Origin: Pseudomonas sp. BGI-2
Lineage (GTDB): Bacteria > Pseudomonadota > Gammaproteobacteria > Pseudomonadales > Pseudomonadaceae
Reading direction: 5' to 3'
DNA length: 64,000 bases
Assembly: GCF_004310295.1 (NCBI RefSeq)
Contig: NZ_SISB01000019.1
Coordinates: 1-64,000 of the forward strand
Under the pieces are notes generated by a model. That model worked only from the letters and a program-made list of their open reading frames with translations. It made no database searches and was not told where the DNA came from. Position 1 is the first letter of the stretch. Each line of letters begins with the position of its first letter. This document shows, one piece after another, positions 1 through 64,000 of this stretch. The position numbers and the translations under genes were made by a program.

Positions 1-106
1 GTGCTGGAAGACCAGTACCGTGTACGACGAAAAGGTTTATTTACAGGCCTTGCTCCGGCACGGCTCACCGTTGACCAGCGAGCTGGACACAGCAAAACCG
101 CGTTGA
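1..106 (+). CDS. C-terminal fragment of an unidentified protein (partial)
   Basis: An open frame enters from the left edge and stops with TGA at 104-106, giving a 34-residue tail ending SELDTAKPR. No start is in the window, so only the C-terminus can be seen. It does not look like the end of a CreC histidine kinase, the usual neighbour of creD. The YDEKVYLQALLRHGSPL stretch vaguely recalls C-termini of IS110-type transposases, but this is from memory and weak. The frame could also be non-coding. Confidence 0.3.
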   Translation, partial: CWKTSTVYDEKVYLQALLRHGSPLTSELDTAKPR

Positions 107-141
107 CGGAAAGGCTCAGGGCGTGATGGGGCCGGCCCAGT

Positions 142-178
142 CTCCACATAATCTCCATATTCCCCCCATAAATCCCCC
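142..178 (+). promoter_or_regulatory. Candidate CreB/BlrB-type box array upstream of creD
   Basis: CTCCA occurs at 142-146 and 153-157, exactly 11 bp apart, and C-rich units continue at about 163 and 174. The Cre-tag bound by CreB/BlrB is TTCAC-N6-TTCAC, also an 11-bp direct repeat. Geometry and position (45-80 bp before creD) fit but the bases match only partly, so this is inference. Confidence 0.3.
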
Positions 179-222
179 ACACACCCATTCCAGACTCTGC
201 CCATCCAAACAGGGAGAGTCCC

Positions 223-1593
223 ATGAACCGCAGCCTGACCATAAAACTCGGGGCCATTGCCCTTCTTATTCTGTTATTGCTCATCCCGTTGCTGATGATC
301 AACGGCGTCATCCAGGACCGCCAGCAACTGCGCGACGGTGTGCTCGAAGACATTGCCCGCAGTTCCAGCTACAGCCAACAACTGAGCGGACCGCTGATGG
401 TGGTGCCGTATCGCAAAGTGGTGCGCACCTGGAAACTCAACGAGAAAACCAACGAGCGCTACCAGGAAGTCGGTGAAGAACGCGGTCGCCTGTATTTCCT
501 CCCGGAACGCTTCGAACTCGACGGCCTAGTACAGACCGAACTGCGATCCCGAGGTATTTATGAGGCGCGACTGTTCCACGCCGACAACCGCATCAGCGGG
601 CATTTCTCGGTCCCGGCACAACTGGGCATCAAGGAAGACTTCGCCGATTACCAGTTCGATCAGCCGTTTTTGGCCGTCGGCATCAGCGACATTCGCGGTA
701 TCGAAAACGCCCTGAAACTCGAACTCAACGACCAGCGTCTGGACTTTGTACCGGGCACTCAGGTGGGCTGGTTAGGTGAGGGTGTACACGTGACGCTGCC
801 GGCGCTGGATGCCAGACAAGCGACGGAATTGACCTTCGGTTTCGACCTGCGGCTGCAAGGCACCGGTCAGTTGCAGATCCTTCCAGTGGGCAAGACCAGC
901 AAAGTGTCGTTGAGCGCCAACTGGCCGCATCCAAGCTTCATAGGCAACTACCTGCCGGCCCAGCGTGAAGTCACCGATCAGGGTTTTACCGCTAACTGGC
1001 AGACCTCGTTTTTCTCCACCAACCTGCAAGAAGCGCTGAGCAGTTGCGTGTCCGGTGGTGGTTGTGAGGCGTACAACGGTCGCAGCTTTGGCGTGAGTTT
1101 CATCGACCCGGTGGACCAGTACCTGAAGAGTGATCGGGCGATCAAATACGCGTTGCTGTTCATCGTCCTGACCTTCGCTGGCTTCTTCCTCTTCGAAGTG
1201 CTGAAAAGCCTCGCGGTGCACCCGGTGCAATATGCATTGGTAGGCGTGGCGCTGGCGTTCTTCTACCTGTTGCTGCTGTCGCTGTCGGAGCACATCGGTT
1301 TTGCCCTGGCCTATCTGTTATCGGCGGGCGGCTGTGTATTGCTGATCGGCTTCTATGTCTGCCATGTGCTGCGCAGCGTGCGCCACGGCTTGAGCTTTTC
1401 GGCGGGGTTGGCGGCGCTGTATGGCTTGCTCTACGGCTTGTTGAGTGCCGAGGATTACGCGTTGTTGATGGGCTCGTTGTTGCTGTTCGGCTTGCTCGGC
1501 GTGTTCATGGTGCTGACCCGCAAGCTGGATTGGTACGGGATCGGGCAGAAGTCGGCCAAGCCGCTGGCGTTTGATATTGGAGCGGTGGAATGA
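223..1593 (+). CDS. creD: CreD family inner-membrane protein
   Basis: 456 residues, the normal CreD length. There is an N-terminal membrane segment (about residues 10-28), a large periplasmic domain (about 35-305) containing two cysteines near residue 280, and five or six hydrophobic helices from about 308 to 440. CreD belongs to the CreBC/BlrAB regulon; in Pseudomonas and Aeromonas it is linked to beta-lactam response and envelope integrity, though its biochemical role is not settled. The start is supported by the purine-rich AGGGAGAG 8-10 bases upstream. creB and creC are not in the window, so the gene is either alone or the last gene of an operon extending leftwards. A REPIN follows it. 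Confidence 0.93.
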   Translation: MNRSLTIKLGAIALLILLLLIPLLMINGVIQDRQQLRDGVLEDIARSSSYSQQLSGPLMVVPYRKVVRTWKLNEKTNERYQEVGEERGRLYFLPERFELDGLVQTELRSRGIYEARLFHADNRISGHFSVPAQLGIKEDFADYQFDQPFLAVGISDIRGIENALKLELNDQRLDFVPGTQVGWLGEGVHVTLPALDARQATELTFGFDLRLQGTGQLQILPVGKTSKVSLSANWPHPSFIGNYLPAQREVTDQGFTANWQTSFFSTNLQEALSSCVSGGGCEAYNGRSFGVSFIDPVDQYLKSDRAIKYALLFIVLTFAGFFLFEVLKSLAVHPVQYALVGVALAFFYLLLLSLSEHIGFALAYLLSAGGCVLLIGFYVCHVLRSVRHGLSFSAGLAALYGLLYGLLSAEDYALLMGSLLLFGLLGVFMVLTRKLDWYGIGQKSAKPLAFDIGAVE

Positions 1594-1686
1594 GCCGGTC
1601 GCTGGGGTTGCGCGAGGATCAGCGGGAAGGGGAGGTGTTGGCGACGCTGATTCATGGGTTGTTTCCGTTAGATTCCGTGTGGTGCA

Positions 1687-1779
1687 TTCGCGAGCAAGCC
1701 CGCTCCCACACTAGATCTCCAGTGGACACAAAGTCTTCGAACACAGCAGATCAAATGTGGGAGCGGGCTTGCTCGCGAA
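1687..1779. repeat. REPIN (inverted REP pair)
   Basis: Perfect 24-bp inverted arms at 1687-1710 and 1756-1779, of the GTGGGAGCGGGCTTGCTCGC class typical of P. fluorescens genomes. It fills the gap between creD and the convergent GST gene and may act as a transcript end stabiliser for both. Confidence 0.92.
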
Positions 1780-1803
1780 GAGGCCCTGAAAACCAGCGAA
1801 GAT

Positions 1804-2433
1804 CTAAACCTTCGGCATCGTCGCCAACATCGAAGGCCGCTGACTCACCTCGAAATACCACGCCGCCAACTGCGGATTCGCCTCGCGCCATCCCAGATCC
1901 GGATGGCGCAAGTCGAGGTAACCCAACGCACACGCCACGCTGATCGCCGCCACATCAAAATGGCTGGTCAGCTCGGCAATCGCGTCCTTCTCCAACAGCG
2001 CCAGCGCGCGACGAATCTTGTCGCGCTGGCCATCGAGCCATGCGTCCCAGTGTTTCTCCGGGGCGCGCAGGGCCACTTCGTACCGAACCATTACCGAAGC
2101 ATCCATGATGCCGTCGGCCAGGGAGGCCAGGGTAAGGCGCCGCCAGCGTGCCGAGCCATCGCGAGGGATCAGCGGGTTGCCGACGTGTTGGTGATCGAGG
2201 TAATCGAGGATCACCCGGCTGTCATGGATGACGTTGCCGTCGGCCAGGCGCAGGGCCGGGATCTTGCCCAGCGGGTTGTCTTCGTTGAGGGTCTGGTCCG
2301 GGCTTACCGGCGTGAGCACGCAGTCTTGCAGCGCCACGCGGTCGGTCTGACCGGTTTCGTGCAGCAGCACCATGACTTTGCGAACGAAGGGCGATAACGA
2401 ATTGTGGAACAGGGTCATGCTGGGGGCGGACAT
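1804..2433 (-). CDS. Glutathione S-transferase family protein
   Basis: 209 residues with the GST layout. The N-terminal thioredoxin-like half contains NSLSPFVRKV near the usual catalytic Ser/Cys position, GKIPAL with the cis-proline, and HDSRVILDYLD for glutathione gamma-glutamyl binding. The helical C-terminal half starts at about residue 88. The probable role is glutathione conjugation or thiol-disulfide exchange on an unknown substrate. The frame stays open upstream to 2640, but the extra N-terminus is low-complexity and Arg-rich; ATG at 2433 gives the family length. A second ATG at 2418 is possible but has no visible ribosome site. P. aeruginosa has a GST gene in the same interval beside fiuA (recollection). 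Confidence 0.88.
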   Translation of the reverse strand: MSAPSMTLFHNSLSPFVRKVMVLLHETGQTDRVALQDCVLTPVSPDQTLNEDNPLGKIPALRLADGNVIHDSRVILDYLDHQHVGNPLIPRDGSARWRRLTLASLADGIMDASVMVRYEVALRAPEKHWDAWLDGQRDKIRRALALLEKDAIAELTSHFDVAAISVACALGYLDLRHPDLGWREANPQLAAWYFEVSQRPSMLATMPKV

Positions 2434-2517
2434 GGCAGCGTCTCGGTATTGGGCAGTGCTGGGCAGCATAGCGCGTTGAAGCAATAGCTCAAGATGACCA
2501 ACGCACGCATATCCCCT

Positions 2518-2556
2518 GTGAGAGCGAGCTTGCTCCGGGCGGCGTTCCGACGATGA
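2518..2556. repeat. Single degenerate REP half
   Basis: GAGAGCGAGCTTGCTCCGGGCGGCGTTCCGA is a lone arm of the REP subtype that carries a GGGCGGCGTTCCGA block, also seen at 6690-6725 and 8357-8390. No partner arm lies nearby. The rest of 2434-2681 shows no gene. Confidence 0.6.
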
Positions 2557-2681
2557 GGTCCTTACATTCAGCGATCGCGACCGAACGCTCCTTGGCCGGA
2601 AACGCAGGTTGAGGCGACGGGCGGGGGAGGGCGTCACCATATGACTGTCGTCTCGACAGCTGCTACAAAAAACCCGTCAGA

Positions 2682-2861
2682 TCATCGGCGTTGCAGCAGG
2701 CCGCGCAAGGCAAGCACGGCAGGGACGCCCAGGCCGAGCCAGCTCAAGGCGTCCCACACGCCATCGCCCAGCAATGCGGCGAATAACCCTGCGGCGCTGA
2801 GCAGGGCGATCACGGTAGGCGTGGCGAAGACTTTCCAGAAGTTCGACTGTCGCGGCCTCAT
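2682..2861 (-). CDS. Small hydrophobic protein coupled to the PepSY gene
   Basis: 59 residues (starts MRPRQSNFWKVF, ends LRGLLQRR). There are two hydrophobic stretches, about residues 14-33 and 38-53, with basic ends, so it is probably a two-pass inner-membrane peptide. Its ATG (2861-2859) overlaps the TGA of the upstream PepSY gene (2860-2858) as ATGA, which indicates translational coupling and membership of the iron-uptake operon. I do not recognise the family. Small membrane proteins often accompany FoxB-like PepSY proteins in siderophore operons, so a role in inner-membrane handling of siderophore iron is a reasonable inference only. Confidence 0.7.
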   Translation of the reverse strand: MRPRQSNFWKVFATPTVIALLSAAGLFAALLGDGVWDALSWLGLGVPAVLALRGLLQRR

Positions 2862-3988
2862 GCTTGAACCTCAGCTTGTTCGAGTACAGGTTTCGCTGCC
2901 TTGCGCCGCACCACCCACAGATAAACCCCACTACCGAGCACGATGATGGTCAGCACATCCAGGGTCGCCCAGAGGATTTTCATCGGCATGCCGCCGTAAT
3001 CACCAAAGTGCAGGGGTTGTGACACGCCCATGGCGTCCATGTACCACGGTCGTTCGGCCACCGCCGTGACGTGCAGGGTACTGGCGTCGATCAGCACAGG
3101 GGTCAGCAAGTGCGAAGTCAGGTGGGTGCTGCCCTTCATGAACACGGCGTAATGGTGTTCGCTGGAAAACCGTGTGCCGGGGAAGGCAATGAAATCGGTT
3201 TGCATGCCCGGCGCGACTTCTTTGGCGATGTCGAGCAAACGGGTCGCGGGCGCCAATTGCGTCAGCGGTGGTGCATCGCGGTACGGCGCGATCATCGCGC
3301 TCAGGGCGTCATTGCGCCATGCGGCGATCAGCAGGTCGGCGCAGGCACTGATCACGCCAGTGACGCCGACCACCAGCGCCCAGGTCAGGGTGACCACGCC
3401 GATCAGGTTATGCAGATCCAGCCAGCGCAGGCGGGTGGATTTGTCCTGGCGCACGGTGGCGAATTTCAAGCGACGCATGAACGGCAGGTACATCACCGTC
3501 CCGGAAACAATCGCCACGACAAACATCAGCCCCATAAACGCCAGCAGTAACTTACCCGGCAGACCGGCAAACATGTCCACGTGCAGACGCAGCATCACCA
3601 TCATGAAACCGCCGTTGGCCGACGGCATCTCCAGCGCTTCACCGGTGCGGGCATCGAGCATGAAAGTGTGCGACGAGTTCGGCTCGGTGCCGGCGGTGGC
3701 CGCCATGATGGCGATCGCCGCGTTGGGTTCTTCCTCGTCAAAGCCGAAATACTGCATGACTTCGCCCGGGCGATGTTTTTCAGCCGCCTGCACCAACTGC
3801 TGCAAATTCAGATGCGGGGTGTCCGCCGGCATTTGCTTCAACTCGGCGGCATCGCCCAGCAGATGGTCGATCTCGTGGTGAAAGATCAACGGTAGGCCGG
3901 TCAGCGCCAGCATCAGCAGAAACACCGTGCAGATCAGACTGGTCCAGGTGTGGACGAACGACCAGCGGCGAATTGTTTTACTTTTCAT
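2858..3988 (-). CDS. PepSY-associated membrane protein (FoxB-like)
   Basis: 376 residues. It starts with a cationic MKSKTIRRWS and a membrane helix with histidines (VHTWTSL, LIFHHEIDHLLG). Further helices lie near residues 130-165, 190-220 and 335-360. The PepSY_TM family is found in inner-membrane proteins beside TonB siderophore receptors; FoxB of P. aeruginosa is implicated in siderophore iron uptake or reduction. AAAGG seven bases upstream supports the start at 3988 rather than an in-frame codon at 4012. The gene follows the receptor at 4062 after a hairpin and overlaps the next small gene by 4 bp. Confidence 0.87.
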   Translation of the reverse strand: MKSKTIRRWSFVHTWTSLICTVFLLMLALTGLPLIFHHEIDHLLGDAAELKQMPADTPHLNLQQLVQAAEKHRPGEVMQYFGFDEEEPNAAIAIMAATAGTEPNSSHTFMLDARTGEALEMPSANGGFMMVMLRLHVDMFAGLPGKLLLAFMGLMFVVAIVSGTVMYLPFMRRLKFATVRQDKSTRLRWLDLHNLIGVVTLTWALVVGVTGVISACADLLIAAWRNDALSAMIAPYRDAPPLTQLAPATRLLDIAKEVAPGMQTDFIAFPGTRFSSEHHYAVFMKGSTHLTSHLLTPVLIDASTLHVTAVAERPWYMDAMGVSQPLHFGDYGGMPMKILWATLDVLTIIVLGSGVYLWVVRRKAAKPVLEQAEVQA

Positions 3989-4006
3989 TTCATGGCCTTT
4001 AGAAAT

Positions 4007-4037
4007 ACCCAAGCCGTCCTCGAAGGACGGCTTGGGT
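4007..4037. terminator. Strong hairpin between receptor and PepSY gene
   Basis: 14-bp perfect stem (ACCCAAGCCGTCCT, loop CGA). On the reverse strand, the direction of the operon, it is followed only by ATTTCT, so it is likely a partial terminator or processing site that lowers expression of the PepSY gene relative to the receptor. The forward side has TTTT. Confidence 0.65.
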
Positions 4038-4061
4038 TTTGGAGCGTTTCAGCTCAGGCAA

Positions 4062-6488
4062 TTACCACTTGTACGTTGCACTGGCGACGACGCTGCGCTG
4101 GTCGCCGTAGTAGCAGTAGAAACTGTCACACGTGGAAATGTAATCCTTGTCCAGCAGGTTGGTGGCGTTAAGCGCCAACGACGCGCCTTTCAGGCTGTTG
4201 TCCAGCCGGCCGAGGTCGTAATGGACGGCGGCGTCGAACACGGTATAGGCATCGGCCTTGCCCAAAAAGGTATTGGCCTGGTCGCCGTAGGTGTTGCCGG
4301 TATAGCGAGCGCCGGCACCAATGCCGAAGCCGTCCAGCACGCCGTTGTGCCAGGTGTAATCGGCCCACAGCGAAGCCTGTTGGTTAGGCATCAGTTGCAG
4401 ACGGTTGCCCTTGTTGTCGCCTTTCTGCACTTCGGACTTGGCCAAGGTGTAGGCAGCGATGATCTTCAAGTTTTCGGTGACGTCGGACACCGCTTCCAGC
4501 TCCAGGCCCTTGACCTTCACTTCGCCGGTCTGGCTGGTGATTGGCGTGGCACCAACGGTGGTGGTGACCGAGACGTTTTTCTGGGTCAGGTCATACACCG
4601 CCGCGCTGAGCAGGGTGTTGCTGCCCGGTGGCTGGTACTTGATGCCCAATTCCCACTGTTTGCCTTCGGTAGGCTTGAACGACTCGGTGCTGGAAGCCGA
4701 TGCGCCGGTGGTGGGCTGGAAGGATTCGGCGTACGACAGGTACGGCACGAAGCCTGAGTCAAACACATAGCTGATCGCCGCGTTGCCGCTGAAAGCCTTG
4801 TCGCGTTCGGTGTTGGTGGCATCGCCCTTGTTGAAGAACTCGGTGCTGGTGTGGACCCAGTCCTCACGTCCGCCGACGGTCAGACGCCATTGGTCGAGGG
4901 CCATTTGATCCTGCACGTAAAGGCCGGTCTGGTAGGTCTTCTGGTTGTAGTCGTAGAACGCGGTGGAGCGCGGTGGACGAACGATTGGCTGGCCATAAAT
5001 CGGGTTGTTGATGTTGGTGGTCAACCCGTCGCCGAAAATCGAGGTGTAGTTGGTGTTGCTGCGCTGGTGGTCCAGGCCCAGCAACAGGGTGTGGCGGATA
5101 TCGCCGGTGGCGAAGTCGGCCTGGAAATTGTTATCCACGGCGAACTGGCTGATGTCCTCATCGACTGTGGTGCTGGTGCGACCGACGTTGCCTTCGTTAT
5201 CCACTTGGGTGAACGGATACGAGCCGACAGTGAGTCCCTGGAACGACAGATCCGATTTGGTGTAACGCAGGTTCTGCTTGAACTGCCAGACGTCGTTCAA
5301 GCGATGTTCGAACGCGTAGCCCAGCGCGTAGTAGGTGCGGTCGTAGTATTCCCAATCCGGGTCGCCGAGGTTCTTGTGATGAGAAACCTTGCCGAACGGC
5401 ATGTCGATCTTGGTGCCTTGCACCGGCAGGAACTGGCTGGTGATGCCCGTATCGTCACGGGTGAATTGCGTGAGCAAGGTGAACCTGGTGTCTTCGTCGA
5501 TGTTCCAGGTCAGGCTCGGCGCGATGTTGTAGCGCTTGTTGTCGACGTGGTCGATCTGCGTGCCACTGTCGCGTACCACGCCGCTGAGGCTGTAGAGGAA
5601 CTGGCCTTTGTCATCGATCTTGCCGGTGCTGGCGAAGTTGATCTGGCGCTGATTGTCGCTGCCGTATTGCAGCTGAATCTCATGGCTGTCTTCGGCGGTG
5701 GGACGGCGGCTGACCATGTCGAGCAGGCCGCCCGGCGGCGTCTGGCCGTAGACCGACGACGCCGGGCCGCGCAGCAGGGCGAGGCGATCGAGGTTCCAGG
5801 TTTCCTGTTTCGGGTTGGCGTACGTGCCTTTTGGCAGAGGCAGGCCATCGAGGAACTGGGTCGGTTCGAAACCCCGTACGCGCAGCCAGTCGGCGCGGGT
5901 GTCGCTGCCGTAGCTGCTGGCGACGATGCCGGGCATGTAGCGCACGGCGTCATCGAGGTTCTGCACATTGCGATCTTCCATTTGCTGGCGAGTGGCGACC
6001 GAAATCGAGCGCGGCGCTTCGACCAGTGCGGTATCGGTCTTGGTGCCGGCGGCGGTGCGCGTGGCGACGTAGCCTTCCACCGGGCCCCAGGCGCTTTCAG
6101 TATTTTCGACACCGATGACGGCGGTTTCCGGCAGGGCCAGCGTGCCCTCGGGAATGGCGACCAGGCTATAGGTGCCGGCGCTGCTTTGTTCCAGTTGCAG
6201 ACCGGTGCCGCGCAGGGCTTCCCGCAGGGCGCCGGTCGCGTCGAACTGACCCTTGACCGGAGCGGAGGTCTTGCCTGCTGCCAGCGATGGATTCAACGAC
6301 AGTGCCAGGCCCGCCTGGCTGGCGATTTGGTTCAAGGTGCTGGCCAATGGCGCGGCCGGCAGGTTGTAGGCGCGAACGCTGGACGCCTGTTCGGCGGCCA
6401 TCAGCTGACTGCTGGCCAGCGGGGCGCAAAGGGCAATGGCGACTGCCAGCAAGCTGGGGCGCAACAAGGTGTCTAGCGAACGGGACAT
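4062..6488 (-). CDS. fiuA: TonB-dependent ferrichrome/hydroxamate siderophore receptor with signalling domain
   Basis: 808 residues. Signal peptide about 1-32, then the secretin/TonB N-terminal (STN) signalling domain about 35-115 that contacts a FecR-type regulator. A TonB-box-like ETAVIG follows near 125, then the plug (ALVEAPRSISVATR, PGIVASSYGSDTRADWLRVR) and a beta-barrel ending in the terminal aromatic signature ASATYKW. A paired cysteine segment (CDSFYCYYGDQR) near the end is typical of the FhuA/FoxA/FiuA branch. The fecI-fecR pair just upstream makes this a cell-surface signalling system: ferrisiderophore binding should activate the sigma factor and raise receptor expression. The order matches fiuA-fiuR-fiuI of P. 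aeruginosa; the exact ligand (ferrichrome or ferrioxamine) cannot be read from sequence. CAGGAG precedes the ATG. Confidence 0.85.
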   Translation of the reverse strand: MSRSLDTLLRPSLLAVAIALCAPLASSQLMAAEQASSVRAYNLPAAPLASTLNQIASQAGLALSLNPSLAAGKTSAPVKGQFDATGALREALRGTGLQLEQSSAGTYSLVAIPEGTLALPETAVIGVENTESAWGPVEGYVATRTAAGTKTDTALVEAPRSISVATRQQMEDRNVQNLDDAVRYMPGIVASSYGSDTRADWLRVRGFEPTQFLDGLPLPKGTYANPKQETWNLDRLALLRGPASSVYGQTPPGGLLDMVSRRPTAEDSHEIQLQYGSDNQRQINFASTGKIDDKGQFLYSLSGVVRDSGTQIDHVDNKRYNIAPSLTWNIDEDTRFTLLTQFTRDDTGITSQFLPVQGTKIDMPFGKVSHHKNLGDPDWEYYDRTYYALGYAFEHRLNDVWQFKQNLRYTKSDLSFQGLTVGSYPFTQVDNEGNVGRTSTTVDEDISQFAVDNNFQADFATGDIRHTLLLGLDHQRSNTNYTSIFGDGLTTNINNPIYGQPIVRPPRSTAFYDYNQKTYQTGLYVQDQMALDQWRLTVGGREDWVHTSTEFFNKGDATNTERDKAFSGNAAISYVFDSGFVPYLSYAESFQPTTGASASSTESFKPTEGKQWELGIKYQPPGSNTLLSAAVYDLTQKNVSVTTTVGATPITSQTGEVKVKGLELEAVSDVTENLKIIAAYTLAKSEVQKGDNKGNRLQLMPNQQASLWADYTWHNGVLDGFGIGAGARYTGNTYGDQANTFLGKADAYTVFDAAVHYDLGRLDNSLKGASLALNATNLLDKDYISTCDSFYCYYGDQRSVVASATYKW

Positions 6489-6628
6489 ACAGCGGCTCCT
6501 GAATGGAAATATTTCTCAATTGCCTAGGTGCCGAACGAGAATCCAAAAGTGATAGGGCTGGATGAAAATAATTTAGATTCAGTAAGTGAGTGGGCTGATT
6601 CGAGAGATGTGCTGATGTTGAGGGCCTC

Positions 6629-6725
6629 TTCGCGGGCAAGCCTCGCTCCTACAGGATGTCGCCGTTCCACAGATCGACACAAAACTTGTAGGAGCGAGCG
6701 GGCGGCGTTCCGACTTGCCCGCGAA
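6629..6725. repeat. REPIN between fiuA and fiuR
   Basis: Inverted REP arms starting TTCGCGGGCAAGCC and ending TTGCCCGCGAA. The right arm carries the extra GGGCGGCGTTCCGA block. It separates the anti-sigma gene from the receptor gene, within 263 bp that must also contain the receptor promoter. Confidence 0.9.
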
Positions 6726-6750
6726 GGCGCCCGCTCAGACAACAAACATC

Positions 6751-7722
6751 TCAGGGCTTGGTCTCAGCCTTCGCCACCGTCACCCACCACGGCGTGTGCT
6801 GTTCGATCTGCACCGGCAGGGTCGGCAGCAACGCGCTCAGGGCCTTGTCGGTGTCGTGCAGCGGGAAGCTGCCGGTGATCCGCAGGTCAGCAACCTCCGG
6901 TGCAACACCCAAGTGCCCGCGCCGATAACGGCCGAGTTCGTGCACCAGATCTTCCAGTCGTGCGTTGTCCACCACCAGCATGCCGCGGGTCCAGGCATCG
7001 GCGCCGAGGTTCGGCGCGACGATGGGACCCAGGCCATTGCTGCGCATCAGCACTTGTTGGCCTTCACGCAGGATCTGCTCTTCAGGACTCGACTCCGGAT
7101 GGGCGGCCACCGCGGACTGCAACACGCTCAGTCGCGTGCCGTCATCCTCGCGCTTGACCAGAAACCGCGTGCCCAGCGCGCGCAGGCTGCCTTCACGGGT
7201 TTCGACGATAAACGGCCGGGCATCGCCGTGACCGGTTTCGACGAGAATTTCCCCTTCCTGAAGGATGATCAGCCGCTGCTTCTCATCGAAGCGCACGTCC
7301 ACGGCGCTGTGGGTGTTGAGGTTGATCAGCGTGCCGTCAGTCAGGCGCAGGGTGCGCTGCTCGCCAGTGGCGGTGCGCTGATCGGCCAGCCAATAGTCGA
7401 TGGGCAGATAACGATCACCGGCGAACAGCGCCAACCCGATCACCGCGACGATGCTTGCCAGGCCACTGCCGAGCTTGCGTACCCGTCGGCGGATGCTTTC
7501 ACGCGATTGCAGTAACGCCGTGCGAGCCGGGCCGCTGGCGACGCTGAAACGTTGGTCGAGCATGCCCAGCTGGCGCCAGGCCCGGGCGTGTTCTTCGTGG
7601 GCGGCGTGCCATTTGGCGAACTCTTCGCGCTCCACCGGGGTGCCGGAATCCAGGGACAATTGCCAGGCAATCGCGGCATCCAGCACTTGAGCTGAAACCG
7701 GTTTGGAGCTGACCGAGCTCAT
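6751..7722 (-). CDS. fiuR: FecR-family anti-sigma/transmembrane signal transducer
   Basis: 323 residues in the usual FecR layout: cytoplasmic N-terminal DUF4880 domain (about 10-55, with FAKWHAAHEEHARAW), one membrane span about 87-104, periplasmic FecR domain about 115-210 (GEQRTLRLTDGTLINLNTHS), and a C-terminal domain that contacts the receptor STN domain (TGSFPLHDTDKALSALL). It holds or activates the partner sigma factor depending on receptor occupancy. The ATG overlaps the TGA of the sigma gene by 4 bp (7719-7722), so the two are translationally coupled. Confidence 0.93.
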   Translation of the reverse strand: MSSVSSKPVSAQVLDAAIAWQLSLDSGTPVEREEFAKWHAAHEEHARAWRQLGMLDQRFSVASGPARTALLQSRESIRRRVRKLGSGLASIVAVIGLALFAGDRYLPIDYWLADQRTATGEQRTLRLTDGTLINLNTHSAVDVRFDEKQRLIILQEGEILVETGHGDARPFIVETREGSLRALGTRFLVKREDDGTRLSVLQSAVAAHPESSPEEQILREGQQVLMRSNGLGPIVAPNLGADAWTRGMLVVDNARLEDLVHELGRYRRGHLGVAPEVADLRITGSFPLHDTDKALSALLPTLPVQIEQHTPWWVTVAKAETKP

Positions 7723-8237
7723 ACCGGCTCACCGTACAGCGCGATGTAGCACTGACGAATGCCTTGGGCCAGGTATTGGCGAACCCGAGGCACCGACACG
7801 CCCAGACGCTCGGCAATTTCCGCGTGGCCGAGGCCGTCGAGACGGTTATAGAGAAACGCTGCCCGGGCCTTGTTTGAAAGCTTGCCGAGCAGGCGGTCGA
7901 TGTTTTTCAGGTCTTCGAGGATCAGCTGCTGTTCTTCCACCGACGGTTGTTCGCCTTCGGGGATCAGCATCAGCTCGGTGAGGTAGGCCTGTTCCAGCGC
8001 TGCGCGACGGAAATAGTCGAACAGCAAGCCCTTGGCGATCGCCACCAGAAACGCCCGCGGTTCGCGAGGCTCCTTCAGCTCATCACGGCCCAGCAGCCGC
8101 ACGAAGGTGTCCTGACTGAGGTCTTCGGCCCGTTGCGGACAGGCCACATTGCGTCGCAGCCAAGCCAATAGCCAACCGCGATGGTCGCGATACAACGCAC
8201 CAACGAGCTCACTTTGAGGGCTTTGGACTGACGACAC
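7719..8237 (-). CDS. fiuI: ECF sigma factor, FecI/iron-starvation type
   Basis: 172 residues with sigma region 2 (about 12-75: LYRDHRGWLLAWLRR, AEDLSQDTFVRLL) and region 4 (about 115-165: RAAFLYNRLDGLGHAEIAERLGVSVPRVRQY). It directs RNA polymerase to the siderophore receptor promoter when the FecR partner signals. It is the first gene of the fiuI-fiuR pair and has a Fur-box-like sequence 30-48 bp upstream, so iron probably represses it. The assignment to Fiu rests on the adjacent receptor and on order. Confidence 0.92.
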   Translation of the reverse strand: MSSVQSPQSELVGALYRDHRGWLLAWLRRNVACPQRAEDLSQDTFVRLLGRDELKEPREPRAFLVAIAKGLLFDYFRRAALEQAYLTELMLIPEGEQPSVEEQQLILEDLKNIDRLLGKLSNKARAAFLYNRLDGLGHAEIAERLGVSVPRVRQYLAQGIRQCYIALYGEPV

Positions 8238-8266
8238 GCAACATCACCGATTGGGAAGTGTTAACT

Positions 8267-8285
8267 AACGAGAATTGTTCGCGAT
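8267..8285. promoter_or_regulatory. Candidate Fur box upstream of fiuI
   Basis: AACGAGAATTGTTCGCGAT contains GAGAATTGTTCGC, close to the GAGAATNATTCTC core of pseudomonad Fur sites, with the right half degraded. Its position just before an iron-starvation sigma gene fits Fur control. No computed score. Confidence 0.45.
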
Positions 8286-8356
8286 TGTGGCAGAGGCGGG
8301 AGAGGTAAGCAATTGGCCACTGGTCAGGTGGTTTTAGCGAGACCGTGCCATCGTTC

Positions 8357-8451
8357 TTCGCGGGCAAGTCGGAACGCCGCCCGCTCGCTCCACAGGTTAT
8401 GCGCAATTCCAGAATTGACGATGACCCGTAGGAGCGAGGCTTGCCCGCGAA
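8357..8451. repeat. REPIN with GGAACGCCGCCCG block
   Basis: Left arm TTCGCGGGCAAGTCGGAACG carries the same extra block as the copies at 2518 and 6690. Right arm TAGGAGCGAGGCTTGCCCGC is the plain subtype. It lies between the exonuclease gene end and the fiuI promoter region. Confidence 0.9.
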
Positions 8452-8475
8452 GGGGCCGGAACAGTCGCCGGAGAT

Positions 8476-9183
8476 TTAGAAGGACGGCGCCCGCTGCCGC
8501 CGTTTCCACTGACTCAACCGCTGTTGCAGATTCAACGGGCTATGAATCTGCTGCTGCCGCGCCCGGCTGAACAGAATCAACGCCAGTTCCGCCGTAGCCA
8601 ACGCATCCGCGCTGGCATTGTGGCGTTCAAAGACTTCCAGCTTGAACCAGTCGATCCACTCATCCAGCCCGGCATCGCGAATGTGCGCCTGAGGACAAAG
8701 CAGCGGTGCGATGTCCGCTACATCAAGAAACGGATGCTGCAATTTGTAGCCCAAATGGTCTTTCAGCGAGCGCCCAAGCATGTGTTGATCGAATGGCGCA
8801 TGAAACGCCAGCACCGGACTGTCTCCTACGAACTCCATAAGCTCGAGCAGCGCCAGCCCCGGATCGCTGCCGGCGGCAATCGCACTCGGTCCCAGACCAT
8901 GAATCAACACGCTGGGCCCCACCTTCATATCGACGCATTGCAGCGTACGTTCGAACTGCTGGCTGAAATCAATCGCGCCGTCCTCGATCACCACCGCACC
9001 GATGGACAACACCCGGTCCTTGTTCAGGTTCAGCCCGGTGGTTTCCAGGTCGAGCACCACCCAGCGCTGCTCGCGCAGGCTGCATTCGCTCAACTCGGCT
9101 ACTACAGGCAAGCGTTCCAGGCGTTGTTGCAGTTCGCCGGGCAGGATTGGAATGGCCGGGCGCAGCCAGGAAAACAGGCTCAT
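8476..9183 (-). CDS. DnaQ-like 3'-5' exonuclease (DEDDh)
   Basis: 235 residues. The exonuclease motifs are intact: D45 and E47 in VVLDLETTGL, D132 in AFHAPFDQHML, and H188/D193 in HNASADALAT, the metal and catalytic residues of DEDDh nucleases. A preceding segment (about 1-40) is unassigned. It is not the polymerase III epsilon subunit itself (no clamp-binding/PolC tail visible). The ATG overlaps the TGA of the upstream cNMP/CBS gene by 4 bp, a conserved pairing in gamma-proteobacteria in which DUF294-CBS and DnaQ-like genes travel together; the shared role is not established. Confidence 0.9.
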   Translation of the reverse strand: MSLFSWLRPAIPILPGELQQRLERLPVVAELSECSLREQRWVVLDLETTGLNLNKDRVLSIGAVVIEDGAIDFSQQFERTLQCVDMKVGPSVLIHGLGPSAIAAGSDPGLALLELMEFVGDSPVLAFHAPFDQHMLGRSLKDHLGYKLQHPFLDVADIAPLLCPQAHIRDAGLDEWIDWFKLEVFERHNASADALATAELALILFSRARQQQIHSPLNLQQRLSQWKRRQRAPSF

Positions 9184-11165
9184 AGCTGATACCGCAGGGC
9201 CAGGCTGCTTTGCAGGCGTTGAGCCTGGCGCAGGGATTCACGCAGGATCCGTCGGTCAAGATGATTGAGGCTGTCCGGATCGACCCGGTTTGAGTAGGGC
9301 AAATTCTCTCGGGTCTGTAGCTGATGCTGCTGCATGCGGGTTTGCTGGATGAAGTGGTAGGCCTCTTCATACGCGGCGCCGTCCAGCCGTTCAATGACCT
9401 CTTTGGCCACCAATTCACGGAAGCGCTCCAGGGTATTGTTGGTGTCTATGCCGTGGGCCAAGGCCAGCAAGCGCGCGCCGTCGACGAACGGCGTCAACCC
9501 CTGAACCTTCAGATCCAGCGTGGCTTTCTCGCCATTCTTGCGCGCCAGTACGAACTCACGGAAACGTCCTACGGGCGGACGATTGCGCAGGGCGTTCTCG
9601 GCCATCATCCGCTGGAACAGCCGATTGTCATTCACCTGATCGAGAATTCCCTGACGCAGCTGCTCGCAGCCTTGCTCGTCGCCCCAGACCACGCGCAAGT
9701 CGAAATAGATGCTCGAACCCAGCAGGTTTTCCGGCGTCGCCTCACGAATAAACGCCGCAAAGCGCCGCGCCCATTCGGCCCGGGACAAACACAATTCGGG
9801 GTTGCCGGCCATGATGTTGCCCTTGCACAGCGTGAAGCCGCAGAGCGCCAGGCTCTGGTTGATCTGCTGGGCAATGGGCAGTAATTTGCCGCGAATTTCA
9901 GCGGCATGCGCCGCGTCCCGGGCTTCGAACAGAATGCCGTTGTCCTGATCGGTGTGCAGCGTCTGTTCGCGGCGGCCTTCGCTACCAAAGCACAGCCAGC
10001 TGAATGGAATGCCGGGGTCACCTTTCTCGGCGAGGGTCAGTTCGATCACCCTGCACACGGTGTGATCGTTGAGCAGGGTGATGATGTGAGTGATCTGGGT
10101 TGAAGAGGCGCCGTGGGCCAGCATGCGCTCCACCAGTTGGCCGATTTCGCCGCGCATCGCCACCAGATTTTCCAGTTTCTGCGCGCTGCGAATGGTCCGC
10201 GCCAGATGCACCAGGTCGACCCGCTGCAGGGAAAACAGATCCCGCTCGGACACCACGCCACACAGACGATGGTCTTTCACCAGGCAGACGTGGGCGATGT
10301 GTCGCTCGGTCATGGCGATTGCCGCATCGAAGGCGCTGTGGTCCGGCGACAGGAAAAACGGCGCCTGGGTCATGTGACGCTCAATCGCTTCGTTGAAGTC
10401 GTTAGTGCCCTCGGCCACCACATGGCGCAGGTCGCGCAGGGTGAAAATGCCCAGCGGGGCTTTCTGCTCGTCGACAATCACGATGCTGCCGACCTGCTGC
10501 TCGTGCATCTGGGTCACGGCCTCACGCAACGGCGTGGCGGGGCTGCACGTCACCGGATGGCGCATGGCCAATTCGCCCAGTCGCGTATTCAGCGAGTATT
10601 GAGTGCCGAGGGTTTCCACGGCTTTTTGCTGGACGTGCTGATTGACCTGATCCAGCAGGCTGCTGACACCGCGTAGGGCAAAGTCGCGAAACGTTGTGGA
10701 AAGTGCGAACAGTTTGATGAACGCCAGCTTGTTCAGCTGTAGGCAAAAGGTGTCTTCGGCGGCCAGGTGTTCGGTGCGGGTCGCGCGCTCGCCCAGCAGC
10801 GCGGCGAGGGGGAAACACTCGCCGGTGGTGATTTCGAAGGTGGTTTCGGTACCGCCCTTGGCCGTGTGGGGACGTTCACCCACGACCCGGCCTTGTTTGA
10901 CGATGTAGAAATGTTCAACCGGCCCATCGGCAGGTTTGATGATGCTCTCGCCAGGGGCGTAGAAACGCATCTGACATTGTTCGACCAGGTACGCCAGGTG
11001 AGCGTGTTCCATTTGATTGAAGGGCGGGAAGCGCTGGAGGAATTGCAAAGTGCCCTGGATGTTCTGCAACACCGCGGTTTTCCCTGCCTGTGTGAAGGCG
11101 TCCGCTTTACTCATAACCATGACCGCAGTCTTTTTTGAATTGTTGTTGTCGGATGACTTAGCCAT
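9180..11165 (-). CDS. cNMP-binding / CBS pair / DUF294 nucleotidyltransferase-like signalling protein
   Basis: 661 residues. A cyclic-nucleotide-binding domain (about 45-160) is followed by two CBS domains (about 205-325; RHPVTCSPATPLREAV, VIVDEQKAPLGIFTLRDLR) that typically sense adenylates. Next is a DUF294 nucleotidyltransferase-like domain (about 350-500, with GSEGRREQTLHTDQDNG holding the metal-type acidic residues) and its C-terminal partner domain (about 505-650). It probably modifies or senses a nucleotide-linked target; GlnD-like chemistry is suggested by the fold only. AGGGG eight bases upstream supports ATG 11165; methionines at residues 16 and 18 are alternatives. Confidence 0.88.
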   Translation of the reverse strand: MAKSSDNNNSKKTAVMVMSKADAFTQAGKTAVLQNIQGTLQFLQRFPPFNQMEHAHLAYLVEQCQMRFYAPGESIIKPADGPVEHFYIVKQGRVVGERPHTAKGGTETTFEITTGECFPLAALLGERATRTEHLAAEDTFCLQLNKLAFIKLFALSTTFRDFALRGVSSLLDQVNQHVQQKAVETLGTQYSLNTRLGELAMRHPVTCSPATPLREAVTQMHEQQVGSIVIVDEQKAPLGIFTLRDLRHVVAEGTNDFNEAIERHMTQAPFFLSPDHSAFDAAIAMTERHIAHVCLVKDHRLCGVVSERDLFSLQRVDLVHLARTIRSAQKLENLVAMRGEIGQLVERMLAHGASSTQITHIITLLNDHTVCRVIELTLAEKGDPGIPFSWLCFGSEGRREQTLHTDQDNGILFEARDAAHAAEIRGKLLPIAQQINQSLALCGFTLCKGNIMAGNPELCLSRAEWARRFAAFIREATPENLLGSSIYFDLRVVWGDEQGCEQLRQGILDQVNDNRLFQRMMAENALRNRPPVGRFREFVLARKNGEKATLDLKVQGLTPFVDGARLLALAHGIDTNNTLERFRELVAKEVIERLDGAAYEEAYHFIQQTRMQQHQLQTRENLPYSNRVDPDSLNHLDRRILRESLRQAQRLQSSLALRYQL

Positions 11166-11374
11166 GGTCGGCCCCTGCGGGCAGGGTGCCCATTGGACGT
11201 AAGTCTAGGTCGGGCGTTGCAGGCGTCGGAAGTTAGGAAATGTCTGACGCAAATGCGGGAAACCCCCCCTACATTGGCTATAGGAAAACTTTCCGACGAA
11301 GGGCACATTGTAGGTCTGCTTAGCGATGTCTGACGGATGTGCTAGGGAACTGAAATGAAAACGTAGAGAAAGCC

Positions 11375-11824
11375 ATGTCCGACCACGATATTTTGAGTGA
11401 CGCCGAGCGCGAGGCGCTGATTGCGGTCATGCAGGAACCTGACCTGCCGCCGCAGCGGGTGCTGATCGTCGATGACGATAAAGACGCGCGTGAGCTGCTG
11501 TCGGCGATTCTTGCGTTGGACGGTATTCGTTGCATGACCGCCGCCAGTGGTGAAACTGCACTCAAGATGTTGGACGAGAAGCCATCGATTGGCCTGGTGA
11601 TTACCGATCTGCGGATGGGAACTGTCGATGGTCTGGAGCTGATTCGCCAGGTGCGTGAGTCGGTTCGGGCGGCAATGCCGATCATCATTGTTTCCGGTGA
11701 CGCCGATGTGAAAGATGCAATCGCTGCGATGCATTTGAGCGTGGTCGACTTCCTGCTCAAGCCTGTCGATACCGGCAAGCTGTTGGCGCTGGTCAAGCAT
11801 GAGTTGGGAATGGATGTGCAGTAA
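11375..11824 (+). CDS. Stand-alone response regulator receiver protein
   Basis: 149 residues: one receiver domain (about 28-145) after a 25-residue N-terminal extension. The acidic pocket VDDDKDA, the phospho-acceptor Asp in ITDLRMG, the Ser of IIVSGDAD and the Lys of LLKPVD are all present, so it should be phosphorylatable. No output domain follows, so it is CheY-like or a phosphorelay element. No histidine kinase is adjacent, so its partner is unknown. A strong terminator follows directly. The 209-bp gap upstream holds ATGTCTGACG twice, at 11240 and 11326. Confidence 0.88.
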   Translation: MSDHDILSDAEREALIAVMQEPDLPPQRVLIVDDDKDARELLSAILALDGIRCMTAASGETALKMLDEKPSIGLVITDLRMGTVDGLELIRQVRESVRAAMPIIIVSGDADVKDAIAAMHLSVVDFLLKPVDTGKLLALVKHELGMDVQ

Positions 11825-11836
11825 TCGAATTGAAAC

Positions 11837-11872
11837 AAAAAAGCCCTGATCTCTCGATCAGGGCTTTTTTTT
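11837..11872. terminator. Bidirectional rho-independent terminator
   Basis: Stem AAAGCCCTGATC, loop TCTC, then GATCAGGGCTTT, flanked by A- and T-runs on both sides. It serves both the response regulator (+) and the convergent malate synthase gene (-). Confidence 0.93.
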
Positions 11873-11891
11873 ATCCGGCGTCAGCGCTCAG

Positions 11892-14084
11892 TTACAAGCT
11901 ATTGGCAGCCTTGAACTCGCGGCGACGACGGTGCAGGACCGGCTCGGTGTAGCCGTTTGGCTGCTTGGTGCCTTCGACCACCAGTTCGACCGCCGCCTGA
12001 AAGGCGATGTTGCTGTCGAAGTTGGGAGCCAGTGGACGGTACAGCGCGTCGTTGGCGTTCTGACGGTCAACCACCGGTGCCATGCGCTTGAGGCTTTCCA
12101 TGACCTGATCTTCGGTGACGATGCCGTGACGCAGCCAGTTGGCGATGTGCTGGCTGGAAATCCGCAGCGTCGCACGGTCTTCCATCAGGCCCACGTCATT
12201 GATGTCCGGCACCTTCGAGCAACCCACGCCCTGGTCGATCCAGCGCACCACGTAACCGAGAATGCCCTGGGCGTTGTTGTCCAGTTCGTTCTTGATCTGT
12301 TCGGCAGTCCAGCTCGGGTTTACTGCCAACGGGATGGTCAGGATGTCGTCCACCGAAGCGCGGGCACGTTTGGCCAGCTCGGCCTGACGGGCGAACACGT
12401 CGACCTTGTGGTAATGCAGCGCGTGCAACGCGGCGGCGGTCGGCGATGGAACCCAGGCGGTGTTGGCGCCGGCCAGCGGGTGAGCGATTTTCTGTTCGAG
12501 CATCGCCGCCATCAGGTCGGGCATTGCCCACATGCCTTTACCGATCTGGGCGCGACCTTGCAGGCCGGTGCTCAAGCCGATATCGACGTTCCAGTTTTCG
12601 TAGGCGCCAATCCACTTCTCGGCCTTCATATCGGCCTTGCGCACCATCGGGCCGGCTTCCATGGAGGTGTGGATTTCATCGCCCGTGCGGTCGAGGAAAC
12701 CGGTGTTGATGAACACCACGCGCTCGCTGGCCGCCTTGATGCAGCCCTTGAGGTTGACCGTGGTACGGCGTTCCTCGTCCATGATCCCGACTTTCAGCGT
12801 GTTGCGCGGCAGACCGAGTACTTCTTCGATGCGACCGAACAGCTCGTTGGTGAACGCGGCTTCTTCCGGGCCGTGCATTTTCGGCTTCACGATGTAGACC
12901 GAACCGGTGCGGCTGTTCTTGCGCGAGCTGGTGCCGTTGAGGCTGTGGATCGCCGCGAGGCTGGTCACAAGACCGTCGAGAATGCCTTCCGGCACTTCGT
13001 TGCCATCTTTGTCGAGGATTGCATCGATGGTCATCAGGTGACCAACGTTACGCACGAACAACAACGAACGACCGTGCAGGCTCAGTTTTTTACCATCGAC
13101 ACCGGTGTAAGTGCGGTCGGCGTTCATGGTGCGAGTAAAAGTCTGACCGCCCTTGGAGACTTCTTCCGACAAGTCGCCCTTCATCAGACCGAGCCAGTTG
13201 CGGTAGATCACCACTTTGTCATCGGCATCGACGGCGGCGACGGAGTCTTCGCAGTCCATGATGGTGGTCAGCGCGGCTTCCATCAGAATGTCTTTGATAC
13301 CGGCAGCGTCGGTCTGACCGACCGGGGTGCTGGCGTCGACCTGGATTTCGAAGTGCAGGCCGTTGTTTTTCAGCAGGATCGCGGTCGGTGCAGCGGCATC
13401 GCCGTGGAAACCGATCAGCTGAGCGTCGTTGCGCAGGCCCGTGCTCTTCAGATCCGAGCTGCTGCCGCCTTTCAGGGCGACCACCAGTTTGCCGTCAGCG
13501 ATCTTGTAGCCGGTGGAGTCGACGTGGGAGCCGGCCGCCAAGGGCGCGGCTTCGTCGAGGAAGGCGCGGGCGAAGGCAATCACCTTGTCGCCACGGACCT
13601 TGTTGTAGCCTTTGCCTTTTTCCGCGCCGTCGGCTTCGCTGATGGCGTCGGTGCCGTAGAGCGCGTCGTACAGCGAACCCCAGCGGGCGTTCGAGGCGTT
13701 GAGCGCGAAGCGGGCATTCATCACCGGCACCACGAGCTGTGGACCGGCCATGCGGGCGATTTCGTCATCGACGTTTTGCGTCGTTGCCTGGAAATCGGCC
13801 GCTTCTGGCAGCAGATAACCGATGTCTTGCAAGAAGGCTTTATAAGCCACGGCATCGTGCGTCTGGCCGGCACGGGATTGGTGCCAGCCATCGATACGAG
13901 CCTGGAAATCATCGCGTTTGGCGAGTAGGGCTTTGTTCTTCGGCGCCAGGTCGTGAATGACCTTGTCGGCACCGGCCCAGAACTTATCGGCGGTGAGGCC
14001 GGTACCGGGAATGGCTTCGTTGTTCACGAAGTCGAACAGGACTTTGGCGACCTGCAGGCCACCGACTTGAACGTGTTCAGTCAT
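11892..14084 (-). CDS. glcB: Malate synthase G
   Basis: 730 residues, the size of the monomeric G isoform (the A isoform is about 530). It condenses glyoxylate with acetyl-CoA to malate in the cytoplasm, for growth on acetate, fatty acids or glycolate. Recognisable segments include [20 protein letters not shown] (Mg and substrate site), [15 protein letters not shown] and [21 protein letters not shown] in the C-terminal region. The frame extends 12 bases upstream to a GTG, but GAGG seven bases before ATG 14084 marks the likely start. It stands alone, away from a glc operon. Three fatty-acid dehydrogenases later in the window would feed acetyl-CoA to it. Confidence 0.97.
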
Positions 14085-14621
14085 TGCTTGCCTCACTCTG
14101 CTCAGCTATTTCGCTTTTCAGCTCTTCAAATTAACAATGAAGCCTCTGGCTATTTAAACCACAAACCCCTTCCACCAGTACATGCCATTTCGGGCGGCTG
14201 GAATGGAACCGATCAACGGCGTTGAGGCCTTGCTGATAGGGCTTTCAGGGCTGCGACTGTGCCGGTGGCAGACATCGATCCAACGTTATGTAGTGCGCGC
14301 TGCGGCATACTACATGATGAATTGCGCTTGTGAAAATCAGACTAAATACGTCGTTCTGCGACCCCATGTCGCATTGCGGACACGTCGGGGATGGGGATGT
14401 TCTCAAAAAAGTATGAGATTGTTCCAGTTAAATATAGGAAGTTGTACACGATTTGTATTTTTACCGGCTGATTGGTGTCGTCCCGTTCGCGGGCAAGCCT
14501 CTCTCCTACAGGGCTGCGTACGACCTGTAGGAGCGAGGCTTGCCCGCGAAGCGCTGGTCCATTCAACACAGGATCGCCCCTTGCCTATACTTCTCTTTCT
14601 ACAACAAAAGAGGGCTGCGCC
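14085..14621. other. Divergent regulatory gap between glcB and the gcvR-like gene
   Basis: 537 bp without a convincing gene. It holds the glcB promoter region, an inverted repeat ATGTAGT (14288-14294) / ACTACAT (14309-14315) with 21-bp centre spacing suited to a dimeric regulator, an A+T-rich stretch at 14400-14465, and a REPIN. Confidence 0.6.
14486..14550. repeat. REPIN upstream of gcvR-like gene
   Basis: Short inverted pair: TTCGCGGGCAAGCCTCTCTC and GAGCGAGGCTTGCCCGCGAA, with only about 15 bp between arms. It ends 72 bp before the downstream ATG. Confidence 0.9.
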
Positions 14622-15140
14622 ATGGACCACCTCGTACTCACTGTTTTCGCTCCGGACAAGCCAGGGCAGGTTGAGCGCATTGCCCAATGCATTGCCGAGC
14701 ACGGCGGCAACTGGCTGGAGAGCCGCATGTCGCGGATGGCTGGCCAGTTCGCCGGGATTCTTCGGGTGGGCGTGCCGGCCGAGGCCTACGATGAGCTGGT
14801 CGATGCCCTGAAAGCGCTGTCCGCCCACGGTATTCGTGTGCTGATCGCTGAAAGCGGCATCGAGCAATCCTGCACCTGGAAACCGATTGCCATGGAATTG
14901 GTGGGTAACGACCGCCCGGGGATCGTTCGGGACATCACTCGGTTGCTGAGTGAGCAAGGGGTGAATCTGGAGCGACTCGTGACCGAAGTGCGTCCGGCGC
15001 CGATGAGCAGTGAACCGCTGTTCCATGCCGAGGCGATTCTGGCGGTGCCGCTCACCTTGTCTCTGGACGTGCTGCAGTCACGGCTGGAAACCCTGGCCGA
15101 CGATTTGATGGTGGAATTGGTACTGCGCAGCGAACCCTGA
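14622..15140 (+). CDS. GcvR-type ACT-domain protein (glycine cleavage repressor family)
   Basis: 172 residues made of two ACT domains, about 3-75 (LTVFAPDKPGQVERIAQCIAEHGGNW) and 88-165 (ELVGNDRPGIVRDITRLLSEQGVNL). This is the GcvR architecture; in E. coli GcvR binds glycine and the activator GcvA to repress the gcv operon and has no DNA-binding domain of its own. AGAGGG eight bases upstream fixes ATG 14622; an in-frame codon at 14472 lies inside the REPIN. No gcv genes are nearby, so the target is inferred from family only. Confidence 0.85.
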   Translation: MDHLVLTVFAPDKPGQVERIAQCIAEHGGNWLESRMSRMAGQFAGILRVGVPAEAYDELVDALKALSAHGIRVLIAESGIEQSCTWKPIAMELVGNDRPGIVRDITRLLSEQGVNLERLVTEVRPAPMSSEPLFHAEAILAVPLTLSLDVLQSRLETLADDLMVELVLRSEP

Positions 15141-15145
15141 CAGGG

Positions 15146-15384
15146 TTATCCAAGTTATACGTGCACCTGCCTGTGGATAACCTGTAGAGACAGCCCGCCA
15201 GCCCACGCCGGCCGGGCTTCTTCAGGATCTGATCAAAAAACCAGCAGTTTCAACAAGTTGCGCACAAACGGCGGGGATCACGCTGTGGATAACCTTGGGA
15301 AGGATCAATGCAGGCCACGAGCGACGTGGCCTATAGAGTTTTGTGCGTTTTTTGATCAGCTGCGGCGGCGCAGGCTTATCCACG
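15146..15384. promoter_or_regulatory. Cluster of DnaA-box-like 9-mers
   Basis: Two exact consensus boxes TGTGGATAA (15172-15180 and 15284-15292), plus TTATCCAAG (15146-15154) and TTATCCACG (15376-15384, inside rarD), fall within 240 bp. This is not the oriC neighbourhood (no dnaA, rpmH or gidA). A DnaA-titration site or chance enrichment are both possible. Confidence 0.4.
15229..15359. repeat. Long-range 13-bp inverted repeat
   Basis: CTGATCAAAAAAC at 15229-15241 is repeated inverted at 15347-15359, across 105 bp that contain a DnaA-like box and a small hairpin (AGGCCAC/GTGGCCT, 15312-15332). The right arm overlaps the rarD stop codon. The hairpin followed by GTTTT and TTTTTT may also terminate the ACT-protein transcript. 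Confidence 0.6.
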
Positions 15385-16243
15385 CATCAACGCTGTAAAC
15401 CGCCAAACCTGCCCAGATAAAGATAAACGCGACCAGCGTGCTGGAAGACAGATGCTCGCCAAACAGCAGAACGGCTTGCAACAGCACCAGCGTCGGCGCC
15501 AGGTATTGGAGGAATCCCAGTGTCGTGTAGGGCAAATGCCGTGCGGCGGCGTTGAAACACACCAGCGGCACCAGCGTCACCGGCCCGGCCGCCACCAGCC
15601 ACCAGGCTTCGGATGTGGTCCAGAACTCTGGCTGAGCGCTTGTGGCCGTCTGATTGAAAAGCAGCCATGCAATGGCAATCGGCACTAGCATCCAGGTTTC
15701 CACCACCAGGCCGGGCAGCGCTTTGACGGGCGCTTGCTTGCGGATCAGGCCGTAGAAACCGAACGTCAGCGCCAGCACCAGCGATACCCACGGCAGACTG
15801 CCGACCTGCCAAACCTGCTGCGCCACACCGACCGCTGCCAGAACCACCGCCAGCCACTGCATGCGCCGTAGCCGTTCGCCGAGGATCAGCATGCCCAGCA
15901 GCACGTTCACCAATGGGTTGATGTAGTAACCGAGGCTAGCCTCGAGCATGCGCCCGTTGTTCACCGACCAGACGTAGGTCAGCCAGTTGGCCGCAATCAG
16001 CGTGCCGCTCAGGGCCAGAATCGCCAGCCGGCGCGGGTTCTCCCGCAGCTCGCGCCACCAGCCCGGATGCTTCCACACCATCAGCAGCAAGGCACCGAAC
16101 AGCGCCGACCAGAGCACACGGTGGATGATGATCTCCACGGCGGGCACGCTGGCGATGGCTTTGAAGTAGAGCGGGAAAAGTCCCCAGATGATGTAGGCAC
16201 TCAGGCCCAGAATGTACCCGCGACGCGGGTTGGCAGCTTGCAT
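15356..16243 (-). CDS. rarD: RarD, EamA-family transporter
   Basis: 295 residues with about ten hydrophobic helices in the two-fold EamA/DMT repeat. The N-terminus RRGYILGLSAYIIWGLFP and the HRVLWS motif are characteristic of RarD (chloramphenicol-sensitivity protein family). It is an inner-membrane exporter or permease of unknown substrate. AGCTGCC precedes the start and the 3' end overlaps the 13-bp inverted repeat. The next gene on the same strand, srkA, is separated from it by a REPIN. Confidence 0.92.
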   Translation of the reverse strand: MQAANPRRGYILGLSAYIIWGLFPLYFKAIASVPAVEIIIHRVLWSALFGALLLMVWKHPGWWRELRENPRRLAILALSGTLIAANWLTYVWSVNNGRMLEASLGYYINPLVNVLLGMLILGERLRRMQWLAVVLAAVGVAQQVWQVGSLPWVSLVLALTFGFYGLIRKQAPVKALPGLVVETWMLVPIAIAWLLFNQTATSAQPEFWTTSEAWWLVAAGPVTLVPLVCFNAAARHLPYTTLGFLQYLAPTLVLLQAVLLFGEHLSSSTLVAFIFIWAGLAVYSVDAWISLRRRS

Positions 16244-16310
16244 GCAGAATCCTTGCTTAGGCAGCTAACAAAGAGGGGATTGTAAGGAGATTTTGCAGGT
16301 TGTGTTGCTC

Positions 16311-16420
16311 CCTGTAGGAGCGAGGCTTGCCCGCGAAGAACGATTACTCGGTACTACAGACAAACTGCGTTTTCGTTCTTCGCGGGCAAGTCGGATCGCC
16401 GCATCGCTCGCTCCTACAGG
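16311..16420. repeat. REPIN between rarD and srkA
   Basis: Inverted arms CCTGTAGGAGCGAGGCTTGC and its mirror ending GCTCGCTCCTACAGG. The right arm has an extra TCGGATCGCCGCATCG block, a variant of the extended subtype seen near fiuA. Confidence 0.9.
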
Positions 16421-16430
16421 TCTGTGTAAA

Positions 16431-17405
16431 TCAAAAAAGTTTGAGGGGTTCTTCGTTGAGCGCAGCCAATTGCTCGCGCAACGCCAACACCTGATCACCC
16501 CAATACCGTTCACTGCCAAACCACGGAAAACTGTGCGGGAACGCCGGATCGTCCCAGCGGCGGGCGAGCCAGGCGCTGTAGTGCATCAGGCGCAAGGCAC
16601 GCAGCGGTTCGATCAGGGCCAATTCCCGCGGGTCGAAGTCGTGGAATTCGTTGTAGCCGTCCATCAATTCCGACAACTGACCGAGACATTCCTGACGATC
16701 GCCTGCCAGCATCATCCAGATGTCCTGCACTGCCGGGCCCATGCGGCAGTCGTCGAGGTCGACGATGTGGAACATCTCATCGCGACACATCATGTTGCCG
16801 GGGTGGCAATCGCCGTGCATGCGGATGTTCTGGTGCGGCGTGGCCTTGTAGACCTCTTCCACCCGTTTGAGCAGGTCGCGGGCCACGGATTCGTAGGCTG
16901 GCAGCAGGCTTTTGGGCACGAAATTGCCTTCAAGCAAGGTGGTCAGCGAGTCATGACCGAAATTCTTCACGCCCAGTGCTTCACGGTGTTCGAACGGCTT
17001 GGTTGCGCCGACCGCGTGCAGGCGGCCGAGCAATTGGCCCAGTCGATACAACTGGTCGAGATTGCCTGGCTCCGGCGCACGGCCGCCACGGCGAGGAAAC
17101 AGGGTGAAACGGAAACCGGCGTGTTCGTGCAGGCTGGCGCCGTTGTGAATCATCGGCGCGACCACGGGGACGTCGCACTCGGCGAGCTCGAAGGTGAACT
17201 GGTGTTCTTCGAGAATCGCTTCGTTGGTCCAGCGCTGCGGACGGTAGAACTTGGCGATCAGCGGCTCGGAGTCTTCGATGCCGACCTGATAGACACGGTT
17301 CTCGTAGCTGTTGAGCGCCAGAATGCGCGCGTCGCTGAGAAAGCCGATGCTTTCGACGGCATCGAGTACGAGGTCTGGGGTGAGGGTTGCAAACGGGTGG
17401 GCCAT
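16431..17405 (-). CDS. srkA: Stress response kinase A (YihE/SrkA)
   Basis: 324 residues with an aminoglycoside phosphotransferase/choline kinase fold. The catalytic loop HGDCHPGNMM and metal site IVDLDDCRMGP are intact, and NSYENRVYQVG forms the ATP-binding entry. In E. coli this Ser/Thr kinase counters stress-induced death and acts downstream of Cpx. The frame stays open to 17525, but AGGAG ten bases before ATG 17405 and the family N-terminus (HPFATLTPDLVLDAVESIGF) settle the start. Confidence 0.93.
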   Translation of the reverse strand: MAHPFATLTPDLVLDAVESIGFLSDARILALNSYENRVYQVGIEDSEPLIAKFYRPQRWTNEAILEEHQFTFELAECDVPVVAPMIHNGASLHEHAGFRFTLFPRRGGRAPEPGNLDQLYRLGQLLGRLHAVGATKPFEHREALGVKNFGHDSLTTLLEGNFVPKSLLPAYESVARDLLKRVEEVYKATPHQNIRMHGDCHPGNMMCRDEMFHIVDLDDCRMGPAVQDIWMMLAGDRQECLGQLSELMDGYNEFHDFDPRELALIEPLRALRLMHYSAWLARRWDDPAFPHSFPWFGSERYWGDQVLALREQLAALNEEPLKLF

Positions 17406-17500
17406 GCTGACTCCTGCGCGCAGCAGGCTGCCGCGTCCGGCCAAGCATGGTAGCGCAGACGGGGCATCTTTAGTGTTAAGGCTTGAGATGAGTGGTGTTG

Positions 17501-17580
17501 CCATCGCTAGCAGGCTAGCTCCCACAGGGGATTTGCGGTGTGTCCCAGATCCAGTGTGGGAGCTAGCCTGCTAGCGATGG
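17501..17580. repeat. REPIN of a second subtype (GCTAGCAGGCTAGC)
   Basis: Perfect 26-bp arms at 17501-17526 and 17555-17580 with core CATCGCTAGCAGGCTAGCTC. It is distinct from the GCGGGCAAGCC subtype and fills the gap between srkA and phoX. Confidence 0.92.
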
Positions 17581-17587
17581 GGCCCGA

Positions 17588-19489
17588 TCAGGCGCCGACG
17601 ATCCCGCCGTCTTCTCGGGAAATCGCCATCACCGAAGACCGCGGCTTGCCATTCAACAGATGCTCAGGGAACGTCGATCCACCGTTTTCCCCCGGATGCT
17701 GAATCCCGACAAACAAGGTCTTCTGATCCGGCGAAAAGCTGATCCCCGTCACCTCGCAGCCCACTGGCCCAACCATGAATCGGCGAATCTCTCCGCTCAC
17801 CGGATCGGCACACAGCATCTGGTTATTACCCATGCCGGCAAAATCACCGGCGTTGCTCGAATCGCCATCGGTGAGAATCCACAACCGCCCAGCGTTGTCG
17901 AAGCCCAAGCCATCCGGGCTGTTAAACATGTTCTGCGGCGTGATGTTCGACGAGCCGCCCTTCGGCGTGCCGGCGTGGACGCCCGGGTTGCCGGCGACCA
18001 CAAACAGATCCCAGGCAAAGCTTTTCGAGCCGTGATCGTCACGGTCGGTGCGCCAGCGCAGAATTTGCCCGTAGAGGTTCTTCTCGCGCGGGTTCGGCCC
18101 GCCTACGGGTTGGCCGTCTTCACCGCGCTTGGCGTTGTTGGTCAGCGTGCAATAAACCTGGCCGTCCATTGGGCTGACGACGATCCATTCCGGCCGGTCC
18201 ATGCGAGTGGCCTTCACCACACTGGCCGCGAGGCGCGCGTGGATCAGTACTTCGGCCTGATCGGCAAAACCGCTGCTGGCGTCGATGCCGTTTTTACCGT
18301 GGGTCAGCTCGATCCACTCGCCCTGGCCTTTTGGGTGATCGGCGTTGCTGTCGCCCGCATCGAAGCGCGCCACATACAAGGTGCCATGGTCCAGCAAGTC
18401 GCGGTTGGCCTTGGAGTTTTTGTGATTGATCTTGTCGCGGCTGACGAACTTGTAGATGAATTCGCCGCGTTCATCGTCGCCCATGTACACCACGGCGTGA
18501 CCGTCTTTGGTTTCGGCCAGGGCAGCGTTTTCATGTTTGAAACGACCCAGCGCGGTGCGTTTGACGGGCGTCGATTGCGGATCGAACGGGTCGATTTCCA
18601 CGACCCAGCCGTGACGGTTGAGCTCATTCGGATTCTTCGCCAGGTCGAACCGCTCATCGTGTTGATGCCAGTTGATCTCTTTGCTGGTCGCCACTGCGCC
18701 GTAGCGCTTCTGCGCGGCGTCGAACTTCTGCTCGGCATTGCTGCTGCCGAAGCAATCGGTGAAGTTCTCTTCGCAGGTCAGGTAAGTGCCCCACGGCGTC
18801 TTGCCGTTGGCGCAGTTCTGAAAGGTGCCGAGGACATTTTTGCCGTGGGGGTCGGCGCTGGTTTTCACCAGGGCGTGACCGGCGGCCGGGCCGCTGAGGC
18901 TGATCGGCGCGTTGCCGTGAATGCGACGGTTGTAGCGCGAACCCTGGACGAATTGCCACTGCCCATTCTTGCGTTGCACTTCGATCACCGACACGCCTTC
19001 GCAAGCCAAGGCTTTGTGCACGTCATCGGCCGATTGCGGCATGCCACCGTGGGGATAGAGGTAGCGATAGTTGGTGTATTCGTTGTTGATCGCCATCAGC
19101 GCCCGGTCGTTTTCATTCGGAAACTCGAACAGGCTCATGCCGTCATTGTTGTCGCCGAACTGGACTTCCTGCTGCGCGGCGGTGCCGTTGCCACTCGGGT
19201 CGAACGCCGGGCCGTTTTTCTGCAGCGGCTGGCCCCAGCTGATCAGCACCGAGGACTTGTAACCCGGCGGTAAGGTAATAGCGTCGCTGGTGGCGGCGGG
19301 GATGCTGTCAAAACCCAACAGTTTGCTGGAGCCTGCGCTGACACTCGCGGCCAGCACGCTGCGGCTCAGCAGGTTACCGCCGAGGAACATTGCCGCACCG
19401 CAGAGGGCGCCGGCGCTGATGAAGCCACGACGACTGAGGCCGACCATTTTTTCGAGGTCGGTGGACTGGTTTTCTTCTAATAGGCTCAC
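17588..19489 (-). CDS. phoX: PhoX-family alkaline phosphatase (DUF839), Tat-exported
   Basis: 633 residues. The twin-arginine signal SRRGFISAGALCGAAMFLGG at about 19-38 indicates Tat export of a folded metalloenzyme. The mature part has PhoX features: NNEYTNYRYLYPHGG, TPWGTYLTCEENFTDCFG, GWVVEIDPFDP, YMGDDERGEFIYKFVS and GPVGCEVTGISFSPD. PhoX enzymes bind Ca and Fe and release phosphate from phosphomonoesters in the periplasm. The start is GTG at 19489 with GGGAG seven bases upstream. No Pho box was evident in the 57 bp before it, so phosphate control cannot be claimed from sequence. It lies 57 bp downstream of modE on the same strand. Confidence 0.9.
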   Translation of the reverse strand: MSLLEENQSTDLEKMVGLSRRGFISAGALCGAAMFLGGNLLSRSVLAASVSAGSSKLLGFDSIPAATSDAITLPPGYKSSVLISWGQPLQKNGPAFDPSGNGTAAQQEVQFGDNNDGMSLFEFPNENDRALMAINNEYTNYRYLYPHGGMPQSADDVHKALACEGVSVIEVQRKNGQWQFVQGSRYNRRIHGNAPISLSGPAAGHALVKTSADPHGKNVLGTFQNCANGKTPWGTYLTCEENFTDCFGSSNAEQKFDAAQKRYGAVATSKEINWHQHDERFDLAKNPNELNRHGWVVEIDPFDPQSTPVKRTALGRFKHENAALAETKDGHAVVYMGDDERGEFIYKFVSRDKINHKNSKANRDLLDHGTLYVARFDAGDSNADHPKGQGEWIELTHGKNGIDASSGFADQAEVLIHARLAASVVKATRMDRPEWIVVSPMDGQVYCTLTNNAKRGEDGQPVGGPNPREKNLYGQILRWRTDRDDHGSKSFAWDLFVVAGNPGVHAGTPKGGSSNITPQNMFNSPDGLGFDNAGRLWILTDGDSSNAGDFAGMGNNQMLCADPVSGEIRRFMVGPVGCEVTGISFSPDQKTLFVGIQHPGENGGSTFPEHLLNGKPRSSVMAISREDGGIVGA

Positions 19490-19546
19490 ATCAGGCTCCC
19501 TGCTGGTTTTGCAGCCACCTTAAAGAGCGTTGATGAAGCTTTTGTT

Positions 19547-20311
19547 TCAGAGCGGAGTACCGAGCAAAACGTTGGACGGCGCGAACTGCACCAGCACCGG
19601 TTTGTCAGCGGCAAGACCCAGGGTTCGCAAGTGCAGCGACTCGGCCAGCGCGCAGAGGGTCTGGCCGTTGGGAAGGCCGATGCGCACTTCGCTGGGGCCG
19701 TCTTCGGCGTCGAGAATGGCTTCGATGATGCCCTTCAGGCAGTTGTTGCCGGGTATTGCTTGTTGGTCGATGCCCAGCAACTCCAGCCAACCGGCCTTGA
19801 TCAGCGCCACGACTTCGGTGCCGGTGTCCAGTTCCAGGCGCAGGGTGCTGTCGTGAGTGATTTGCGCATCGAGGGTCAAGCCTTCGGCCAGCTGAAGACG
19901 GACTCGGTCGTTGTGCCCCTGGTTGTCGATCGCCACGACCTTGCCGTGCAATTGATTGCGCGCGCTGGTTCTGAGCATCAGCCGGCCGAGCAGATCCAAA
20001 TCGCTGGCATCCTCAGCGGCTTCCAGCACCTGGGCCTGCAAGGCTTGCAGCTTTTGATACAGGCGCAGCACGCGCAAGCCTTCTTCGGAGAGCTTGGCGC
20101 CACCGCCGCCCTTGCCGCCGACGCTGCGCTCCACCAGCGGTTTCTGCGCGAGGTTGTTCAGCTCATCGATGGCGTCCCACGCCGCCTTGTAACTCAGCCC
20201 CGCACTTTTCGCGGCACGGGTGATCGAGCCTTGTTCGGCGATGTGCTGCAGCAACGCGATGCGCTGTGGACGACGGGCAATGTGCTGGGACAACAAAGTA
20301 GGCAGGGACAT
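19547..20311 (-). CDS. modE: Molybdenum-responsive transcriptional regulator ModE
   Basis: 254 residues. The N-terminal winged helix-turn-helix (about 15-105: SITRAAKSAGLSYKAAWDAID, SVGGKGGGGAKLSEEG) is of the LysR-like ModE type. Two C-terminal MOP/TOBE domains (about 120-185 and 192-254: SARNQLHGKVVAIDNQG, CLKGIIEAILDAEDGPSEVRI) bind molybdate. It normally represses modABC when molybdate is sufficient. No molybdate transporter is in the window, so targets must lie elsewhere. Confidence 0.95.
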   Translation of the reverse strand: MSLPTLLSQHIARRPQRIALLQHIAEQGSITRAAKSAGLSYKAAWDAIDELNNLAQKPLVERSVGGKGGGGAKLSEEGLRVLRLYQKLQALQAQVLEAAEDASDLDLLGRLMLRTSARNQLHGKVVAIDNQGHNDRVRLQLAEGLTLDAQITHDSTLRLELDTGTEVVALIKAGWLELLGIDQQAIPGNNCLKGIIEAILDAEDGPSEVRIGLPNGQTLCALAESLHLRTLGLAADKPVLVQFAPSNVLLGTPL

Positions 20312-20387
20312 GGCAAGAGGCTTTGGGCTGTGGCGATGGGAGGACGTTGGCGGCTGGAAGCCTGTGAGTCAAGTCAGGCCACGTCCT

Positions 20388-20474
20388 TGTGGGAGTGAGC
20401 CTGCTCGATGGCGATGCATCGGTCACATCAATGTTGCCTGTAATGACCTCATCGCGAGCAGGCTCACTCCCACA
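20388..20474. repeat. REPIN of GTGGGAGTGAGCCTGCTCG subtype
   Basis: Inverted arms TGTGGGAGTGAGCCTGCTCG and CGAGCAGGCTCACTCCCACA. This third core variant also appears at 22419-22515. It occupies most of the 180-bp gap between modE and comF. Confidence 0.9.
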
Positions 20475-20491
20475 GGTTTTGTGTTCTTGAG

Positions 20492-21232
20492 TCAGACCGT
20501 GTCGCCGGGTTTGGGCGTGCGGGCCAGGCAGTAGACGTCGACCCGCGCCGCGCCGGCGTCCATTAACAGCCGGGCCAGGGCCTGAGCTGTGGCACCGGTG
20601 GTCAGCACATCGTCCACGATCGCCAGGTGCCGGCCCTTGATGGACGCATCAGGCACCAGGGCAAAGGCATTGCGCAGGTTCTTTTTGCGCGCGTCGGCAT
20701 TCAGGTCCTGTTGCGCGTTGGTGTCCTGAATCCTCAGCAGGAGTTTTTCATCGCAAGGAATGTCGAGGCTGCTACCGAGCCAGCGGGCAAGCATCGCGGC
20801 CTGGTTGAAACCCCGTCGGCGCAGGCGTTTGGCGGCCAGCGGAACAGGGACCAGAGCGTCAGGTCGATCAAGGTCCTCATCGAAGCGATGTTGCAGGAAC
20901 TGCGCGAGAAGTTCGGCGAGCAGGCGGCCAAACGGCCACTTGGCGCTGTGCTTGAAGCGCGTGATCAACGTGTCCACGGGGAAGCTGTAAGTCCAGGGTA
21001 CGGCGACCCGTTCGAAGGCCGGAGGGAGCTTCAAACATTGGCCACACGTCAGGCCCGCCGCAGGCAAGGGCAGGGCGCAGGTCTGGCACTGATCGCTCAG
21101 CCAGGGCAGGTCGGTTTCGCAGGCCATGCAGAGGGGCCTGACTTCTTCGGTAACTTCGCTGCAGAGTAAGCAGTGTTGGTTGTTGTTTAACCAGTTGTAA
21201 ACCAGTCCTACGTATCGAGGTTGACAGCGCAT
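20492..21232 (-). CDS. comF: ComF family phosphoribosyltransferase-like protein
   Basis: 246 residues. The N-terminal zinc ribbon (CLLC, CMAC, CQTC and CGQC pairs, about residues 21-68) and C-terminal type I phosphoribosyltransferase domain with the PRPP loop [17 protein letters not shown] (about 203-219) define ComF/GntX. In naturally competent bacteria ComF helps DNA uptake; in pseudomonads the role is unproven. GGAAGAG nine bases before ATG 21232 supports the start. Its first codons overlap the BirA operator candidate of the divergent bioB gene, so the two may share control. Confidence 0.9.
21195..21227. promoter_or_regulatory. BirA operator candidate for the biotin operon
   Basis: TTGTAAACC at 21195-21203, a 15-bp spacer, then GGTTGACAG at 21219-21227. 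The BirA consensus is TTGTAAACC-N15/16-GGTTTACAA, so the left half is 9/9 and the right half 7/9 with correct spacing. The right half contains the bioB -35 hexamer TTGACA, so binding would block the promoter. It lies inside the 5' end of comF. Confidence 0.8.
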
Positions 21233-21249
21233 CGCTCTTCCTTAAATAT
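21221..21249 (+). promoter_or_regulatory. bioB sigma-70 promoter candidate
   Basis: Perfect -35 TTGACA at 21221-21226, then TAAATA at 21243-21248 (16-bp spacer) or AAATAT at 21244-21249 (17-bp spacer) as -10. The implied start near 21256 leaves a leader of about 70 nt before the bioB ATG. Confidence 0.6.
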
Positions 21250-21324
21250 GCCGAACATCCGTGTCGCGTCTGTGGGTATTCCATTCCCCAGCCGCATGCA
21301 AAGCATAAAACAAAGGAAACACCC

Positions 21325-22380
21325 ATGAGCGCCAGCACCTCTGCAACCCTGCGTCATGACTGGTCTTTGGCCGAAGTCAAAGCACTCTTCGTACAGCCAT
21401 TCAACGACCTGTTGTTCCAGGCGCAGACGGTGCACCGCGCGCATTTCGACGCCAACCGCGTCCAGGTTTCCACCCTGCTGTCGATCAAAACCGGCGCGTG
21501 CCCGGAAGATTGCAAATATTGTCCGCAGTCCGGTCACTACAACACCGGCCTGGAAAAAGAAAAGCTGATGGAAGTGCAGAAGGTCCTCGAAGAGGCCGCT
21601 CGCGCCAAGGCCATCGGTTCGACCCGTTTCTGTATGGGCGCGGCGTGGAAACACCCGTCGGCCAAAGACATGCCGTACGTGCTGCAGATGGTCAAAGGCG
21701 TGAAAGCCATGGGCCTGGAAACCTGCATGACCCTGGGTCGCCTCGATCAGGACCAGACCGAAGCGCTTGCCCAGGCTGGTCTCGATTACTACAACCACAA
21801 CCTCGACACCTCGCCGGAGTTCTACGGCAGCATCATCACCACCCGCACGTACAGTGAGCGCCTGCAAACCCTGGCCTACGTGCGTGATTCGGGGATGAAG
21901 ATATGCTCCGGTGGCATCCTCGGCATGGGCGAGTCCCTCGATGACCGCGCCAATCTGCTGATCCAGCTGGCCAACCTGCCGGAGCATCCGGAGTCGGTGC
22001 CGATCAACATGCTGGTGAAAGTCGCCGGTACACCGCTGGAAAATGCCGAAGACATCGACCCGTTCGACTTCATCCGCATGCTCGCCGTCGCGCGCATCCT
22101 GATGCCGCAATCCCACGTGCGCCTGTCCGCCGGCCGCGAAGCGATGAACGAGCAGATGCAAGCCCTGGCGTTCTTCGCCGGTGCAAACTCGATTTTCTAC
22201 GGCGACAAACTGCTGACCACCGCCAACCCGCAGGCCGACAAGGACATGCAACTGTTCTCGCGCCTGGGGATCCTGCCGGAAGCGCGCGAAGAGCACGCGG
22301 ACGAGGTGCATCAGGCCGCGATCGAACAAGCGCTGGTTGAGCAGAAGAGCAGCGAGCAGTTCTATAACGCTGCTGTTTGA
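21325..22380 (+). CDS. bioB: Biotin synthase
   Basis: 351 residues. A radical-SAM enzyme that inserts sulfur into dethiobiotin, the last step of biotin synthesis. The [4Fe-4S] cluster motif is C59-x3-C63-x2-C66 ([14 protein letters not shown]). Other conserved pieces are [31 protein letters not shown], and [31 protein letters not shown] cut by later strands, which build the [2Fe-2S] site and barrel. AAAGGA precedes the ATG. It is the first gene of bioB-F-H-C-D and sits behind the BirA-operator promoter; a REPIN separates it from bioF. Confidence 0.98.
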
Positions 22381-22418
22381 GCGTTTCACCGTTCCCGCTG
22401 ATTGAAATGCAAAACCAC

Positions 22419-22515
22419 TGTAGGAGTGAGACCGACTTGCCGGCGATAGCGGTATGACATCCAATAACGATGCCGACTGACACAATGCCATCGCGAGCAG
22501 GCTCACTCCCACAGG
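22419..22515. repeat. REPIN inside the bio operon (bioB-bioF gap)
   Basis: Arms CTGTAGGAGTGAG and CATCGCGAGCAGGCTCACTC with about 60 bp between. It interrupts an otherwise tightly packed operon and could attenuate or process the transcript after bioB. Confidence 0.85.
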
Positions 22516-22546
22516 GGACATGTGTCATTTGAAAGTCGAGGCCTGC

Positions 22547-23725
22547 ATGTCTTTCGATCTCGCCGCACGCCTTGCTGCCCGTCGTGCCGAAAACCTCTAC
22601 CGCCAGCGCCCTCTGCTCGAAAGCCCTCAAGGCCCGGAAGTGGTGGTCGACGGCCAGCCGTTGCTGGCGTTCTGCAACAACGACTACCTGGGCCTGGCCA
22701 ATCACCCGCAAGTGATCGAGGCCTGGCGCGCCGGCGCTGCCCGTTGGGGTGTCGGTGGCGGTGCGTCGCACTTGGTCATCGGCCACAGCACGCCGCATCA
22801 CGCACTGGAAGAAGCCTTGGCCGACCTGACCGGTCGCCCGCGTGCGCTGCTGTTCACCACCGGTTACATGGCCAACCTCGGCGCGGTCACCGCGTTGATC
22901 GGGCAGGGCGATACGGTGCTGGAAGACCGCCTCAATCATGCCTCGTTGCTGGATGCAGGGTTGCTGTCCGGCGCGCGTTTCAATCGCTATCTGCACAACG
23001 ACGCGGCAAGTCTGGCCAAGCGTCTGGAGAAGGCCACCGGCAATACGCTGGTGGTCACCGACGGCGTGTTCAGCATGGACGGCGATATCGCCGACTTGCC
23101 GGCGCTGGCCAGGGAAGCCAAAGCCAAAGGCGCGTGGTTGATGGTCGATGACGCCCATGGCTTCGGTCCGCTGGGCGCGAATGGCGGCGGGATCGTCGAG
23201 CATTTCGGCCTGAGCCAGGAAGACGTGCCGGTACTGGTCGGCACCCTGGGCAAAGCGTTTGGCACCGCAGGCGCCTTTGTGGCCGGCAGCGAAGAGCTGA
23301 TCGAAAGCCTGATCCAGTTTGCCCGCCCCTACATCTACACCACCAGCCAGCCACCGGCCCTGGCCTGCGCGACGCTGAAAAGCCTCGAGCTGCTGCGCAC
23401 TGAACATTGGCGAAGGGATCATTTGAAGACGCTGATCCGCCAGTTCCGTCATGGCGCCGAACAGCTCGGGATTGAGTTGATGGACAGCTTCACGCCGATC
23501 CAGCCGATCATGATCGGCGATGCCGGGCGTGCCGTTCGACTGTCGCAGATGCTGCGCGAGCGCGGGCTGATGGTCACGGCGATTCGTCCGCCGACCGTGC
23601 CCGCGGGCAGCGCCCGTCTGCGCGTAACCCTGACCGCCGCCCACAGCGAGGCGCAGGTGCAGCTATTGTTGAATGGACTGGCCGATTGTTTCCAACAACT
23701 TGGACCGGAGCCAAGCCATGCGTGA
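22547..23725 (+). CDS. bioF: 8-amino-7-oxononanoate synthase
   Basis: 392 residues, alpha-oxoamine synthase family. It condenses pimeloyl-ACP (or CoA) with alanine using PLP. K236 in [11 protein letters not shown] is the Schiff-base lysine, [10 protein letters not shown] carries the PLP-ring aspartate, and [11 protein letters not shown] and [12 protein letters not shown] bind substrate and phosphate. An upstream in-frame codon at 22520 exists, but AGG six bases before ATG 22547 and the family N-terminus [10 protein letters not shown] support this start. It overlaps bioH by 8 bp. Confidence 0.97.
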
Positions 23726-24449
23726 TCGACTGATTCTGCTACCCGGGTGGGGCCTCGGAATTTCACCGCTGGAGCCTTTGGCGGCCGCCTTGCAGGGGCT
23801 GGATGAGCATCTGCGGGTCGAGATCGAGCCGTTGCCGGAACTGGAATCAAGCGATCTTGAAGAATGGCTCGATGAGCTGGATTCGACGATCCCGCAAGAC
23901 GCCTGGCTCGGTGGCTGGTCCCTCGGCGGCATGCTGGCGTCTAAGCTGGCGGCGCGTCGTGGTGATCGTTGTTGCGGCTTGCTGACTCTGGCGAGTAATC
24001 CCAGTTTCGTGGCTTGGGCTGGTTGGGCCAATGCCATGCACGAAGAGGATTTCAATGCCTTCCTCAACGGCTGTCGTGTTGATCAAGGCGCGACCTTGAA
24101 GCGCTTCAGTCTGCTTTGCTCGCAGGGCTCTGCCGACCCACGGTCCTTGGCGCGGCTCTTATTGGCGGGCGCCCCCAAAACGTCGGCCCCAGTGTTGCTC
24201 AGTGGCCTGGAGCTGTTGGGTGGGTTGAGCACACGCCAGGCTTTGCTGGATTTTCAGGGCCCACAGCTACATTTGTTCGCCGGCCTTGACGGGCTGGTCC
24301 CGGCTGAAGCGGCGGGCGAGTTGCTGACCTTGCTGCCGGATGTCGAAATCGGCCTGATTGAACAGGCCAGCCATGCGTTTCTTCTGGAAGACCCCCACGG
24401 TGTGGCGGGGGCGATTCAGGCCTTTTTGCACGAGTTCGGTGATGACTGA
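23718..24449 (+). CDS. bioH: Pimeloyl-ACP methyl ester carboxylesterase
   Basis: 243 residues, alpha/beta hydrolase. It removes the methyl group from pimeloyl-ACP methyl ester, ending the BioC-initiated pimelate arm. The nucleophile elbow GWSLGG places Ser68, GLDGLVP holds the likely Asp region and [12 protein letters not shown] the His. The N-terminal LLPGWGLG is the oxyanion loop. It starts within the last codons of bioF and ends within bioC (8-bp overlaps on both sides), so translation is coupled. Confidence 0.95.
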
Positions 24450-25254
24450 TTTATCCCTTCCCGATTTACCCGGCGGTTTGCCAGACAAGCGCCAGGTGGC
24501 GGCCTCCTTTTCCCGCGCGGCGGCGAGCTACGACAGCGTGGCTGAGTTGCAGCGCGATGTTGGCAGTCAGTTGTTGAGCCATTTGCCGGGTGACTTTGTG
24601 CCGGGTGTCTGGCTGGACCTGGGGTGCGGCACCGGGCATTTCAGTCGGGCATTGGGTGAGCGATTTTCTGCGAGTAACGGTCTGGCAATGGACATCGCCG
24701 AAGGCATGCTCAATCACGCTAGGCCATTGGGCGGCGCCAGCCATTTCATTGCCGGGGACGCGGAGCGTTTGCCGCTGCAGGATTCGACCTGTGATCTGAT
24801 CTTTTCCAGTCTGGCGGTGCAGTGGTGCGCGGATTTCGAATCGGTGCTCAGTGAGGCGTTTCGGGCACTGAAACCGGGCGGGATTTTCGCGTTTGCTAGT
24901 CTTTGTGTAGGGACGTTGTTTGAGTTGCGTGACAGCTGGCGTCAGGTGGATGGCATGGTGCACGTCAATCGCTTCCGCGAGTTGGGTGTTTATCAACAGC
25001 TGTGCGCATCCAGCGGCTTGAAGGTTGTCAGCCTGCAAACTCGTCCGCATGTGTTGCATTACCCGGACGTGCGCAGCCTGACGCATGAACTCAAAGCGTT
25101 GGGCGCGCACAACTTGAACCCTGGTCGGCCAGGTGGTTTGACCGGTCGGGCGCGGATCCTCGGCTTGATCGAGGCTTATGAGCAGTTTCGTCAGGCCGAA
25201 GGATTGCCGGCGACTTATCAGGTGGTCTACGCCGTGTTGGAGAAACCCGTATGA
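24442..25254 (+). CDS. bioC: Malonyl-ACP O-methyltransferase
   Basis: 270 residues, SAM-dependent methyltransferase. Motif I is [15 protein letters not shown] (about residues 54-68), followed by [28 protein letters not shown] and the post-I/II motifs. It methylates malonyl-ACP so that fatty acid synthase can build the pimeloyl chain. The frame runs upstream to 24358, but ATG 24442 overlapping bioH by 8 bp gives the family N-terminus ([18 protein letters not shown]). It ends in an ATGA overlap with bioD. Confidence 0.95.
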
Positions 25255-25931
25255 GCGCAGCCTATTTCATCACCGGCACGGACACTGATGTCGGCAAGAC
25301 CACCATTGCCGCGGGCTTGTTGCATGCCGCGCGGTCGGCGGGCATGAGTACGGCGGCGGGCAAGCCGGTCGCTTCCGGCTGTGATGTGACGCCCAAGGGC
25401 TTGCGCAATTCCGATGCGCTGGCGCTGCTGGCCGAATGCTCGGTGCCTTTGACTTATGCACAGGTCAACCCGGTGGCGTTCGAACCGCCAATCGCTCCGC
25501 ATCTGGCCGCGCGTGAAGCCGGCGTGGTGCTGACGGTGCAATCACTGTTGGCGCCGATGCGCGATATTCTCGACATGCAGGCGGACTTCACCTTGATCGA
25601 AGGCGCCGGCGGCTGGCGCGTACCGTTGGCGGATCAGGACAATCTGTCAGATTTGGCGATGGCTTTGGATCTGCCAGTGATTCTGGTGGTTGGTGTGCGG
25701 TTGGGTTGCATCAATCATGCGTTGCTGACCGCCGAAGCGATTGCTCAGGACGGTTTGCAGCTAGCGGGGTGGGTGGCCAATATCATCGATCCGAAGACCT
25801 CGCGTCTGGAAGAGAACCTCGCGACCCTCGCCGAGCGGATTCCCGCGCCTTGTCTTGGGCGAGTGCCGAAACTGAAGTTGGTGAGCGCAGAAGCGGTGGC
25901 GGAACATTTGCAACTGGATTTGCTGGATTGA
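25251..25931 (+). CDS. bioD: ATP-dependent dethiobiotin synthetase
   Basis: 226 residues. The P-loop [14 protein letters not shown] starts at residue 8 and the [18 protein letters not shown] and [15 protein letters not shown] segments are conserved. It closes the ureido ring of dethiobiotin from diaminopelargonate, CO2 and ATP. The ATG overlaps the bioC stop as ATGA. bioA (DAPA aminotransferase) is not in this window and must be elsewhere, as in P. aeruginosa. Confidence 0.97.
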
Positions 25932-26039
25932 GATTTTGCCTATGACAAGGCACTGTGCCATTAGTGTTTTTGTCGGGCGTTTTGCCATCAGGTCTGGTTC
26001 AATGGCTGCCATTGATCCCTTGTAGGACGAGTTCCCCCT

Positions 26040-26336
26040 ATGGAAATCTCAGGAAACACCGCTTTCTATGCCGGTCTGAGCACTATTCAGACCGGGCAGA
26101 ACCGTGTCGATCAATCTTCAAGCCAGATAGCCAGCAGCACTATCGAGCGTTCGGTAACCAGCCAGTCTTCCGAATTTCAGGTGGACCGCTTGCGTTCGGT
26201 TGACCGTAGTCAGCAATCGGACCTGTCCAGCAACATGGTCGAGATGGCGCAGGGCAAGTTTCAGGTTGAGGCTGGCGTCAAAGTCGCCAAGGCTTCCGAT
26301 GAAATGCTTGGCACGTTGATCGATACTTTCGCTTGA
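26040..26336 (+). CDS. Small protein with flagellar rod/hook-like C-terminus
   Basis: 98 residues, Ser/Gln-rich. The N-terminal part (YAGLSTIQTGQNRVDQSSSQIA) and the C-terminal part (SDLSSNMVEMAQGKFQVEAG and KASDEMLGTLIDTF) resemble the two ends of flagellar rod/hook proteins such as FlgC and FlgG, where a C-terminal DLSxNMVxMxQAxxxYQAN-type motif forms the coiled-coil core. The middle domain is missing. It is a conserved hypothetical gene following the bio operon in pseudomonads (compare PA0505, from memory). The ribosome site is weak (AGGA 12 bases away). A strong terminator follows. Confidence 0.75.
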   Translation: MEISGNTAFYAGLSTIQTGQNRVDQSSSQIASSTIERSVTSQSSEFQVDRLRSVDRSQQSDLSSNMVEMAQGKFQVEAGVKVAKASDEMLGTLIDTFA

Positions 26337-26360
26337 TCCTTCGCTGAATCCGCCCTGCCA

Positions 26361-26386
26361 ACGCCGCGACTATTCGCGGCGTTTTT
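26361..26386 (+). terminator. Rho-independent terminator
   Basis: Stem ACGCCGCGA, loop CTAT, TCGCGGCGT, then TTTTG. It ends the 26040 gene and separates it from the fadE promoter. Confidence 0.92.
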
Positions 26387-26509
26387 GTGCGTAAGTCCTT
26401 CTCCCTCAACTAATCTTTCCTGCATGGCCTGTTGCGTTGTCAACGGCGGCTGTGCGACTGCGTGTTCGGTATTTGCGCAGCGTGATGACGAACGGCAAAA
26501 GATCGGCGC

Positions 26510-26538
26510 TTGACAAGATTTGGTCGTAAACGTATGTT
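26510..26538 (+). promoter_or_regulatory. Strong sigma-70 promoter of the first acyl-CoA dehydrogenase
   Basis: TTGACA at 26510-26515, 17-bp spacer, TATGTT at 26533-26538. Transcription would start near 26545, within the PsrA box that follows. Confidence 0.7.
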
Positions 26539-26539
26539 T

Positions 26540-26553
26540 CAAACAACTGTTTG
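26540..26553. promoter_or_regulatory. PsrA operator candidate
   Basis: CAAAC-AACT-GTTTG is an exact match to the published PsrA motif G/CAAAC-N2-4-GTTTG/C. PsrA is a TetR-family repressor of fatty-acid degradation genes that releases DNA on binding long-chain fatty acids. The box covers the predicted transcription start. Confidence 0.8.
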
Positions 26554-26614
26554 ACCGTCACAACAAATCAACACGGTCGTTCATTCCCGGTTACATCAGC
26601 AGAGGTTTATCGCT

Positions 26615-28420
26615 ATGCCTGACTACAAGGCCCCCTTGCGTGATATTCGCTTCGTACGTGACGAACTGCTCGGCTACGAAGCGCACTATCAGAGCCTTCC
26701 GGCTTGTGCAGACGCAACTCCAGACATGGTTGACGCCATTCTCGAAGAAGGCGCCAAGTTTTGTGAGCAGGTGCTGGCTCCGCTGAACCGCGTGGGTGAC
26801 ACCGAAGGCTGCACCTGGAGCGAGTCCGGCGTTAAAACCCCGACTGGCTTCAAAGAAGCCTACAAGCAATTCGTTGAAGGCGGCTGGCCAAGCCTGGCCC
26901 ACGACGTAGAGCACGGCGGCCAAGGCCTGCCGGAGTCTCTGGGTCTGGCGGTCAGCGAAATGGTTGGCGAAGCCAACTGGTCGTGGGGCATGTACCCAGG
27001 CCTGTCGCATGGCGCGATGAACACCATATCTGAGCACGGCACGCCTGAGCAGCAAGAGGCTTACCTGACCAAACTGGTTTCCGGCGAATGGACCGGCACC
27101 ATGTGCCTGACCGAACCGCACTGCGGCACCGACCTGGGCATGCTGCGCACCAAGGCCGAACCTCAGGCCGACGGTTCCTACAAAGTCTCCGGCACCAAGA
27201 TCTTCATCTCGGCCGGTGAACACGACATGGCCGACAACATCGTCCACATCGTGTTGGCACGTCTGCCGGATGCACCGGCTGGCACCAAAGGCATTTCGCT
27301 GTTCATCGTTCCCAAGTTCATGCCGAACGCTGACGGTTCGATCGGCCCTCGCAACGCCGTGACCTGTGGCTCCCTGGAACACAAAATGGGCATCCACGGT
27401 AACGCCACCTGCGTGATGAACTTCGACGCGGCCACCGGTTTCCTGATCGGCCCGGCGAACAAAGGCCTGAACTGCATGTTCACCTTTATGAACACCGCAC
27501 GTCTGGGTACCGCGCTGCAAGGTCTGGCCCACGCTGAGATCGGTTTCCAGGGTGGCCTGAAATACGCTCGTGATCGTCTGCAAATGCGTTCGCTGACTGG
27601 CCCGAAAGCGCCGGAAAAAGCCGCTGACCCGATCATCGTTCACCCTGACGTACGTCGCATGCTGTTGACCATGAAGGCGTTCGCCGAAGGCAACCGCGCG
27701 ATGGTTTACTTCACCGCCAAGCAAGTAGACGTCGTCAAATATGGCGTGGACGAAGAAGAGAAGAAGAAAGCCGACGCACTGCTGGCCTTCATGACCCCAA
27801 TCGCCAAAGCCTTCATGACTGAAGTCGGCTTCGAATCTGCTAACCACGGCGTGCAAATCTACGGCGGTCACGGTTTCATCGCCGAGTGGGGCATGGAGCA
27901 GAACGTTCGCGACAGCCGCATTTCGATGCTGTACGAAGGCACCACCGGTATCCAGGCACTCGACCTGCTGGGCCGTAAAGTGCTGATGACTCAAGGCGAA
28001 GCCCTGAAAGGCTTCACCAAGATCGTCCACAAGTTCTGCCAGACCAACGAAGGCAACGAAGCGGTCAAAGAGTTCGTCGAGCCATTGGCTGCGCTGAACA
28101 AAGAATGGGGCGAACTGACCATGAAGGTCGGTATGGCTGCCATGAAGGATCGCGAAGAAGTCGGCGCGGCGTCCGTGGACTACCTGATGTACTCCGGTTA
28201 CGCCTGCCTGGCCTACTTCTGGGCTGACATGGCGCGTCTGGCTGCCGAGAAACTGGCTGCCGGCACTTCCGAAGAGGCGTTCTACACCGCCAAGTTGCAG
28301 ACTGCGCGCTTCTACTTCCAGCGCATCCTGCCGCGTACCCGCACTCACGTTGCAACCATGCTGTCGGGTGCCAACAACTTGATGGACATGAAAGAAGAGA
28401 ACTTCGCGCTGGGCTACTAA
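26615..28420 (+). CDS. Acyl-CoA dehydrogenase (FadE1-like, long C-terminal-domain type)
   Basis: 601 residues. FAD-dependent alpha,beta-oxidation of acyl-CoA, the first step of beta-oxidation. It has N-terminal helical (about 40-155), middle beta (160-275, with [13 protein letters not shown]) and C-terminal helical (280-450) dehydrogenase domains. An extra C-terminal domain (about 465-595) marks the DmdC/PA0506 class. [13 protein letters not shown] around residue 440 holds the usual catalytic glutamate. AGAGG precedes the ATG. It is monocistronic between a PsrA-box promoter and a terminator. The P. aeruginosa homologue PA0506 is described as a long-chain enzyme (FadE1). Confidence 0.92.
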
Positions 28421-28444
28421 GCTTTAACGCAGCTCTTCATAAAG

Positions 28445-28475
28445 CCGCTACACCTTCGGGGGTAGCGGTTTTTTT
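28445..28475 (+). terminator. Rho-independent terminator
   Basis: Stem CCGCTAC / GTAGCGG followed by seven T. It ends the first acyl-CoA dehydrogenase transcript. Confidence 0.93.
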
Positions 28476-28758
28476 GTTTTGAACAATCAAGACCACGTGG
28501 GTGACCAAAACGCCGTGACGTTAAAACCCGTCAGTCCAAAAATAACCACCCGGCAAGCAGCAGACGCGTTGATTACGCTTACACCCGTCGATGCAGAAGG
28601 CGCAGAGTTGAAGAGGGGCCGTTGCTGCCGTTCTACAACGATTTTTGAGGGGATCAAGTCACTGGTCGCGCGAGTTGTGGCCAGTGACGCAGCATTTAAA
28701 AAAACCTGACAAATCGCTCAGTAAGTCGGCATTTCTGCCGTTACAGTAGGTGGGCACA
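28476..28758 (+). other. Gap before the GGDEF gene
   Basis: With the preceding terminator, 338 bp separate the two genes. A TTG-initiated frame (28479-28709) starts in the terminator tail, has no ribosome site and resembles nothing I know. A short hairpin-like stretch, GTCGGCATTTCTGCCGTTAC, lies at 28726-28745, just before the GGDEF gene. No other feature seen. Confidence 0.5.
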
Positions 28759-30084
28759 ATGCCATCTATTGTCATGACGGTCGGAGCTTTACCCTTGCCG
28801 CGTTCTTCCGCTGTACGTTTCAGCCATTTCCTACCGTCGTTACTGCTTTTACTTGCGGGGCTTGCGGCCGCCTACATCAAGGATCTCAACGTCTTCTTCA
28901 CCTCGCTGTTCAACGTGCTGCCAACCCTGGTGCTGTTGCTCGGCGGCGCGTACTGCGCGGTTTACCGACGTCAGCGCGAGTTGTTTCTGATGGTGACGGT
29001 GTATATCGCCTACTTTTTGCTCGATACCCAGACCGACTACTACCGCGACAACGGCAAGGTCCGTGATGACGCAGCCGTGGTTTTTCACTTGTGTTGTTTG
29101 TTGCTGCCGCTGTTGTTCGGCGTGTTTGCGGCCTGGCCGGAGCGCACGCATTTGTTTCAGGACATGGTGGCGCGCTTCGCGGTGTTGCTGGCCGTCGGCA
29201 GTGTCGCGTTGGGGCTGGAGCAAAGTTATCCCCAGGCCTTGCTGATGTGGCTGTCGGAGATCCGTTGGCCGGCGCTGCATGGCGCCTGGATGAGCCTTAT
29301 CCAGTTGTCCTATCCGGTGTTCATCGCGTCGTTCCTGCTGCTGAGCTGGCAATACTGGCGTAACCCGAGACCTTTGCACGCCGCACAACTGGTGGGTTTG
29401 CTCGGGTTGTTCTGGGCGTTGCCGAAAACTTTCATCCTGCCGTTCACGCTGAACATCATGTGCAGCCAGGTGATGTTGATGATTGCCGCAGCGGTCGCCC
29501 ACGAGGCCTATCAAATGGCCTTCCGCGACGAGCTCACCGGTCTGCCGGGTCGCCGCGCCTTGAACGAGCGGATGCAACGTCTGGGGCGCAATTACGTGCT
29601 GGCCATGAGCGACGTCGATCACTTCAAGAAATTCAACGACACCCACGGTCACGATGTAGGTGATCAGGTGCTGCGACTGGTCGCCAGTAAGCTGTCGAAA
29701 ATCGGCGGAGGCGGTAGGGCATATCGCTACGGCGGTGAGGAATTTGCGCTGGTGTTCGCGGGCAAAACCCTCGAAGAGTGCATGCCGCACCTGGAAGTCA
29801 TCCGCGAATCCATTGCCACTTACAGTATTCAACTGCGCAACCAAGACGCCCGCCCGCAGGACGACCAACAGGGGCGTCAGCGTCGCGCGGGCTCCGGCGC
29901 TTCAAGTGTGTCGGTCACCGTGAGCATCGGCGTGGCCGAACGTGTGGAGCAGCGAACCCCGGAAAAAGTGCTCAAGTCCGCTGACGAAGCGCTCTACAGC
30001 GCCAAGGGCGCCGGGCGAAATTGTGTGGTGGCCTTCGGTCAGACTCGCCGTGGCGCAGTGCGCATGGACGGCGCTGCGGGTTGA
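28759..30084 (+). CDS. Membrane diguanylate cyclase (GGDEF protein)
   Basis: 441 residues. Seven or so hydrophobic helices (about 24-250) form an unrecognised membrane sensor module, followed by a GGDEF domain (about 253-430). The active-site loop is GGEEF at 325-329 with the upstream Mg/GTP residues in MSDVDHFKKFNDTHGHDVGD, so it should make cyclic-di-GMP. The RxxD inhibitory site five residues before the loop is absent (GGGGRAYRYGGEEF), so no product inhibition by that route is expected. AGGTGG precedes ATG 28759; a GTG at 28750 is the alternative. It sits between two acyl-CoA dehydrogenase genes and has no visible terminator. Confidence 0.9.
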   Translation: MPSIVMTVGALPLPRSSAVRFSHFLPSLLLLLAGLAAAYIKDLNVFFTSLFNVLPTLVLLLGGAYCAVYRRQRELFLMVTVYIAYFLLDTQTDYYRDNGKVRDDAAVVFHLCCLLLPLLFGVFAAWPERTHLFQDMVARFAVLLAVGSVALGLEQSYPQALLMWLSEIRWPALHGAWMSLIQLSYPVFIASFLLLSWQYWRNPRPLHAAQLVGLLGLFWALPKTFILPFTLNIMCSQVMLMIAAAVAHEAYQMAFRDELTGLPGRRALNERMQRLGRNYVLAMSDVDHFKKFNDTHGHDVGDQVLRLVASKLSKIGGGGRAYRYGGEEFALVFAGKTLEECMPHLEVIRESIATYSIQLRNQDARPQDDQQGRQRRAGSGASSVSVTVSIGVAERVEQRTPEKVLKSADEALYSAKGAGRNCVVAFGQTRRGAVRMDGAAG

Positions 30085-30174
30085 GTGATGATGGCGCATT
30101 CAGCGTCTGGACTGTGATTGTGAGGCAGGGTGGGCGGCAGTAGGTTTGATCGATCTGCTGACGGAGAAACGACC

Positions 30175-31971
30175 ATGCCTGAGTACAAAGCCCCCCTGCG
30201 CGACATGCGCTTTCTGATCGACCACGTCTTCGACTTCCACGCCAGCTATGCCGCGCTGGGCGCCACCGATACCAGCCCGGACATGGTCAATGCGATCCTC
30301 GAAGAGGGCGCGAAGTTCTGTGAGAACGTTCTGGCGCCGTTGAATCGCAGCGGCGACGAAGAAGGCTGCCATTTCGACAATGGCGTGGTGACAACGCCTA
30401 CAGGTTTCAAGCAGGCCTTCGCACAATACGTGGAAGGCGGCTGGCATGGTCTGGCCGCTGATCCGGCTTACGGCGGCCAGGGGTTGCCAAGTTCCCTGGG
30501 CTTGGTCATCGGTGAAATGGTCGGCTCCAGCAATACCTCGTGGGGCATGTACCCCGGCCTGACCCACGGCGCGATGTCGGCCATCCACGCCCACGGCACC
30601 GAAGCGCAGAAGAACACCTACCTGAGCAAACTGACGGTGGGCCAATGGACCGGCACCATGTGCCTGACCGAGGCTCATTGCGGCACTGACCTGGGCATCA
30701 TCAAAACCCGCGCTGTGCCTTCAGCCGATGGCAGCTACGCGATTTCCGGTAGCAAGATCTTCATCTCGGCCGGCGAACACGACATGAGCGACAACATCAT
30801 TCATTTGGTGTTGGCGAAACTGCCGGACGCTCCGGCAGGCACCCGGGGCATTTCCCTGTTCATCGTTCCCAAGTTCCTGCCCGATACCCAGGGTGAAGCC
30901 GGCGAGCGCAACGGCGTTTCCTGCGGCTCGATCGAACACAAAATGGGCATCAAGGCCTCGGCCACCTGCGTGTTGAACTTCGATGCGGCCAAGGGATTTT
31001 TGATCGGCGAGGCGAACAAGGGCTTGAACTGCATGTTCACCATGATGAACCACGCACGGCTCGGTACCGGCATGCAGGGTTTGTGTCTGGGTGAGGCGAG
31101 TTTCCAGGGGGCGATCAAATACGCCAACGATCGCCTGCAAATGCGCTCGCTCACCGGCCCGAAAGCGCCGGAAAAAGCCGCCGACCCGATCATCGTGCAT
31201 CCTGATGTGCGCCGGATGTTGCTGACCATGAAAGCCTTCAACGAAGGCAACCGTGCGCTGACGTATTTCACCGCGCAGCTGCTGGACGTGGCGCATCTGA
31301 GCCCGGATGAAACGGCGCGCCAGGACGCCGAAGACCTGCTGGCGTTCCTGACGCCGATCTGCAAAGCCTTCATGACCGACACCGGTCTGGAAGTCACCAA
31401 CCACGGGATGCAGGTGTTTGGCGGTCACGGATTCATCCGTGAATGGGGCATGGAGCAGCTGGTTCGCGACTGCCGGATCGCGCCGATCTACGAAGGCACC
31501 AATGGCATTCAGGCGCTGGATTTGCTCGGGCGCAAAGTGCTTGGCAGTCAGGGCAAACTGCTGCGTGGCTTCACCAAAATCGTCCACAAGTTCTGCGCGG
31601 CGAATGCCGAGCACCCACAACTTGCCAGCTATGTGGCGCAACTTAATGGCCTGAATCAGCAGTGGAGCGAGTTGACCGCCAAGGTCGGCATGGCCGCGAT
31701 GAAAAATCCAGACGAAGTCGGTGCTGCGTCGGTGGATTACTTGATGTACAGCGGCTACATCATCCTCGGCTATCTGTGGCTGCGCATGGCGCTCGTGGCC
31801 CAGGCGCAACTCGACGCGGGCAGCGGCGATGCTGATTACTGCCGGGGCAAACTGGCAACAAGCGAGTTTTACTTCAAGCGGTTGCTGCCGCGCACTGCCG
31901 CTCATCGGTCGGCTATTGAAGCGGGGAGTGATTGCTTGATGCAGCTGCCGGCGGAGCTGTTTGCGCTCTGA
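30175..31971 (+). CDS. Acyl-CoA dehydrogenase, second paralogue
   Basis: 598 residues, close in sequence to the protein at 26615 (shared PxYKAPLRD start, [22 protein letters not shown], [20 protein letters not shown]). It has the same three dehydrogenase domains plus the C-terminal extension, and IYEGTNGIQALDL carries the catalytic glutamate. ACGGAG ten bases before ATG 30175 sets the start; an upstream codon at 30130 gives no family match. No PsrA box is visible here, unlike the first copy, so induction by fatty acids may differ. It probably covers another acyl chain length. Confidence 0.92.
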   Translation: MPEYKAPLRDMRFLIDHVFDFHASYAALGATDTSPDMVNAILEEGAKFCENVLAPLNRSGDEEGCHFDNGVVTTPTGFKQAFAQYVEGGWHGLAADPAYGGQGLPSSLGLVIGEMVGSSNTSWGMYPGLTHGAMSAIHAHGTEAQKNTYLSKLTVGQWTGTMCLTEAHCGTDLGIIKTRAVPSADGSYAISGSKIFISAGEHDMSDNIIHLVLAKLPDAPAGTRGISLFIVPKFLPDTQGEAGERNGVSCGSIEHKMGIKASATCVLNFDAAKGFLIGEANKGLNCMFTMMNHARLGTGMQGLCLGEASFQGAIKYANDRLQMRSLTGPKAPEKAADPIIVHPDVRRMLLTMKAFNEGNRALTYFTAQLLDVAHLSPDETARQDAEDLLAFLTPICKAFMTDTGLEVTNHGMQVFGGHGFIREWGMEQLVRDCRIAPIYEGTNGIQALDLLGRKVLGSQGKLLRGFTKIVHKFCAANAEHPQLASYVAQLNGLNQQWSELTAKVGMAAMKNPDEVGAASVDYLMYSGYIILGYLWLRMALVAQAQLDAGSGDADYCRGKLATSEFYFKRLLPRTAAHRSAIEAGSDCLMQLPAELFAL

Positions 31972-31985
31972 CAATTGTTAAAAGC

Positions 31986-32068
31986 TTCGCGGGCAAGCCT
32001 CGCTCCAGGTTGGAGTCGTTCACGGATATGAGTGACCCCGACCTGTAGGAGCGAGGCTTGCCCGCGAA
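31986..32068. repeat. REPIN between acyl-CoA dehydrogenase genes
   Basis: Arms TTCGCGGGCAAGCCTCGCTC and GAGCGAGGCTTGCCCGCGAA separated by about 40 bp, at the end of the second paralogue. The rest of the 261-bp gap carries the next gene's promoter region, where nothing specific was recognised. Confidence 0.9.
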
Positions 32069-32232
32069 TGCGTTCTGGCAGGCGAGAACTATCTCAGCTG
32101 AAATTCTGATGACTAAAAATTACAAAATGGTCATGAGCTGACCCTATGTGTCGTAAAAGTTGTTGGGTTACACTCGGACCCAACGAAAACACCATTCCTA
32201 CGAATCACCTGTTTAGATCTGCGAGGTTTGCC

Positions 32233-34011
32233 ATGGCTGACTACAAAGCGCCCCTGCGCGATATGCGCTTCGTCCTCAATGAAGTGTTCGAGGTCGCCAA
32301 ACTCTGGGCCGAGCTGCCAGCGCTGGCTGAGACCGTCGATGCGGAAACGGTAGAAGCCATTCTCGAAGAGGCCGGCAAAGTCACCAGCAAAAGCATCGCG
32401 CCCCTGAGCCGTGCGGCTGACGAAGAAGGTTGCCATTGGGCGGACGGTGCCGTCACCACGCCGGCAGGTTTCCCACAGGCTTATCAGACTTATGCCGAAG
32501 GCGGTTGGGTCGGTGTCGGTGGCGATCCGACTTACGGCGGCATGGGCATGCCCAAGGCTGTTTCGGCGCAAGTCGAAGAAATGGTCAACTCCGCCAGCCT
32601 GTCATTCGGTCTGTACCCGATGCTGACCGCCGGCGCCTGCCTGTCGATCAACGCCCACGCCAGCGAAGCGCTGAAAGCCGCATACCTGCCGAACATGTAC
32701 GCCGGCGTCTGGGCTGGCTCCATGTGCCTGACCGAGCCACACGCCGGGACTGACCTGGGGATCATCCGCACCAAGGCCGACCCTCAGGCCGACGGGTCCT
32801 ACAAAGTCAGCGGCACCAAGATTTTCATCACCGGCGGTGAGCACGACCTGACCGAGAACATCATTCATTTGGTACTGGCCAAACTGCCAGATGCGCCGGC
32901 GGGGCCCAAAGGCATTTCGTTGTTCCTGGTGCCGAAGTTCATGGTCAATGCCGATGGCAGCCTGGGCGCGCGCAACCCGGCGAACTGTGGTTCGATCGAG
33001 CACAAAATGGGTATCCAGGCGTCTGCGACCTGTGTGATGAACTTCGATGAGGCCGTGGGTTATCTGGTCGGCGAGCCGAACAAAGGCCTGGCGGCGATGT
33101 TCACCATGATGAACTACGAGCGTCTGGGCGTCGGTATCCAAGGCCTGGCCACCGGCGAGCGCTCGTACCAGAACGCCGTCGAATACGCCCGTGATCGTCT
33201 GCAAAGCCGTTCGCCAACTGGCGCGCAGAACAAGGACAAGGTCGCCGACCCGATCATCGTTCACCCGGACGTGCGTCGCATGCTGCTGACCATGAAGGCC
33301 TCGAACGAAGGCGGCCGTGCGTTCTCCACTTACGTGGCGATGCAACTGGACACCGCCAAGTTCAGCGAAGACGCGACCACCCGCAAACGTGCGGAAGATC
33401 TGGTTGCACTGCTGACGCCAGTGGCCAAGGCGTTCCTGACCGACCTCGGTCTGGAAACCACCGTTCACGGCCAGCAGGTTTTCGGCGGCCACGGTTACAT
33501 TCGTGAGTGGGGCCAAGAGCAACTGGTTCGCGACGTGCGCATCACCCAGATCTACGAAGGCACCAACGGCATTCAGGCGCTGGACCTTGTAGGACGCAAG
33601 ATCGTCGGCACCGGCGGGGCGTTCTATAACCTGTTTGCTGACGAGATCCGTCATTTCACCGCGACCGCCAGCGATGATCTGGCTGAGTTCACCAAGCCGC
33701 TGAACGATGCCGTCACCACCCTCGACGAACTGACCTCGTGGCTGCTGGACCGGGCAAAAAACAACCCGAACGAAATCGGCGCTGCCTCGGTCGAGTATCT
33801 GCAAGCATTCGGTTACGTGGCGTACGCCTACATGTGGGCACTGATGGCCAAGGCAGCGTTCGGCAAAGAAGCGCAGGACGATTTCTACGCGAGCAAGTTG
33901 GGCACGGCGCGGTTCTATTTCGCACGTCTGCTGCCGCGTATTCACTCGTTGAGTGCGTCGGTGAAGGCGGGTAGCGAGTCACTGTTTCTGCTGGACGCTG
34001 CACAGTTCTGA
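32233..34011 (+). CDS. Acyl-CoA dehydrogenase, third paralogue
   Basis: 592 residues of the same family but more diverged (AELPALAETVDAETVEAILEEAGKV; no KFCE segment). FAD- and CoA-binding pieces MCLTEPHAGTDLG, KIFITGGEHDL and [17 protein letters not shown] and the catalytic region IYEGTNGIQALDLVGRK are intact. GAGG precedes ATG 32233; the in-frame codon at 32146 lies in poor sequence. P. aeruginosa has a comparable set at PA0506-PA0508; one member (PA0508, FadE2) is described as medium-chain specific, but which of these genes corresponds cannot be settled here. rsmY begins 87 bp after its stop. Confidence 0.92.
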   Translation: MADYKAPLRDMRFVLNEVFEVAKLWAELPALAETVDAETVEAILEEAGKVTSKSIAPLSRAADEEGCHWADGAVTTPAGFPQAYQTYAEGGWVGVGGDPTYGGMGMPKAVSAQVEEMVNSASLSFGLYPMLTAGACLSINAHASEALKAAYLPNMYAGVWAGSMCLTEPHAGTDLGIIRTKADPQADGSYKVSGTKIFITGGEHDLTENIIHLVLAKLPDAPAGPKGISLFLVPKFMVNADGSLGARNPANCGSIEHKMGIQASATCVMNFDEAVGYLVGEPNKGLAAMFTMMNYERLGVGIQGLATGERSYQNAVEYARDRLQSRSPTGAQNKDKVADPIIVHPDVRRMLLTMKASNEGGRAFSTYVAMQLDTAKFSEDATTRKRAEDLVALLTPVAKAFLTDLGLETTVHGQQVFGGHGYIREWGQEQLVRDVRITQIYEGTNGIQALDLVGRKIVGTGGAFYNLFADEIRHFTATASDDLAEFTKPLNDAVTTLDELTSWLLDRAKNNPNEIGAASVEYLQAFGYVAYAYMWALMAKAAFGKEAQDDFYASKLGTARFYFARLLPRIHSLSASVKAGSESLFLLDAAQF

Positions 34012-34019
34012 CGAAGTCG

Positions 34020-34047
34020 CGTCATGTAAGCATTCTCTTACATGACG
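34020..34047. promoter_or_regulatory. GacA box (upstream activating sequence) of rsmY
   Basis: TGTAAGCATTCTCTTACA at 34025-34042 is a perfect match to the GacA consensus TGTAAG-N6-CTTACA. It is the core of a longer 11-bp-arm palindrome (34020-34047). It lies about 57-75 bp upstream of the predicted start, where GacA-P activates rsm RNA promoters. Confidence 0.95.
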
Positions 34048-34086
34048 TGCTGCTGTTCTCCCATAGGCGTCGATTGGATCCAGAGC

Positions 34087-34092
34087 TAATCT
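34087..34092 (+). promoter_or_regulatory. rsmY -10 element
   Basis: TAATCT positioned to start transcription near 34098. No good -35 hexamer is present, as expected of a GacA-dependent promoter. Confidence 0.6.
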
Positions 34093-34097
34093 ACTTC

Positions 34098-34217
34098 ACA
34101 TGGACGTCGCGCAGGAAGCGCAAAGCAACAACACGGACACGTAGGATTCTGCCAGGACGGCGGAGTGAAATGGATGTCAGGGAAACAGTCTGCAAAGCCC
34201 CGCTTCGGCGGGGTTTT
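34098..34217 (+). ncRNA. rsmY: RsmY, RsmA/RsmE-sequestering small RNA
   Basis: About 120 nt between the GacA box and a perfect terminator. Eight GGA motifs (34102, 34114, 34135, 34144, 34155, 34162, 34172, 34181) are spread through the unit, the signature of RNAs that titrate the CsrA-type repressors RsmA/RsmE. The 3' hairpin pairs AAAGCCCCGC with GCGGGGTTTT around a TTCG loop. Length, GacA box and the neighbouring LysR gene (PA0528-like) and aminotransferase gene (PA0530-like) match rsmY rather than rsmX or rsmZ. It links the GacS/GacA system to post-transcriptional control of secondary metabolism and biofilm genes. Exact 5' end is estimated. Confidence 0.92.
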
Positions 34218-34220
34218 CTT
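34194..34220. terminator. rsmY terminator
   Basis: Ten-pair hairpin (one G-T wobble) with TTCG tetraloop followed by TTTTCTTT. It may also serve the lysR transcript on the other strand, which ends at 34239. Confidence 0.93.
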
Positions 34221-34238
34221 TCGCCTGCAGAAAAGTCG

Positions 34239-35168
34239 TCAGCTCAGCCCGTCGAGCGTAGTCGAGCTGTTCAAGCGCTCGTCCGGCCCGTTCATCACTT
34301 CCTCCAACAGCGTGCGCAATAAGGCCAGCGAGGCTTGTTGCCGTTGCACATCCCGACACACCAATCCGACTTTCAGCGGTACTCGCGGCTCGGTCAGCGG
34401 TTTCCAGAGTAGTTCGTTATTGCCGAGCGCCTTTTGTGAGCGCCCGGGCAGGACGGTGGCCAGCCGGGTGTGGGGCAGGCTGTCGAGAATGCCCGCCATG
34501 TTGTTCAGTTCCGCCTGCACCTGCGGGCGTCGTCCCAGATTGGCCAGTTGCGTCTGCCAGATCTGCCGCACCTGGAATTCCTCTCCCAGCAACAGCATGG
34601 GCAACTCGGCCGCCTGACTCATCGAGACTTTCTTGAATTCGCGCAGCGGGTGGTCCGCCGGGATTACAAGGGTCAGTTCATCTTCGTACAGCAGGACGCC
34701 ATGCAAACCCGGCTGACGGGGCGGCAGGTAGCTGATGCCGATGTCGAGGGAGCCATTGAGCAGCCGTCGCTCGATTTCCAGGCCCGTCAGTTCATAGATC
34801 TGCACCACCAGATGCGGCTGCGCCTTGCGCACGCGTTCGAGCATCTGCGGCACCAGACTGGTGTGAACCGTCTGCAACACGCCGATGGCCAAGGTGCGTA
34901 ATGCCTGGCCCTTGAAGTTGCCCAGCGCTTCACGTGCCCGTTGCAGGCCATCGAGCAAGGGCAGGGCGTGGTTGTACAAAGTGTGGGCGGCCAGGGTGGG
35001 CAGCAGACGCTTGCTGCTGCGTTCGAACAGGCTCACATCGAGGTTTTGTTCGAGCTGGCGGATCTGCTGGGACAGTGCCGGTTGGGAGATTGAAAGTCGC
35101 TCGGCCGCCCGGCCTACGTGGCCCTCTTCGTAGACCGCGACGAAATAACGCAGTTGCTTGAAATCCAT
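34239..35168 (-). CDS. LysR-type transcriptional regulator
   Basis: 309 residues. The N-terminal winged helix-turn-helix (about 1-60: MDFKQLRYFVAVYEEGHVGR, LSISQPALSQQIRQLEQ) is followed by a linker helix and a periplasmic-binding-protein-like effector domain (about 90-295). It is divergent from the aminotransferase homologue at 35338, the usual arrangement for a LysR regulator and its target. The 169-bp gap contains the direct repeat ATCGAAA at 35181 and 35198, a candidate binding site. The inducer is unknown. Its 3' end faces rsmY. Confidence 0.93.
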   Translation of the reverse strand: MDFKQLRYFVAVYEEGHVGRAAERLSISQPALSQQIRQLEQNLDVSLFERSSKRLLPTLAAHTLYNHALPLLDGLQRAREALGNFKGQALRTLAIGVLQTVHTSLVPQMLERVRKAQPHLVVQIYELTGLEIERRLLNGSLDIGISYLPPRQPGLHGVLLYEDELTLVIPADHPLREFKKVSMSQAAELPMLLLGEEFQVRQIWQTQLANLGRRPQVQAELNNMAGILDSLPHTRLATVLPGRSQKALGNNELLWKPLTEPRVPLKVGLVCRDVQRQQASLALLRTLLEEVMNGPDERLNSSTTLDGLS

Positions 35169-35269
35169 AAGGTGCGCTTATCGAAAATGCTGGGAAATCG
35201 AAATGGCTCGACGCCTTGCCTGAGCCTAGTCTAACCGCATTCACAAGGCTTACAGGGCCAGAGCGCACG

Positions 35270-35341
35270 ATGAATACCGTTTACGTCGATGGTGTTTACA
35301 TAGGTAAGGCAAAAAACCTCAAACGAGGTTTGTCCCGATGA
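35270..35341 (+). CDS. Possible 23-residue leader peptide
   Basis: ATG at 35270 opens a 23-codon frame (MNTVYVDGVYIGKAKN and seven more residues) whose TGA overlaps the aminotransferase ATG at 35338 as ATGA. The last third forms a hairpin, AAACCTC / GAGGTTT (35314-35331), whose 3' arm contains the GAGG ribosome site of the downstream gene. Ribosomes translating the leader would open this hairpin, so a coupling or attenuation role is plausible. It may equally be chance; no family recognised. Confidence 0.4.
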   Translation: MNTVYVDGVYIGKAKNLKRGLSR

Positions 35342-36579
35342 ATCTGTTCAACTTGCGTCGCAATCCACCGAGCCTCGATGACTTGGTCGCAGATACTTTC
35401 CAGTCGTCCAGAAGCGACAACCTGTTCAGCGAGTGCCTGATGCCCAGTGTCGAGCGGCCGAAACAGATTTTCGTCCGTGGCCAAGGCTCATGGTTGTGGG
35501 ACAGCGATGACCGCGCTTATCTGGATTTCTCGCAGGGTGGCGGCGCCAATAGCCTGGGCCACAGCCCTTCGGTGCTGGTCAACGCGATCTCGGAACAGGC
35601 TCAATCGGTGATCAACCCCGGTTTTGGTCTGCATAACCGCGGCATGCTCAACCTTGCCGGGCGGCTCGGCACCAGCACCGGCAGTGATCAGGCGTACCTG
35701 CTCAACAGCGGCACCGAAGCCTGTGAAGCAGCGGTCAAACTGGCACGTAAATGGGGTCAATTGCATCGCAGCGGGGCTTCGCGGATCATCGTTGCGAGTA
35801 ACGGCTGCCATGGCCGTAGTCCCGGGACGATTTCCGTGTCGGACTTCCACCACGTTCCCTTCAATGATCTTGCAGCGATGCACGCAGCGGTCGATGCCCG
35901 GACTGTGGCAATCATGCTCGAACCGATCCAGAGCGAAGCCGGGGTGATTCCGGCCACCGAGTCCTACCTCAAGGGTGTCGAACGCCTGTGCCGGGAACTG
36001 GGGATTCTGTTGATCCTTGACGAAGTGCAAACCGGTATCGGTCGCTGCGGCACCTTGCTTGCCGAACAGTCCTGTGGCGTTCGAGCAGATATCGTCGTCC
36101 TCGGCGAAGGGCTTGGCGGTGGCGTGCCATTGGCCGCGTTGCTGGCGCGAGGCAAGGCCTGCTGTTTCGAGGTGGGCGAACTGACGGGCACTCATCATGG
36201 CAATGCGCTGATGACGGCTGCCGGTCTTGCTGTGCTCAACACTATTCAGGACAAGGGTTTTCTCGACCATGTGGGCGAAACCGGCCAGCACCTGCGCGAA
36301 GGCCTGAGTCGTTTGGCCCATCGCTATGGGCACGGCGAGTTGCGCGGTCAAGGGCTGCTCTGGGGACTGACCCTGTCCGACGATTCGGCTGATGCCGTGG
36401 TCAAGTCAGCGTTGTACGAAGGCTTGTTACTTAACGCCCCGCAACCCGATTGCCTGCGCTTTACCCCGGCCCTCACCGTCAGCAACGCCAACATCGACGA
36501 AATGCTCCTGCGCCTGTCCCGCGCCTTTTCCCGCGTACGCACCGCACAAATGCAGTGCCGCAAAGGGATTGCGGTCTGA
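35338..36579 (+). CDS. Class III aminotransferase homologue with the PLP lysine replaced
   Basis: 413 residues, similar to ArgD/acetylornithine-type class III aminotransferases. It has LLNSGTEACEAAVKLAR (phosphate site), ILDEVQTGIGR (Asp228 contacting the PLP ring nitrogen) and THHGNALMTAAGLAVL. The motif that normally reads xKxLGGGxP is LGEGLGGGVP: residue 257, codon GAA at 36106-36108, is Glu where the Schiff-base Lys should be. A single A-to-G change would explain it. Either the protein is not a transaminase, or the allele is inactive or misread. The start follows GAGG nine bases away inside a hairpin. It is divergent from a LysR gene and ends at a terminator. Confidence 0.88.
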   Translation: MNLFNLRRNPPSLDDLVADTFQSSRSDNLFSECLMPSVERPKQIFVRGQGSWLWDSDDRAYLDFSQGGGANSLGHSPSVLVNAISEQAQSVINPGFGLHNRGMLNLAGRLGTSTGSDQAYLLNSGTEACEAAVKLARKWGQLHRSGASRIIVASNGCHGRSPGTISVSDFHHVPFNDLAAMHAAVDARTVAIMLEPIQSEAGVIPATESYLKGVERLCRELGILLILDEVQTGIGRCGTLLAEQSCGVRADIVVLGEGLGGGVPLAALLARGKACCFEVGELTGTHHGNALMTAAGLAVLNTIQDKGFLDHVGETGQHLREGLSRLAHRYGHGELRGQGLLWGLTLSDDSADAVVKSALYEGLLLNAPQPDCLRFTPALTVSNANIDEMLLRLSRAFSRVRTAQMQCRKGIAV

Positions 36580-36629
36580 TCAGACCTTTCCCGCACGAAT
36601 TTCCGAACCGTCTCGCGGTAATAACGCAT

Positions 36630-36668
36630 CGCCCCACGTTTGATTCTTTTCGCGTGGGGCGTTTTTTT
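36630..36668 (+). terminator. Rho-independent terminator
   Basis: Stem CGCCCCACG / CGTGGGGCG (36630-36638, 36653-36661) followed by TTTTTTT, ending the aminotransferase transcript. Confidence 0.92.
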
Positions 36669-36786
36669 GTCTGCGAATTCATTGGGTTCCGGAGTGAGGT
36701 CAGGTTTCCAAATGAACCCTGACGAACGGCGCGGGTCGATTAGCTGTAGGGCTCACACGAGTCCACTTCAAATCAGGAGCTGCCCC

Positions 36787-36945
36787 ATGGATTTAATTCG
36801 CATCATCATTGCCATTCTGTTGCCGCCACTGGGTGTGTTTCTGCAGGTCGGTTTCGCCGGCGCGTTCTGGCTGAATATTCTGCTGACACTGTGCGGGTAC
36901 ATTCCGGGGATCGTGCATGCGGTGTACATCATTGCCAAGCGCTGA
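36787..36945 (+). CDS. YqaE/Pmp3 family small membrane protein
   Basis: 52 residues with two membrane helices (about 3-23 and 27-48) and the Pmp3 signature LLPPLGVFLQVG and CGYIPGIVHAVYII. Pmp3-like proteolipids influence membrane potential under salt or cold stress in yeast and plants; the bacterial role is unproven. AGGAGC eight bases upstream marks the ATG. The frame open further upstream contains the previous terminator and is not coding. A REPIN follows. Confidence 0.9.
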   Translation: MDLIRIIIAILLPPLGVFLQVGFAGAFWLNILLTLCGYIPGIVHAVYIIAKR

Positions 36946-36970
36946 ATTCTACGGCGTCAGATAGATCGCC

Positions 36971-37037
36971 TTCGCGGGCAAGCCTCGCTCCTACAGAAAT
37001 AACCCCGTACCCTGTAGGAGCGAGGCTTGCCCGCGAA
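36971..37037. repeat. REPIN
   Basis: Arms TTCGCGGGCAAGCCTCGCTC and GAGCGAGGCTTGCCCGCGAA flank about 20 bp. It sits between the convergent Pmp3-like and S9 peptidase genes. Confidence 0.92.
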
Positions 37038-37052
37038 GGGCGCGATGCGGTT

Positions 37053-38879
37053 TCAGCTTGCTAGCTCGATCACCCGCCGATAAAACAACCACTCCTGCTC
37101 CAGCGCATGGGCCTGATTCCCGGCCTTGCGAAAGCCATGACGTTCGTCCGCGTAGTAATGCGCGTCAACCAGTATGCCGTTGTCCTGTAGCGCCTTGACC
37201 ATGTCGCGAGTCTGTTGCGGCACCACCACGGCATCCAGCTCGCCCTGAAAGAAAATCACCGGAACGCTAATGTTGCTCGCATGCAGCAACGGTGTGCGCG
37301 CGGCGTAGCGATCGGCGTCCTGTAGCGGATCGCCAATCAGCCAATCCAGATAATCGCCTTCGAACTTATGGGTCGCCCGGCCCAGTGCAACGGGATCGCT
37401 GACACCGTAAAGGCTGGCGCCGGCGCGGAAGACTTGGTGAAAGGCCAACGCACAAAGGGTGGTGTAACCACCGGCACTGCCGCCGCGAATAAACGCCTTG
37501 TCGCCGTCGATCAAGCCTCGTTCTGTGAGATGCGCGACTACGGCGCAGGCGTCCTCCACGTCGAACTCGCCCCAACTTAAATGCAGCGCCTGGCGATAAG
37601 CCCGGCCATAACCACTGCTGCCGCGGTAGTTGAGATCGGCCACGGCGAAGCCGCGTTGCGCCCAGTACTGAATACGCGGATCAAGCATCGGGTAGCAGGC
37701 GGAGGTCGGGCCGCCGTGGATGAACACCACCAGCGGTGGTTTCGCATTGCCGGTCATAGCCGGATAGAAGAAGCCATGGGCCTCGGCCGTACCACTGGGA
37801 TAACGCAGGGTTTGCGGAACGCTGATCTGCCCGGCGGGTAACGGTGCAATCCCGCCAGCCAATACCTTGACCTGCCGGGTATCGCGGTCGATGGCAATGA
37901 CCGCCGAAGAACTGACCGGCGATGCCGCGATGCAGTAAATGTATTGTTCATCGAGCGCGAGATGGCGAAAGCGGCTGTAATCGCCGGTGAAATCTTCAGC
38001 GTCGTCACCGCAAAGTGCCAATTTGCCAAACCCGCCTTCGGTCCAACTGGCCAGGTAGCTGCCTTTACCAAGCGGCAACCACGTGCAGCCACCCAACTGC
38101 CACGGCGCTGGCCCATGATCAGCGGCGGCACCCGTCAATGGGCTCAGGCCCTCTGCGGATTCCACCCAAGGCTGCCAGTAGCCGCCGCGATCCGTCAGGC
38201 AAAACAGTTGGCCGCCGCCATCGAAACGAGGTTGCTGCAGCGACTCCTGAATCCCCTCGCCAGCCACACAACGCGGCCGAGCAAAGCCTCCACCGTTCTG
38301 GTGTTCGGCAACCATCAGGCGAGTCGCGGTCCATGGCTGATCCGGGCGGCTCCATTCGATCCACGCCAGTCGTTGCGAGTCAGGACTCAACGTCGGCGCG
38401 GCATAGAAATCGGCGCCTTCGGCCAGCAGATGACGCCTGCCATCAGCCACATCGATCGCGACCAGACGATGCCGGTCACGGTTCTCTTCAACGGCGAGTA
38501 CCTGGCCATTGGAAAACTGCAGATCGCCGTAGCGGCATTCCCCTGAAGTCATCACCTCAGGCGTCTCGCCCGCCAGCGATTGCCGATAGAGTTGTTGATC
38601 TGCTTCGTTGACGAAAACAATCCCGTCATCGGTCAGACAAAACGCGCCACCGCCATATTCGTACACTCGACTGCGCACGCTGAAGCCTGTTGGCGTCAGA
38701 CAGCGGGTCTGGCCGTCGCGCCAATGCCAGATCCTGCAGGCAGCATCCTCGGGTCGGTATTCGTTCCAGAACAGGCCATGCTTGCCGACCAGCAATTCGG
38801 CGAAGTCGATACCGGCCGCGACGGCCCGGGAGGCGCTGAAGGGTTCAGCGTTTAGCGATGAGTCGTGAATTTCGTTCAT
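37053..38879 (-). CDS. Prolyl-oligopeptidase (S9) family peptidase of the pqq cluster
   Basis: 608 residues: an N-terminal beta-propeller (about 40-350) and C-terminal alpha/beta-hydrolase domain. The triad is visible as Ser468 in GGSAGGYTT, Asp549 in [10 protein letters not shown] and His581 in DERHGFRK. It is probably a cytoplasmic dipeptidyl/oligopeptidase. Its ATG lies inside pqqE (35-bp overlap) without a clear ribosome site, so it is the last gene of pqqBCDE and translationally coupled. The equivalent gene in P. fluorescens B16 was named pqqM; whether it trims PqqA is unproven. Confidence 0.88.
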
Positions 38880-40020
38880 TGCGAAAGGCCAGTTGTTCGA
38901 TGGTCTGGGTCGCGTGCTCGGCTTCTTCGCGGGCCTTGAGAATCACGCCGTGATGTTCCGACTTGCTGCACACCGGGTCGGCATTGCTCGCGTCACCCGT
39001 GAGCATGAACGCCTGGCAACGGCAGCCGCCGAAGTCTTTTTCTTTCTCATCGCAGGAACGGCACGGCTCGGGCATCCAGTCGTAACCGCGAAAACGGTTG
39101 AAGCCAAACGAGTCGTACCAGATGTGCTGCATGCTGTGGTCGCGCACGTTGGGAAACTGCACCGGCATCTGTCGGGCACCGTGACACGGCAGGGCGGTTC
39201 CGTCCGGCGTCACTGTCAGAAAGATGCTGCCCCAGCCGTTCATACAGGCTTTCGGGCGTTCTTCGTAATAGTCCGGGGTGACGAAAATCAGTTTGCACGG
39301 GTGCCCTTCGGCTTCGAGTTTGGCGCGGTATTCGTTGGTGATGCGTTCGGCGCGGACCAGTTGTTCCTGGGTCGGCAACAGACCGACCCGATTGAGCTGC
39401 GCCCAACCGTAAAACTGGCAAGTGGCGAGTTCCACAAAGTCCGCCTCAAGGGCGATGCACAACTCAATGATCCGGTCGATCTTGTCGATGTTGTGCCGAT
39501 GGGTCACGAAATTCAGCACCATCGGATAGCCGTGGGCTTTCACTGCACGAGCCATTTCCAGCTTCTGCGCGAAGGCTTTTTTCGAGCCGGCCAGCAAGTT
39601 ATTCACTTGCTCGTCGCTGGCCTGAAAACTGATTTGGATGTGGTCCAGGCCGGCCTTCTTGAAGTCGCTGATTTTCTGCTCGGTCAGGCCGATGCCCGAG
39701 GTGATCAGGTTGGTGTAGAAACCCAGCTTGCGCGCCTCGGCGATCAGCTCGGCGAGGTCCTGGCGCACCAGCGGTTCACCACCGGAAAAGCCCAGCTGGG
39801 CGGCGCCCATCTCCCGCGCTTCGCGGAACACCTTGATCCACTGTTCGGTGCTCAGTTCTTTACCTTGCTCGGCAAAGTCCAGCGGGTTGGAGCAGTACGG
39901 GCATTGCAGCGGGCAGCGATACGTCAGCTCGGCCAGCAGCCACAAGGGCAGGCCGATTTCCGGTTTTGGCGGTAACTTGTCTGACGCGAAATCAGGCAAG
40001 TTCGATCCAGTGCTGAGCAC
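38845..40020 (-). CDS. pqqE: PqqA peptide cyclase (radical SAM)
   Basis: 391 residues. It joins Glu and Tyr side chains of the PqqA peptide with help from PqqD. The radical-SAM cluster is C36-x3-C40-x2-C43 (RCPLQCPYC). C-terminal auxiliary clusters of the SPASM type use cysteines in [26 protein letters not shown] and [10 protein letters not shown]. The start is GTG at 40020 with GGAGGT five bases upstream, inside pqqD (29-bp overlap). A longer open frame to 40110 is the antisense-like low-quality N-terminus and was rejected. Confidence 0.96.
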
Positions 40021-40267
40021 GGGCGACCTCCATGAATTGCTCGATGTCTTCACCGAGCTCGGGCACGCCGGGGAACTGCGCGTCCAGTTCGGCGATGATC
40101 GCCGCGACATCGCGTTCTCCGTCGATCAAACCGCCGATCAGCGCGGCGCTTTCATTGAGTTTGATCATGCCTTCCGGGTAGAGCAGCACATGGCCTTTCT
40201 GCGCCGGTTCGTACTGGTAGCGGTAGCCCTGACGCCAGGTCGGGGTCTTGCTGCGATCAAAACTCAT
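39992..40267 (-). CDS. pqqD: PQQ biosynthesis peptide chaperone
   Basis: 91 residues, RRE-type PqqD fold. It binds the PqqA precursor peptide and presents it to the radical SAM enzyme PqqE. Conserved pieces are [31 protein letters not shown] and [18 protein letters not shown] in shortened form across the helices. The ATG overlaps the pqqC stop by 4 bp (ATGA) and the 3' end overlaps pqqE, so the genes are tightly coupled. Confidence 0.96.
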
Positions 40268-41016
40268 AAGGTGATTCCTTTATGCCAGACCCGCTGCTCG
40301 GTCACGCTGTGATAGGGCGGGCGTTTCAGTTCGTAGGCCATGCTCATGGCATCGAGCATGCTCCAAAGGATGTCCAGTTTGAACTGGAGAATTTCCAGCA
40401 TGCGCTCCTGGCCTTCACGCGTCGTGTAATGCTGCAACGTGATCGCCAGACCGTGCTCCACATCCCGGCGTGCCTGGCCGAGGCGCGTGCGGAAATACTC
40501 GTAACCGGTGGGGTCGATCCACGGGTAATGCTGCGGCCAGCTGTCCAGGCGCGATTGGTGGATCTGCGGCGCGAACAACTCGGTCAGCGAGCTGCTGGCG
40601 GCTTCCTGCCAACTGGCCCGACGGGCGAAGTTGACGTAGGCGTCCACGGCAAAACGCACGCCGGGCAGTACCAATTCCTGCGAGCGCAGCTGATCCGGGT
40701 CGAGGCCGACGGCCTGGCCCAGACGTAGCCAGGCTTCAATGCCGCCGTCTTCGCCGGGGGCGCCGTCGTGATCCAGCAGGCGCTGAATCCACTCGCGACG
40801 GATCTCGCGGTCCGGGCAATTGGCGAGGATGGCGGCGTCTTTCAGGGGGATGTTCACCTGATAGTAGAAACGGTTGGCGACCCAACCCTGGATCTGCTCA
40901 CGGGTTGCCCTCCCTTCATACATCGCCACGTGATACGGGTGGTAGATGTGGTAATAGGCGCCCTTGGCGCGCAGGGCGGCTTCGAATTCGGCGGGGGACA
41001 TTGGGGTGTCAGTCAT
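40264..41016 (-). CDS. pqqC: Pyrroloquinoline-quinone synthase
   Basis: 250 residues, cofactorless oxidase of the TenA/heme-oxygenase-like helical fold. It carries out ring closure and the eight-electron oxidation that finish PQQ. Conserved residues sit in [42 protein letters not shown] and [13 protein letters not shown]. It is separated from pqqB by 128 bp holding a REPIN, and overlaps pqqD by 4 bp. Confidence 0.97.
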
Positions 41017-41066
41017 GCGGTTCTCCGGGTACGACCGGTGGATTCTGTTGTGTCTGGTCCGACGCC

Positions 41067-41133
41067 TTCGCGGGCAAGCCTCGCTCCTACAGGGGCACGC
41101 GCCGAACCTGTAGGAGCGAGGCTTGCCCGCGAA
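41067..41133. repeat. REPIN inside the pqq operon (pqqB-pqqC gap)
   Basis: Arms TTCGCGGGCAAGCCTCGCTC and GAGCGAGGCTTGCCCGCGAA. It ends 12 bp before the pqqB stop codon, in the middle of the operon, so it is co-transcribed and may modulate stability between pqqB and pqqCDE. Confidence 0.92.
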
Positions 41134-41144
41134 GGGGCCATCCG

Positions 41145-42056
41145 CTACAGCACAAGACTCATGCCGTCATAAGCCACTTCAACATTGCGCCGAGCCAACT
41201 CAGCACGCTCCGGCGAATCCTCATCAAGAATCGGGTTGGTGTTGTTGATGTGGATAAGCACCTTGCGCTGCTTGGGCAACTGTTCCAGCACTTCGAGCAT
41301 GCCGCCGGGGCCGTTTTGCGCCAGATGGCCCATTTCCCGACCGGTGCGGGTGCCGACGCCACGGCGCTGCATTTCGTCGTCGTCCCACATCGTGCCGTCC
41401 ACCAGCAGGCAATCGCTGCCGGCCATGATCTCCAGCAGCGGTGCGTCGACCTTGCCCAGGCCCGGTGCGTAGAACAGTTTGCCGCCCGTGTTCAGGTCTT
41501 CGACGATCAGGCCGATGTTGTCGCCCGGGTGCGGGTCGAAGCGGTGCGGCGAGTATGGTGGCGCGGCGCTGCGCAGGGGCAGCGGGGTGAAGCGCAGACT
41601 CGGGCAGGCCGGGATGGTGAAGCTGCGGTCGAGTTCAATGCGGTTCCAGGTCAGCCCGCCGTTCCAGTGGGTCAGCATTTTGAACAGCGGAAAACCGGTG
41701 CTCAGGTCTTCGTGGACCATGTCGGTGCACCAGACCTGATGCGGGCAACCTTCGCGCAGGCTGAGCAGGCCGGTGGTGTGATCGATCTGGCTGTCCATCA
41801 GGATGATCGCGCTGATGCCGGTATCGCGCAGGGCGCGGCCCGGTTGCATCGGGGTGTAGCTCTGGAGTTGGGTTCGGATGTCCGGCGACGCGTTGCACAG
41901 AATCCAGTTCACGCCATCATCGGAAATTGCGATGGACGACTGGGTCCGCGCCTTGGCGTTCAGGCTGCCGTTGCGAAAACCTGCGCAGTTCACGCAGTTG
42001 CAGTTCCACTGGGGGAAACCGCCGCCGGCGGCGGAACCTAGAATCTGGACAAACAT
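41145..42056 (-). CDS. pqqB: PqqB, metallo-beta-lactamase-fold hydroxylase
   Basis: 303 residues. It acts between PqqE and PqqC on the excised dipeptide; published work supports an iron-dependent tyrosine hydroxylation. It keeps the N-terminal [18 protein letters not shown] zinc site and the metal-site strand [18 protein letters not shown]. Downstream of pqqA and its terminator, it starts the less abundant pqqBCDE part of the operon. Confidence 0.97.
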
Positions 42057-42080
42057 GGGCGCTCCATCATTTCAACGCTG

Positions 42081-42112
42081 AAAATAAAAACGCCCCGGTA
42101 AACCGAGGCGTT
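42081..42112 (-). terminator. pqqA-pqqB intergenic terminator/attenuator
   Basis: Ten-base arms with one mismatch around a TAAA (reverse TTTA) loop, 42089-42112. On the reverse strand a TTTTTATTTT tract follows. It lies 24 bp after pqqA and 25 bp before the pqqB start, so most transcripts should stop after pqqA. Confidence 0.85.
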
Positions 42113-42135
42113 GCACATCATTACAACGGCAGACC

Positions 42136-42210
42136 TTAGCGGCTTGCGAAGTACATGGTGACTTCAAAGCCGATACGCAGGTCGGTGTAAGCAGGTTTGG
42201 ACCAGGACAT
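42136..42210 (-). CDS. pqqA: PQQ precursor peptide PqqA
   Basis: 24 residues (begins MSWSKPAYTDLRIG, ends ASR). E16 and Y20 in the E-V-T-M-Y segment are the two residues joined and converted to PQQ. AAGGAG precedes the ATG. The gene is too short for most gene finders but unmistakable from its position before pqqB. It has its own 155-bp upstream gap, where a candidate -10 TATAGA or TATATG occurs near 42245-42255 on the reverse strand. Confidence 0.97.
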   Translation of the reverse strand: MSWSKPAYTDLRIGFEVTMYFASR

Positions 42211-42365
42211 GGGAGCGCTCCTTCAGGTGATGAGACAGTAGAGATCTATACATATAGTCCACCTCCAGCCGGAGATGTTCAGATAGTTAGGTGGCTATGT
42301 TACTCAAAATTTCCGAGCGATTGGCCGCGAATCTTTGAGAAAGCTAATTGCAGCGTCGGTAATGA

Positions 42366-44792
42366 TCATTTTGCCACTTGCCAAGGCGCCTTTGTGCAAG
42401 CACTGCTGGCCAGACAGCGCCAGCCACCTTCGGCTTGATTCAGTCTGTGGGCGGCGGCAAGCAAGGCTTTGCGGTCGATCATCAGAATCGCTGGCGGCAG
42501 ACGCTCCAGATAATCCGACAAGTGGCCGGCCATTTTGCCCTGCCAAAGCAGTTCCGCTGCCTGTGCGTGGGGCAGAGCGTTGCTGTGGAATTGATCGGCC
42601 AGGGCCTCGCGCTGGGCGATGAAGGTCGCGTCATCGATGCCTTCAATCATTGCAGGCATTTCGCTCAAGAAGCGTTCTATGTGTTCCAGCAGATCCTGCG
42701 GGGCGACGCTCGGTGATTGAACGCCGAACAGCAGCCCGGTCTGCCCATGGATCTGCCGCAGGCCGCTGAACACGGCATAACCCAATTGCAACTCAACCCG
42801 CAGGCGCTGATAAAACGGCGTCTGGCCCAGGTGGGCGAGCAAGCGCCAGGCGGCGTCGTCCGTGATGTCCCGCGTGGCCGTCGGACAAAACAGCAACAGC
42901 GCGTGTTCGCTTGAGCCGGTGTCGAGAGCGCTCCACAGATGCAGCGAGTTTATCGAGGTGGGCGGCGGCGGCTGATCGTCCGCAACTCCGGGCACGCGGC
43001 TCAGTGCCAGGCCCATCGCTGCTTGAGTCTGCGCCGACAAGCCCGTCGCCAGACCTTGCCAGCGCGCGCTCGCCCACAACTGCTGCACGTCATCGGTGTC
43101 AGCGGTGCGCTCGAGACATTGCTCGGGCAGCGTCTTCAGCAGCTGTTTTATCGGCATCAACGGCAAGCTGGTCGTTTCTTCCTGTGGGAAACCTGCATCA
43201 GGTTTTGTCAGTTCTTTCAGCGCATGTTCGAGGACGGTCGGCATCGGCTCCTGCAGTCCAGTCATCTTCAGCAGCCACTCATTGCCTGATGCGCTGAAGG
43301 AAAAGTCGACGCCCGCCTGACGGGCGTCTTCACGCAGAAGCTGCAGGCGATTTTCCAGGCTCGACTGAAGACGGCGGTGAGGTTTGGATAACAGTCGCCA
43401 GCGCAGATAAATCGCACCTTCATCCGTGTTGTCCGGCAACGCCTGGCTGAACTGCATCGGGGAGTTTTCGCGACGGCTGCGCGAGCGATCCTGGGCAAAC
43501 GTCCGCAGGCCCCGGTGTTTGCTGGTCTGGCCGCGAATCAGCCCGGCATTGGCCGCAGGTGTTTCAGCACGTAAAAACGGGTTGGGCGTCGGCAATTGCC
43601 ATTCACCGGTGAAGTTATCCACAGCACCGATTTTCTTGAGGATGTCCATGAGCGCTACGACGCCCTGTTCGGATAAGCCGGCTTCAAGCTGCTCGCTGTC
43701 CTGGCGGGCCCGTTGCAGGGCGCCGCTGACTTGTTCCTGACGGTCGAGCAGGGCGGCGTATTCTTTGCGCAACTCGGTCCAGTTTTGGTGAGAAGCAAAA
43801 AAGCCCAGCCAATCCACCAGTCGCTCGCGGATCGCGTGCGCCGGTTGGGCCGTGGTGAATTCAATGTGTAGCAAGGCTTGCCCGGCGAACTGATACAACG
43901 GTGCAGCTTTCAGGCTTTCTGCCAGCCCGCGTGTGCGCAATTCAGCCAGCAGACCGCCAGGTTTCGCGGCGTTCAGCCAATGGCACAGAAACGCTAATGC
44001 TTCGCGCGATGAGTCGGGTAACGCTTCGAACGCGAATAGAAGATCGAGCCGACGCTCGCCAACCTGTTGATAACTTTTGTCGGAAGAATCCATCAGCGGT
44101 GCAGGCGCTTCTTGCTGGACCTTTTTCCCGACGCTAATAGCAGCGTCGAAACGCTGGGCCATTGCCCTCAACTCATCGAGACTTTGCGGGCCGGCCAGGC
44201 TCAAGGTCATCTGCCCGGTCTGATAAAACTGCTGATGGAAATCCTGCAACGCTTGCTGAAACTCCGGCTGCGGCACCGGCAGGCTGTACCGGTTGCCAGC
44301 ATGAAACGCCCGAAGCGGGTGAGCGGCCGAAAGCCCATCGAACAACGCGAACTGCTGCTGGGCCTTGGCATCCCGGGACCAAGTGACAAATTCAGCGTGT
44401 AGCACTTCCCGTTCCCGCCGCTGATCGTTCGGATTCATACGTGGATGAGCGAGCATGTCTGACAGACGCGCCAACCCATCGGTGAATGCTTGGGGCGGCA
44501 GTTCAAAAAAGAAGTCGGTCGTGCGTTCACTGGTGCGCGCATTGACCTGGCCGCCGTGACCTTGCACGTAGGCCATCAGCCCTTGCCCTGCGGGAAAGCG
44601 CTCCGTGTCCAGGAACAGCAAATGCTCAAGAAAATGCGCGAGGCCGGGCCACGCCAGCGGCACGTCGTGACTGCCCGCGAAAACCCGCAACGCAGCAGCG
44701 CAGCGCTTCAAACCGGGAGCATGACGCAGCGTCACCCGCAGACCGTTGGCCAGGGTTTCAGTGTGGGGTCGAGGGTGATTCAGCGCAGGCAT
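42366..44792 (-). CDS. pqqF: PqqF, M16-family zinc peptidase
   Basis: 808 residues. An insulinase-type protease that, with PqqG-like partners, cleaves around the crosslinked Glu-Tyr of PqqA. The inverted zinc motif is HFLEH at 53-57 and the third ligand glutamate lies in the later REREVLHAEF region. Four homologous M16 lobes are expected across the length. ATG 44792 has GGAAG five bases upstream; the GTG at 44798 overlaps that site. It follows davA by 48 bp on the same strand, so a davBA-pqqF transcript is possible, with pqqA promoted separately. Confidence 0.94.
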   Translation of the reverse strand: MPALNHPRPHTETLANGLRVTLRHAPGLKRCAAALRVFAGSHDVPLAWPGLAHFLEHLLFLDTERFPAGQGLMAYVQGHGGQVNARTSERTTDFFFELPPQAFTDGLARLSDMLAHPRMNPNDQRREREVLHAEFVTWSRDAKAQQQFALFDGLSAAHPLRAFHAGNRYSLPVPQPEFQQALQDFHQQFYQTGQMTLSLAGPQSLDELRAMAQRFDAAISVGKKVQQEAPAPLMDSSDKSYQQVGERRLDLLFAFEALPDSSREALAFLCHWLNAAKPGGLLAELRTRGLAESLKAAPLYQFAGQALLHIEFTTAQPAHAIRERLVDWLGFFASHQNWTELRKEYAALLDRQEQVSGALQRARQDSEQLEAGLSEQGVVALMDILKKIGAVDNFTGEWQLPTPNPFLRAETPAANAGLIRGQTSKHRGLRTFAQDRSRSRRENSPMQFSQALPDNTDEGAIYLRWRLLSKPHRRLQSSLENRLQLLREDARQAGVDFSFSASGNEWLLKMTGLQEPMPTVLEHALKELTKPDAGFPQEETTSLPLMPIKQLLKTLPEQCLERTADTDDVQQLWASARWQGLATGLSAQTQAAMGLALSRVPGVADDQPPPPTSINSLHLWSALDTGSSEHALLLFCPTATRDITDDAAWRLLAHLGQTPFYQRLRVELQLGYAVFSGLRQIHGQTGLLFGVQSPSVAPQDLLEHIERFLSEMPAMIEGIDDATFIAQREALADQFHSNALPHAQAAELLWQGKMAGHLSDYLERLPPAILMIDRKALLAAAHRLNQAEGGWRCLASSACTKAPWQVAK

Positions 44793-44840
44793 GAGCACTT
44801 CCAGAACAGAGAAGCGCCAATGCTAGCGGATAACGGTGGA

Positions 44841-45635
44841 TCAGCGCTTGTTAAGGTCGCCGTAAAGCTCCGGGCGGCGATCAATCAAGTAGCGGTTGGC
44901 GGCGCGGGAATCGACCATCAACTGGCGATCCAGCTCGCCGACAATCAGCGCTTCATCCAGGCCCGCCTGGGCGATGCGGCTGCCATCCGGTGCGGCGATG
45001 CTGCTCTGGCCGCAGTAATTGATCTCGCCTTCATGCCCGCAGTAGTTGGCGTAAGCCACGTAACACTGGTTTTCGAAGGCCCGGGCGCGGACGGTGACGT
45101 CGGCGACGAAGTCGAAGGGAATCATGTTCGCCGTCGGCACCAGGATCAACTCGGCACCGGCCAGGGCCAGGCGCCGGGCGTTTTCCGGGAACTCCAAGTC
45201 GTAGCAGATCAAAAAGCCGAGTTTCCAGCCATTGAGTTCCACCAACGGAAACTCACCCTGCCCGGCGCTGAACATCGAGTGATCCAGGTCGCCGAACAGG
45301 TGAGTCTTGCGGTAGTTGCACAGGCGCTCACCGTTGGCGTCGATCAATTGCACGGCGTTGTAGATCTGCCCGTCCTCGGTACGCTCGGGGTAGCCATACA
45401 AAATGGCGATCCCCGCCGTCTTGGCAATGCGTGCGATCTGCTGCGCCGATTCACCGTTGTGCACCTCTGCCAGCACGCTGACGGCATCGATGCCGATGTT
45501 GTAGCCGGTCAGGAACATCTCAGGCAGCACCAGCAAGTCTGCGCCCTTGGCCTCCAGCGCCAATTGATGCAGGCGTTGCAGGTTACCTGCGACGTCCAGG
45601 GGCAGCGGCGGACATTGGTAAAGGGCTACGCGCAT
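44841..45635 (-). CDS. davA: 5-aminopentanamidase (delta-aminovaleramidase), nitrilase superfamily
   Basis: 264 residues. The nitrilase Glu-Lys-Cys triad is E39 (LLVLPEMF), K110 (CNYRKTHLFGD) and C144 (GFLICYDLEFPE). It hydrolyses 5-aminopentanamide to 5-aminovalerate, the second step of the aminovalerate route of L-lysine degradation. It begins 12 bp after davB with GAGGAA upstream. The length and order davB-davA next to pqqF match P. putida KT2440 (PP_0382-PP_0383, from memory). Confidence 0.9.
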   Translation of the reverse strand: MRVALYQCPPLPLDVAGNLQRLHQLALEAKGADLLVLPEMFLTGYNIGIDAVSVLAEVHNGESAQQIARIAKTAGIAILYGYPERTEDGQIYNAVQLIDANGERLCNYRKTHLFGDLDHSMFSAGQGEFPLVELNGWKLGFLICYDLEFPENARRLALAGAELILVPTANMIPFDFVADVTVRARAFENQCYVAYANYCGHEGEINYCGQSSIAAPDGSRIAQAGLDEALIVGELDRQLMVDSRAANRYLIDRRPELYGDLNKR

Positions 45636-45647
45636 TTAGGATTCCTC

Positions 45648-47330
45648 TTACTCGGGCAGGGCGATCGGACCGATCTCGTTGAACACATCACCTGGACCCG
45701 GGTTCTCGGCGTGAGTTTCACCGCCGAAGTGTTTCATGATGCCCCACACCGCGTTGAGCGAGGTCTGTACCGCGCCTTCAACCCACGCCGGCGTCCACGA
45801 AACGTCGTCGCCGGCGATGAAGATCCCTCGTTGCTCGGCCGGCATGTCGTCCTGCATGAAGTGCGCATACATGCGCTGGTTGTAGCGATAGTGACCGGGC
45901 AGGGCGCCTTTGAAAGCACCGAGGAAATGCGGGTCGGCTTCCCACGATACGGTGATCGGATCGCCGATGATCCGCGCGGCGATGTCGACTTTCGGGTAGA
46001 TCTTTTTCAACGCGTTCAACGCTAGTTCTACGCGTTTTTCCACAGGGTGCGGAAGCATTTTCAACGCATCGCTCATCCACGAGTACGACAGGCAAATCAC
46101 GCCCGGCTTGTCGTCGCCGTTGTCGAACAGATAGGTGCCACGGGTCAGGCGATCGGTGAGGGTCATGCTCATCAGGTCGCGGCCGGTTTCCGGGTCCTTG
46201 TCCTTCCAGAATGGCCGGTCGACCATCACGAAGGTTTTCGATGATTGCATGTAGCGGGTGCGGTCCAGGGCCATCCACATCTTTTGCGAGAACAGGGTTT
46301 CGTCGCATTCGATCTGGGTAGTAAGCAGCCAGCTCTGGCAGGTGGTCAGTACTGCTGCGTACTCGCGGGTATCGCCGTTGTTATCGGTTACCGCAAAACG
46401 GCCGTCAGGGGCGTGAGCGATTTTTTTAACCCCAGAGCGTGGCGCGCCTCTGTGCAGCGACTTGAGGCTGGTGCCTTCGGGCCAGTGCACGCAACGTTCC
46501 GGCACATGGCGCCAGATGCCTTGCGGCACTTGTTCGACGCCGCCGACGACCAGATGTTGGTGATCGTCGCAGTTGGTCATCACGACGCGGAAGATTTCCA
46601 GCATCGAGTTCGGGAAGTCCGAGTCCCAGCCGCCCGTGCCGAAACCGACCTGGCCGAACACTTCGCGGTGATGGAACGAGAGCTTGGCGAATGCTTTGGA
46701 GGTGGCGACAAAGTCGTAGAAGGTGCGGTCGTCCCACAGCGGAACCAGAGTGTTCCAGAGCTCTTTGAGACGCGGCACGTCACGGTCGCGGATCGCTTGC
46801 TGGATATCGGAGAACTGCGAGCCTGCCTCCAGCGCATCCGCCCACGCGTCAGCCACTTCCTGGAACAGTGCAGGAAGATCCGCCAGTTTTTGTGCGTAGT
46901 GGGTTTTGCCTTCCAGGTCGATCACGGTGCTGCCAGAGGCCGGCGTCAGCGGATTGGGAAAAGGTTTGGTCTCGAGACCGAGCTTGTCGACATAGTGGTA
47001 AAACGCTGTGGACGACACCGGGAAGCGCATGCCGCCCAGCTCGGCGACGATGCCATCGGTCCCGTTGAACGCCTGGGAGCGCAGACGGCCACCCATTTTC
47101 GAGGCTTCATAGACGACGGGTTTGAGGCCCAGTTTCATCAACTCGTAAGCCGCCACCAGACCGGCGATACCCGCGCCGACAATCGCCACTTCGGCACCAT
47201 GATTGTGCGCAGGAATGCTGCCCAGGCCGACCGGGTGTTCGATCCAGTCGTCAAAAGCGAAAGGAAAGTCCGGGCCGAAAATGGTGACTGGTTTTTTACC
47301 GTCTGCAGGATGGCGATTGTTCTTGTTCAT
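45648..47330 (-). CDS. davB: L-lysine 2-monooxygenase (FAD amine oxidase family)
   Basis: 560 residues. The Rossmann FAD motif VAIVGAGIAGLVAAYELMKLG starts near residue 48 and is followed by EASKMGGRLRS. It ends with a C-terminal FAD contact, GIFIAGDDVSWTPAWVEGA. The family includes tryptophan 2-monooxygenase (IaaM) and phenylalanine 2-monooxygenase, but the sequence and the davA neighbour point to lysine to 5-aminopentanamide. AAGG nine bases upstream of the ATG. The divergent regulatory gap contains a lone REP half and A+T-rich sequence where the Lrp-type protein at 47537 could act. Confidence 0.9.
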   Translation of the reverse strand: MNKNNRHPADGKKPVTIFGPDFPFAFDDWIEHPVGLGSIPAHNHGAEVAIVGAGIAGLVAAYELMKLGLKPVVYEASKMGGRLRSQAFNGTDGIVAELGGMRFPVSSTAFYHYVDKLGLETKPFPNPLTPASGSTVIDLEGKTHYAQKLADLPALFQEVADAWADALEAGSQFSDIQQAIRDRDVPRLKELWNTLVPLWDDRTFYDFVATSKAFAKLSFHHREVFGQVGFGTGGWDSDFPNSMLEIFRVVMTNCDDHQHLVVGGVEQVPQGIWRHVPERCVHWPEGTSLKSLHRGAPRSGVKKIAHAPDGRFAVTDNNGDTREYAAVLTTCQSWLLTTQIECDETLFSQKMWMALDRTRYMQSSKTFVMVDRPFWKDKDPETGRDLMSMTLTDRLTRGTYLFDNGDDKPGVICLSYSWMSDALKMLPHPVEKRVELALNALKKIYPKVDIAARIIGDPITVSWEADPHFLGAFKGALPGHYRYNQRMYAHFMQDDMPAEQRGIFIAGDDVSWTPAWVEGAVQTSLNAVWGIMKHFGGETHAENPGPGDVFNEIGPIALPE

Positions 47331-47488
47331 GGCTGACCTTACTGGCGACCCGACGCGGAATGCGCATCTGAGTATAGGAAAAGATGGCAGCCATTCTAGA
47401 GAGCGTAGAACACGTTAATAAGACGCAATGTGTCGTCGTTTTGCCAATTAACCAATCAATATGACGAGCTAGCGCTACATACCGTCAG

Positions 47489-47513
47489 TGTAGGAGCGAG
47501 GCTTGCCCGCGAA
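47489..47513. repeat. Single REP half
   Basis: TGTAGGAGCGAGGCTTGCCC followed by GCGAA, without a partner arm. It lies just beyond the 3' end of the Lrp-type gene. Confidence 0.8.
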
Positions 47514-47536
47514 GAGGCCCTCAAGAACACTGCCAA

Positions 47537-47998
47537 TCAAACCGGCTGCCCCCGATCAATCTTGCTACTCAAGATGATCGACGTCGTGGTCTTCTCCACC
47601 CCATCCACACTGCCAATCTGATCCAGCAACTGATCCAGCTGCTCCGGCGATTCCGTACGCAACCACGCCACATAATCAAATTCGCCACTCACCGCACACA
47701 ACTGCTGCACCTGGGCCATGGCGCTGAGCCGACGCAGCACTTCCTTGCCCGATCGTGGTTGCACCGTGATCCCGACATACGCCTGCAATCCACCGTCCAC
47801 CACCCGTTGACCCAAACGCACGCCGTAACCGGTGATGACTTTTGCTTTTTCCAGTCGCGCCAGACGTGAAGTCACCGTGGTCCGTGCGATCCCCAATTGC
47901 CGAGCAAGCATGGCCACGCTTTCACGGGCGTTGATCTGCAAGGCCGCGATCAATTGGCGGTCGATTTCGTCAAGAACGGGTGGGCGGGTGTCAGGCAA
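47537..47998 (-). CDS. Lrp/AsnC family transcriptional regulator
   Basis: 153 residues. The N-terminal winged helix (about 5-60: LDEIDRQLIAALQINARESV, LGIARTTVTSRLARLEK) is followed by a RAM/ACT-like ligand domain (about 70-148). The start is TTG at 47998 with GGAG seven bases upstream; the longer frame to 48019 begins with an implausible MCCRRR. It lies upstream of davB on the same strand and is the natural candidate for lysine-dependent control of davBA. Confidence 0.9.
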   Translation of the reverse strand: MPDTRPPVLDEIDRQLIAALQINARESVAMLARQLGIARTTVTSRLARLEKAKVITGYGVRLGQRVVDGGLQAYVGITVQPRSGKEVLRRLSAMAQVQQLCAVSGEFDYVAWLRTESPEQLDQLLDQIGSVDGVEKTTTSIILSSKIDRGQPV

Positions 47999-48164
47999 GG
48001 GTCGTCTCCGGCAACACAAATCAGTGGCTTGGCATGTTACAGCACGGCTGGCACCGCGGATGTCTGATCTGTTTTCAGAACGTCAGATGGCGCGCGGAAG
48101 ACAGGATGGACACCAGCAGTCAGTCGTAGTCGAATGAGAAATCGAGGGATGCGAGGTGATAAAA

Positions 48165-48860
48165 ATGACGCAGAAGATGCCGCCCGCTGTACGGGATCAC
48201 GCAGTGCAGATTGCCAATCACGAAATGGGGCACTACGTCGTTGCCCGAGCCCTGGGGTTTGAAACGGGTGATGTGAGCCTGACAGTGACCATGGACTTGA
48301 GGCATCAAGCGGGCGCTTCCATTACCTTGGCGCGTTCAATTACGACGATTGAGGCAATGAAGGAGCATCTGCAAGCCCGAATGATGGTCCTCTTTGCGGG
48401 CGCCATGGCGCAGTCATTGGCTTCAAAGCGTTCGTCCGGCAAACGCGTCGATAAGCCGAAAGCGGCTGCCATCCTGAGGGGAGAGCTTGGGGCGGAACAG
48501 GACTACGCAAAAATAAGGGAATTACGGCACTTGCTGCGCAACATCACCTACCCCGATACGGATCCGGCTTCGCTTGATCGCATAACGGCCGAGCTGAAAG
48601 AGATTACGGATTGCCTGTGGGGCCGGACCCAAACAATCGTGGAGGCATTGGCCGATACGATTACCGGATTGGGCGAGGCGTTGGTAGATGGCATGGGTAT
48701 CGTCGAGCAATGGGGCAGCGCGGCGGATACGTATGAGGGGGTGTTGACGAGGGAAGTGCTTGAGCGGATGGGGTTGGTGCGGGCGATTCCGGCGTTGAGT
48801 GTCTGGGCTGGCAGTTGTAGTGATGCTTCAGTACAGGACATAACACGCAGCCAGCGATAG
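48165..48860 (+). CDS. Stand-alone M41 (FtsH-type) zinc peptidase-like protein
   Basis: 231 residues. The zincin motif HEMGH (H19, E20, H23) lies in NHEMGHYVVARALGF, as in FtsH HEAGHAxVA. A later block LFAGAMAQSL ... GAEQDYAKIREL mirrors FtsH LAGRAAEEL ... GAxxDLxxAT, placing D113 as the probable third zinc ligand. There is no AAA+ ATPase and no clear membrane helix, so it is only the protease half. AGGTG six bases before ATG 48165 is better than the GTG at 48156. The gene lies in a patch of small orphan genes beside a tRNA. Substrate unknown; defence or regulated proteolysis are speculation. Confidence 0.7.
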   Translation: MTQKMPPAVRDHAVQIANHEMGHYVVARALGFETGDVSLTVTMDLRHQAGASITLARSITTIEAMKEHLQARMMVLFAGAMAQSLASKRSSGKRVDKPKAAAILRGELGAEQDYAKIRELRHLLRNITYPDTDPASLDRITAELKEITDCLWGRTQTIVEALADTITGLGEALVDGMGIVEQWGSAADTYEGVLTREVLERMGLVRAIPALSVWAGSCSDASVQDITRSQR

Positions 48861-48960
48861 TGGAGAGGGTGATCGAGAAAACGGTTTCCGAGATCTTGAC
48901 TACATTTCATCTGCGACATTATCGATACGTAACTGAAAACCTTTATGGAGCAAAATTTAA

Positions 48961-49197
48961 ATGGGCGACAAGAAAGATATTCATGTTGTTCCGCATCCAG
49001 ACGGCTGGGCTACGAAGAAGGAGGGTGCGGGTCGCGCAGGAGTTGTTACCGACACCCAGCAGCAAGCGATCAATCGTGCCCGAGAACAAGCAAAACGCGA
49101 TCACGTTGAAGTCGTTATTCACAAAAAAGACGGAACAATCCGAGATAGCGATAGCTATGGCAATGATCCGTCGTCAACGAAAGACAAAAAACACTAA
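48961..49197 (+). CDS. DUF2188 protein
   Basis: 78 residues, hydrophilic. IHVVPHPDGWATKKEG at the start, AINRAREQAKRDHVEVVIHK in the middle and GTIRDSDSYG at the end fit the DUF2188 family of small soluble proteins of unknown function. GGAG is 12 bases upstream. A possible promoter TTGACT (48896) with TTATCG (48919) at 17-bp spacing precedes it. A bidirectional terminator follows at 49278. Confidence 0.85.
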   Translation: MGDKKDIHVVPHPDGWATKKEGAGRAGVVTDTQQQAINRAREQAKRDHVEVVIHKKDGTIRDSDSYGNDPSSTKDKKH

Positions 49198-49273
49198 TTC
49201 GATAAGCCGCCTGGTGAGAGAGAGCTGCGGGCTCTGCTGTGTTTTGCTTTTGTAGAAACGCCAACACACAGAT

Positions 49274-49693
49274 TTACAAAAAGCCCTGATACGAAAGCAT
49301 CGGGGCTTTTTGCTTTCTAGTGGGTATCCCAGTCGTGATTTGCAGGCTCCAAAAACTCGAGGCGCCTATCAGGGATGGTACGGAGCTATTCTTCGGATTC
49401 CGTTGCGGTTCGACCGGTCTCGGCGTCAACACCTTCACCACATCATCAATCACCGCCTTACCCATCGCCGTCAGATAGTGCGCGGCCCAGGCGTGTCGGT
49501 CGGTGTCTCTTGCGTAGGCTGCGTCCTCGGCAAATGATTTGGTGAGGAACAGCAGATCGGAGGCTTGTGACAATGCATCAACGATGGGAACGCCGGCACG
49601 GACGTTGAACAACGCCTGATCCGAGCAGTAGATGAGTGGGGTGAAACCGATGGTTTTCAGGTCTGAGAATGCGGATGGATTTGTTTTGTTCAA
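49274..49693 (-). CDS. DUF3077 family protein
   Basis: 139 residues as an open frame. Residues about 20-95 (LFNVRAGVPIVDALSQASDL, AWAAHYLTAMGKAVIDDVVK) fit DUF3077, a small pseudomonad family often present in many copies. The start is TTG at 49693 with CAGGAG seven bases upstream. The last 35 residues run through the 49278-49311 terminator and look non-native; a neighbouring frame ends sooner (PDRRLEFLEPANHDWDTH then TAG), so a frameshift near 49390 may have extended the protein. Its mRNA leader is structured (49716-49753). Confidence 0.7.
   Translation of the reverse strand: MNKTNPSAFSDLKTIGFTPLIYCSDQALFNVRAGVPIVDALSQASDLLFLTKSFAEDAAYARDTDRHAWAAHYLTAMGKAVIDDVVKVLTPRPVEPQRNPKNSSVPSLIGASSFWSLQITTGIPTRKQKAPMLSYQGFL
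49278..49311. terminator. Bidirectional terminator
   Basis: AAAAAGCCCTGAT pairs with ATCGGGGCTTTTT (one G-T wobble) around an 8-nt loop. It serves the DUF2188 gene (+); on the other strand it lies inside the apparent end of the DUF3077 frame. Confidence 0.88.
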
Positions 49694-50143
49694 GATAAAA
49701 CTCCTGGGTTCGAGGAGCTGCCACTTTCGTTACCACACGAAAGGGTGGCAGCTGTACGCAGGGTGGTAAACCGGGAACCAAGGAAACCGGCACGCCCGAA
49801 GGCGTCCCACGCACAGCCGCCATATCGAGATTACAGGCATAAAAAACTGCCTATCTTCGGAATGAGTGCACTGTTGCGCTGGTTTCACCGGGTTACCACA
49901 CCCGATCGCTGCATTTGCAGCGACGTCCGGAGAGTATCCCGTCGAAGAGAACGCCAACAAGGCGGCAAAGTGCCCAAACGCACCCATTACGTAATTCTCG
50001 GAGTTTGCCTACAACCTTGACGGACGTCATCCGATAACCGGACGTCAGCGCAAAATATAACCTAGACAGCAGACAGGAAAAAAACGCATGTCCCGCCGCG
50101 GAGCAGCGCACAGGACGCGCCCCGAGCCCCGACAGGATGACTA
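49694..50143 (-). other. Structured leader region of the DUF3077 gene
   Basis: 450 bp whose sequence has the look of a multi-copy pseudomonad element. Hairpin A (49716-49753) has a 14-bp stem with a 2-nt bulge and loop TTACCACA; hairpin B (49889-49904) has stem CGGG/CCCG with the same 8-nt loop. GTGGTAA recurs on the other strand at 49763. An 85-codon reverse frame (49730-49987) with an inner start at 49840 (MPVISIWRLCVGRLRACRFP and 16 more residues) ends inside the loop of hairpin A, 37 nt before the DUF3077 start. Confidence 0.5.
49730..49840 (-). CDS. Possible upstream ORF in the DUF3077 leader
   Basis: 36 codons, Cys/Trp/Arg-rich. AGG lies nine bases before the ATG. The TAA stop is in the loop of the leader hairpin next to the DUF3077 ribosome site, so its translation would affect folding of that hairpin. 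Similar cysteine- and tryptophan-containing short frames recur in Pseudomonas genomes (recollection, not verified). The peptide may have no function of its own. Confidence 0.35.
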   Translation of the reverse strand: MPVISIWRLCVGRLRACRFPWFPVYHPAYSCHPFVW

Positions 50144-50338
50144 ATGCTGCAAAATGACCGCGATAATCTGGAACTCGACAAGCTTCAAGTCGAAATCCGG
50201 AGATTCATTGCCGAAACCCGCAAGTTTATGGCCGAAGAAAGCAAGCTTAGACAGGAGGCTTTTTGGTATCCGTTTGCGGTGGGCGCCGGTCTGGTGACTG
50301 CTGTTGTCGCCGCCGTCGGACTGTGGTCCAAGCTTTAA
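50144..50338 (+). CDS. Small protein with coiled coil and one membrane helix
   Basis: 64 residues. Charged heptad-like N-terminus (LELDKLQVEIRRFIAETRKF), then a C-terminal membrane helix (about 43-62, YPFAVGAGLVTAVVAAVGLW). AGGAT precedes the ATG. The design is that of a C-tail-anchored peptide with a cytoplasmic coiled coil. No family function known to me. A similar arrangement is repeated in the next gene. Confidence 0.65.
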   Translation: MLQNDRDNLELDKLQVEIRRFIAETRKFMAEESKLRQEAFWYPFAVGAGLVTAVVAAVGLWSKL

Positions 50339-50463
50339 GATCCCTAACACACGGAAGCGACCAATGATCGGAGGTGCTTGAGTTTTACCGCATAGCAGCC
50401 CACCTTATCTAACAAGGGTTAGCGCATTAGGCGTGACCCGTGATCCCTGCAGGAAGACGCAGT

Positions 50464-50649
50464 ATGTCGACACCTCCTACGATTCAAGCCAGCATTGAAC
50501 AGTTACACCGTGACATGGCCGCCTTGGCCGAAGACATGCGTAGCCCATCCCCCATCGCGACCCGAGCAATCCTACTGCCGTTTGGACTCGGTGCCGCGCT
50601 GGCGCTCGTGACTATTGTTGCTGTTGCCTTGGTGGTTCGGCTGGTCTGA
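50464..50649 (+). CDS. Small single-helix membrane protein
   Basis: 61 residues. Hydrophilic N-terminal half (IEQLHRDMAALAEDMRSPSP) and one C-terminal membrane helix (about 36-60). AGGAAG 12 bases upstream of ATG 50464. It shares its layout with the 64-residue protein 125 bp upstream. Function unknown. A terminator hairpin follows at 50683. Confidence 0.6.
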   Translation: MSTPPTIQASIEQLHRDMAALAEDMRSPSPIATRAILLPFGLGAALALVTIVAVALVVRLV

Positions 50650-50682
50650 TCTCTTAGGCCAAACGGTAGTCGCAGAAAAAAA

Positions 50683-50706
50683 GCCGCGCATTTGCGCGGC
50701 TTTCGT
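50683..50706. terminator. Terminator hairpin, copy 1
   Basis: GCCGCGCATTTGCGCGGC (50683-50700) then TTTCGTGTTT; an A-run precedes it. Nearly identical to the hairpin at 50944. Confidence 0.8.
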
Positions 50707-50709
50707 GTT

Positions 50710-50752
50710 TGGTGGGTCCACACGGAGGAATCGTGGACCAAAGGATTATGAG
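50710..50752 (-). pseudogene. Degenerate 3' half of tRNA-Ile2
   Basis: 43 bp matching the 3' end (with CCA), T-arm and anticodon region of the intact tRNA at 50971-51047, with changes in the T-loop. Sequence identity stops after the anticodon (GGATTATGAG). Together with its adjacent hairpin it forms an imperfect direct repeat with 50937-51017. It is either a decayed tandem duplicate or an att-like scar. Confidence 0.8.
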
Positions 50753-50783
50753 CAGGGCTGTATTGCTAGGCCAGAAAGGAAAA

Positions 50784-50806
50784 AAGACGCCATAGGCGTC
50801 TTCTTC
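50784..50806. terminator. Hairpin in the tRNA duplicate interval
   Basis: AAGACGCC / GGCGTCTT around ATA, followed by CTTC; A-rich on the other side. The 321-bp gap 50650-50970 otherwise holds the tRNA fragment and no gene. Confidence 0.6.
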
Positions 50807-50936
50807 GATTTGGTAAAGCAGATCCGGACACCACTTGCGAACCGCCTTGCGCGGTTACGGCTTTCGCCCCTGGGAAGCGCTCAATCTCATCCGGTCAGTG
50901 GCTTCGATAGCACTATTTACGTCAATCGTTAAATCT

Positions 50937-50970
50937 AAAGAAAGCCGCGCATCAGCGCGGCTTTCTTGTT
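50937..50970. terminator. Terminator of tRNA-Ile2, copy 2
   Basis: GCCGCGCATCAGCGCGGC (50944-50961). On the reverse strand TTTCTTT follows, directly downstream of the tRNA 3' end. Confidence 0.85.
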
Positions 50971-51047
50971 TGGTGGGCCCACACGGATTTGAACCGTGGA
51001 CCAAAGGATTATGAGTCCTCTGCTCTAACCAACTGAGCTATAGGCCC
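50971..51047 (-). tRNA. tRNA-Ile2 (anticodon CAT, lysidine type)
   Basis: 77 nt including encoded CCA. Acceptor GGGCCTA pairs with TGGGCCC, the D-arm is AGCTCAGTTGGTTAGAGC, the anticodon loop CTCATAA and the T-arm CACGGTTCAAATCCGTG. C4-G69 and C5-G68 pairs are the determinants used by TilS, so the CAT anticodon is probably modified to lysidine and reads AUA as isoleucine rather than AUG as methionine. Only 15 bp separate its 5' end from the stop of the upstream GGDEF-EAL gene, so the promoter must lie within that gene or be shared. Confidence 0.93.
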
Positions 51048-51062
51048 TCAGTAGGCCGCGGA

Positions 51063-54000
51063 TTATAGCGATGGTTTCTCGGCTGTGCTATCCGAAAAAT
51101 CCGATACGGCTATACGAAGAAACGTCGCAGCGAATTCGTCGGGGGGAAGAGGCAGGCTGACGATGTAGCCCTGGATCTGTTCACAGCCCTCTTCGGCAAG
51201 GAATTGCTGCTGTGCCAGGGTCTCGACGCCCTCTGCAATAATGGTGAATTGCATGCTGCTCCCCAACGCGATGATGGCGCGAACAATGGCCACATCGTGG
51301 GGATCGTCAGGCAGGCCGCGGACGAAAGACTGGTCGATCTTGAGGATATCCAGCGGCAGACGCTTGAGGTAACTCAGGGACGAGTAGCCGGTACCGAAGT
51401 CGTCAATCGCCAATTGCACGCCCAGGTGTTTGAGTTGGTGCAGCACCGCCAACGCTTCTTCCGCCTGGCTCATGATGAAGTTTTCGGTAATTTCCAGTTG
51501 CAGAAAACCGGGTTCCAGGCCGTTGTCCTTGAGCAGTTGTTCGATCCGTCCGAGCAGGTTCGGCTGCCGCAGTTGAGCGCCCGCGAGGTTGACCGACAGT
51601 GGGCCGAGGCACTCGTAGACCTGATTCCACTCGTACATCTGCCGGCAGGCGGTCTCGAGCACCCAGTCGCCGATTTGCAGGATCATGCCGTTTTCTTCTG
51701 CCAGGGGAATGAAGTGTTCCGGCGGTACCGCACCGAAGGTCGGGTGATGCCAGCGAATGAGCGCTTCGGCGCCGACCAGTCGGTGGTCGGCGAGGCTGAT
51801 TTTCGGTTGGTAGTAGAGAAACAACTCATTGCGCTCGATGGCGCGCCGCAATTCATGTTCCAGCGCAACCCGCTCGCTGGCCTGAGCGGTGAGGTCGCGG
51901 GTGTAGCTTTCCACCCGGTTGCGGCCCTTGGCCTTGGAGCGATACATCGCGGCATCGGCGTTCTTGACCAGCGTGGCGACGTCGCAGCCGTCCTTGGGAT
52001 ACAGGCTGGTGCCGATGCTGGCGCTGATGAAAAACTCGTGCTCGCCGGCCTGGAAGGGTGCGGCGAAGCAATTGAGCAGCTTGGTGGCAATGTTGTCCGC
52101 GTCGCTGGATTGTTGCAGGCCGGGCAGCAGGATGATGAATTCGTCGCCGCCCAGGCGCGCAACGGTATCGATATCGCGCAACTGCTCCTTGAGGCGCACG
52201 GCGATGCCTTTGAGCAGCAGGTCGCCCACCGGGTGGCCAAGGCTGTCATTGATGTGTTTGAAGCGGTCCAGGTCGAGGAACAGCACCGCGCCCTGGCCAC
52301 CGTTTTCCTGTTGCGTGTTGAGCGCGGTCTGCAGTCGGCTCTCGAACAGCGTGCGGTTTGGCAGGCCGGTCAGCGGATCGTGGTGCGCCTGGTAGTCAAG
52401 TTTGGCCTGCGCGTGCTTGAGGCTGGAAATGTCCGCGAACACCGCCACGAAGTGTGTGATGAACTTCTCCCGGTTACGCACGGCGCTGATGGTCAGCCAA
52501 CTCGGGTAGAGCTCGCCATTCTTGCGTCGGTTGGAAATCTCGCCTTGCCAGTGACCTTCGTCCGTCAGCTGATGCCACATCGCCGCATAGAACGCGCTGT
52601 CGTGGAGGCCCGAGGCGAGTAGGCGAGGGGTGTGGCCCAGTGCTTCGCTTTCGCTGTAGCCGGTGATCTCGGTGAACGCACGGTTGACCGCGCTGATGTG
52701 CTGTTGGGTGTCGGTGATCAACACCCCCTCGGCGGTACTCTCGAACACCGTGGCGGCCTGTTGCAGTTTCTCCTGCATCAGGTGCCGCTCAGTAATGTCC
52801 CGGGCAATGGTCAGCATGCAGTCCTCATCGCCGATGGGCAGCGGACGGCTTGAAACCTCGCAGAGACGGATCTGCCCGTCACTGCGGCGGATGTGGCAGC
52901 TGAAGTCGCGAACGAACCCGTCCCGGCGCAGCAAATCGAGCATTTGCTTACGTTCGTTGAGATTGACCCATATCCCCAGTTCCAGGGCTGAACGATCCAC
53001 GGACATCGCGCTGTTGAAGCCCGTGATTCGGCTGAAACCCTCGTTGACCTCCAGCAGCAACCCGTCGCTCTGCCGGGACAGCAACAAGCCGTCCGGGGAG
53101 GCGTGAAAGGCCTTGGCGAATTTTTCTTCGGAGGTTTGCAGTTGTTGCTGGGTTTCCTTGAGCTGGCTGATATCGCGCACGACGACGACCAGGGCAGGGG
53201 TCTTATCGAGGTCGAAGGGCTCGGCGGAAATCAGGCCGGTAAACACTTGGCCATTGTTGCGGCGAAAGGGCATCTCCAGGTTGCGGATGCTGCCGGCCTG
53301 CAGGCGCTGCAGCAAACCCGGCCCCACGCCCGGGATACCCCAGATGTTCAGGTCGGTGGCGGTCTGGCCAATGACGTCTTCGGCCTTGAGACCAATTTGT
53401 TCTTCGAACGCCTTGTTGACTTCCATCAGGCAGCCGTCGGAAAGCCGCGCGATCACCAGGATGTCCGGGCATTGCTGAAACACGGAGGCGAATTTCTGCT
53501 CGGAGAGGCTCAGCGCCTCTTCAGTACGCTTGGCATCGCTGATGTCGATCATCAATCCGCGCATCACCGGCTCATGACCATGCTCAATCAGGCTGACGAT
53601 ATCGCGCACCCACAGACAGCGGCCATCGGCGGTGATCACCCGGTAATCGACGCTGTGATCGCGCCCGGCCAGTACTTCGTGGTCGCAGAAAGTCTGTGCC
53701 CGGGTCAGGTCCGCAGGGTGGATGATGTTGCGCCAGAAGCCCGGAATCAGCCAGTGGGACAGGGGATAGCCAAGGAGTTCTTCGGCATGCGGTGACACAT
53801 AGCTGTAGGTGAAATCGCTGATCCGCGCTTCCCAGGCAATCGCGGAAAGGCTCTCCACCAGCCCGCGGTAATGGTATTCGCTGCTGCGTAGCTCTTGTTC
53901 CAGATCGACTCGCCGGGCAATTTCCGAACTCAAACGGCGGTTAATCCGGATGACCACCGCCAGCATGATCATCAGAAACAGCAGACCGGGCAGACCGTAA

Positions 54001-54809
54001 AACAGCAAATCCGACCAGAAGGTTCGATGATCCAGGACATTACCGACCCAGTGTTCCTGAATGGCGTTGATCTCACTTGTGGTCATGTCCGCCAGGACTT
54101 TGTCCAGGATACCGACCAGCATCTTATTGTTGGGGGGCACTGCCATCGCCAATTGATAGCGGTAGGGCGTTTCACCGCTGACATACAGGCCGTCGAGCTT
54201 GAGCTGGCGCAGGCTCCAGACGCTGGAGGCGAGATCGCCCACGACCGCGTCCACTTCATCGGTGGCCAGTGCCTGCAAGGCCGAGCTGACATTGGGCATC
54301 GCCACCAGATTCAGATCAGGGTGGTGCGTGCGCAGCAGTTCGTGGGGCGCATAGTTTTCCACCACGGCGATCTTCAGCCCGTAGAGGTCTTCGATTTTGT
54401 GCGGCTGGGGGCCTCCGACATGGGCGAGGATGACAATCGGAAAGTCCAGGTAGGGACGAGTGAACGACAGGTACGACTGGCGCTCCGGGGTCGACATGAT
54501 GCCCGGCAGGATGTCCAGTTTGCCTTGCTTGGCCTGCTGCAGGACTTCGGTCCAACTGACCGGTTCGATAGGCGTCAGCTTGGTGCCCAGTCGTTGACGG
54601 ATCACGTTGATATAGTCCGCCGCCAGGCCCTGATAACGACCCTGATCATCACGAAATTCAAACGGCGGCCAGGAAGCGTCGACACCCAGACGCAAGTCCG
54701 GGTGAGTCGCCAGCCAGCTACGTTCTTCGTCGGTCAGAGTCAGCGCGCCAGCCGTTGCGGTCCAGGTCATCAGCGACAGCAAAAAAAGCACGGTCGGCAG
54801 TCTGGGCAT
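51063..54809 (-). CDS. Periplasmic-binding-domain / multi-PAS / GGDEF-EAL cyclic-di-GMP protein
   Basis: 1248 residues. Signal peptide about 1-23, bacterial extracellular solute-binding domain 3 (about 30-255), one membrane helix (about 268-290), four PAS/PAC units (about 305-800), then GGDEF and EAL domains. The GGDEF loop is intact (LGGDEFIILLPG) and EAL is intact (GAEALIRWHHP, DDFGTGYSSLSYL), so it may both make and degrade cyclic-di-GMP under control of a periplasmic ligand, likely amino-acid-like. GAG ten bases before ATG 54809 and the signal peptide fix the start; the longer frame to 54896 is rejected. Confidence 0.92.
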   Translation of the reverse strand: MPRLPTVLFLLSLMTWTATAGALTLTDEERSWLATHPDLRLGVDASWPPFEFRDDQGRYQGLAADYINVIRQRLGTKLTPIEPVSWTEVLQQAKQGKLDILPGIMSTPERQSYLSFTRPYLDFPIVILAHVGGPQPHKIEDLYGLKIAVVENYAPHELLRTHHPDLNLVAMPNVSSALQALATDEVDAVVGDLASSVWSLRQLKLDGLYVSGETPYRYQLAMAVPPNNKMLVGILDKVLADMTTSEINAIQEHWVGNVLDHRTFWSDLLFYGLPGLLFLMIMLAVVIRINRRLSSEIARRVDLEQELRSSEYHYRGLVESLSAIAWEARISDFTYSYVSPHAEELLGYPLSHWLIPGFWRNIIHPADLTRAQTFCDHEVLAGRDHSVDYRVITADGRCLWVRDIVSLIEHGHEPVMRGLMIDISDAKRTEEALSLSEQKFASVFQQCPDILVIARLSDGCLMEVNKAFEEQIGLKAEDVIGQTATDLNIWGIPGVGPGLLQRLQAGSIRNLEMPFRRNNGQVFTGLISAEPFDLDKTPALVVVVRDISQLKETQQQLQTSEEKFAKAFHASPDGLLLSRQSDGLLLEVNEGFSRITGFNSAMSVDRSALELGIWVNLNERKQMLDLLRRDGFVRDFSCHIRRSDGQIRLCEVSSRPLPIGDEDCMLTIARDITERHLMQEKLQQAATVFESTAEGVLITDTQQHISAVNRAFTEITGYSESEALGHTPRLLASGLHDSAFYAAMWHQLTDEGHWQGEISNRRKNGELYPSWLTISAVRNREKFITHFVAVFADISSLKHAQAKLDYQAHHDPLTGLPNRTLFESRLQTALNTQQENGGQGAVLFLDLDRFKHINDSLGHPVGDLLLKGIAVRLKEQLRDIDTVARLGGDEFIILLPGLQQSSDADNIATKLLNCFAAPFQAGEHEFFISASIGTSLYPKDGCDVATLVKNADAAMYRSKAKGRNRVESYTRDLTAQASERVALEHELRRAIERNELFLYYQPKISLADHRLVGAEALIRWHHPTFGAVPPEHFIPLAEENGMILQIGDWVLETACRQMYEWNQVYECLGPLSVNLAGAQLRQPNLLGRIEQLLKDNGLEPGFLQLEITENFIMSQAEEALAVLHQLKHLGVQLAIDDFGTGYSSLSYLKRLPLDILKIDQSFVRGLPDDPHDVAIVRAIIALGSSMQFTIIAEGVETLAQQQFLAEEGCEQIQGYIVSLPLPPDEFAATFLRIAVSDFSDSTAEKPSL

Positions 54810-54902
54810 AACGGTCTCGTTATGGCTCGGGGAATGTTTCGAGTGTAGACGGGCAATTCGGCGGGAGCGAAGTGCGGGGGGGGATATTATCTGCATAAAG
54901 CA

Positions 54903-54928
54903 AAACCCCCGGCCTGGGCCGGGGGTTT
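54903..54928 (-). terminator. rpoD terminator
   Basis: Twelve-pair stem AAACCCCCGGCC / GGCCGGGGGTTT with a 2-nt loop; on the reverse strand TTTTGCTTT follows. It lies 6 bp after the rpoD stop. Confidence 0.95.
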
Positions 54929-54933
54929 AGTTG

Positions 54934-56784
<1,851 letters not shown>

Positions 56785-56851
56785 AACACCCTATCCACTG
56801 AAGGTCTTGGCGGGCAAAAAACAAGCCGAGGATTATACCTGAGCTATGACC

Positions 56852-58831
56852 TCACGCGCCAGTTGAGGTCGGGGTTGATACAGCCATATTGCGTTTTAAT
56901 AGGTCGCGCATCTGATTTGCGATCTGATTTGCTTCCTCCGCAGTCAATCCTGGCTGCCTTGCTTTCCTGATAAGTACTTCCAGGCTATCCGTGTGTTGAC
57001 TTGCCGATAACCTAGTAATGGTGTCTAAAAACTGTTGTTCAAGGTTGTCGCCGTCAATCAGCCATTCCTTTTCCGCCAAAGCCCTGAGCAATCGGCCCTG
57101 TTCAGTCCCGTGCCAGCGTGCCATCAACTGAATAGAGTTTAGCTTAGGATTTTTCTGCACTGCCCCGATGAGGGCTACCAGCAGTTGCGCGTACGTGTTG
57201 CTCTCATTCGCGAAGTGATCGGCGGTTTCTACCTTGCCCGCCAGTTCCGGGTGATGAATGAGAGTGCGCAGAGCTATCAGCGTTGGCGCTTCGACAGCGA
57301 TCGGTGTGCGTGGTGCGCTATTTTGGTCGCGATCACCACCGCGTTTGCCGTTCTTGTCCCACGGCTTCTTGTCCCATTTCTTGCCGCCGGCCCCGGGTTT
57401 CTTCGGCGTCCATTCCTGCTGCGGCACATACATCTCTTGTGCCTGCGGCTGATGGTAGTCGCTGTAATCCGGCATGGCGTCGTAATCGATGCCCGGGTCG
57501 TAGGCGGGTGGCGCATCCTGAGGAGCGCTTTGCACCAGATGGCTCACGGCTTCGCCGCTAAGCCCGGTAATTTCGGTCAGGCGTTGGCGCATCAGGATGC
57601 GCAGGTTCGCGCCCGGGACCTTGTCGATCAGCGGCGCGGCGAGGGTGGCCATGTGGGCCTTGCCTTCGAGAGAGCGCGGGTCCGATTCCTCGGTCAACTG
57701 CTGGAAGAAATAATCCGCCAATGGCTGGGCGTGCTGGTTGATTCGCGCGCGGAACGCGTCAGTGCCTTCGGAGCGGACCAGCGTGTCCGGGTCTTCGCCT
57801 TCGGGCAGGAACAGAAAGCGCGCGCGCCGTCCGTCCTGCAGGCATGGCAGCGCCGCTTCCAGTGCGCGCCACGCCGCGTTGCGGCCGGCCTGGTCGCCGT
57901 CGAAGCAGAACAGCACGTTGGGCACGACGCGAAACAGCCGCTTCAAATGCTCTTCGCTGGTGGCGGTGCCCAGGGTCGCGACGGCATTGCGCAAGCCTTG
58001 CTGGGCAAGGGCGATGACGTCCATGTAGCCTTCAACGACAATGATTTCGTCGAGGTTGCGGTTATTCTTGCGTGCTTCATAAAGGCCGTAGAGTTCCTGG
58101 CCTTTATGGAATACCGGGGTTTCCGGTGAGTTCAGATATTTCGGTTTGTCATCGCCCAGTACCCGGCCGCCAAAAGCAATGATTCGCCCGCGACTGTCAC
58201 GGATCGGGAACATCACGCGATCGCGAAAGCGGTCATAGCGCTTGCCGGTTTCGGCGTTCTCGATCAGCAGGCCGGCATCAACCATGGCTTTCTGTTGCAG
58301 GGTGTCGCTGCTCAAGTGCTTGAACAGATTATCCCAGCCGGGTGGGGCGAAGCCGAGGCCGAAATCCCGGGCAATTTCGCCGGTCAGCCCGCGACCTTTC
58401 AAGTAATCCACAGCCGCTTTGCGTGATGGATGACTTTTCAGGGCTTGTCGGTAAAAGTCGGCGGCCGCAGTCAGTAGCGGGTACAGCGGCGAATCGGTCG
58501 GCTGCCGCGGTTTGTGCGGTCGGCCGCTTTCTTCGCGGGGGATTTCCATGCCGGCGGCTTTGGCCAGTTCTTCGACAGCCTGGACGAAATCCAGGTTGTC
58601 GTGGTCCATCATGAAGCCGAGGGCGTTGCCGCCAGCGCCGCAGCCGAAGCAGTAATAGAACTGCTTGTCGGGGCTGACGCTGAAGGACGGGGTTTTCTCT
58701 TTATGAAAAGGGCAGCAGGCGGTGTAGTTCTTGCCAGCCTTTTTCATTTGCAGGCGCGAGCTGACCACATCGACGATGTCGGTGCGGTTCAGAAGGTCGT
58801 CAATGAAGCTCTGGGGAATTAGCCCGGCCAT
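56852..58831 (-). CDS. dnaG: DNA primase
   Basis: 659 residues. The N-terminal CHC2 zinc finger is built from CPFH and CFGC (about residues 40-64). The RNA-polymerase/TOPRIM core contains IIVVEGYMDVIAL and the acidic FDGDQAGRNAA. The C-terminal helicase-binding region binds DnaB. A Lys/Gly/Asp-rich linker (about 480-520, KKPGAGGKKWDKKPWDKNGK) is long. It makes RNA primers at the replication fork. Confidence 0.98.
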   Translation of the reverse strand: MAGLIPQSFIDDLLNRTDIVDVVSSRLQMKKAGKNYTACCPFHKEKTPSFSVSPDKQFYYCFGCGAGGNALGFMMDHDNLDFVQAVEELAKAAGMEIPREESGRPHKPRQPTDSPLYPLLTAAADFYRQALKSHPSRKAAVDYLKGRGLTGEIARDFGLGFAPPGWDNLFKHLSSDTLQQKAMVDAGLLIENAETGKRYDRFRDRVMFPIRDSRGRIIAFGGRVLGDDKPKYLNSPETPVFHKGQELYGLYEARKNNRNLDEIIVVEGYMDVIALAQQGLRNAVATLGTATSEEHLKRLFRVVPNVLFCFDGDQAGRNAAWRALEAALPCLQDGRRARFLFLPEGEDPDTLVRSEGTDAFRARINQHAQPLADYFFQQLTEESDPRSLEGKAHMATLAAPLIDKVPGANLRILMRQRLTEITGLSGEAVSHLVQSAPQDAPPAYDPGIDYDAMPDYSDYHQPQAQEMYVPQQEWTPKKPGAGGKKWDKKPWDKNGKRGGDRDQNSAPRTPIAVEAPTLIALRTLIHHPELAGKVETADHFANESNTYAQLLVALIGAVQKNPKLNSIQLMARWHGTEQGRLLRALAEKEWLIDGDNLEQQFLDTITRLSASQHTDSLEVLIRKARQPGLTAEEANQIANQMRDLLKRNMAVSTPTSTGA

Positions 58832-59313
58832 GGCGTTCTCGTCATCTGCGCTTAAATGGACCCAAAACGAAGAGCGGCCGAACGCGGGTCGTTGTTTGAG
58901 GCGCGCAAAATGTGCGGCTCGACCGGTGTCGTCTGCGTAATCGCTGTCGGGAAGTGTATCTGCCGAAAATCCACTGACGTTAGTACCAATCAGTATTCGA
59001 CTATATGAAAGTGTTTCGCTGAATCCGGCTGCGGCCAGTCGAGGGCCTCGGATAGCTCATAAGCGGGCACGCAAGAAGGTGCCTTGGGCTGATCGTCGTG
59101 AGAGGAATCAGTGGGTGTGCTCGTCAGTAGCCTTGGAAGGCTCGTCAGAAAAGACGTGCACCGCTGGCAAAAGAGCCAGGTCTGACGCTGTGAAGCAGGT
59201 TTGTCTCTGTCGCGTCTGCGGCTTTGACGGTGAAGCATCAAGCGTTTTCTGCAAATGCCATTAGCCCGGCTGAGGGCCGGGCTTGGCAGAAGCTTGCTAC
59301 GAACGTCTGTGTA
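58832..59313 (-). other. Long rpsU-dnaG intergenic region
   Basis: 482 bp. P. aeruginosa has a GatB/YqeY gene here (PA0578, from memory); no such protein can be read in any frame. A reverse frame at 58990-59241 is Ser/Arg/Pro-rich, has no ribosome site and no known relatives. A hairpin AGCCCGGC / GCCGGGCT (59263-59283) lies 31 bp after rpsU and may be the partial terminator that keeps rpsU mRNA more abundant than dnaG. Confidence 0.6.
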
Positions 59314-59529
59314 TTAGTACAGACGAACGGCGCGGCGCTGTTCGCGCTGTACTTTCTTGGCGTGACGCTTAACAGCGGCTGCTGCTTTACGCTTACGCTC
59401 AGAAGTAGGCTTCTCGTAGAATTCGCGGCTACGAACTTCAGCCAGTACACCGGCTTTTTCGCAGGAGCGCTTGAAACGACGCAGAGCTACGTCGAAGGGT
59501 TCGTTCTCTTTTACTTTGACGGCTGGCAT
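59314..59529 (-). CDS. rpsU: 30S ribosomal protein S21
   Basis: 71 residues, highly basic, with the invariant [20 protein letters not shown] and [15 protein letters not shown] segments. It binds the 30S platform and assists mRNA base pairing. It heads the rpsU-dnaG-rpoD group and is transcribed divergently from tsaD, with 199 bp of shared promoter region between them. Confidence 0.99.
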
Positions 59530-59728
59530 CCAGAGCTACCTTCATTCATTACCGGGGTCAACATCCTCGTGGCAAAAGAGCACTTGAAGACGTCGGTTTT
59601 TAAGGGTTGCGGATGTTAACCCCTCATCGACCGGAATGCAAAGCCTCTGATCGAAAACCGCTAGTCGGGGCATCCCATGGCGACTATTATGCGCGCCTTC
59701 GAATTCAGCCTAAACAAGGCGCAAACCC

Positions 59729-60754
59729 ATGCTAGTACTGGGATTAGAAACCTCCTGCGACGAAACCGGTGTCGCATTATATGACAGTGAACGCGGCCTG
59801 CTCGCCGACGCGCTGTTCAGCCAGATCGACCTGCATCGCGTCTATGGCGGCGTGGTGCCGGAGCTGGCCTCACGCGACCACGTCAAACGCATGCTGCCCT
59901 TGATCCGTCAGGTGTTGGCCGAAGCTGACTGTGTGCCGACCGAGATCGACGCCATCGCTTTTACCGCGGGTCCTGGCCTGGTCGGTGCCTTGCTGGTGGG
60001 CGCCTCCTGCGCTCAGGCCCTGGCCTTCGCCTGGGGCATTCCGGCGCTGGGTGTGCACCACATGGAAGGTCACTTGCTGGCGCCAATGTTGGAGTCGCAA
60101 CCACCGGAATTCCCGTTCGTCGCTTTGTTGGTGTCGGGCGGTCATACGCAGCTGGTTCAGGTCGACGGGATCGGTCATTACACGCTCTTGGGCGAGACCC
60201 TCGACGATGCCGCCGGTGAAGCGTTCGACAAGACGGCGAAGATGATGGGGCTGAATTATCCGGGTGGTCCGGAAATCGCGAAACTCGCAGAGCGGGGCGT
60301 TGCAGGACGTTTCACCTTTCCGCGTCCGATGTGCGACCGCCCGGGCCTGGCCTTCAGCTTCAGTGGCTTGAAAACCTTCGCCCTGAACACCTGGCAACAG
60401 AGCGTCAGCGCCGGGGACGACAGCGAGCAAGCCCGTTGCGACATCTCGCTGGCGTTCCAGCAGGCCGTGGTGGAGACTTTAACCATCAAGTGCAAGCGAG
60501 CCCTGAACCAGGCGGGCATGAAGCGTCTGGTGATCGCTGGAGGCGTCAGCGCCAACAAGGCGCTGCGCACTTCTCTGGAAAAAATGCTCGGCGACATGAA
60601 AGGCGATGTGTTTTATGCCCGTCCTGAGTTCTGCACCGATAATGGCGCGATGATTGCGTTTGCCGGTTGCCAGCGCTTGCAAGCCGGTCAGCACGAAAGC
60701 CTGGCAATCAGCGTGCAGGCGCGTTGGCCAATGGAGCAACTGTCGGCGCTGTGA
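59729..60754 (+). CDS. tsaD: tRNA N6-threonylcarbamoyladenosine transferase
   Basis: 341 residues, ASKHA/Kae1 fold. The metal-binding histidines are H111 and H115 in [10 protein letters not shown]; other conserved pieces are [35 protein letters not shown] and a late [12 protein letters not shown]. It completes the t6A37 modification of ANN-decoding tRNAs with TsaB and TsaE. It is divergent from rpsU, the classic arrangement. Confidence 0.98.
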
Positions 60755-60777
60755 TGAGCGGTGCTCATGTCCGGTAC

Positions 60778-61347
60778 TTAAAAATGCCGTTCGCGCCCGG
60801 CAAACAGGTCGCGTAGATTGCCGCGATGACGCCAGACGATCAGCCCCGTGAGTGCGCTCATGGGCAGCAGTGCCGCCGGTTCTTGCCAGGCCAGCAGCGG
60901 CAGGGTCAGCGGCGTGGCGATAAGCGCGGCGAGAGAGCTGGTGCGGGTCAGGTAGAACGTCAGCAGCCAGGCGCAGACCGCCAATAGTGCGGCGGGCGGG
61001 TACAGGCCCAAGAGCATGCCGGCTGCGGTGGCGACACCCTTGCCGCCGCGAAAACGGAAGTACAGCGGGAACAGGTGGCCGATGACGGCACAGACGCCGA
61101 TCCAGGCCTGTTCTTGCAGCGAAAGCCCCGCAAGGCCTGCGATCAGCACCGGCAGCAGGCCTTTGCAGAGGTCGCCGATCAAGGTCAGGATGGCGAGTTT
61201 CTTGCCGGCCAGGCGCAACATGTTGGTGGCACCGGCATTGCCCGAGCCACTCATTCGCGGATCGGGGTTACCGGTCAGACGGCTGAGCAAAATGGCGAAG
61301 GACAGCGAGCCGAGCAGGTAGGCGATAGTCGCCAGTAACCAAAACAT
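60778..61347 (-). CDS. plsY: Glycerol-3-phosphate acyltransferase PlsY
   Basis: 189 residues with five membrane helices. The three conserved loops are visible: [25 protein letters not shown] and [10 protein letters not shown]. It transfers the acyl group from acyl-phosphate to glycerol-3-phosphate at the inner membrane, the first step of phospholipid synthesis. It converges with tsaD (23-bp gap) and diverges from folB. Confidence 0.97.
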
Positions 61348-61421
61348 GCTAACTATTCCGGGCGAGGACGCCCTGATTCTAACGGCGCATTGCGCCCTTG
61401 TCGTGCAGCGGAGAAAAGTGC

Positions 61422-61778
61422 TTGGACAGAGTGTTTATCGAGGGCCTGGAAGTCGACACCGTGATTGGTGCCTACGACTGGGAGCGAGGCATCCGACAGT
61501 GCCTGCGACTTGATCTGAGCTTCGCCTGGGACAACCGCCCGGCCGCTGCCGGGGATGACCTGACACTGGCGCTCGACTACGCGAGCGTTTCGTCACGCAT
61601 CCAGGCGTTTGCCGAGCATTCCCAGTACAAGCTGGTCGAGACGTTCGCCGAGCGTCTGGTCGAAGTGTTGATGAGCGAATTCAAGATCACCTGGGTGCGC
61701 CTCAAGCTGACCAAGCCTGGTGCCGTCCCGGCGGCCACTGGTGGTGTGGGCGTGGAGATCGAGCGCGGATGTCGCTGA
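61422..61778 (+). CDS. folB: Dihydroneopterin aldolase
   Basis: 118 residues, the usual length. It converts dihydroneopterin to 6-hydroxymethyl-dihydropterin in folate synthesis. [18 protein letters not shown] and [14 protein letters not shown] match the family; the catalytic Lys is in [10 protein letters not shown]. The start is TTG at 61422 with GGAG eight bases upstream; the frame upstream to 61398 gives an atypical N-terminus. It overlaps folK by 10 bp. Confidence 0.95.
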
Positions 61779-62287
61779 CTCAGGTGTATCTCGGACTCGG
61801 TAGTAATATCGAGCGCGAAACCCATTTGCAGGCTGGCCTCGAAGCCCTGGCGGGTTTCCTGGTGGATATTCATTGCTCGGCGGTGTTCGAAAGCCAGCCA
61901 GTGGGGATCAAGAGCGGCCCGTTCTTCAATTTCGTGGTCTCGGCTTACACCGATCTGCCGCTGATGGAGCTGGACCGCCGATTGAAATTCATTGAGGCGG
62001 ACAACGGCCGCTATGCGCCCGACCGCAAGGGCTTGCCGCTGGATATCGACGTGCTGCTGTTTGGCGACCTGGTGGGCAATTTCGACGGATTGATCCTGCC
62101 TCGGGCAGAAATTCTGAAAAATGCCTTTGTGCTGTGGCCGCTGTCGCTGATTGCGCCGGACAGAGTGCATCCGGGCGTAGGCAAAAGCTTTGCGACGTTG
62201 TGGGATGAAGCAAAAATTGATCAGGTGTTGGCGCCAGTGGCGTTCGAGTGGCGCGGAGAGCAGCTGACACCTTCGAATTTGCTGTGA
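61769..62287 (+). CDS. folK: 6-hydroxymethyl-7,8-dihydropterin pyrophosphokinase
   Basis: 172 residues. YLGLGSNIERETHLQAGL opens the fold, and DRKGLPLDIDVLLFG is the HPPK signature carrying the Mg-binding aspartates. It activates the pterin with ATP for coupling to p-aminobenzoate. It starts inside folB, so folBK form a coupled pair within the folate pathway. A REP remnant (CTTGCCCGCGAAGC) lies just after the stop. Confidence 0.97.
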   Translation: MSLTQVYLGLGSNIERETHLQAGLEALAGFLVDIHCSAVFESQPVGIKSGPFFNFVVSAYTDLPLMELDRRLKFIEADNGRYAPDRKGLPLDIDVLLFGDLVGNFDGLILPRAEILKNAFVLWPLSLIAPDRVHPGVGKSFATLWDEAKIDQVLAPVAFEWRGEQLTPSNLL

Positions 62288-62305
62288 TCTTGCCCGCGAA
62301 GCTTT

Positions 62306-63535
62306 TCAGCTAGACGCCGCCTCTTTGTAAGCCTTCAGCGCCTTGAGCCGCTCACGCTTGATCGCCTCGCCCAGCTCCGGCCCCTTGAATCCCTTCTCCA
62401 GCAACGGCTGTACCGCCACGCTCCGGGCCGCAGTCGCCGCCCCGCGCAAATATTCCGCCTGTGGATAACTTCTCTGCTCCAGACCTTTGCGTCCGCGGGC
62501 GTCCATTTCACACGCCGCAATGAACTCTTCAAATCGCTGAGGCCGACGGTAAACGTCAAAACTCTGCAACAACTCCAGCAACGTCGAGGGTTTCAGCTCA
62601 AGGGCGCGGTGGCCATGGGTGTGATATTGGCCCGCCAGCAATGCCAGTTCCTGACAATCCTTCGGAGCCTTGAAGCGTTCGTTGACCGCTTTGATCAGCT
62701 TCAAACCCTTGTGTTCATGAGCAATGTGGCGTGGCCACTCTTCTTTGGGCGTCAATCCTTTGCCCAGATCATGCAGCAGGCACGCCCAGCGCACTGTCAG
62801 CGGTTGTTTGTGCAGCGCTGCTTGTTCGAGCACGCTCAGGGTGTGCACGCCAGTGTCGATCTCCGGATGATGGGCTTCGGGTTGGGGCACGCCAAACAGG
62901 GCGTCGACTTCCGGCATCAACACCTTGAGCGCGCCGCATTCACGCAGCACCTCGATGAACACCTGTGGCTGATCTTCCATGAGAGCACGGGAAATCTCTT
63001 TCCAGCTGCGCTCGGCAGTCAACGCCTCCAGTTCGCCTGACTCGCTGAGTTGACGCATGAGCTCCAATGTTTCAGACGCGACGATGAAACCCAGCCCGGC
63101 ATAACGGGCGGCAAAGCGGGCAACGCGTAACACACGGAGCGGATCTTCGGCGAACACGGGGGAAACGTGGCGAAGTACACGAGCTTCGAGATCTCGCTGG
63201 CCGTGATAAGGATCGGTCAGGTTCTGCTGATCGTCTTCGGCCATGGCGTTGATTGTCAGGTCACGACGGATCAGGTCTTCTTCGAGGGTGACGTCGGGGC
63301 TGGCGTGAAAGGTGAAGCCGCCGTAACCACGTCCGCTTTTGCGTTCGGTACGGGCAAGGGCGTACTCCTCACCGCTCTTGGGGTGAAGGAATACCGGGAA
63401 GTCAGCGCCAACCGGGCGATAGCCCTGGGCGAGCATTTCTTCGGTGGTGGAGCCGACCACGACCCAGTCGATATCGGTGACAGGCTTGCCCAGCAAGCGA
63501 TCGCGTACCGCGCCGCCGACTTTATAAATCCGCAT
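62306..63535 (-). CDS. cca: CCA-adding tRNA nucleotidyltransferase with HD domain
   Basis: 409 residues, class II. The head domain has [10 protein letters not shown] and TDIDWVVVG (metal aspartates), then [10 protein letters not shown]. The C-terminal HD phosphohydrolase domain includes HDLGKGLTP, as in the multifunctional E. coli enzyme. It repairs or adds the 3' CCA of tRNAs. It converges with folK (18-bp gap). Confidence 0.97.
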
Positions 63536-63598
63536 AAAAAACCTCCGTTAGCCCGACAGAATAACCGTTGCGTCGAACTTCCGGAGGCAGAAACAGGA

Positions 63599-64000
63599 TC
63601 AAAGATGAATGACGGCCAGATCCAGTCTTCCGTAATCCCCCTCAGCGTGTTCACTTCTGGGTGGAACGTGCTGAACTTTCATGACCTGGTCGCCTTGCAG
63701 GGTTTCCAGGTGAATGTCGAAGCCCCAGAGGCGATGCAGGTGTTTGAGCACTTCCTCGGTGGACTCACCCAGCGGTTTGCGGTCGTGCTGCTGGTGACGC
63801 AAGGTCAGGGAGCGGTCGCCGCGGCGGTCGATGCTGTAGATCTGTACGTTGGGTTCGCGATTGCCGAGGTTGTACTGGGCCGCCAGGGTTTCACGGATGA
63901 TCCGGTAGCCCGGCTCATCGTGAATGGCTGGCACCAGCAGATCGTCCTTCTGGTCGTCATCGAGAATGCTGAACAGTTTCAGGTCGCGGATCACTTGGGG
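63599..64000 (-). CDS. SpoVR/YcgB family protein, C-terminal part (partial)
   Basis: The last 133 codons of a gene that continues beyond the right edge; the first methionine in view is internal. RDLKLFSILDDDQKDDLLVP, HDEPGYRIIRETLAAQYNLG and the C-terminal GDYGRLDLAVIHL match SpoVR/YcgB proteins. These are usually encoded next to yeaH and prkA/yeaG and linked to stationary-phase and nutrient stress. Function is otherwise unclear. Confidence 0.9.
   Translation of the reverse strand, partial: PQVIRDLKLFSILDDDQKDDLLVPAIHDEPGYRIIRETLAAQYNLGNREPNVQIYSIDRRGDRSLTLRHQQHDRKPLGESTEEVLKHLHRLWGFDIHLETLQGDQVMKVQHVPPRSEHAEGDYGRLDLAVIHL

Follow-up and report, generated by a model that had tools for sequence, protein, structure and literature searches.

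The window analysed here, a 64,000-nucleotide stretch of the Pseudomonas sp. BGI-2 genome (6,267,352 bases in 106 contigs), encodes a class III aminotransferase homologue (35338-36579, forward strand) in which glutamate stands at the position of the Schiff-base lysine. From comparison of its sequence with those of its relatives, we consider this protein of 413 residues to be, on balance, probably a retained pseudo-aminotransferase, which would not transaminate via an internal aldimine and would have a non-catalytic or ligand-binding role. Within this single orthologous family, the lysine appears to have been lost on several separate branches.

PF00202 is the sole Pfam family in the protein (268.3 bits against a gathering cut-off of 30.5), which places it in this homology family. 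From 36100 on the forward strand, the gene reads CTC GGC GAA GGG CTT GGC GGT GGC GTG CCA, translated as LGEGLGGGVP, and the codon GAA at 36106-36108 specifies Glu257. In three phmmer alignments, Glu257 was aligned with the lysine of solved acetylornithine/succinylornithine aminotransferases; the sequence and the alignments thus agree with the earlier note, which had placed a glutamate at the Schiff-base lysine position. Without this lysine, which a functional PLP-dependent class III aminotransferase carries, an internal aldimine cannot form. The protein has eight lysines (42, 134, 138, 212, 273, 306, 356, and 409), and none of them falls in the Schiff-base column, so that the possibility raised in the note of another lysine at the PLP site was rejected. 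Lys-bearing orthologues also have lysine at the positions of these eight, in varying number. Against NCBIfam, the protein stayed under the curated cut-off of all 25 top-scoring families out of 69, including those for acetylornithine aminotransferase (PRK03715, the best, 392.3 of 568; TIGR00707, 310.3 of 410.05). A family-based label such as 'acetylornithine-type aminotransferase' would be misleading for the Lys-less species.

An AlphaFold2 model computed from 19 sequences had a mean pLDDT of 80.1, with values below 50 at residues 1-36, 161-164 (near the deletion described below), and 411-413. Its best Foldseek matches were acetylornithine/succinylornithine-type aminotransferases (2ord, 4jev, and 4adb) with TMq of 0.83-0.84 (0.84 for 2ord). 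The class III fold is predicted to be kept by this model, whose alignment consists mostly of Lys-bearing relatives and which cannot show cofactor binding.

Much of the PLP pocket is kept in the window protein. Gly125-Thr126 (35710-35715), which we take to be the phosphate-binding motif, Asp228 (36019-36021), presumably the partner of the PLP ring nitrogen, and Thr285 (36190-36192), presumably a phosphate contact from the other subunit, are all present on the forward strand, as are His158-Gly159-Arg160, E195, E200, E229, V230, Q231, G288, N289, and Arg374 (36457-36459), which we assume to be the substrate-carboxylate arginine. The claim of the note that all other PLP-site motifs are kept held for G125, T126, H158-G159-R160, D228, Q231, T285, and R374, but not for two features, namely the position of the ring-stacking aromatic residue, occupied by Cys157 in the segment Cys157-His158-Gly159-Arg160 (35806-35817, forward strand), and a stretch of about 14 residues that is missing after HGR. 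The residue before HGR was Cys in 144 of the 162 distinct orthologous rows compared and Phe in 10. Since most Lys-bearing rows also have Cys, Cys157 (codon at 35806-35808) is by itself no marker of the Lys-less proteins; the Lys-bearing members of the clade with this Cys may or may not be normal aminotransferases.

Further pocket residues beyond those of the window protein have gone in the other Lys-less members. L009 has E229D, Q231H, and T285A; L054 has T126R and H158P; and L144 has T126R, H158L, G159D, and T285I. T126R is present also in Lys-bearing L118. L028, L211, and L203 have lost most of the cofactor contacts with their frames still open, and five of the other Lys-less members have Ala or Ile in place of Thr285. 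The pocket change in L279 is Q231L; its A126 and S285 are frequent among Lys rows as well. We also counted departures at 84 sites that hardly vary among 88 long-loop Lys rows and are the same in six outgroup rows. There were 4, 6, 5, 6, and 12 departures in the five rows with Glu and 2 to 3 in each of the seven loop-less Lys rows. The long-loop Lys rows averaged 0.3 and did not exceed 4; in the loop-less rows, part of the count is the deletion itself. No row of the 162 has lost D228 or E195, and each of the eight Lys-less members retains R374. Their persistence, even in L028, L211, and L203, would fit a structural need and the binding of a carboxylate ligand alike.

The sister loci L211 and L203 (genomes G112 and G163) have lost nearly the whole PLP site and retain 414-residue open frames with LysR adjoining; as pseudo-enzymes, they are more clear-cut than the window gene. 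Separately, Lys-bearing L019 has R374S, and Lys-bearing L022, on a long branch, has HGN for HGR.

The missing stretch, present in most orthologues, maps to the D169/F170 junction (35842-35847, forward strand). The spacing from Arg160 to VPFND is 12 residues in the window protein, 25 or 26 in 134 of the 162 rows, 26 in the six outgroup rows, and 21 in the Ala and Gly rows. A spacing of 14 residues or less was found in 13 rows, six of them Lys-less (L001, which is the window protein, L009, L054, L144, L028, and L279) and seven with Lys (L118, L042, L130, L053, L017, L018, and L172). Among the latter, L017, L018, L172, and L053 lie outside the short-loop group of the window protein and are also without the loop after HGR. 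Tabulated by rows, short loop against Lys loss gave counts of 6, 7, 2, and 146, a strong association (Fisher p 2e-6). The tree provided four independent pairs, and in about 2.5 of them Lys loss coincided with the short loop, with no pair showing the opposite; this is not significant. Because the independent pairs on the tree are too few, it is only suggested that loop shrinkage preceded Lys loss.

At the Schiff-base position, the 162 rows carried Lys in 154, Glu in five, and Ala, Gly, and Thr in one each. These eight Lys-less rows do not represent a frequency, as scores and the non-Lys patterns guided part of the row selection; the 162 rows include four from outside the genus (L031, L055, L057, and L060, also present in an earlier set of 106 rows) and one fragment (L284). 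Besides the window protein, Glu in the same motif was found in L009 (G005, 89% identical), L054, L144 (G249), and L028 (G022, 60%). L054, from P. mucoides P154a, comes from another collection and is an additional Glu case. The note had asked whether Glu is fixed among the orthologues: it is not, as most rows keep Lys, including 92%-identical L118 of G070. Its alternative of an error or private mutation at the GAA codon found no support either, for independent genomes show the same change, as do separate branches of the tree.

Within a draw of 398 genomes of the genus, an orthologue was found in 251 at E <= 1e-130, and none was found at that threshold in 147. At the laxer E <= 1e-60, an orthologue was found in 23 of 36 genus genomes, with no stop in any. 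The pattern GE-G-(L/F)-GGGVP matched six of the 398 genomes, of which four carry the orthologue (G000, G005, G249, and G022); the matches in G019 and G118 were rejected as orthologues, being located elsewhere with no convincing similarity to the window protein. A broader pattern, which accepted at the lysine site every codon with a first base other than A and so misses non-Lys codons such as those of Thr, matched 33 places in 32 of the 398 genomes (draw without G000). Three of these places were the known Glu genomes, and two were new orthologues, L211 (G112, Ala) and L203 (G163, Gly), with 53% identity. The remaining places were rejected as other genes by position or by tblastn (19 loci), or because only paralogues were present; six genomes of this broad-pattern set hold only 39-41% paralogues, located elsewhere. 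Another 30 genomes, many with low-scoring orthologues, yielded L279 (G239) with Thr at the lysine site, bringing the Lys-less genomes known in the draw to seven (G000, G005, G249, G022, G112, G163, and G239). In L279, the Thr is accompanied by Q231L and the short loop; its terminal branch is long, and its genome is 86% complete. A search of 76 genomes for close relatives of L028 found none above 64%. None of the 162 rows contained an internal stop, and all eight Lys-less frames are open; most of the searches were run at E <= 1e-75 to 1e-130, which would hide badly broken copies.

To count the losses, we mapped the residue at the lysine site onto trees. With the pocket columns removed, the Lys label needed six changes on the 161-row tree, of which starred branches force five, and the Glu label needed three changes on the 106-row protein tree; the placement of L028 and other long branches is unsure in both trees. 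When aminotransferase and LysR codons were analysed with the trait columns removed, placing the four Glu rows from the short-loop group in one clade cost 216.9 log-likelihood units; the AU test rejected this arrangement (p = 4e-10), and hence a single Glu origin in that group. L001, L009, and L118 formed a trichotomy, for which AU p values were 0.29 (L001+L009) and 0.46 (L009+L118); L001 and L009 may have lost Lys in one event or in two. L054 and L144 were sisters at 100/100 in the codon tree and were split in the quick 161-row protein tree. The change counts do not separate Lys loss from regain, so the five forced changes are losses unless Lys returned. Reversion of Glu to Lys is conceivable, and regain once other contacts are gone would seem unlikely.

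The selection analysis indicates that the gene remains constrained. Codon models were fitted to 18 taxa on a single, DNA-based topology. A single omega was estimated at 0.111 (lnL -9482.06), and two classes gave 0.209 for Glu branches and 0.099 for the others (lnL -9470.68), branch omegas that blend the time before and after Lys loss. Fixing the Glu-branch omega at 1 fitted far worse (lnL -9530.49), and twice the lnL difference was 22.8 for relaxation and 119.6 against neutrality. With three classes, omega was 0.091 for long-loop branches, 0.131 for short-loop Lys branches, and 0.205 for Glu branches (lnL -9467.53). Amino-acid change is therefore constrained, with roughly double the freedom seen in relatives that have Lys. 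At the level of the family, a catalytic residue has been lost and the protein is still constrained.

By pairwise dN/dS, L054/L144, which most likely split after Lys loss, gave 0.215 (0.139-0.334), and L001/L009 gave 0.197 (0.130-0.287); since L001 and L009 may have lost Lys separately, the post-loss constraint on the window gene itself is not isolated by the latter value. L211/L203 gave 0.273 (0.192-0.387), and their common wrecked pocket makes it almost certain that the pair diverged after its loss. Five long-loop Lys pairs ranged from 0.094 to 0.147, with intervals overlapping those of the Glu pairs. Among 340 Lys pairs from related loci (L229-L255) with dS of 0.2-1.0, the median was 0.10 and the range 0.03-0.23, within which the L054/L144 value falls. 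The LysR genes of the same genomes gave 0.014 and 0.057 for the Glu pairs, the latter being the highest of 14, and 0.010 to 0.046 for the others. These low LysR values (0.010-0.057) indicate that relaxation is largely confined to the aminotransferase gene, where constraint persists.

A LysR-type regulator gene (34239-35168, reverse strand; PF03466 and PF00126) is divergent from the aminotransferase gene and appears to be its partner. The window LysR query had a match in all 12 tested genomes carrying the aminotransferase gene and in none of 12 tested genomes without it at E <= 1e-80. LysR adjoins the gene in all eight Lys-less members, including the Ala, Gly, and Thr genomes. The intergenic region (35169-35337) is similar across the short-loop group, in Glu- and Lys-bearing members alike, and in the neighbours of that group; in a comparison of 22 loci, L022, L023, and L044 had other DNA there, and L028 and L015 were more diverged. 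In G006 and G007, about 800 bases separate the two genes. An acyl-CoA dehydrogenase gene lies upstream in the window, and downstream are a gene for a 52-residue Pmp3-family membrane protein (36787-36945) and an S9 prolyl-oligopeptidase-family gene (37053-38879), which overlaps a radical SAM/SPASM gene (38845-40110) that is probably pqqE-like. By eye, the acyl-CoA dehydrogenase end, LysR, the aminotransferase gene, and a Pmp3-like gene follow in matching order at L028. In P. putida KT2440, the gene in the aminotransferase position is presumably PP_0372. Large fold changes of PP_0372 under zinc are given in the available part of a published study (PMC6066579).

Considered as a class, the proposal in the note of a catalytically altered enzyme or a regulatory pseudo-enzyme is supported by the open, constrained frames and the retained LysR of the Lys-less copies; a regulatory role or a loss of PLP binding would be a further assumption. 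We favour a succession of steps: the ring-stacking aromatic residue would have been replaced first, in most of the clade, the loop after HGR would next have shrunk in most lines, and other pocket residues would then have drifted and Lys been lost. The gene would still be expressed, and its retained role would rest on the folded protein, perhaps on ligand binding via E195, D228, and R374, and not on transamination. In the simplest candidate roles, the protein would bind a carboxylate metabolite or pair with one of the proteins of the LysR-linked unit. The window protein, with approximately the best-kept of the Lys-less pockets, would represent an early stage and may still bind PLP, as most contacts are kept; L028, L211, and L203 would represent a late stage. 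A more specific version is a tentative and rather doubtful one: parallel loss of the PLP lysine, followed by loss of the contacts, would have produced a cofactor-free, carboxylate-binding partner of LysR that senses or buffers a ligand, with the loop-less Lys relatives as intermediates.

The main rival to a retained pseudo-aminotransferase is decay of a dispensable enzyme, which would by now be useless in several lineages and heading towards a pseudogene, K257E being among the first hits. An omega on the Glu branches of about twice the background would look the same in early decay, the Glu rows depart 4 to 12 times at the 84 conserved sites, and the gene is dispensable at the genus level, judging from the 147 of 398 genomes without an orthologue at E <= 1e-130. 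However, the absence of internal stops from all 162 rows, the dN/dS of 0.21 to 0.27 in the post-loss pairs with intervals well under 1, and the retention of LysR all speak against it, and we regard decay as possible though unlikely. Next comes altered chemistry, in which PLP or PMP would be bound non-covalently and Glu (or nothing) would serve as acid/base, like the histidine of PMP-dependent sugar 3-dehydratases. In its favour, G125, T126, D228, Q231, T285, and R374 of the window protein are kept, five of the eight Lys-less rows have Glu, and His stands in for the catalytic Lys of E1, ColD, and SpnQ, as described in the accessible portion of PMC8987622. On the other hand, the cofactor contacts vary among the Glu members, four of the five having lost some (T126R, H158P/L, Q231H, T285A/I, and more), and other lines have Ala, Gly, or Thr. 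Moreover, one A-to-G transition turns either Lys codon, AAA or AAG, into a Glu codon, and Glu recurrence may reflect mutation; we therefore gave the predominance of Glu little weight as a sign of selection. We consider such chemistry improbable.

Class III active sites sit at the dimer interface, and T285, thought to reach the site of the partner, is kept in the window protein. The protein might accordingly be imagined as a pseudo-subunit whose partner in a mixed dimer is a Lys-bearing class III aminotransferase, and at least two Lys-bearing paralogues (L002 and L003) occur in the same genome. LCB1, which pairs with LCB2, offers a precedent in the part of PMC3794620 available. The identity of L002 and L003 is, however, just 38-42%, and both are on other contigs; the substitution of T285 in the five other Lys-less members likewise weighs against such a dimer, which we would rate as improbable. 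We also rejected the gain of a second aminotransferase in the Glu genomes as an explanation for the loss of Lys; an L003-type paralogue was present in 11 of 12 genomes, Lys-bearing and Lys-less alike. As for sequencing or assembly error, a single-base difference from AAA would produce GAA, but the same residue is found in independent genomes and in the other collection, and G005 is a single-contig assembly; the chance of such an error is practically negligible.

The window protein shares with the acetylornithine/succinylornithine aminotransferases (PF00202) the fold, the order of motifs, Asp228, Arg374, and the best PDB sequence matches, and differs from them in the absence of the Schiff-base Lys, in Cys at the stacking position, and in the missing stretch after HGR. 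The label given by the earlier note, a PA0530-type Pseudomonas class III aminotransferase, likens the two by label only; transcriptome papers give PA0530 as a class III or acetylornithine aminotransferase in the passages available, which do not establish its function (PMC3195088 and PMC9431628). Among the matches listed in open-licence PubMed Central, no paper dealt with Lys-less class III aminotransferases in Pseudomonas. To judge from the passages available, yeast ScAlt2 is similarly an aminotransferase homologue long kept without its ancestral activity (PMC5960717), and LCB1 of serine palmitoyltransferase is a retained PLP-enzyme homologue without the PLP lysine (PMC3794620). LCB1 partners a Lys-bearing close homologue according to the same passages, whereas none adjoins the window gene. 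The Lys of an aminotransferase-like fold has also been replaced in the 3-dehydratases E1, ColD, and SpnQ; these have His and are PMP-dependent in the portion of PMC8987622 consulted, in contrast to the Glu, Ala, Gly, or Thr found here with cofactor contacts eroding in most members. In these passages, none of ScAlt2, LCB1, and E1/ColD/SpnQ shows repeated loss within a single orthologous family. The altered PLP-enzyme relatives compared are thus single cases, whereas the one orthologous family described here holds Lys-bearing, loop-less Lys-bearing, and several Lys-less lines. With these three states in one family and the window protein so close to Lys-bearing L118, both the order of the steps and the retained function are directly testable.
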